Of a stretch of 23,619 nt of DNA, positions 1 to 23,619 are shown piece by piece. The notes beneath the pieces were generated by a model that was not told where the DNA came from, did not search any database, and worked only from the letters and a program-made list of their open reading frames with translations. The number at the start of each line of letters is the position of its first letter. The stretch's first letter is position 1. A program made the position numbers and the translations under genes. The stretch covers positions 1 through 23,619 of IMG/VR virus record IMGVR_UViG_3300017749_000134, one strand, 5' to 3'. This DNA is from a virus.

Positions 1-432
1 AACAGATTGGAAAGTATTCTGAGAGTTCTCTTCATTGATCCAAGGTACAAATAATACAGGAAGATTACCCAACTTTACTTCAGTTGGTTCTGAATAAATT
101 ATAACATTTTGATACTCACGAAGCAACAAATCGACAGCATTCAAATCATTAGTGTTCTTATAGTATGCAGTATGATTACCGACAATAGTGTGAACCGTAA
201 CACCCATTTGAGCAAGACGATCGTAGTAGTTATTTTTTGCCCACGCCAAAGCAGAAAAATCAATACCCTTTCTACTATCAAAAGTATCACCCATATCCAC
301 AACAACTTTAATCCCCCTTTCTTCTAAGGTAGGAAAAAATACATCATTGTAAAATTTTAAAAAGAAGTCGTGGAATAATTTAGAGTTTTTACGGGCACCA
401 AAATGTTGATCAGTAATTATTGCAACTTTCAT
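1..432 (-). CDS. gp47: Recombination endonuclease subunit gp47 (SbcD/Mre11-like), N-terminal part, runs off window
   Basis: This is the first 144 codons of a gene whose 3' end lies beyond the left window edge; the frame is open to base 1. The protein begins MKVAIITDQHFGARKNSK. It has the calcineurin-like phosphoesterase signatures of the T4 gp47/SbcD/Mre11 family: D-x-H in ITDQHFG near residues 7-13, GDTFDSRKG near residue 48, and GNH in TIVGNHTAY near residue 84. In T4, gp47 pairs with gp46 to resect DNA ends for recombination-dependent replication. The start codon overlaps the stop of gp55 by one base (TGATG), which implies translational coupling. gp46 would be expected further left. The family call is strong; only the missing C-terminus is unknown. 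Confidence 0.93.
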   Translation of the reverse strand, partial: MKVAIITDQHFGARKNSKLFHDFFLKFYNDVFFPTLEERGIKVVVDMGDTFDSRKGIDFSALAWAKNNYYDRLAQMGVTVHTIVGNHTAYYKNTNDLNAVDLLLREYQNVIIYSEPTEVKLGNLPVLFVPWINEENSQNTFQSV

Positions 433-911
433 CAATACCTAGATTTAGAATGAATACTATCTTTAATAGAATTATAGTCAGAATAGTTTGCACCGTCAAT
501 CAAGTTATCGTCAAAGAAAACTTCATCAAAACCAGTCTTCTCCAAGATTTTATTTTTAATCTCAAGTTGCTTCTTTTCCTTCTGAATACGACGTAGAAAC
601 GCGTAGTGAATAATTTGAGTAAAATAAGCAAACGGGTTTTGAGACTTCTTAGGGTCAAAGTTATGGATATATTGAACACAGTTTTCAATACCATCAGAAA
701 TCATATCATCTTTAAAGATGTAGTTTACAAAGTTTGGTTTAAAAGACAAGTGCGTTGCAATCTTTAAAAAACATTCTCCAAGATAATTTGTAATCTGAGG
801 TTTTGGTTTATCTTTTATTGCGGCTAACTCTACATCTTCTCTATATTTGATCAGAGCAGCTAAAAACTCTTTATTATTGACATAATGAATAGATCTCTTT
901 CTTTTAGTCAT
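432..911 (-). CDS. gp55: Sigma factor for late transcription gp55
   Basis: The product is about 159 residues, close to the size of the T4 late sigma factor, which directs host RNA polymerase to TATAAATA-type late promoters. The hallmark is the stretch around NPFAYFTQIIHYAFLRRIQ, a sigma region 2-like helix, preceded by the D/N-rich FDPKKSQ segment. An in-frame ATG at 929 would add MPPLGP, but the ATG at 911 (MTKRKRSIHYVNN) has an AGGA a few bases upstream and is preferred. The gene overlaps gp47 by one base. A host-type promoter lies directly upstream at 955-983, as expected for a gene needed before late transcription starts. Late-promoter octamers are found elsewhere in this window. Confidence 0.93.
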   Translation of the reverse strand: MTKRKRSIHYVNNKEFLAALIKYREDVELAAIKDKPKPQITNYLGECFLKIATHLSFKPNFVNYIFKDDMISDGIENCVQYIHNFDPKKSQNPFAYFTQIIHYAFLRRIQKEKKQLEIKNKILEKTGFDEVFFDDNLIDGANYSDYNSIKDSIHSKSRY

Positions 912-954
912 GGGTCCTAAGGGTGGCATAAGGTAATGATTTAATTATCTTAAT

Positions 955-983
955 AGTATAACACGACATTATCAATTTATAAA
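955..983 (-). promoter_or_regulatory. Host sigma70-like promoter upstream of gp55
   Basis: On the minus strand TTTATA (978-983) is followed after 17 bp by TATACT (955-960), and TGT at 961-963 makes an extended -10 element. It lies 44 bp upstream of the preferred gp55 ATG, in the 130-base gap between gp55 and the Sm-like gene. The element looks unlike the late octamers of this phage. The -35 is only a 4 of 6 match, so this is a candidate from sequence alone. Confidence 0.45.
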
Positions 984-1042
984 GCTTGACAAGAGTACTG
1001 GAATTCTGTACAATAACCTTTGTGGAGGTTCATCAGGGTAGC

Positions 1043-1450
1043 TTAGCTTTCTTTAAAGAGTCTCTCTAAGATTTCTTTGGTATCTTGTACGTTACCAATT
1101 CTACCCATGTGTCTATCAATCTTCTTTCTATATCCAGTAGGATCTTCAGAATCTGTGAAGTCTTTGGATTCTCTTAACCAAGATTGATACATCATAATCA
1201 TTTCAATGTCTTTAGATTCGCTCATAGTGATAACATCATTCATATCTATAATGAACATATCATCACGGGTGGTCTTTAACCAAGGTTCTAATTTGTAACC
1301 AAGAGAACCTCTGGTCTTAATTTCAGAAAAAGTAATTGGATTGGATATTAATAAAAATGTTTTATCTTCTTCAGTGCAAGGTGATACTTTAGTGAATATC
1401 TCTTCACCTGTTTTTAATTTTATAGTTGCATAAAAATCTTCTTCTAACAT
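1043..1450 (-). CDS. Small conserved phage protein with an Sm/Hfq-like N-terminal segment
   Basis: The 135-residue product starts MLEEDFYATIKLKTGEEIFTK. The first 50 residues follow the Sm/LSm rhythm: a hydrophobic strand, a K-T-G-E-E turn, then a strand ending in FLLISNPITFSEI. That pattern would suggest a small SH3-like RNA- or protein-binding barrel. The rest (residues 55-135) is charged and probably helical, with WLKTTRDD and RLFKES at the C-terminus. It sits 6 bp after uvsW and upstream of gp55 in the same orientation, so it probably shares the uvsY-uvsW transcript. I recognise it as a recurrent cyanophage neighbour of uvsW and gp55 with no established function. The Sm-like reading is inference from strand pattern only. 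Confidence 0.7.
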   Translation of the reverse strand: MLEEDFYATIKLKTGEEIFTKVSPCTEEDKTFLLISNPITFSEIKTRGSLGYKLEPWLKTTRDDMFIIDMNDVITMSESKDIEMIMMYQSWLRESKDFTDSEDPTGYRKKIDRHMGRIGNVQDTKEILERLFKES

Positions 1451-1456
1451 GTTTTT

Positions 1457-2929
1457 TTAATTCTTTAAATTTACATTGATAATGTCATAGTTAAAATTCT
1501 CTTCGTTATAAATTTTAATTCTTTCTATAAAATGGTTTAAAGTATAGTTTCTTCTTTGTTTATGAGTGCAGTCATCAGAGATGTCATATAACATTGCTTT
1601 AGATTTATTTTTCCCCTTTCTTAAGACTCTGCCTATAGACTGCAAGTTCCTAATTCTCGATTTACTAGGGGAAGCAAATACAACATTGTGTAGGTTCCTA
1701 ATATTTATTCCTGTAGAAAATACACCATAAGAAGCAACAATAATTGCATCTATCTCAGAATCAACAATGGAACGTACTTCTTCTCGTTCTTCAGTGTTTA
1801 TTCCACCATGAACAAAAAATACTTTTCTACCTTCTTTTGCCGAATCTCTAATCAATTCAAACAAAGGTTTTCCATGAGTATCAACTCTTGAAAATAAAAT
1901 TAAAGTATTTCCTTTAAGGTCTAAGGATAAATTTTTTATAAAGTTATTTCTTTGACTATGTGTTATGATATATTGAACTTCATCTTCATACGCAGCAAAT
2001 ACTTGAGGATTATGTTTTAAAACTAAACAAGTAATATCTAACTTTGATAAATGACCTTTCTCCATCAACTCTGCAGTTTTTACAATTTTGTACGATGGTC
2101 CAAACAAACCTTCCAATACCCACTTATGAGTTTGAGTTCCATCAAGAGTACCAGTAAATCCAAATCTATATTTTGCATGATGTAGTTTTGACATTATAGA
2201 TATAAGAGATTTGCTTTTAAATTGATGTGCTTCATCGCCAATGACTACATCAAAATCTTCAAAGAAAGATCTATCTAACTTATATACTGATTGCCATGTA
2301 GTGATTACAACAGGAGCATCAGTAATTTTTTCCCTACCAGCGTAAATCTTGTGGCAGTATGACTCAGCATCCCAACCATAATCTTGGAAATCTTTATACA
2401 TCTGCTCTACGAGAGATGTCGTTGGAACAATTAAGAGAATTTTTTGTTGTTTATCAGAGTAATACCGAACTACTGAATAAATCATCAATGATTTTCCTGA
2501 GGCAGTCGGTGATATCAATAATTTTCTATTATGTCTTAAAGCATCATATACACCCTCAATTTGATAATCTCTGGGACTAAAGGATGTAATTGAATTTATA
2601 TAATCTTTTACACCAGCTTTTGATATACCCTCATTTACCTCAAAAGGCATACCATAGTATTTGTTATCTTTAAATGTATAACTATATCCATAAGATTCAC
2701 AAAAAGATATAACTTTATCTAATAAACCAACATAAATTTGTTTGGATCTTAAATCAAATAAATGTATTTCTCCATTCCAATTTTTGCCTCTGTATTGAGG
2801 CATAAATTTTGCATTAGGAACTTCAAATGTAAAAGTATCTCTTAATTCATATTGAATATGTGGTTCACACTCAATTTTTAAAAATACTTCATTTGACTTT
2901 TGAATAACGACATCATACTGTTTATCCAT
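1457..2929 (-). CDS. uvsW: UvsW RNA-DNA and DNA-DNA helicase
   Basis: This 490-residue superfamily 2 helicase matches T4 UvsW in length and layout. The motifs are clear: Q-motif-like FSPRDYQIEGV near 117-127, Walker A SPTASGKS at 140-147, DEAH at 232-235, motif III GFTGT at 257-261, and motif VI QSIGRVLRKGK near the C-terminal third. About 100 residues before the helicase core form the UvsW N-terminal DNA-binding domain. In T4 it unwinds R-loops and remodels forks, moving the phage from origin- to recombination-dependent replication. The start ATG overlaps the uvsY stop by 8 bp, with AGGA just upstream, so the two are translated together. Confidence 0.95.
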   Translation of the reverse strand: MDKQYDVVIQKSNEVFLKIECEPHIQYELRDTFTFEVPNAKFMPQYRGKNWNGEIHLFDLRSKQIYVGLLDKVISFCESYGYSYTFKDNKYYGMPFEVNEGISKAGVKDYINSITSFSPRDYQIEGVYDALRHNRKLLISPTASGKSLMIYSVVRYYSDKQQKILLIVPTTSLVEQMYKDFQDYGWDAESYCHKIYAGREKITDAPVVITTWQSVYKLDRSFFEDFDVVIGDEAHQFKSKSLISIMSKLHHAKYRFGFTGTLDGTQTHKWVLEGLFGPSYKIVKTAELMEKGHLSKLDITCLVLKHNPQVFAAYEDEVQYIITHSQRNNFIKNLSLDLKGNTLILFSRVDTHGKPLFELIRDSAKEGRKVFFVHGGINTEEREEVRSIVDSEIDAIIVASYGVFSTGINIRNLHNVVFASPSKSRIRNLQSIGRVLRKGKNKSKAMLYDISDDCTHKQRRNYTLNHFIERIKIYNEENFNYDIINVNLKN

Positions 2930-3359
2930 ATCCTGCCTGGAATTTTAAGAAGTCAATAGCATTCTTAATCTGATACGTTCTATTCTGTATCATTTTTAGA
3001 ATACTTTCCAGATAGTTCAATATAGTCTCATAGTATTCGACTTTTAAACTTATCTGTGATAATTTATCGTCAGCGTCGAGATATTTTTGAAGAGTATCTT
3101 TATCTCTAATTTTTTTGGGAAATGGATTCTCTAGGTATACATCGGGATCCGCTTTACCTGAGAAGTATTCGTATCGTTCGTGTCTGACATTTTTGCGGGA
3201 TTGCTCCGCTTTTTTCTTGAGAAGAACAACGGTATTGTACATCTCAAAGTATTTAGCGTGTAATGCTGGGACTTTAATTGACTCATCATGTAGGTTATCC
3301 ATATCGATATGAGAATCTTTTACCCACATCTTCTGGATTTCTTCAAGATCAAATATCAT
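2922..3359 (-). CDS. uvsY: UvsY recombination mediator
   Basis: The product has 145 residues against 137 in T4. It is highly charged and largely helical, with the conserved HAKYFEMYN and ENPFPKKIRDKDTLQKYLDADDKLSQISLKVEYYETILNYLE regions of the UvsY family. UvsY forms a ring that loads the UvsX recombinase on gp32-coated single strands. It overlaps the upstream gp3-like gene by 4 bp (ATGA) and the downstream uvsW by 8 bp, so the trio is tightly coupled. UvsX itself is not in the window. Confidence 0.92.
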   Translation of the reverse strand: MIFDLEEIQKMWVKDSHIDMDNLHDESIKVPALHAKYFEMYNTVVLLKKKAEQSRKNVRHERYEYFSGKADPDVYLENPFPKKIRDKDTLQKYLDADDKLSQISLKVEYYETILNYLESILKMIQNRTYQIKNAIDFLKFQAGYG

Positions 3360-3928
3360 AAAGGATCGCCTTTTGGTGATAGTATATTATAGATAGTATA
3401 CTTGAAAGATACTTCCGCAGTAAAGTATTCGGTATCCTGCGAAGTGGCATCAAATTCTAAATCTGATAAATTATATGGGAACATATCCTGGAAGAGGACT
3501 TCAAACTGAACTCTTTGGTTACTATTAACGACTTGCAGTGTACCATCAGAATAAATGTTCATGGATTCGCTGTCATATCCAATAGTATTATTGCCATCAG
3601 ATTGAAGATCAAAAATTTCTTTTTGGGATTCTGGGAATCCAAGACCTCTCATCCAGTTTTGAATTTGCATATAATTTTCTAGATTCTCATCCACCAAGAA
3701 TCTTAAAGTAAAATCATTAAATGCAATTTTATCTCCAGGAATATCAATATTTTTTAAATAAGATGGTTGTTCAGTAACACCAAGATTCATTCCTGGGATA
3801 TTTGCAGAATTTGCAAAGAATGAAACTTTTCTTGCTCTATTTAAAGTAAATCTAAATCCAATAGAAGATAAAAAATTTCTATTCTGAATTTGATTTGTAT
3901 AAGCGTTTCCTATTCTGCTAAGTGCCAT
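3356..3928 (-). CDS. gp3: Tail completion protein gp3-like, with tail-tube (gp19-like) fold
   Basis: The 190-residue product shows the same pattern as tube protein gp19. There is an N-terminal FRFTLNRARKVSFFANSANIPGMNLG, then IDIPGDKIAFNDFTLRFLVDENLENYMQIQNWM, which lines up with the GDRTFDVWTVTVVNDEDFKLRTAFEQWM stretch of the gp19 encoded at 13374-13973. A virion tube-fold protein is therefore well supported by comparison inside this window. The position between gp23 and uvsY is where I recall gp3 (tail terminator, proximal tip of the tube) in cyanophages, so gp3 is the preferred name. A baseplate-hub tube-fold protein (gp26, gp48 or gp54 type) is the alternative. It overlaps uvsY by 4 bp and follows the SGNH gene by 4 bp. 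Confidence 0.65.
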   Translation of the reverse strand: MALSRIGNAYTNQIQNRNFLSSIGFRFTLNRARKVSFFANSANIPGMNLGVTEQPSYLKNIDIPGDKIAFNDFTLRFLVDENLENYMQIQNWMRGLGFPESQKEIFDLQSDGNNTIGYDSESMNIYSDGTLQVVNSNQRVQFEVLFQDMFPYNLSDLEFDATSQDTEYFTAEVSFKYTIYNILSPKGDPL

Positions 3929-3932
3929 TTTT

Positions 3933-4712
3933 TTAAAGAACTCCTTCTAACTTTTTAATCAGATAATTACTGATCGCTTTATAATATGGTTTTTTAGGAT
4001 GAAGGCTATATTCATTGACTACACCATTTTCTTGACAATAGATAAAATCGTCCATCGGCATTAATAATTTAGTTTTAGTTATTTTTTTATGTTCTCTTGC
4101 AATAACTGAAACTAATGATCTATTTCTAACATCGAGATCAAAAAAGTTTTTGGGGCGAATTCTGTAATCATATGATGATAATGTATCATACCAATAGTTT
4201 TTAATTCCCAAGAGTTGGAAGAATTGGTTCCAATGCATAATATTAGTTTCAAGTTCATGCAATCTTGCAGTTTCATTATATGAATATTTTTTAATTGCAT
4301 ACGCAAAAATATCTTGTTCATTTCCAAATCTGATCAAATCCTCCTCAACATTATTAAGAAGTACTTTTGCATAATGTTGTTCTGCATTTAACCAAACATC
4401 ATACCTATTTAATGATGTAGTTCCCCAAAGAACAATTACTTGTTGATTACTCTGAACTATTTTTTGAAATGTTTTAGATAAAAAAAATCTTTTTGCTAAT
4501 CTAAATTGTCTATCATTACCACTACCATACTCTGCCAAATTAGTATGAGTAAATCCAAAATGATCTACTAGATTTTTTCTCCAACCGTTCTTGTAACAAA
4601 TCTCTGGATCATGTTGTATTGATTCGTATTTTTCTGCAGTCATGCCTTCAGTATATCCAGAACCTTCTCCAAAGGCCCAACTACACCCTAAGGTAATTAT
4701 ATGAGGTTTCAT
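3933..4712 (-). CDS. SGNH/GDSL-hydrolase-like protein
   Basis: The 259-residue product begins MKPHIITLGCSWAFGEG. Block I of the SGNH fold is visible as LGCSWAFGEG with Ser11 as nucleophile. Block II/III-like GSGND lies at 63-67 and VLWGTTSLNRYD near 94-105. Near the C-terminus NEYSLHPKKPYYKAI supplies a histidine (H238) as in block V, but the usual Asp three residues before it is Tyr here. Family members act on esters or acetyl groups of glycans and lipids; the substrate of this one cannot be read. It has no signal peptide or membrane span. It is preceded by a late-type promoter and the gp23 terminator, and lies 4 bp from the gp3-like gene. Homologues are common as accessory genes in marine myoviruses. 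The catalytic call is moderate because of the altered block V. Confidence 0.72.
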   Translation of the reverse strand: MKPHIITLGCSWAFGEGSGYTEGMTAEKYESIQHDPEICYKNGWRKNLVDHFGFTHTNLAEYGSGNDRQFRLAKRFFLSKTFQKIVQSNQQVIVLWGTTSLNRYDVWLNAEQHYAKVLLNNVEEDLIRFGNEQDIFAYAIKKYSYNETARLHELETNIMHWNQFFQLLGIKNYWYDTLSSYDYRIRPKNFFDLDVRNRSLVSVIAREHKKITKTKLLMPMDDFIYCQENGVVNEYSLHPKKPYYKAISNYLIKKLEGVL

Positions 4713-4732
4713 AGTATATAATTAGTTATCTA

Positions 4733-4740
4733 TATTTAGA
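4733..4740 (-). promoter_or_regulatory. Late promoter octamer TCTAAATA before the SGNH gene
   Basis: TCTAAATA on the minus strand, 20 bp upstream of the SGNH ATG and directly after the gp23 terminator hairpin. It resembles the T4 late box TATAAATA and the other octamers in this window. It could drive the whole SGNH, gp3-like, uvsY, uvsW run; T4 uvsW is also a late gene. Confidence 0.55.
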
Positions 4741-4768
4741 CAAAAAAAGAGACCCTTGCGGGTCTCTC
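4741..4768 (-). terminator. Rho-independent terminator after gp23
   Basis: On the minus strand an 8-bp perfect stem (4748-4755 with 4760-4767, core AGAGACCC/GGGTCTCT) closes a 4-base loop. It is followed at once by a run of Ts (the As at 4742-4748 on the plus strand, the first of which pairs in the stem). It lies 24 bases after the gp23 stop codon and would end the major capsid transcript. The plus strand has no T tract after the hairpin, so the terminator is one-way. Confidence 0.9.
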
Positions 4769-4791
4769 GAACAGATTGTGAATCCGATGGA

Positions 4792-6195
4792 TCACATAAG
4801 GTTCTTGATTTGAACTCTTCTGTAGTAACGGTTCTGGTTGACCTTGAGGCGTCCCAGTCCTTGCTCGGTTCCTTCTGCGAAGGGGTTTGCAACAAGACCA
4901 TAACGGGTCTTGAATCCGATTTTGGGTTGGAAGGTATTCTCGCCAACTGCACGAACCATCTGAAGAGGTACGTATGGGCAGTAGAAGAGACCTGCGTCAT
5001 AAGGTGAGCTACCCTTGTAACCAACAACGTAGTACTGCTGAGCAGCAACGTTAGCGGCGTAAGGATCGATGTAGACTCTATACTTACCAAGCAGAACACC
5101 AGCGAAGGTGTTACCAGTGTCATCAACGTTAAGATTAGCGTTGAGTGCTGGGGTGTAGTCAAGTACGCCAGCCATAGACAATGCCGAAGCAACGTCAGCG
5201 GAGCACATAACTACGTTGCCCTTTCCTCTACGAGTTCTTTGTGCGATTGCGTTAGCATCGCGCTCGATTTGGAAGAGAAGACCTTTGAACTTCTCAACAG
5301 ACCAACGTCCGTTAGAGTCGATATCGAGGTCAAATACACCAGCGGTAGCAGTGTTAGCAGCAGCGCCTTGCTCAGCAACCTTATAGATGGTTCTGATGAC
5401 TTCGCGGTTGATCTCAGCAAGAATCTCTGTGGAGAGAATGTTTGCGAGTTCCGCTTCAGCGTTCAGACCATGGATTGCCTTAAGGTCTTGTGCAAGCTCA
5501 AGGCTGTATTCTGCCTTCAGTGCTCTTGACTTGGCTTCAACAAGAACTTTCTCGATAGAGAATGCCATCTCGTTGAACTGATTGCCCGTGCCATTGCCCA
5601 GGTTCTCAGCATCACCAGTCTTCATGCCCTGACCGACATTATAGCCAGTAGAGTTAGCGGTGCCAACGGGGTTCAGGAGACCAGGGTTAGAACCAGACTG
5701 GCTGGTAGTACCCATACCTGCAACGCCATCAGAGAATCCGCTTGCCTCGTCAAGACCATCGCCCTGACCAGAGAATGCAGTGTCTGCTTCGTTGAATAGT
5801 GCTTCGCTTCCGCTCTGATTGGTGTAGCGGGAGCGCATTGCAAAGATGAGTCCAGTAGGACCACTCATTGGTTGTACGCCTGCAAGGTCGTATGCGACCA
5901 GGTTAGGCATTGCGCGTCTGATCAAAGAGATCAGAACGGGATCGAAACCAGCAACAGGACCACCTGCTGCAGCGTCTGCGCCGAACGCACCACCAGCACC
6001 AGCAGCATTACCTGCGTTGGTTGGTGTTTCGCTCAGGATTCCGCCTTGGAATGCTTGTTGTTCACGGAGGAACTTTTCTTGGTTTTCTAACAGGACTGCG
6101 GTTACTGCTCTTCTGTGGTTATCCTTGATAGGATCAATACCATCATAATCGAGAAGTGGACTCCACTTTTCCTGCAGATGCTCTGATTGGAACAT
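4792..6195 (-). CDS. gp23: Major capsid protein gp23
   Basis: The 467-residue product is the HK97-fold major capsid protein of T4-like phages. It opens MFQSEHLQEKWSPLLDY and contains the landmark RRAMPNLVAYDLAGVQPMSGPTGLIFAMRSRY, the region used for gp23 typing. The N-terminal propeptide holds GGILSE/T at residues 51-57, which fits the L-x-E cleavage rule of the gp21 protease (inferred site after Glu56). GC content and codon choice look richer than in the neighbours, as often seen for this very highly expressed gene. The ribosome-binding site is AAGG upstream of the ATG. No NNTAAATA octamer is visible in the 44-base gap to gp22, so transcription may come from the gp22 promoter or a divergent late box. 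A strong terminator follows. Confidence 0.97.
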   Translation of the reverse strand: MFQSEHLQEKWSPLLDYDGIDPIKDNHRRAVTAVLLENQEKFLREQQAFQGGILSETPTNAGNAAGAGGAFGADAAAGGPVAGFDPVLISLIRRAMPNLVAYDLAGVQPMSGPTGLIFAMRSRYTNQSGSEALFNEADTAFSGQGDGLDEASGFSDGVAGMGTTSQSGSNPGLLNPVGTANSTGYNVGQGMKTGDAENLGNGTGNQFNEMAFSIEKVLVEAKSRALKAEYSLELAQDLKAIHGLNAEAELANILSTEILAEINREVIRTIYKVAEQGAAANTATAGVFDLDIDSNGRWSVEKFKGLLFQIERDANAIAQRTRRGKGNVVMCSADVASALSMAGVLDYTPALNANLNVDDTGNTFAGVLLGKYRVYIDPYAANVAAQQYYVVGYKGSSPYDAGLFYCPYVPLQMVRAVGENTFQPKIGFKTRYGLVANPFAEGTEQGLGRLKVNQNRYYRRVQIKNLM

Positions 6196-6239
6196 TTGCT
6201 TTACCTTAGTTTAGTTTTGTTTGATTAATAATAAAGATT

Positions 6240-7424
6240 TCACTTTTTGCTAACAGCACCCAGTGTCCTGAGATAGTTGTTCATGTAGTCAGGTACATTA
6301 CCTGCTGCATCAATATCAACTTCTTCAGACAGATTTTCGGTCTGAGCTTTAGGAGCTTTCTTTGCTGAGAAGTATGACTCCTTCAGCATCTCCAGTTTTT
6401 CACGATATGTTTTTGCACTTTCAAACTCAACACTTTCGGTAAGTGAAGCGAGCTTCTCTTTTTGGCTGAGGGCAAGACCTTCAGTTACTTCATCAAAGAT
6501 ACCATCTGCAACCGACTCAGAAAGACGGGAGTTAAGAACGATATTCTTTTCGATCTGCTCGTTGAGTTTTGTCTCCATTTCATCAAGTTTTTCTACCATG
6601 CTCTCTAGCACATCATATTTTTCTTCAGGGATTGATACATAATGTTCTTCAAAAAGACTCTTCATACCAGAGAGGAAGGATTCTGTCATTTCAGACTTAA
6701 GACCACTTTCAATGGCAAGTCTGTTTTCAGTAACCCACTCTTCGGATACGTACTCAAGATATGAATCTACTCTTTCTTCAAGAGCAGTTTTAATCTCGGT
6801 AACTTCTTCTACGAGTTTTTCCTCGTATGCTTTGTCATATGCAGCAGAGAGACCCTCTCTGATCACTTCGACTTTGGATCTCAGTGCTGCTTCAAAAATG
6901 GTGCGTGCTTTCTCTTGGAATTCTTCCGAAAGCTCTTCACCATCGAGGAGAGCGTTGACATCTTCAGAGACATCAAATTCCTCAATTTCTTCTGCCTCAG
7001 CGACAACTTCTTCTTCAGATGTTTCTTCTTCAGATACAACTTCCTCTTCCGTTGCTTCCTCTTCGGATACAACTTCTTCTGCCTCGGCGGTGATTTCCTC
7101 GTCCTCTTCGATTACCTCTTCAGAGTTGAGTTCTTCTTCCTCCTTCATACCCTTCATGGCATCAGCAGCTTTAGCTCCTTTGTTTACAACATCCTTAACT
7201 TGCTTAAGGGTTGCGCCAGGGGTTTTGAGTTTGGCAGACTCATCATCAGACTTATAATTGTCTGGAGTGGGACCTCCAAGATCTTCGTATGATCCAGATT
7301 CGCCTGCTACTGCACCAGGAGCAAGCTTTTGCATGGGATCAGCTGCCTTTGCACCAGCATTGACAGCGGTCTTGGATTGAGTTGTGCCTGCTTCCATTTC
7401 CTGTAAGTTAGTGTCACTAGACAT
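6240..7424 (-). CDS. gp22: Prohead core scaffold protein gp22
   Basis: The 394-residue product lies between protease gp21 and capsid gp23, the T4 order. It is longer than T4 gp22 (about 270). Residues 95-150 are an almost pure Glu/Val/Ser/Thr low-complexity block with repeated VVSEEE and TEEEVV units. Residues 150-350 are charged coiled-coil-like helices (for example LESMVEKLDEMETKLNEQIEKN). The N-terminal 95 residues carry a duplicated N-x-GAKAAD-x-M motif (residues 22-31 and 81-90). Scaffold proteins of this type form the prohead core and are destroyed by gp21 during maturation; many I/L-x-E sites are present. The SD is GGAG before the ATG, and a late octamer lies 43 bp upstream. Confidence 0.93.
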   Translation of the reverse strand: MSSDTNLQEMEAGTTQSKTAVNAGAKAADPMQKLAPGAVAGESGSYEDLGGPTPDNYKSDDESAKLKTPGATLKQVKDVVNKGAKAADAMKGMKEEEELNSEEVIEEDEEITAEAEEVVSEEEATEEEVVSEEETSEEEVVAEAEEIEEFDVSEDVNALLDGEELSEEFQEKARTIFEAALRSKVEVIREGLSAAYDKAYEEKLVEEVTEIKTALEERVDSYLEYVSEEWVTENRLAIESGLKSEMTESFLSGMKSLFEEHYVSIPEEKYDVLESMVEKLDEMETKLNEQIEKNIVLNSRLSESVADGIFDEVTEGLALSQKEKLASLTESVEFESAKTYREKLEMLKESYFSAKKAPKAQTENLSEEVDIDAAGNVPDYMNNYLRTLGAVSKK

Positions 7425-7466
7425 TTGAGACTCTCCGATTAACCTTTAGTAATTTTAATCTATATT

Positions 7467-7474
7467 TATTTAGT
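7467..7474 (-). promoter_or_regulatory. Late promoter octamer ACTAAATA before gp22
   Basis: ACTAAATA on the minus strand, 43 bp upstream of the gp22 ATG, within the 76-base gap to gp21. The same octamer precedes gp21, which supports its reality. Confidence 0.55.
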
Positions 7475-7500
7475 ATATTTTGTAGTTGTGACTATATATA

Positions 7501-8154
7501 CTATAGTGAATTAAGAAAGTCATCAAAAAGGTTTAATTTTCTTTCTTCCAAGTTTCTTTGCACAACTGCTTCTTCAATTCTTTGCTTTGCTTGAAGTGCG
7601 AGTCTTTCGCGGAGAATACCTCCATCCCAAACCCACTCTTTGCCTTCCATAATTCCCTGAACAAATGCATCGGGTGCGGATGGATCTGCTACAATATCTG
7701 CAGCAGTTGCAAGCATAAAATCTTCTCCAACTTCTTTATAACCTGTCTTAGTATTATCTCTTAAAGACCCAATTCCACGAGAAGAAACGCCAAGTGTTAC
7801 ACCATCTTTGAGAAGTGCTTCTGCAATCTTACCCATTGGGGTATGCAAAATCTGCGCTTTACCAACAAAGTTATTACCTTGCTGCTTCAACTCAGTTATT
7901 TTATGAGATACTCTATCTAGGTTTACTGTTGGACCATCAGGATGACCCAGTTCTCCAAGTGCTCTGCCCTTGTCAACATAATCCTTAGAGTATCTTTTTA
8001 CTTCTCTTTCCATAATTGAGAATGGGTACATTCTACCATTACGGTTTACCATTTCACTTTGAAGAAACACGCCTTTAATAAACATGTTCTTCTTACCATT
8101 TACGGTTTCGGTAAGAACCTCTACACTTTCAATCTCTTCTCTGATGAGTTTCAT
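7501..8154 (-). CDS. gp21: Prohead core protease gp21
   Basis: The 217-residue serine protease of the herpesvirus-assemblin/T4 gp21 family. The three regions expected to form the active site are visible: His71 in LGELGHPDGP, Ser124-125 in GVSSRGIGS, and Asp153/157 in DIVADPSAPDAF. The N-terminal half contains the typical NRNGRMYPFSIMEREVKRY segment. It cleaves scaffold gp22, core proteins and the gp23 propeptide after I/L-x-E, and it would also release the targeting peptide of the protein at 19098-19412. It is followed by gp22 and preceded by a small gp67-like core gene with 37 bases between them, holding two late octamers. Confidence 0.95.
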   Translation of the reverse strand: MKLIREEIESVEVLTETVNGKKNMFIKGVFLQSEMVNRNGRMYPFSIMEREVKRYSKDYVDKGRALGELGHPDGPTVNLDRVSHKITELKQQGNNFVGKAQILHTPMGKIAEALLKDGVTLGVSSRGIGSLRDNTKTGYKEVGEDFMLATAADIVADPSAPDAFVQGIMEGKEWVWDGGILRERLALQAKQRIEEAVVQRNLEERKLNLFDDFLNSL

Positions 8155-8170
8155 CTGCTCAGTAGTCGGT

Positions 8171-8186
8171 TATTTAGTTATTTATT
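8171..8186 (-). promoter_or_regulatory. Tandem late promoter octamers before gp21
   Basis: On the minus strand AATAAATA (8179-8186) and ACTAAATA (8171-8178) lie head to tail, 17-25 bp before the gp21 ATG and just after the stop of the gp67-like gene. Either could serve as late box. Two adjacent copies are unusual here. Confidence 0.55.
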
Positions 8187-8191
8187 AACAT

Positions 8192-8356
8192 TTACTCTTC
8201 TGATTCTTCATACTCAGAGTCAAACATATTATTTGTAACCTCAGGTCGGATGTTTTGAATCTTATCGGAGGATTTGGCGTAAAGCAAATCTTTAATCTTA
8301 TCAGAAACGTTCACTGAAGATTCATCACTGACAATCATATCTAGAAGTTCGTCCAT
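8192..8356 (-). CDS. gp67: Small prohead core protein, gp67-like
   Basis: A 54-residue frame with ATG at 8356 and TAA at 8192. It starts MDELLDMIVSDESSVN, then KIKDLLYAKSSDKIQNIRP, and ends in an acidic tail (FDSEYEESEE). The arrangement of a short amphipathic helix, an A-K/R-x-x-D-K-I segment and an acidic C-terminus resembles T4 gp67, the prohead core peptide precursor. The position directly before gp21 agrees with the T4 order 67-68-21. A late octamer (CATAAATA) lies 25 bp upstream, and a 7-bp hairpin sits in the leader. The homology is inferred from layout and position because the sequence is too short for certainty. Confidence 0.72.
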   Translation of the reverse strand: MDELLDMIVSDESSVNVSDKIKDLLYAKSSDKIQNIRPEVTNNMFDSEYEESEE

Positions 8357-8362
8357 TTTATA

Positions 8363-8381
8363 AACTGAAGATTGTTCAGTT
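8363..8381. promoter_or_regulatory. Inverted repeat in the leader of the gp67-like gene
   Basis: AACTGAA (8363-8369) and TTCAGTT (8375-8381) form a perfect 7-bp stem with a 5-base loop. It lies between the divergent late boxes and the gp67-like ATG. There is no T tract, so it is not a terminator. It could be an mRNA leader hairpin or a protein-binding palindrome. Confidence 0.4.
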
Positions 8382-8388
8382 ATTTATG
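8381..8388 (-). promoter_or_regulatory. Late promoter octamer CATAAATA for gp67-like/gp21
   Basis: CATAAATA on the minus strand, 25 bp upstream of the gp67-like ATG. It overlaps by one base the plus-strand octamer GATAAATA, so the two form the perfect palindrome TATTTATGATAAATA around base 8388. Confidence 0.6.
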
Positions 8389-8395
8389 ATAAATA
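8388..8395 (+). promoter_or_regulatory. Late promoter octamer GATAAATA for the accessory plus-strand genes
   Basis: GATAAATA on the plus strand, 18 bp before the ATG at 8413. Its position decides the start of the glycosyltransferase gene: the earlier ATG at 8386 lies inside or upstream of the promoter. It is back to back with the octamer serving the head genes. Confidence 0.6.
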
Positions 8396-8412
8396 TCAAT
8401 AAAGACTTTTTG

Positions 8413-9342
8413 ATGAATCTTCCGCATATTTACTATACTAATGTAACTAATAAAACTGAACGTAGAAGATACATGGAGAGTCAGTTCCAGACTCTTGGTT
8501 TGAAGTATACGAGAATACCAATGGAACCATTTCCAAAGGATGGGACTTTTTTTAAATGGTATTTGGATGACTTAGAAGGAACATACTCGGAAGATACTTC
8601 TCATTATATAAACATAGTCTCTGCAAGTCTATTGTTATTCTTCCAAGAATGGATTGATAACACTAATGATGAATTCATGATCTTGATGGAAGACGATTAT
8701 GATTTGTCGCTTGTTAGTCGCTGGCACTTTGAATGGGGTGAATTAATTGAACGTCTTCCGATTGGGTGGGATTGTTTGCAGTTAGGATTCGAGACACCAG
8801 GGGTAATACCTTTTTATTTGCATCCCACAAAATCAGAATATTCTTTGGGTCCATGCTTATTAAACAGGGACTATATAAAAAAACTTCTTAGTCTGCATTA
8901 CCCCAACGGTAAGTTTAAATTTGATTATAATATTGCCAATGCAATTTACATTGATAGAGATTCTGGTATTCATGATGGACTAAGATATAAAGGAACTTCT
9001 GGCGGTCCAGATTATTTTATCAATCAATCTGGTTGTGGTTATTCTCTACCACTAATACCGATGAATCCATACTTTACTGGTATTAGTCACATTGGAGTAT
9101 TGGGGAAACGCTCTTGGGAACCAAAACTTAGTTTTGTAAAATGCTATGAAGCATATCATGAGTGGTGGTGGTATGATAGAGACAAGTTCACGCTTGACGA
9201 GTTTTTTACCTATAGTAAGAACACTGACGTTCTGATGGAGAGAGACATCTCCAGATGGGATGATAAATACTTTCACGACTTGGCTATAAATGAGAAACTT
9301 ATACATGTTCCAACCGCAGTATGCGGTAGAAGTAAGAAATGA
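8413..9342 (+). CDS. Glycosyltransferase, family 25-like
   Basis: The product is 309 residues from the ATG at 8413 (MNLPHIYYTNVTNKTERRRYMESQFQTLGL). This opening follows the GT25 pattern: a strand, then N/D-x-x-x-R-R-x-x-M and a short helix before a strand. FMILMEDDYDLS carries the acidic E-D-D-Y-D nucleotide-sugar and metal motif at the expected distance, after an IVSASLLLFFQEWI helix. WDCLQLGF follows, as in GT25 proteins (LPS-type galactosyltransferases). An in-frame ATG at 8386 would add nine residues but overlaps the late promoter. The gene is on the strand opposite the head genes and overlaps the radical SAM gene by 53 bp. The donor sugar and acceptor are unknown; a virion protein, glycan or host surface sugar are all possible. 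Confidence 0.75.
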   Translation: MNLPHIYYTNVTNKTERRRYMESQFQTLGLKYTRIPMEPFPKDGTFFKWYLDDLEGTYSEDTSHYINIVSASLLLFFQEWIDNTNDEFMILMEDDYDLSLVSRWHFEWGELIERLPIGWDCLQLGFETPGVIPFYLHPTKSEYSLGPCLLNRDYIKKLLSLHYPNGKFKFDYNIANAIYIDRDSGIHDGLRYKGTSGGPDYFINQSGCGYSLPLIPMNPYFTGISHIGVLGKRSWEPKLSFVKCYEAYHEWWWYDRDKFTLDEFFTYSKNTDVLMERDISRWDDKYFHDLAINEKLIHVPTAVCGRSKK

Positions 9343-11056
9343 AGACACGTATTGGTTACCGTATAGTGTTGGATGTCTTTGGGCATATTGTATGCAATAT
9401 GACGATGTAGCTAGTGGATTTTATTTAAAAGATTTAATATTTAAACGAGAAGACCCTGAAAAATTAGTTGCAAGACTAGAAGATCCCGTAGTCTGTGCGT
9501 TTAGTACATATATTTGGAACGAACAATATAATCTACATGTCGCAAAATTAATAAAAGAAAAGTATCCAGAATGCATCATTGAATTTGGTGGACCACAAGC
9601 GACAGAAAAACTTACAAAGTATGACTTTATTGACTGTATTATTGTATCTGAGGGAGAAGAAGCGTTTTTAGATCTACTCAGAAAAGTTATATCTATGGAA
9701 CCATTTGAAAGGATATATCGGAAGAATCGAATTGAAGATATGGATTTTCAAAGTCCATATCAACTCGGTGTCTTTCGTAAAATAGTATCTGATAATCCAG
9801 ATGTTTTATGGTCTATGACAGTAGAGACCAACAGAGGGTGCCCACATAGATGCACTTATTGTGACTGGGGTGGAATGACATATCAAAAGGTCAAGCACTT
9901 TGGATTAGAAAGAATTACGGATGATATAAACTGGGCAGCAAGAAACAATGTTGGATTTATATTTAATGCGGATGCAAATTTTGGAATGTTTAAAGAGAGA
10001 GACCTTGAAATTGCAAAACTCTTTCGTAGTGCAGCAGATCGTGGTAAACTAGAAGCAATTAATGTTCAATATTCAAAGAATTCTACTGAAGTCATCTTTG
10101 AAATTGCACAAATTCTTGGGGATATTAGTAGAGGTGTAACCTTGAGTGTTCAGAGTATGAATGAACCTACATTAAAATCGATCAAGAGAAAAAATATGAG
10201 TATCAATAAGATATCTGAGCAAATTGAGAAGAGTAAAAAATATGGAGTTAAAACGTATACTGAACTAATTCTTGGTTTACCAGAAGAAACTTTAGACTCT
10301 TGGAAAAATGGATTTGCCCAAATTCTTCAGTGTGGACAACATGATTCTATTGATGTTTGGTTCTGTCAAATGTTTGGTGATACTGATCTGAATAGTTCTT
10401 TGTCGAGGGAAGTCCATGGAATTAAGACTATCAAAGCAGAAGATTACATGTCCTTCAGTAAAGAAGATCATGATATTAAAGAAGTCATAGAATTGATTTC
10501 AGAGACCAATACTATGACTAATGATGAACTTATTGAAGCATACCTTTATGGATGGTTAATAATTCAATTTCATATTGCTGGATATACTCAACTAGTCGCA
10601 AAGCATTTTTATAAAAATTTAAATGTTGATTATAGAATATTCTATGATGCTTTGTTTGAGTTTATTAAAAAGGATACTGGGGTTATAGGTCAACATTACA
10701 AGGAGATTGAAAAATCCGTATCTCACTATATGAAAACTGGCAAAATTTTAGATCAAGGAAAGCATGGACATACTTTACATGCAGGAAGTTTTGCTTTTAT
10801 GTTTAATAATAAAAAAGATATATTTGATATTTTGGATAAAGTTGCTACACTATTGATTCCAATTGATGATGATATTTTAAAACTTCAAAGAGCATTTATT
10901 TTTGATGAGGATGTTCAATATCCTTATTATATTGAATGTGAAGATGGCAAATATGAAGTAGATACTGAGTTCAAAGAGTTTGATAAAAATGACCCACACA
11001 CAGTGTTTATCTTGCGGCGCAAAGGTTTATTGAAGAATCAACTGTGTAAGGTTTGA
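9290..11056 (+). CDS. Radical SAM enzyme with B12-binding-like N-terminal domain
   Basis: The 588-residue product has two parts. Residues 1-135 look like a Rossmann B12-binding domain (PVVCAFSTYIWNEQYNLHVAKLIKEKYPECIIEFGGPQA, then VSEGEEAFLDLL), but no D-x-H-x-x-G cobalamin ligand motif is visible. Residues 175-400 are a radical SAM domain with the 4Fe-4S ligands in CPHRCTYC (C184, C188, C191), the TELILGLPEET turn, and a SVQSMNEPTLKSIKRKNMS strand-helix typical of class B enzymes. The C-terminal 180 residues are unassigned. Members carry out methylations and other radical reactions on glycans, lipids or peptides; the substrate here is unknown. The gene overlaps the glycosyltransferase by 53 bp (an ATG at 9305 is an alternative) and runs 50 bp into the convergent oxygenase gene. 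Confidence 0.85.
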   Translation: MRNLYMFQPQYAVEVRNEDTYWLPYSVGCLWAYCMQYDDVASGFYLKDLIFKREDPEKLVARLEDPVVCAFSTYIWNEQYNLHVAKLIKEKYPECIIEFGGPQATEKLTKYDFIDCIIVSEGEEAFLDLLRKVISMEPFERIYRKNRIEDMDFQSPYQLGVFRKIVSDNPDVLWSMTVETNRGCPHRCTYCDWGGMTYQKVKHFGLERITDDINWAARNNVGFIFNADANFGMFKERDLEIAKLFRSAADRGKLEAINVQYSKNSTEVIFEIAQILGDISRGVTLSVQSMNEPTLKSIKRKNMSINKISEQIEKSKKYGVKTYTELILGLPEETLDSWKNGFAQILQCGQHDSIDVWFCQMFGDTDLNSSLSREVHGIKTIKAEDYMSFSKEDHDIKEVIELISETNTMTNDELIEAYLYGWLIIQFHIAGYTQLVAKHFYKNLNVDYRIFYDALFEFIKKDTGVIGQHYKEIEKSVSHYMKTGKILDQGKHGHTLHAGSFAFMFNNKKDIFDILDKVATLLIPIDDDILKLQRAFIFDEDVQYPYYIECEDGKYEVDTEFKEFDKNDPHTVFILRRKGLLKNQLCKV

Positions 11057-11669
11057 ATGCTTCTAATGCTTCTTCCCATAAGATTCTCCTTTCATATTGA
11101 GTATTCATATCCATTAACGCAATAGTTAATGTAAATCTAGATTCCGATGATGGATTGTAAGAACTATGCAGAGGACCAACATTTACTAGACTACATGAAC
11201 CAACTTCAACTTCATGTTCTAAATTTGCATATTGTTCTCTAGTTACTAAGACTTGACCATGATAATGATCGTCTGTTCTGTCACCAACATTATATTCACT
11301 TCTCTCAGGAATATCCATTGAGCAAACTTGCTCTGCACTGGTGCTTACTCTCATTACAGAATCTGAGGTCCACCATCTCATAGTGCTACCCTCACCACCA
11401 AATTGAAAAATTAATTTTGCCCAATCTGCATAGTAAACATTATCAGAATGTATTACTCCTTCATCTCCTGGTGGAGTATAAAAAAATTCTATCCAAGTAG
11501 ACGTAAACCCCATGGTATTCAACCAGGGTTCTATTTTGTCATTGCCTAGTTCAGATAATTCAAATGTTTTATGAAATTCTGGCCATCGGAGACCATCAGT
11601 TTGATGCAAAGAAGTATCAATATTAGGGATGTATTCTCTAATATCTAAAAATCTATGATAATTGTTCAT
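11007..11669 (-). CDS. 2-oxoglutarate/Fe(II)-dependent oxygenase-like protein
   Basis: The product is 220 residues from the ATG at 11669 (MNNYHRFLDIREY). A TTG at 11675 could add two residues but overlaps the gp20 stop. The facial-triad pattern is visible: H74-x-D76 in GVIHSDN, His168 in NVGPLHSSYNP, and Arg178 in SRFTLTIAL for binding 2-oxoglutarate. Strand-like segments TWIEFFYTPPG and AKLIFQFGGEGSTMRWW between them fit a double-stranded beta-helix, as in aspartyl/prolyl hydroxylase-like enzymes. The gene follows gp20 with 2 bases between and so rides on the head operon. Its last 50 bases overlap the end of the plus-strand radical SAM gene. The substrate is unknown; phage members are usually guessed to act on DNA, proteins or glycans. 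Confidence 0.75.
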   Translation of the reverse strand: MNNYHRFLDIREYIPNIDTSLHQTDGLRWPEFHKTFELSELGNDKIEPWLNTMGFTSTWIEFFYTPPGDEGVIHSDNVYYADWAKLIFQFGGEGSTMRWWTSDSVMRVSTSAEQVCSMDIPERSEYNVGDRTDDHYHGQVLVTREQYANLEHEVEVGSCSLVNVGPLHSSYNPSSESRFTLTIALMDMNTQYERRILWEEALEAFKPYTVDSSINLCAAR

Positions 11670-11671
11670 AA

Positions 11672-13333
11672 TCAAACAATCTCAGGTGCTTCCGTGCTTC
11701 CTCCATCTTTAGCGCCATCAAGATCTGGTTCTTGAATTGGTGCTCCCAAATCATCTCCTCCAGATGCCATCGGTTCTCCAGTTACTGGATCAATAGGTGC
11801 ATTTGGATCTGGAATGATACCTGCACTAATTTCTCGTTTAATTAATGAATCCTGTTCAATAATTTCTTCATCTGTTTGGCGGAGGATTTTACGTCGAACC
11901 CAATCTTGAGAATAATACTTGCCAATATATGGTTCTGCAGTTGCTGCAATATTCAGTCTTTCGGTAAGAAGTTCTGCATCTTTTAGTTCTGAGAAATGAT
12001 TGTCATATAAGAAATCATATTGAATATGCTCAGACATGATCTCCCAATCTTCTGGAGATACAATATTCTTGAGAAGTAGTTGAGTTCTTAAGATATCATT
12101 AAACATGTTTGAAAATCTTTTTCTCAAACGACCAACAAATTTAGTAAATTTTAATTCATCTCTAAGAATTTCTGATGAGCGACCAAGATTGAATCCTTCT
12201 TGTCCACCTATTCTAGAAGATGGAACATTTAATGATCGATAAAGTTTTTCTTGGAAGTATTTGATATCTGATAGTTCACCAAGATTTTGGCCACCAGGTA
12301 GAGTTGTGATCTCAGTACCACGACCACCTTCACGACGAGGTAACCAGAAATCCTCAAGCATACTCATATGCTTTTTATCATCACGAATCTCACCAGTGCT
12401 AGAATCGTATACAAGTTTGTTACGATATCTCATCATAACATCACGCAGATATTGCTCTGCTTTCATTTTTGGCAAATTGCCAACATCAATGTAGAAAATT
12501 CTACGCTCTGGAGCTCGAGATAATCTATAGATAACAAGAGAGTCTTCAATCATACGAAGTTGATTGAGTGACTTAATTGCTTTATGTAAATATGAGAGAG
12601 TAAGATTTTTATTTCTATCAACAAGACCTGAAGTGCAGTATGCAACAGAGTCCTTAGACATCTTAATTCCATTTTGTGCAGAATTTTGTCCGCTATTGAT
12701 AATTCCAGTCTGACTTGCTGATTGGTTATATACAAAATATTCTTGAATCTCTGGAAATCCAGTATCTTTTGGATCCTTCTCACCACTGGGCAAGTATCTA
12801 ATATCTTCTTTTCTTTTTTTATTTGCTTGTCTAACGAAACGCATTTTTAATGCGTCAATATATCTCAGTTCTTGAATCCCTTCTGTAGGATTATCTATGT
12901 CAATTACTTTATGATAATAAAGTCTACCATCAACATACCAATTCCTGTATATCTCATGGCACTTTTTATCAAAGTCAAGCATGTCTAAAATGTACTTGAA
13001 TTCTTCTCTAATTTTTTTCTTAAGACCATCGCTTACTTTTAAATTTGACAGTTCAATTTGAACAGGACTGTCATTAGAATCACTTACAATGGCTTCATTG
13101 ACAATATCTTCAATCGCACCATCAACCTCTGGATGCAGTGCCATCTCTCTATATCTTTTTACAAGATCATATTCTGATCTATATACACCCTCAATATCAA
13201 CATACGATCCAAAAAAACCACTAGTTAAATAATGATCAACCCCGTCCTCATTATTCTGAGGAACGGGGGAAACCACACCTTTCGGTTTATTTTCACCATC
13301 TTCAATAGAAAATCCAAATAACTTGGCAGCCAT
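11672..13333 (-). CDS. gp20: Portal vertex protein gp20
   Basis: The 553-residue product matches T4 gp20 (524). Recognisable segments include MALHPEVDGAIEDIVNEAIV near 70, the RAPERRIFYIDVGNLPKMKAEQYLRDVM region, TLPGGQNLGELSDIKYFQEKLYRSLNVPSSR used for cyanophage gp20 typing, and a proline-rich acidic C-terminus. It forms the dodecameric ring through which gp17 packages DNA, and it nucleates prohead assembly. It lies directly after gp19 in reading direction with a late octamer upstream. Downstream it leads into the oxygenase gene rather than into gp67/gp21. Confidence 0.96.
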   Translation of the reverse strand: MAAKLFGFSIEDGENKPKGVVSPVPQNNEDGVDHYLTSGFFGSYVDIEGVYRSEYDLVKRYREMALHPEVDGAIEDIVNEAIVSDSNDSPVQIELSNLKVSDGLKKKIREEFKYILDMLDFDKKCHEIYRNWYVDGRLYYHKVIDIDNPTEGIQELRYIDALKMRFVRQANKKRKEDIRYLPSGEKDPKDTGFPEIQEYFVYNQSASQTGIINSGQNSAQNGIKMSKDSVAYCTSGLVDRNKNLTLSYLHKAIKSLNQLRMIEDSLVIYRLSRAPERRIFYIDVGNLPKMKAEQYLRDVMMRYRNKLVYDSSTGEIRDDKKHMSMLEDFWLPRREGGRGTEITTLPGGQNLGELSDIKYFQEKLYRSLNVPSSRIGGQEGFNLGRSSEILRDELKFTKFVGRLRKRFSNMFNDILRTQLLLKNIVSPEDWEIMSEHIQYDFLYDNHFSELKDAELLTERLNIAATAEPYIGKYYSQDWVRRKILRQTDEEIIEQDSLIKREISAGIIPDPNAPIDPVTGEPMASGGDDLGAPIQEPDLDGAKDGGSTEAPEIV

Positions 13334-13361
13334 TATAATTAAAGTGTAAAAATGTTATTAC

Positions 13362-13369
13362 TATTTATC
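13362..13369 (-). promoter_or_regulatory. Late promoter octamer GATAAATA before gp20
   Basis: GATAAATA on the minus strand, 29 bp upstream of the gp20 ATG in the short gap after gp19. Confidence 0.58.
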
Positions 13370-13373
13370 AAGG

Positions 13374-13973
13374 TTATACAATAGGCGTTCCAGTCTGATC
13401 ATTACCAGCTGCTGCCCAGTATTGTACTTGGAAGTCAACTGTAAACTCTTCGATAGTATCTCCACTCTCATACGAAAGATCGATTTGAGAGATGTTAGTT
13501 GGGAATATATCGTAGAATCTGTATGTTCTCAGTGGAAGATTTGATGTAGCATCAGTATTTTCTGTAGAGAACCTAGCAGCACCTCTACCTAACTGATGAA
13601 CATATGCATCAACCATGTAGGATGATGGATTTGTAGCACCAGTTGCATTATCAAGTTTACTGATCTGATTCATCCACTGCTCAAAAGCAGTTCTAAGTTT
13701 GAAGTCTTCATCGTTGACTACAGTGACAGTCCATACATCAAATGTTCTGTCTCCTGCAACCTTCAGTACCCTTCCTCTGAAGGGCACTTCAATTTGTGCA
13801 ACATTAGATGCTGGCAAAGCAGCACTCTTGCACATAAAGTTAAATGTATCATCATCCCATTCACCAACACTTGCAGGAAATGCTGGGATAGTAACTTCAA
13901 ATAAATTTGGTCTTGCACCACCGCCTTGAAGCTTTGCTTTGAAGTCGGTGATAGTTCTAATAGCGCGTGCCAT
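13374..13973 (-). CDS. gp19: Tail tube protein gp19
   Basis: The 199-residue product is the main tube subunit. It starts MARAIRTITDFKAKLQGGGARPNLFEVTIPAFP and contains the family core FMCKSAALPASNVAQIEVPFRGRVLKVAGDRTFDVWTVTVVNDEDFKLRTAFEQWMNQI and a C-terminal YRFYDIFPTNISQIDLSYESGDTIEEFTVDFQVQYW. Hexamer rings of it line the channel inside the sheath. It is preceded by a strong ribosome-binding site (GGAGG) and a late octamer. The protein at 3356-3928 shares the same fold pattern. Confidence 0.96.
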   Translation of the reverse strand: MARAIRTITDFKAKLQGGGARPNLFEVTIPAFPASVGEWDDDTFNFMCKSAALPASNVAQIEVPFRGRVLKVAGDRTFDVWTVTVVNDEDFKLRTAFEQWMNQISKLDNATGATNPSSYMVDAYVHQLGRGAARFSTENTDATSNLPLRTYRFYDIFPTNISQIDLSYESGDTIEEFTVDFQVQYWAAAGNDQTGTPIV

Positions 13974-13993
13974 TGGGGTAATTCCTCCGTGTT

Positions 13994-14001
13994 TATTTAA
14001 T
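13994..14001 (-). promoter_or_regulatory. Late promoter octamer ATTAAATA before gp19
   Basis: ATTAAATA on the minus strand, 21 bp upstream of the gp19 ATG and just before its GGAGG site. Confidence 0.5.
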
Positions 14002-14012
14002 CAGTTAGTAGA

Positions 14013-16829
14013 TCAAACTCTACCAGCGACTTCTTCAAACGAGACACCAGTTCTCGTCGCAACAAACGTCAAGGTGACGTAGTTAATTGACTTAGCAGGC
14101 TTCAGGAAGATGTCTGCTCTGAACTCGTTGTTATCAATAATATCAGGTGTGTTATTGGTCTCGTCGCAAATTACAAGGTAGTCATAAATTCCGCGCTTAG
14201 ATTGAATATCGCGCAGATAGGGTTCAACGATATTTACAAAGTTAGTTCTTGTAATCTGATCGTTGAACTCAAATAATTGAGCTTCTGCTGCTTTTTGCAG
14301 TGCCTGTTCTACTGTCAAGAATAGACGGCGAACATTGATCCTATCAAATGCTGATGCATATGATAATGCAGTTTTGTCACCAAATAGAATGATACCAGCA
14401 CCACTTTGATTAATTACAGAGTTAATTCTATTTGAATAAAGACTATCTCTTTGAGTCTTATCTGGATTAAATGCAAGTTTAATTGCATTTTTAATAACAC
14501 CTCTTTGCTGTCCTGCAGGTGAGAACCATGGGAAAGAAATTAAATTGGTGCGTGTCATCAAACCAGCAATATCTGGATTTGTTGGAATATAACGGAATAG
14601 ATTGTTGAATCTATCATATGTATACTTATATCCACTATCAAATACAGCGTAAGAGCTAGATGCTAGAGGTCCGAAAAACTCAATCAAATTATTTGTTTGA
14701 GTTACTGGATTTGTTAAGTCAACAACGGACTGCCTATGCGGTCCAATTACTGCAACACAATCCTTTCTTCCATCAGCAATAGATATAAGTTTATTTGCTT
14801 TTGCTTGACTATCTCCTTGTGAGTCACAACCAGGACCCATAATTAAGTAATCAACCGCAATATCTTCTTTATTATTAAAGAGTTGATATGCTGTAACAAT
14901 ATCACCCAGTTCAGATTTGAGATTACCTTGAGCAGTGTAATTTAAACCTTTACCCAAATCAAAGGTATGTCTTCCGATAGAACTGAATATTGATCCATTA
15001 GCAGATCTATCCCAAACCATTTGCGATTGGACCGCAGGACTAGAGAAGTTGGTTGGATCAGATCCACCATTTGCTTCATAAAGGTTGGGATTCTGAGCAT
15101 CTTGACTGAAGACAGTTGAACATGGGAAGATGTTGTGGAAGCTGTCATTCGCATTACTTGGGTTTGCACCCGCGTAGATATACTTGGAGAAGTTTGCCAG
15201 ATAATTCTTATACCACATTTTTTGTGGGGAATTTACCTGTGATACTGTATCTGTTGCTTTAGATAAGAACAGATGCTTCTCTAGAATATTTCCTCTTACT
15301 CCTGTAAGTTTGCCAGAGTCGTCTACAACGACTACGTGCATCTCATCATTCTCACCACTTCTTTCTTCAACAAAACCAGATGTTCCTGGTTTGGGAGCAA
15401 TAGTTCTCCAGTAAATTACAGAATTATCTAACTTGAGAGTTTGGGAGTTATACCAGTCATCAACACCATCTATAAGAAGTCTGGAGTTGCTAGACGTGAT
15501 TGAAAGAACAACTTTATCGTCTCTGAGTTCAGATACTGTTAAACTAGCATTATCTGTTGGTGTAGTGCCACCAATAGAAGCACCTTCAATTGTAATTACT
15601 TCATTCAATTCATATGCAAGACCAGTATTGACTGCAGTTACTGTTCCAATACCACCACTAGAATCTCTGTAGAGATTGAACGAGATGCCAGATCCTACGG
15701 TACTTACGCCAGCGACAGAAAGATAAATTCCATTCGATGCTGAAGGAATTGTTGTGGATGTTGTAATTCCACTGGTTGCTGCAATAGCGCCTTGATTTAT
15801 ATCAAAACCACCAACAGCAGAACCACCAATAGATACTGTATCACCAACAGTGTATCCAATACCAGCATTTACAATAGAAATCTTAGATGCATCAACGTTG
15901 CCGTCAGTGCTATTTCTTGTGATATTGAAAGATGCTTGAGATCCTGTTCCTCCAGTAGTTCCACCGACTCCAGAATATGTTTGGTCTTGCTGACCATTTA
16001 TTGGGGTAGATGTTGTTATACCAACGCTAGAGATTGAGTCAATTGGAGATGATACCTCTCCGTTTTGGTCAACGAACATTACTCTTTGACCATTTAGGAA
16101 TGAAGAGTATGTGCTATTTGACGAATAGGTTTGTCTATCATGCCTACCAGGTTCAGTTCCTCCACTAGAAACTCTAGAGTGGATCTTAACAGTAACGGCA
16201 CTAGTATTAATGGTTTCACCATCAATGACACCAGTTACAATTCCCTTTAAATATCCTTGGAATGCTTGCGTTGTACCAAGACCAGGAATTATTTGTCCTG
16301 AGATATCAACAGTAATACCATATCCTACGTTTACGCCAAGAGCAGAGATTGCTGTTGTTGCAAAACCAACCACTTGATCTGCAAAGTCGTCAATAATACA
16401 GACTTTTAGTCCATTAGACCAACTTCCAGGGTTCTTTGCTGCATAATACCAATCAGATGCTGCACTACTATAGTTACTATTGTAGTCATCAAAGTTTTTA
16501 ATTTTGACATCCAGTTGAGCAGATGTACCAACACCAACGTTGGCATTTGAGATCAGATCTCCATCTGTACGGACAACCTTCAACACACCACCATAGGAGA
16601 GGTATGAAGAAGCACTCATCCAGTATTCATACTGGTTGTCTTCTGTTTTCGGTAATCCGAAATTGTTGATTAGTTCTTGCTCTGTGGATACCGTAATTGG
16701 TTCGTTGACGGGTCCAATCTCAAAAGGACCTGCAATAGCTCCAATATTATCAAGAACGTTCTCAGCTCTCCCTACCGTTAAATCAACCTCTCTAGTTAAT
16801 ACACCAGGAGATAATTGAGGAGTCGCCAT
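14013..16829 (-). CDS. gp18: Contractile tail sheath protein gp18 with a large inserted beta-repeat region
   Basis: At 938 residues this is well above T4 gp18 (659). The N-terminus (MATPQLSPGVLTREVDLTVGRAENVLDNIGAIAG) and the C-terminal third (INVRRLFLTVEQALQKAAEAQLFEFND, then RGIYDYLVICDETNN) are the conserved sheath core. Residues about 205-450 form an insert rich in Gly, Ser, Thr and Ile. It holds two related repeats (about 285-341 and 373-431) with the pattern V-N-x-G-x-x-Y-x-x-x-x-x-x-x-I-x-G-x-x-x-GG. In T4 the variable middle domains face outward, so the insert probably decorates the tail surface. The SD is AAGGAGA, and a late octamer lies 39 bp upstream. Confidence 0.95.
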   Translation of the reverse strand: MATPQLSPGVLTREVDLTVGRAENVLDNIGAIAGPFEIGPVNEPITVSTEQELINNFGLPKTEDNQYEYWMSASSYLSYGGVLKVVRTDGDLISNANVGVGTSAQLDVKIKNFDDYNSNYSSAASDWYYAAKNPGSWSNGLKVCIIDDFADQVVGFATTAISALGVNVGYGITVDISGQIIPGLGTTQAFQGYLKGIVTGVIDGETINTSAVTVKIHSRVSSGGTEPGRHDRQTYSSNSTYSSFLNGQRVMFVDQNGEVSSPIDSISSVGITTSTPINGQQDQTYSGVGGTTGGTGSQASFNITRNSTDGNVDASKISIVNAGIGYTVGDTVSIGGSAVGGFDINQGAIAATSGITTSTTIPSASNGIYLSVAGVSTVGSGISFNLYRDSSGGIGTVTAVNTGLAYELNEVITIEGASIGGTTPTDNASLTVSELRDDKVVLSITSSNSRLLIDGVDDWYNSQTLKLDNSVIYWRTIAPKPGTSGFVEERSGENDEMHVVVVDDSGKLTGVRGNILEKHLFLSKATDTVSQVNSPQKMWYKNYLANFSKYIYAGANPSNANDSFHNIFPCSTVFSQDAQNPNLYEANGGSDPTNFSSPAVQSQMVWDRSANGSIFSSIGRHTFDLGKGLNYTAQGNLKSELGDIVTAYQLFNNKEDIAVDYLIMGPGCDSQGDSQAKANKLISIADGRKDCVAVIGPHRQSVVDLTNPVTQTNNLIEFFGPLASSSYAVFDSGYKYTYDRFNNLFRYIPTNPDIAGLMTRTNLISFPWFSPAGQQRGVIKNAIKLAFNPDKTQRDSLYSNRINSVINQSGAGIILFGDKTALSYASAFDRINVRRLFLTVEQALQKAAEAQLFEFNDQITRTNFVNIVEPYLRDIQSKRGIYDYLVICDETNNTPDIIDNNEFRADIFLKPAKSINYVTLTFVATRTGVSFEEVAGRV
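15537..15977 (-). repeat. Two-copy beta-repeat inside the gp18 insert
   Basis: Residues 285-341 and 373-431 of gp18 contain matching segments: SIVNAGIGYTVGDTVSIGG followed by SAVGG, and TAVNTGLAYELNEVITIEG followed by ASIGG. Each is preceded by a strand ending in SFNI or SFNL. This is a degenerate protein repeat, not a DNA repeat. A related D-x-GGYYDG-x-P-x-I-x-I-x-G unit occurs in gp14. Confidence 0.7.
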
Positions 16830-16867
16830 GGATTCTGTCTCCTTGTAAGTCTCAGTTTATCTGAAAA

Positions 16868-16875
16868 TATTTATT
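16868..16875 (-). promoter_or_regulatory. Late promoter octamer AATAAATA before gp18
   Basis: AATAAATA on the minus strand, 39 bp upstream of the gp18 ATG in the 82-base gap after the small zinc protein. No terminator is seen in that gap. Confidence 0.5.
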
Positions 16876-16911
16876 AAAAAGGGCATTTACGCGGGGAATA
16901 CTGACGTGATA

Positions 16912-17124
16912 CTACCAATCTGGATAGTTCCAAGTGTTTGATTTCTTATTTACTCTCTTTTTAGTGCATACTTTACACTCATACGAAAAAGATGATGGTG
17001 TAATACCTCTATCCTTTCTAGTTCTATAGTAACCCTCTATTAAATTTTTTCTCTCACCACAAATTCGACACTTCCTATCATGAAGTAATAAATGACCAAA
17101 CTTTAACTGACCGTCTAAGTCCAT
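16912..17124 (-). CDS. Small zinc-binding protein (four-cysteine)
   Basis: The 70-residue product has two CxxC knuckles, C19-x-x-C22 and C50-x-x-C53, separated by 27 residues. The linker is charged (EGYYRTRKDRGITPSSFSYE) and the tail after the second knuckle is Lys/Arg-rich. This is a zinc-ribbon or treble-clef pattern, as at the start of phage HNH/endonuclease VII-type proteins, but the nuclease residues that would follow are absent. It starts 12 bp after gp17 in the same orientation. It may be a DNA- or protein-binding accessory of packaging, or a remnant of a homing nuclease. No function is established. Confidence 0.68.
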   Translation of the reverse strand: MDLDGQLKFGHLLLHDRKCRICGERKNLIEGYYRTRKDRGITPSSFSYECKVCTKKRVNKKSNTWNYPDW

Positions 17125-17136
17125 TTGAATTGTAGA

Positions 17137-18786
17137 TTAATTGTAATCCCACATATACGACATATCACCATAAGCATCAGTATGCCATCTATCCCCTGCA
17201 GAGTCTACAAAAGATGATTCTTCATTAACTCCATCAACAATAAAACCAAATGGTGACATATCCTGCTCTAATTGATTCTTCTGTTCTTCGTAAAGTCTTT
17301 TACGAACATCTTGATCCGTCAGCTCTTTAAAGTAATCTTGTTGAACTAACCAGGCATAGATAACGAGACACATTGCTAAGTCATCATTACATCCATCCTC
17401 TGCTTCAAATGAGTTATGCTTTTGAATAAATGTAGTAAGTTCAGCAATCACATCATAATCTTTGAAGATTAATTTATCCTCTTCAATTAGGGTCTTTAGA
17501 TTTAGACATCCAACCTTTTTGACTGTTTTGGACATCTTGACACCAAGTTGTGTCTTTTTGCCAGAGAATCCTTGCCCAACAATTTGTCCTGCTCTACCTC
17601 TCATAGAACACATTAAAACATTCTCATATTCTAAATCAAAATTTAAGATTGCAGCAACTTGATCACCTACATCATTTACTTCACATAATACATACGCTTT
17701 ATTATAATTATCTGCTACTTCTTTAATGATGCTTGGAAATAGCATCGGTTTGATTTCATTATTCTTATATTTGCATACTAATTGATGTGGAAATGATGTA
17801 ATGTCAATGACAGTAAATGCAGAATAGTCTCCACCAACTCCTCTGGCAACGTCAACTGTAATTACATAATTGTTCTCAGTTTTTACATCAGTAAATACAT
17901 CTAATCCTTGGTGTGTTATTGATGGTTGTTCATATACCATCGTTCTAAGTTTACTTGGTGCAATTAGAGTATCGACAGATCCAAGAAATTCGCATTCAAA
18001 CTCAACTTTAAACTGTTGTTCTGATGTGTTTGCAATTGTTTGCCTTTTCCACTCGGCATCTCTTCCTGGTACATCACTCCAATGAACTTCTGTTGGAATA
18101 TATTCGTTCTTACTACGTTCTGCGTCGTGCCAAATTTTATAAAAGTGATTCATACCGTGAGGTGTACTCACGATAATAACTTTAGTATTTTGACCTGAAG
18201 AAATTGTAGGATATACTGAACTAAAGAATTGGTCTGCTATATGATTTGCAACGAATGCAAACTCATCAAGGAAGATAATATTGTATGATCCACCACGAAC
18301 TGCAGATGCAGATGTAGATGCTGCAATAATCTTCGACCCATTCTCCAATTCAAGAGATGCTTTGTTCCATGTCAATACTCCTTGCTGTAACCACTTAGGA
18401 AGGTTCTCGTATGCAGTTTGTAGACGATCAAGCAAATCCTTAGCAGTTGCTGCTTTGTTAGCAAGAATTGCAATATTTACATTATCATTAAAAAGTGCAT
18501 AATGAAGAAGATAAGATACAACAATAGTTGACTTACCAGATTGTCTGGGAAGTTTACATACATTGAATCGATTATGATGGAATCGATCCAACATAACCTT
18601 TTGAAACTCATAGGGCTCAAAATTTTTCAGACCATAATCTAGGGTAACGATCTGTATATAATTTTCTGCAAAATATACTGGATCATCGATACATCGTGCA
18701 AATTCGAGAACTTGATCTTGCGAAAATTCTTGAGTTGTATTTGCTTTTTTTAGTAGTGGATTGCCAAGATAATGATCAACAGACAT
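17137..18786 (-). CDS. gp17: Terminase large subunit gp17
   Basis: The 549-residue packaging motor has an N-terminal ATPase and a C-terminal nuclease. Walker A is PRQSGKST at 80-87, Walker B with the catalytic Glu is IIFLDEF at 170-176, and the coupling motif STPHG is at 207-211. The RNase H-like nuclease begins at YVITVDVARGVGGDYSAF (Asp312), with later acidic positions in LCEVNDVGDQ and GCNDDLAMCL. It cuts concatemers and drives DNA through the gp20 portal. Unlike the compact T4 order, gp16 is not adjacent: about 3 kb of modular protein genes separates them. Confidence 0.96.
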   Translation of the reverse strand: MSVDHYLGNPLLKKANTTQEFSQDQVLEFARCIDDPVYFAENYIQIVTLDYGLKNFEPYEFQKVMLDRFHHNRFNVCKLPRQSGKSTIVVSYLLHYALFNDNVNIAILANKAATAKDLLDRLQTAYENLPKWLQQGVLTWNKASLELENGSKIIAASTSASAVRGGSYNIIFLDEFAFVANHIADQFFSSVYPTISSGQNTKVIIVSTPHGMNHFYKIWHDAERSKNEYIPTEVHWSDVPGRDAEWKRQTIANTSEQQFKVEFECEFLGSVDTLIAPSKLRTMVYEQPSITHQGLDVFTDVKTENNYVITVDVARGVGGDYSAFTVIDITSFPHQLVCKYKNNEIKPMLFPSIIKEVADNYNKAYVLCEVNDVGDQVAAILNFDLEYENVLMCSMRGRAGQIVGQGFSGKKTQLGVKMSKTVKKVGCLNLKTLIEEDKLIFKDYDVIAELTTFIQKHNSFEAEDGCNDDLAMCLVIYAWLVQQDYFKELTDQDVRKRLYEEQKNQLEQDMSPFGFIVDGVNEESSFVDSAGDRWHTDAYGDMSYMWDYN

Positions 18787-18805
18787 AATTTAGTCAATTA
18801 AATTT

Positions 18806-19063
18806 TCAAATTCCAGTTTCTGATGCACCAACTTGTGTACCAGTAATAGTTGCTGCACCTCTCAAACCTTGACCAGCAATTAAATGGATTAGAACTCCAC
18901 TTGATGCAGGAACACTTATTGATCCAAGATCGGCATCGTCAGCAGCATTGCGAAGAGTGACATTAGACGCACTGGTAGCAGTGTTTGATACCCATACCGC
19001 AGTCGCTGACGTAAATTTGGTTGTACCCGTTGCCAGAGCAGTGGCATCTCCTAAAATCTTCAT
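18806..19063 (-). CDS. Small beta-rich protein, probably virion-associated
   Basis: The 85-residue product is composed of short Ala/Thr/Ser-rich strands (TTKFTSATAVWVSNTATSASNVTLRNA) followed by LGSISVPASSGVLIHLIAGQGLRGAATITGTQVG. No cysteines, no membrane span. The composition resembles small decoration or fibre proteins of marine phages, but I do not recognise a named family. It lies 19 bp before gp17 and has its own late octamer, which supports a structural role. Confidence 0.62.
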   Translation of the reverse strand: MKILGDATALATGTTKFTSATAVWVSNTATSASNVTLRNAADDADLGSISVPASSGVLIHLIAGQGLRGAATITGTQVGASETGI

Positions 19064-19082
19064 TTTTTTATACTTTTATTTG

Positions 19083-19090
19083 TATTTATG
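19083..19090 (-). promoter_or_regulatory. Late promoter octamer CATAAATA before the 85-residue protein and gp17
   Basis: CATAAATA on the minus strand, 20 bp upstream of the ATG at 19063. It would serve the small beta-rich protein and gp17. Confidence 0.58.
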
Positions 19091-19097
19091 GTTGATA

Positions 19098-19412
19098 TTA
19101 TTTTTTCCTTTTTTTCTCTGTAGCAACATTAATTGCTTTACCTTTACGGTTTGGATTGCTATCCTGTTGATTCTTTCTTCTGAATGCACTATCCTCTTCT
19201 TTATCAGAGAGGTTGCGCTTCATTTTTGAAGAACCACATTTTGGTTTGGTTGTTTGACCTGGTTGTTTTGCACAGGGTTTTCCTGAAAATTTACCACCCA
19301 ATTGAACCCAACCAGGCTTGCCATCACTAGAACGACTCTTGCCAAACCAGTCGCGCAAAGAACTATCACCACTTTTGTTAGACTCATTAATAAATTCCTC
19401 AAATGTTTTCAT
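19098..19412 (-). CDS. Small basic protein with T4-type capsid-targeting peptide (candidate internal head protein)
   Basis: The product is 104 residues from the ATG at 19412. Its first ten residues MKTFEEFINE match the T4 internal-protein targeting peptide (MKTYQEFIAE in IPIII) and end in I-N-E, a gp21 cleavage site. The mature part would be small and very basic, rich in Lys/Arg. It contains the module KPGWVQLGGKFSGKPCAKQPGQTTKPKC, common in cyanophage proteins (I associate it with DUF5872 and related families), and ends in a Lys/Arg tail. A TTG at 19427 is a less likely start. The ATG overlaps the stop of the frameshifted frame upstream (TAATG), so translation may depend on ribosomes leaving that frame. 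Packaging and injection are inference from T4. Confidence 0.75.
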   Translation of the reverse strand: MKTFEEFINESNKSGDSSLRDWFGKSRSSDGKPGWVQLGGKFSGKPCAKQPGQTTKPKCGSSKMKRNLSDKEEDSAFRRKNQQDSNPNRKGKAINVATEKKRKK

Positions 19413-19690
19413 TAGTTGCAATTCCAACGACGTAATGCTTTGTTGATCTTAGAGTCTGGATCTCTTGCAGTTTTTGCAGAGGTTAGTCTCTTCTTCATAC
19501 CTTTCATCCTGGAGCAGAATGAAGATCTGCGCTTAGCATCTTTAGATCCCTTCTTAATTTTAGAAGGTTTAGTAGTAACTGCGGTCTTAAGTTTAGAACC
19601 TGGATTCTCTCTCTTATAAGCATTTACTGTGCTTTGACTTAAACCATCAGTCTTATCTTTGCGATTGGCTTTTTGCCAATCTTCATCTAC
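19412..19690 (-). CDS. Frameshift-encoded C-terminal extension (DUF6321-like basic domain)
   Basis: An open frame of 92 codons (VDEDWQKANRKDKTDG to ALRRWNCN) with strong family character: the segment from YKRENPGSKLKTAVTTKPSK to SFCSRMKGMKKRLTSAK is a conserved cyanophage domain I associate with DUF6321. It has no ATG, GTG or TTG between the preceding in-frame TGA and the conserved region, so it cannot start alone in the usual way. It is in the -1 frame relative to the upstream 689-codon gene and begins directly at that gene's GGGAAAG heptamer. The simplest reading is a 781-residue fusion made by programmed -1 frameshifting. A sequencing error is the main alternative. Confidence 0.78.
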   Translation of the reverse strand, partial: VDEDWQKANRKDKTDGLSQSTVNAYKRENPGSKLKTAVTTKPSKIKKGSKDAKRRSSFCSRMKGMKKRLTSAKTARDPDSKINKALRRWNCN

Positions 19691-19712
19691 TTTCCCAGGC
19701 GGTCTTCCTCCT
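19663..19712 (-). promoter_or_regulatory. Programmed -1 ribosomal frameshift cassette
   Basis: Three elements are in canonical order on the minus strand. AGGAGG (19707-19712) lies exactly 10 bases before the heptamer G-GGA-AAG (19690-19696), which is in register with the 689-codon frame. The zero-frame stop TAG follows immediately. After an 8-base spacer a perfect 7-bp hairpin GATTGGC/GCCAATC (19675-19681 with 19663-19669, AAAAA loop) follows. GGGAAAG is the heptamer used by phage lambda G-GT, and the upstream Shine-Dalgarno at 10 bases copies dnaX. Confidence 0.8.
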
Positions 19713-21756
19713 CAGATGCCATTTTATATCCAACTTTTGCTGCTTTTCCTGCAGTTTTTACCCCCTCACCAGCACCTTTAGCAACAGCACCTGCAACTTT
19801 GCCTGCTTTTTTGATAACTTTACCAGTCTCTTTTGCATTCTTCATTGCAGCATTATGACGCTCCATACCCTTCATAACTTGTCTGGCAATGGCGTCCAGT
19901 ACAGGTCTCCTTTTAGGTTGTTGTTTTTTAGCAGTATCTACTGCTGCCTTTGTTTTTTCTGCAGATGGTTTTTTCTTTGATACTTCTTTAGCATCAATTT
20001 CTGCTTTTACTTGTGCATAGGATTTAGCACCTTTTTTAGCACGTCTTGCCGATCTCTCTTCAGTAAGGTATGCATCAGCAGAGAGACCTTCTACAAAACT
20101 TACAAATTGATCAAGACCCAGTTCCTCGATGAGTATATCTACACCATCACTATTGATATCTTCATTGAAGAAATATTCTGCGGCGATGTCTGCCAGCACT
20201 TCTTCCTTTTTAGTTTTGCTTCCCCAGTTCTTAGCACCCTTTTTACGACATTTAACTAAAGCACCAGATGCATATGCAGAAGGCCACACAGAATAACGAG
20301 ACTTGACCTTATGGTAACAAGCGTCCTTTTCTCCTGCCCCCTCTTCTACTTCTTCAAGACCAGGACAACACTTTTTACCATGAACCCCACAGTCTGTTCC
20401 TTTTGCAGTTTGAGCACACTCGGTTTCTTCAAATCTTGCTTTGGCTTTTACTTTTTTACCATCGGGTCCAGGTACATACTCGCCAGTGTCAGAACTCTTC
20501 ATATCACTGCTGTTTACAGTGCCATCAACATTTGAATCAACTCTCTTGACTGCCTTACTAGTAAGTTTCTTTAGATTCCCACCACCAATAGTGGTCTCAT
20601 CTTTTGATTCCTTCTGTACTTTTAAAATTGGTGAATTGTGAGGAGAATACTCACTAGGTAAAGAAGTTCTTTGGAATTGAGTTACTCTACCGCCAGGATA
20701 TACTTTTTCAATCTCTGTCTGAATTTCTGACTTCTTAGGCATTGTTGCCTGAGGAAAGAACATTTTGATCATCAGAGATCTACCTCTCCATATAACAACA
20801 ACTGCCAACAAGTTACCATACTCTGCTGGAAGTCTCATTGCTTCGTCAACCTGTACTTCTTCCTTTGTTGCTCTAGCAGATTTGAAGTTACGAGCCATCT
20901 GCGTTGATGCTTTTTTCTGTGCCTTTGCTCTCTTAGAACCTGGTTCGGTCCTTTCAAGATCATCAGACTTTTGCATTGCACGACGACCAGGAGACATACG
21001 TGCTTTTTCATCAGGACTCAATACTCTTTTATTAGTAGGAGATGGGGACTGATACATTCCCTTGTAATCTTCTGTAGTCTTCTCTGCTGTTTTCTTAGCA
21101 GATTTTTTCACATACTTTTCTTTAGTAAAAGATTCTGGTTTACCACCATAAGAGGCTCTAACTGGTGCGGATCCCTTCACATAAGTTTCTGAGTTCTTAT
21201 CATCTTCTTTGACACAGTTTGGATATCTCTTACCAAACATAGTCTTCATACCCTTTTTCTTATATCCCTTCCAGCACTTCTCAACAATATCTTCTGGTTT
21301 AATTAAGTCAACAACTTCCATAAACTTATTGCCAAAGGCATCTTCAATAGCAAGAGATTCTCCCATGCCACCACCACCATCTCCACTATCTCCGCCTTCT
21401 CCACCTTCTACTGGTTTGTCAATACCAACTTCTTCTGGTTCACGACCACCTCCAGAGAAACGTGCAGTTGTCTTTAAACCATCGGGTATTTTTTTACACT
21501 TCTTATCTGTGTAGCAATAATACATGCCTTTGCCACACTTCTCTTCACCAAGAATGATATCAACTAACTTTAATCCAGGTATAATTTCTTCTTGCTGACC
21601 TTGCCTCAATCTAGGAACATTCACTTTAGCAGCAGGAGTCATTTTGTTTTTAGCAACTTTTGCCTCATTCTCATTAGGAGATTTAGTCATGGCGCTAATC
21701 TTTCTCTGCTTGGTTGCAGCTTTATGAGCCTTAGGATTTATATCGAAACTAGCCAT
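19687..21756 (-). CDS. Mosaic Cys-module structural/internal protein, zero-frame product
   Basis: The 689-residue basic protein is built of short modules joined by Lys/Ala- and Gly-rich linkers. They include LKLVDIILGEEKCGKGMYYC (62-81), VEKCWKGYKKKGMKTMFGKRYPNCVK (158-183), a beta-like module LPAEYGNLLAVVVIWRGRSLMIKMFF (309-334), and DACYHKVKSRYSVWPSAYASGALVKCRKKG (478-507), which recurs in cyanophages and algal giant viruses. Two Ca-binding-type loops are visible: dockerin-like DSNVDGTVNSSD (407-418) and EF-hand-like DINSDGVDILIE (533-544). SP-rich basic stretches (226-265) and an Ala/Lys tail (640-675) suggest DNA contact. The gene ends at a frameshift cassette that can add 92 residues. 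It lies between gp16 and gp17 with its own late octamer. A virion or internal head protein is inferred; the function is unknown. Confidence 0.8.
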   Translation of the reverse strand: MASFDINPKAHKAATKQRKISAMTKSPNENEAKVAKNKMTPAAKVNVPRLRQGQQEEIIPGLKLVDIILGEEKCGKGMYYCYTDKKCKKIPDGLKTTARFSGGGREPEEVGIDKPVEGGEGGDSGDGGGGMGESLAIEDAFGNKFMEVVDLIKPEDIVEKCWKGYKKKGMKTMFGKRYPNCVKEDDKNSETYVKGSAPVRASYGGKPESFTKEKYVKKSAKKTAEKTTEDYKGMYQSPSPTNKRVLSPDEKARMSPGRRAMQKSDDLERTEPGSKRAKAQKKASTQMARNFKSARATKEEVQVDEAMRLPAEYGNLLAVVVIWRGRSLMIKMFFPQATMPKKSEIQTEIEKVYPGGRVTQFQRTSLPSEYSPHNSPILKVQKESKDETTIGGGNLKKLTSKAVKRVDSNVDGTVNSSDMKSSDTGEYVPGPDGKKVKAKARFEETECAQTAKGTDCGVHGKKCCPGLEEVEEGAGEKDACYHKVKSRYSVWPSAYASGALVKCRKKGAKNWGSKTKKEEVLADIAAEYFFNEDINSDGVDILIEELGLDQFVSFVEGLSADAYLTEERSARRAKKGAKSYAQVKAEIDAKEVSKKKPSAEKTKAAVDTAKKQQPKRRPVLDAIARQVMKGMERHNAAMKNAKETGKVIKKAGKVAGAVAKGAGEGVKTAGKAAKVGYKMASEEEDRLGK

Positions 21757-21777
21757 TTCCTAGAAAATACTTTTTTT

Positions 21778-22200
21778 CTATTTATCTTCTTGAATATTTT
21801 TAGTTTGTGCCTTAAGCATTTTAGATAACTCTGCCGTAGATCCAAAAAACATCGCATTATTTGTTACGTTTGTTGGACTTTTTTCATCAGCATCCAGATC
21901 CTTCAATTTCTTTTGCAAATCGATTAATTTATCTGTTGCATCTGCAACGTTTTTGATTAATTGTCCAACAACTTCATACTGTCTTGGTTGACCCCCATCT
22001 TGAGCAAGTTCCAACGCACAATCCAACGCCTCTTGTCCCTTCTCAATGATTGAATAGAGGTTACCTCTCGTATATTCATAATCTTTAGTTACGTCTTCAG
22101 ATTCCGAAGGTTTTTTTAGTTCTTTCTTTTCTGGTTCTGGTTTTACAATTTCTGCTTCAACATCAAAAGTATTATTAAGATCATTAAATTTATCTTTCAT
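21778..22200 (-). CDS. gp16: Terminase small subunit gp16
   Basis: The 140-residue product has the gp16 core KDYEYTRGNLYSIIEKGQEALDCALELAQDGGQPRQYEVVGQLIKNVADATDKLIDLQKKLKDLD, a helical coiled-coil oligomerisation domain, and acidic/basic tails of about 35 residues on each side. T4 gp16 is 164 residues. It forms a ring that regulates gp17 and recognises DNA for packaging initiation. It follows gp15 with 2 bases between. The next gene downstream is the mosaic protein, not gp17. Confidence 0.92.
   Translation of the reverse strand: MKDKFNDLNNTFDVEAEIVKPEPEKKELKKPSESEDVTKDYEYTRGNLYSIIEKGQEALDCALELAQDGGQPRQYEVVGQLIKNVADATDKLIDLQKKLKDLDADEKSPTNVTNNAMFFGSTAELSKMLKAQTKNIQEDK
21779..21786 (-). promoter_or_regulatory. 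Late promoter octamer GATAAATA before the mosaic protein gene
   Basis: GATAAATA on the minus strand, 23 bp before the ATG at 21756. It overlaps the stop codon of gp16. Confidence 0.58.
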
Positions 22201-22202
22201 TT

Positions 22203-23177
22203 TTAACCACCAAATCCAAAATTATCACCAGACTCAACATTATCATTATCTGCTTCAGTGATTGCAAAAATAGGAGCACCACCAACATGATCTACTGCTT
22301 TGGTTCTATATTGTCCTCTAGCAACTATGAGTTCATTATTATTTTTCTCTTTGATATAAATTGTTTCGTTATCAATAGTAATGTATGATTTTTCTGGTAA
22401 ATTTGAAGCATCATTAACTATGAATAAACCTTCACCTGCAATAATATTATTGCTGAGATTTGTAACAACGTCATTATTATATGCCTTAGTTGCAATTGGT
22501 CTGGTGTATACCAGATCTCTTTTTGCGTCTGGACTGGGATCTCCACCAGCAACACCAATAGATACTCTGGTAATAATATCTCCTTTGTTGTCTGGTACTG
22601 GACCGAACAAATAAGTCTTTGCAGTAAATTTTAATGTATATAAAAGAACTCTTCTTGAAGAGTAATCACTTTCGTAATTATCGACAAATGATACTGAGTC
22701 TAAAGTAATTGGAATATCTCTTTTTTCCCCAATAGATTCTACCAAATCAATAGTAAGATTGAAGTTTGGTTGAAAGTATGGAAGTATTTGTTCTACAACC
22801 TGTAAAGCGTCATCATTTAATAATGTCATGATTGATAAATCAAATGACATATTATATGGAACTGGGTGAAACATTTTACGTATTTCACGCTTGTCTGATT
22901 TTAATGCTGTTGTAAATGCTTGAGTTCCTGCTAATTTTCTACCAGAATCATATGATACCCCAGAAAATTCAAAGGACATTCTAGGTAGACTTATTTGTAT
23001 TGGTTTATTTAAATCTGGTTGTTGCTCTAATCTTGCTAAAAACTTTTGAGTTGGACCATATGCTAGAGGAACTTCAATGATCTCTCCACCATCTCTTTTA
23101 ATTGTCATCCCATTAAAAAGAGTGCCAAATGCGATGACAGTTTTTCTAAAAATTTGATGGTAAAAATGATCAAACAT
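22203..23177 (-). CDS. gp15: Tail sheath stabiliser/completion protein gp15
   Basis: The 324-residue product begins MFDHFYHQIFRKTVIAFGTLFNGMTIKR, as T4 gp15 (MFGYFYNSSFRRYATLMGDLFS). It keeps the family landmarks MSFDLSIMTLLNDDALQVVEQILPYFQPNFNLTI and the following RDIPITLDSVSFVD. Residues 1-205 are the conserved gp15 core that caps the sheath and joins tail to head. Residues about 225-310 are an added beta domain (SYITIDNETIYI, then LIVARGQYRTKAVDHVGGAPIF) also seen in other marine phage structural proteins. The SD is GGAG. It lies 10 bp after gp14 and 2 bp before gp16, one transcription unit. Confidence 0.94.
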   Translation of the reverse strand: MFDHFYHQIFRKTVIAFGTLFNGMTIKRDGGEIIEVPLAYGPTQKFLARLEQQPDLNKPIQISLPRMSFEFSGVSYDSGRKLAGTQAFTTALKSDKREIRKMFHPVPYNMSFDLSIMTLLNDDALQVVEQILPYFQPNFNLTIDLVESIGEKRDIPITLDSVSFVDNYESDYSSRRVLLYTLKFTAKTYLFGPVPDNKGDIITRVSIGVAGGDPSPDAKRDLVYTRPIATKAYNNDVVTNLSNNIIAGEGLFIVNDASNLPEKSYITIDNETIYIKEKNNNELIVARGQYRTKAVDHVGGAPIFAITEADNDNVESGDNFGFGG

Positions 23178-23187
23178 GGTTTATCTC

Positions 23188-23619
23188 CTACGGATTACCA
23201 AATGGATTGGATTCACTAAAATCAAGAATCGCGTCTGCTTCTATTTCAATAGTATTGTTTTGTGCAAACCCATCTTCAGGAAGGTTAAATTTATTTAGGT
23301 CAATATTTGCATATGCAGCTCCACTTGACTGACCCGTGATTGATTCTCCAGTTACAAAAGAACCTGTTATATCCCCTAATTTGAGTATTTGTGTTAAAGT
23401 ATTCCATGATTTAACTCTTGCTGTAGCACCACTTTGAGATCCTACAACATCTTCGTTTGTTAAATATGTTCCATACCCAACAGATTGTGTTGGTCCAGAA
23501 ATAACTATCTCAGGAACACCATCATAATATCCTCCAGCATCATCAACAATTAATTCTGTCAATTCACCAAGGATATTAATTTTAGCTCTTAGTTTGGCGT
23601 CAATAGTGGTACTACCAAT
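23188..23619 (-). CDS. gp14: Neck protein gp14, C-terminal part, start outside window
   Basis: The frame is open to the right window edge (143 codons, from IGSTTIDAKLRAKINILGE); a TTG at 23562 is not the real start. The C-terminus NNTIEIEADAILDFSESNPFGNP is the gp14 signature tail. The middle has a beta unit (LIVDDAGGYYDGVPEIVISGP) and a VTGESITGQSSGA segment that resemble the repeats inserted in gp18. gp14 with gp13 forms the neck that completes the head before tail joining. Position directly before gp15 agrees with T4 order. Confidence 0.85.
   Translation of the reverse strand: MGSTTIDAKLRAKINILGELTELIVDDAGGYYDGVPEIVISGPTQSVGYGTYLTNEDVVGSQSGATARVKSWNTLTQILKLGDITGSFVTGESITGQSSGAAYANIDLNKFNLPEDGFAQNNTIEIEADAILDFSESNPFGNP

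Follow-up and report, generated by a model that had tools for sequence, protein, structure and literature searches.

Probable -1 ribosomal frameshifting appends DUF6321 to a mosaic virion-associated protein of T4-like cyanophages

Introduction

The window analyzed here, a 23,619-nt stretch of DNA, is an IMG/VR virus record with T4-like genes for portal, tail tube, sheath, the large and small terminase subunits and gp15. On its minus strand a gene of 689 codons ends at a stop codon, and a conserved domain lies beyond this stop in a -1 frame that lacks a nearby start codon. This raises the question of how, if at all, the domain is translated. The original prediction proposed a complete -1 programmed frameshift signal that joins both frames. 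The junction was therefore analyzed in the window and in related phages with respect to its signals, its recurrence and the selection acting on the downstream frame. Judging from these sequences, it is quite probable that a functional -1 programmed ribosomal frameshift adds DUF6321 to the virion-associated mosaic protein, with GAGG and a local hairpin probably helping.

Results

The junction in the window

The mosaic gene upstream of the junction (minus strand, 21756-19687) encodes 689 amino acids with the C-terminus EEEDRLGK. Direct reading showed that it ends with ..GAG GAG GAA GAC CGC CTG GGA AAG TAG, as had been described. The slippery heptamer G GGA AAG, read in the zero frame as CTG GGA AAG, is located at 19696-19690 in the predicted X_XXY_YYZ register and is followed directly by the zero-frame stop TAG (19689-19687). 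It is the sole in-register slippery heptamer within the ORF overlap, and entry to the -1 frame is possible only between a TGA approximately 20 nt upstream and the TAG. Two potential stimulators are present at the distances given in the original prediction. A Shine-Dalgarno(SD)-like element, AGGAGG (19712-19707), ends exactly 10 nt 5' of the heptamer, and a perfect 7-bp hairpin, GATTGGC-AAAAA-GCCAATC (19681-19663), lies 8 nt 3' of it. The hairpin, which encodes DWQKANR, has a folding energy of -11.2 kcal/mol and a z-score of -2.7 versus dinucleotide shuffles.

The -1 frame (minus strand, 19693-19412) comprises a lysine codon and 92 further codons and ends at a TAA (19414-19412). The conserved domain noticed in this frame was identified as DUF6321 (PF19846), with a Pfam E-value of 1e-14 and a score of 55.3 bits versus a curated cut-off of 28.5. 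An AlphaFold model of the domain is helical, without strands, and of moderate confidence (pLDDT 69). The description of the frame as start-less holds for its first part, as no ATG, GTG or TTG occurs before codon 62, but ATGs are present inside the domain at codons 62 and 65.

The heptamer as such is not rare, since GGGAAAG occurs twice in the window irrespective of frame versus 2.25 expected occurrences. In coding register, the 5905 codons of the window contain 43 X_XXY_YYZ heptamers of any kind and one GGGAAAG. The chance of finding any such heptamer in the 8-codon overlap is about 5%, that of finding GGGAAAG about 0.1%. On sequence grounds, the evidence beyond chance is the recurrence in related phages rather than the local signal.

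The mosaic gene and its homologues

The modules of the 689-aa gene match phrog_3477 and phrog_727. The gene sits between the terminase small subunit gene (21778-22200) and DUF6321, between the small and large terminase subunits in the T4-like neck/terminase region. Its homologues are T4-GC119-type genes located between gp16 and gp17. In the T4-like cyanophage isolates P-TIM68, DSL-LC02, S-SCSM2R, S-H34, S-CREM2, P-HM2, P-SSM2 and S-SCSM1, DUF6321 forms the C-terminus of one uninterrupted mosaic ORF, which is labeled T4-GC119 in the two records bearing that label. The DUF6321-carrying ORF137 of S-CREM2 (108049-109521) has been found in purified virions by mass spectrometry, with 4 unique peptides (PMC10665884). 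The designation as a virion gene is therefore supported for this homologue, which represents the in-frame form, at a low coverage of 4.1%. In Cyanophage P-RSM3 (L176; HQ634176.1, about 107746-109154) the DUF6321 gene is unannotated, with the locus tag CPQG_00135 missing, and at least two breaks interrupt its frame. These are probably sequencing errors or decay, and the broken gene was left out of the analysis.

The stop of the DUF6321 frame overlaps the ATG of the next gene (TAATG), which encodes 104 amino acids (minus strand, 19412-19098). The same stop overlaps or abuts the next ATG (TAATG/TGATG) in nearly all homologous loci. In the window, this arrangement suggests that translation of the next gene may be coupled to ribosomes ending the -1 frame, and its presence in nearly all loci is consistent with ribosomes getting to the DUF6321 stop. 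The small gene itself (..LRDWFGKSRSSDGKPGWVQ..) is similar (E=5e-54) to an internal segment of phrog_727, the mosaic family also matched by the 689-aa gene; modules of one family are thus split across neighboring genes in the window.

Recurrence of the junction

The same out-of-frame junction was found in at least 17 other IMG/VR contigs from other metagenomes, giving 12 distinct sequences including that of the window. The scans relied on exact patterns, and the contig counts for this signal (class 1) and for the second signal described below are lower bounds. Every class-1 junction found reads GGGAAAGTAG and continues into a -1 frame that stays open for 92-292 codons and ends with DUF6321. 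An alignment in relatives had been proposed as a check, and in all 12 distinct sequences both the heptamer and the TAG are kept.

Among the 17 other contigs, nine join DUF6321 directly and eight join a different -1 module, KV[DE]EKLNIKKADMG..SDAPQFKGKSKEKRRQMAIAAKL.., from which DUF6321 is reached in the same frame 185-292 codons on. Upstream of the site four kinds of modules occur, ending in ..K[VA]GYKMA[ST]EEEDRLGK, ..EKFLQ..KKEEDRLGK, ..KKEQFEGEDRLGK and ..SDWRSDLEDDRLGK. The four upstream and two downstream module types are linked by a shared cassette of approximately 30 nt, GAGGAAGAyCGCCTGGGAAAGTAGAwGAA, and GAGGAAGACCGCCTGGGAAAGTAG was named as the PCR target for the junction. An alternative in-frame state is represented by L020/L096 and L097, in which the zero frame continues uninterrupted from the same DRLGK into a module homologous to the second downstream one. 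The part of the cassette 5' of the slip site (19712-19693 in the window; also in L013, L014 and L137) spells an AT-hook-like (K)RGRPPGK when read in the -1 frame. An ancestral in-frame KRGRPPGK was considered and rejected as probably coincidental, as EEDRLGK is zero-frame in the three in-frame loci and upstream substitutions follow the zero frame.

In-frame relatives are the majority. A same-frame start upstream of the domain is lacking in only a handful of the 80 best-ranking matches to DUF6321 in IMG/VR, and seven of these represent the junction described here. The closest in-frame relative, L018, shares 96% DNA identity within the domain, and the DUF6321 tree shows in-frame forms intermixed with out-of-frame ones. 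The original prediction had also envisaged relatives in which the domain has its own ATG and the heptamer is lost; instead, the heptamer was kept, and the forms that join DUF6321 directly harbor no ATG, GTG or TTG before codon 62. All sense-strand junctions of the sought kind in the fetched loci of this gene are -1, and +1 junctions were not found among these loci. In a control survey, 0 of 80 homologues of another DUF6321 subtype showed a start-less or frameshifted junction in this gene.

A second slippery signal in the gene family

A second signal (class 2) was detected in at least 31 IMG/VR contigs (e.g. L071:1694-1720, L052:2276-2302 and L167). It consists of the heptamer A AAA AAG, a 7-nt spacer, a hairpin of 9-12 bp, which is present in all 31 contigs, and a stop 15 nt after the heptamer. 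The sequence encodes GKRYPNCV followed by K K S K K K K and the stop (GTA AAA AAG TC[CA] AAG AAG AAG AAG TAA). The corresponding -1 frame, KV[QK]EEEV.., ends in DUF6321 and is open for 225-577 codons where the contig is long enough. An exception is L168, which has the heptamer, but whose -1 frame is shut after 34 codons with DUF6321 located further on, due to a second break or an error. In comparison with the in-frame isolate S-CAM22 (AAGAAAGAAGAAGTAGAA), class 2 seems to have lost one base in the KKEEV linker, a loss that would be compensated by the upstream heptamer. The in-frame relatives L055, L057 and L074 also possess the class-2 hairpin, which indicates that the hairpin is older than the frameshift.

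Cultured phages with either of the two signals were not found in the collection, and a blastn search of the collection with the class-1 cassette gave chance matches only. L257 was rejected as a further carrier of the cassette, as it shares a 19-mer by chance in an unrelated gene.

Selection on the -1 frame

In the five distinct junctions that join DUF6321 directly, the -1 frame after the site has a pN/pS of 0.08, whereas the two other frames have values of 1.16 and 1.19. The other downstream module has a pN/pS of 0.07 in its first 48 codons and of 0.05 in its DUF6321 part. In the direct forms, 14 sites vary ahead of the first possible start codon, and 10 of them are third positions of the -1 frame (P=0.004); the first 48 codons of the other module show 17 third-position sites among 21 (P=1e-5). 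Upstream of the site, zero-frame third positions vary most in all four groups. Thus, the phase of constraint switches at the cassette, and the start-less -1 frame evolves under purifying selection. Since both forms are intermixed in the tree, some of the substitutions may stem from in-frame ancestors, and in-frame phases may account for part of the purifying signal.

This last point bears on the alternative of an inherited broken junction, in which an out-of-frame recombination severed DUF6321 and the conservation of the now untranslated domain is a relic of recent in-frame ancestors. DUF6321 does move by recombination, and the prevailing in-frame homologues, such as L018, nest among the out-of-frame forms. 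However, 12 distinct sequences have retained the junction with its heptamer and stop, the low pN/pS of the -1 frame includes a module unique to frameshift forms, the junctions in this gene are all -1 and none is +1, and a second heptamer-based class exists. A broken junction is therefore considered unlikely.

Stimulatory elements and access to the downstream frame

GAGG is located exactly 10 nt upstream of the heptamer in 10 of the 12 distinct class-1 junctions, but not in the 'FEGEDRLGK' context. It is kept at this distance even where the codons differ (LEDD: GGAGGATGAT). Hence the spacing of the SD-like element is conserved in most of these sequences, whereas the full AGGAGG hexamer shrinks to GAGG. 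The hairpin is kept within the group that joins DUF6321 directly, but it is encoded by DWQKxNR, occurs in many in-frame relatives and is absent with the other downstream module, where junctions have weak stems only. It was consequently rejected as a conserved driver. Of the class-1 signal, heptamer and stop would be conserved, and the SD probably as well.

An SD-like AGGAGG close to a TAG that could permit coupled re-initiation would also suit a separate translation of the DUF6321 frame, either by re-initiation or from a non-canonical start beside the TAG, and the other downstream module does have an ATG at codon 13. In the window, however, codon 62 is preceded by no ATG, GTG or TTG. The ATG after the TAG is zero-frame and is lost in L014 (TAGAAG), and conservation begins directly after the heptamer. 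Separate translation is thus very unlikely.

Transcriptional slippage normally requires longer runs than three, and the runs in GGGAAAG are only three long. Although slippage of the polymerase rather than the ribosome is a known alternative route to such fused products (PMC5009743), it has hardly any probability as their origin here. A better fit for this route is a run of 13 A in L101 and L102 (around L101:1411). It is located at EVEKKKNL-stop, is accompanied by a start-less -1 ORF of 622 codons and occurs in these two contigs only; it may reflect slippage at the level of transcription or of the ribosome, or a mistake in the assembly.

A sequencing or assembly indel in the window contig, to which relatives with a single uninterrupted frame had been thought to point, can be dismissed: such relatives exist and are the majority, but they do not imply an indel, as the same junction recurs in at least 17 further contigs next to different neighbors, with substitutions mostly at third positions of the upstream frame before and of the -1 frame after the site, and such junctions occur in 0 of 80 control homologues. 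Single cases do resemble errors. L060 (position 1300) is a lone contig with a -1 break before DUF6321 and a stop without the shared signal, which is likely an indel error.

Discussion

The interpretation of the junction as a frameshift site is supported by its recurrence across module combinations (12 distinct sequences), by the purifying selection on the start-less -1 frame, by the 0 of 80 in the control and by the second signal. According to the proposed mechanism, most ribosomes would halt at the TAG and yield the 689-residue protein. A minority would slip on G GGA AAG one base back to GGG AAA and read 92 more codons, which would result in a 781-residue protein with DUF6321. The upstream SD-like GAGG and, in the context of the window, the downstream hairpin would probably assist. 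In this rapidly recombining mosaic family DUF6321 is usually in frame; here and in the relatives with an out-of-frame junction, the slippery cassette would restore the fusion. We infer that ribosomes shift at this site with a certain efficiency and that both products are used, and the 781- and 689-residue products may be made at a fixed functional ratio, as originally proposed. The 689-residue form may have a function by itself, or the shift may just make good an out-of-frame junction. More tentatively, the cassette of approximately 30 nt could possibly serve as an exchangeable hinge, which offers homology for the shuffling of modules together with a low, translationally set DUF6321 dose, such dose control having arisen at least twice (G_GGA_AAG and A_AAA_AAG).

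Frameshifting adds C-terminal domains to several phage proteins, including the Ig-like domains of T3 and Lactobacillus phage A2, T7 gp10A/10B and proteins of the Listeria phages A118, A500 and PSA (PMC5009743). Atkins and colleagues described that chance determines whether a shuffled Ig-like domain ends up in frame or out of frame, and that frameshifting is selected in the out-of-frame cases (PMC5009743). The junction described here resembles these systems in the putative C-terminal extension of a virion protein by a -1 (or +1) shift near the ORF end, and in that relatives differ in whether the same domain is in frame or out of frame. It differs in the domain, as DUF6321 is not Ig-like according to Pfam and its helical AlphaFold model, and in the gene, which is a mosaic gp16-gp17 gene of T4-like cyanophages and does not encode a major capsid or tail protein. 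A further difference is that the slippery cassette itself lies between exchanged modules of four upstream and two downstream types.

The heptamer was correctly recognized in the original prediction as the slippery site of lambda G/GT, G_GGA_AAG (PMC7618472), and in both cases it is positioned near the ORF end for a -1 extension. However, the window gene is unrelated, its stop follows directly after the heptamer, and it is located between the terminase subunits, whereas tail-assembly chaperone G/GT genes are flanked by those for the major tail protein and the tape measure. Neither gpG nor gpGT of lambda is present in virions, in contrast to the homologue of the window protein. With an SD 10 nt upstream, a heptamer and a downstream stem-loop, the window also resembles a dnaX-type signal. 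In some bacteria the stop of dnaX is likewise situated directly after the shift site, and the long form is made by the shift. The heptamer of the window differs from the A_AAA_AAG of dnaX, which occurs only in class 2, where the hairpin layout is dnaX-like as well, and not every relative retains both the SD and the hairpin.

Papers on DUF6321 or on cyanophage frameshifting were not found in the open-access literature. Apparently new aspects are the gene and the group of phages concerned, the presence of two independent signals, and one slippery cassette that is used repeatedly between modules that are exchanged. Gene callers miss the DUF6321 part of these genes and predict the truncated protein alone. 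The junction would be a further case of recoding in T4-like phages, here in those of the main photosynthetic bacteria of the ocean. It also provides a natural experiment: most phages encode the fusion to this domain in a single frame, and others would attach it via a slippery site. Provided that both products are used, translation would control the DUF6321 stoichiometry of the particle in some lineages, but not in others.
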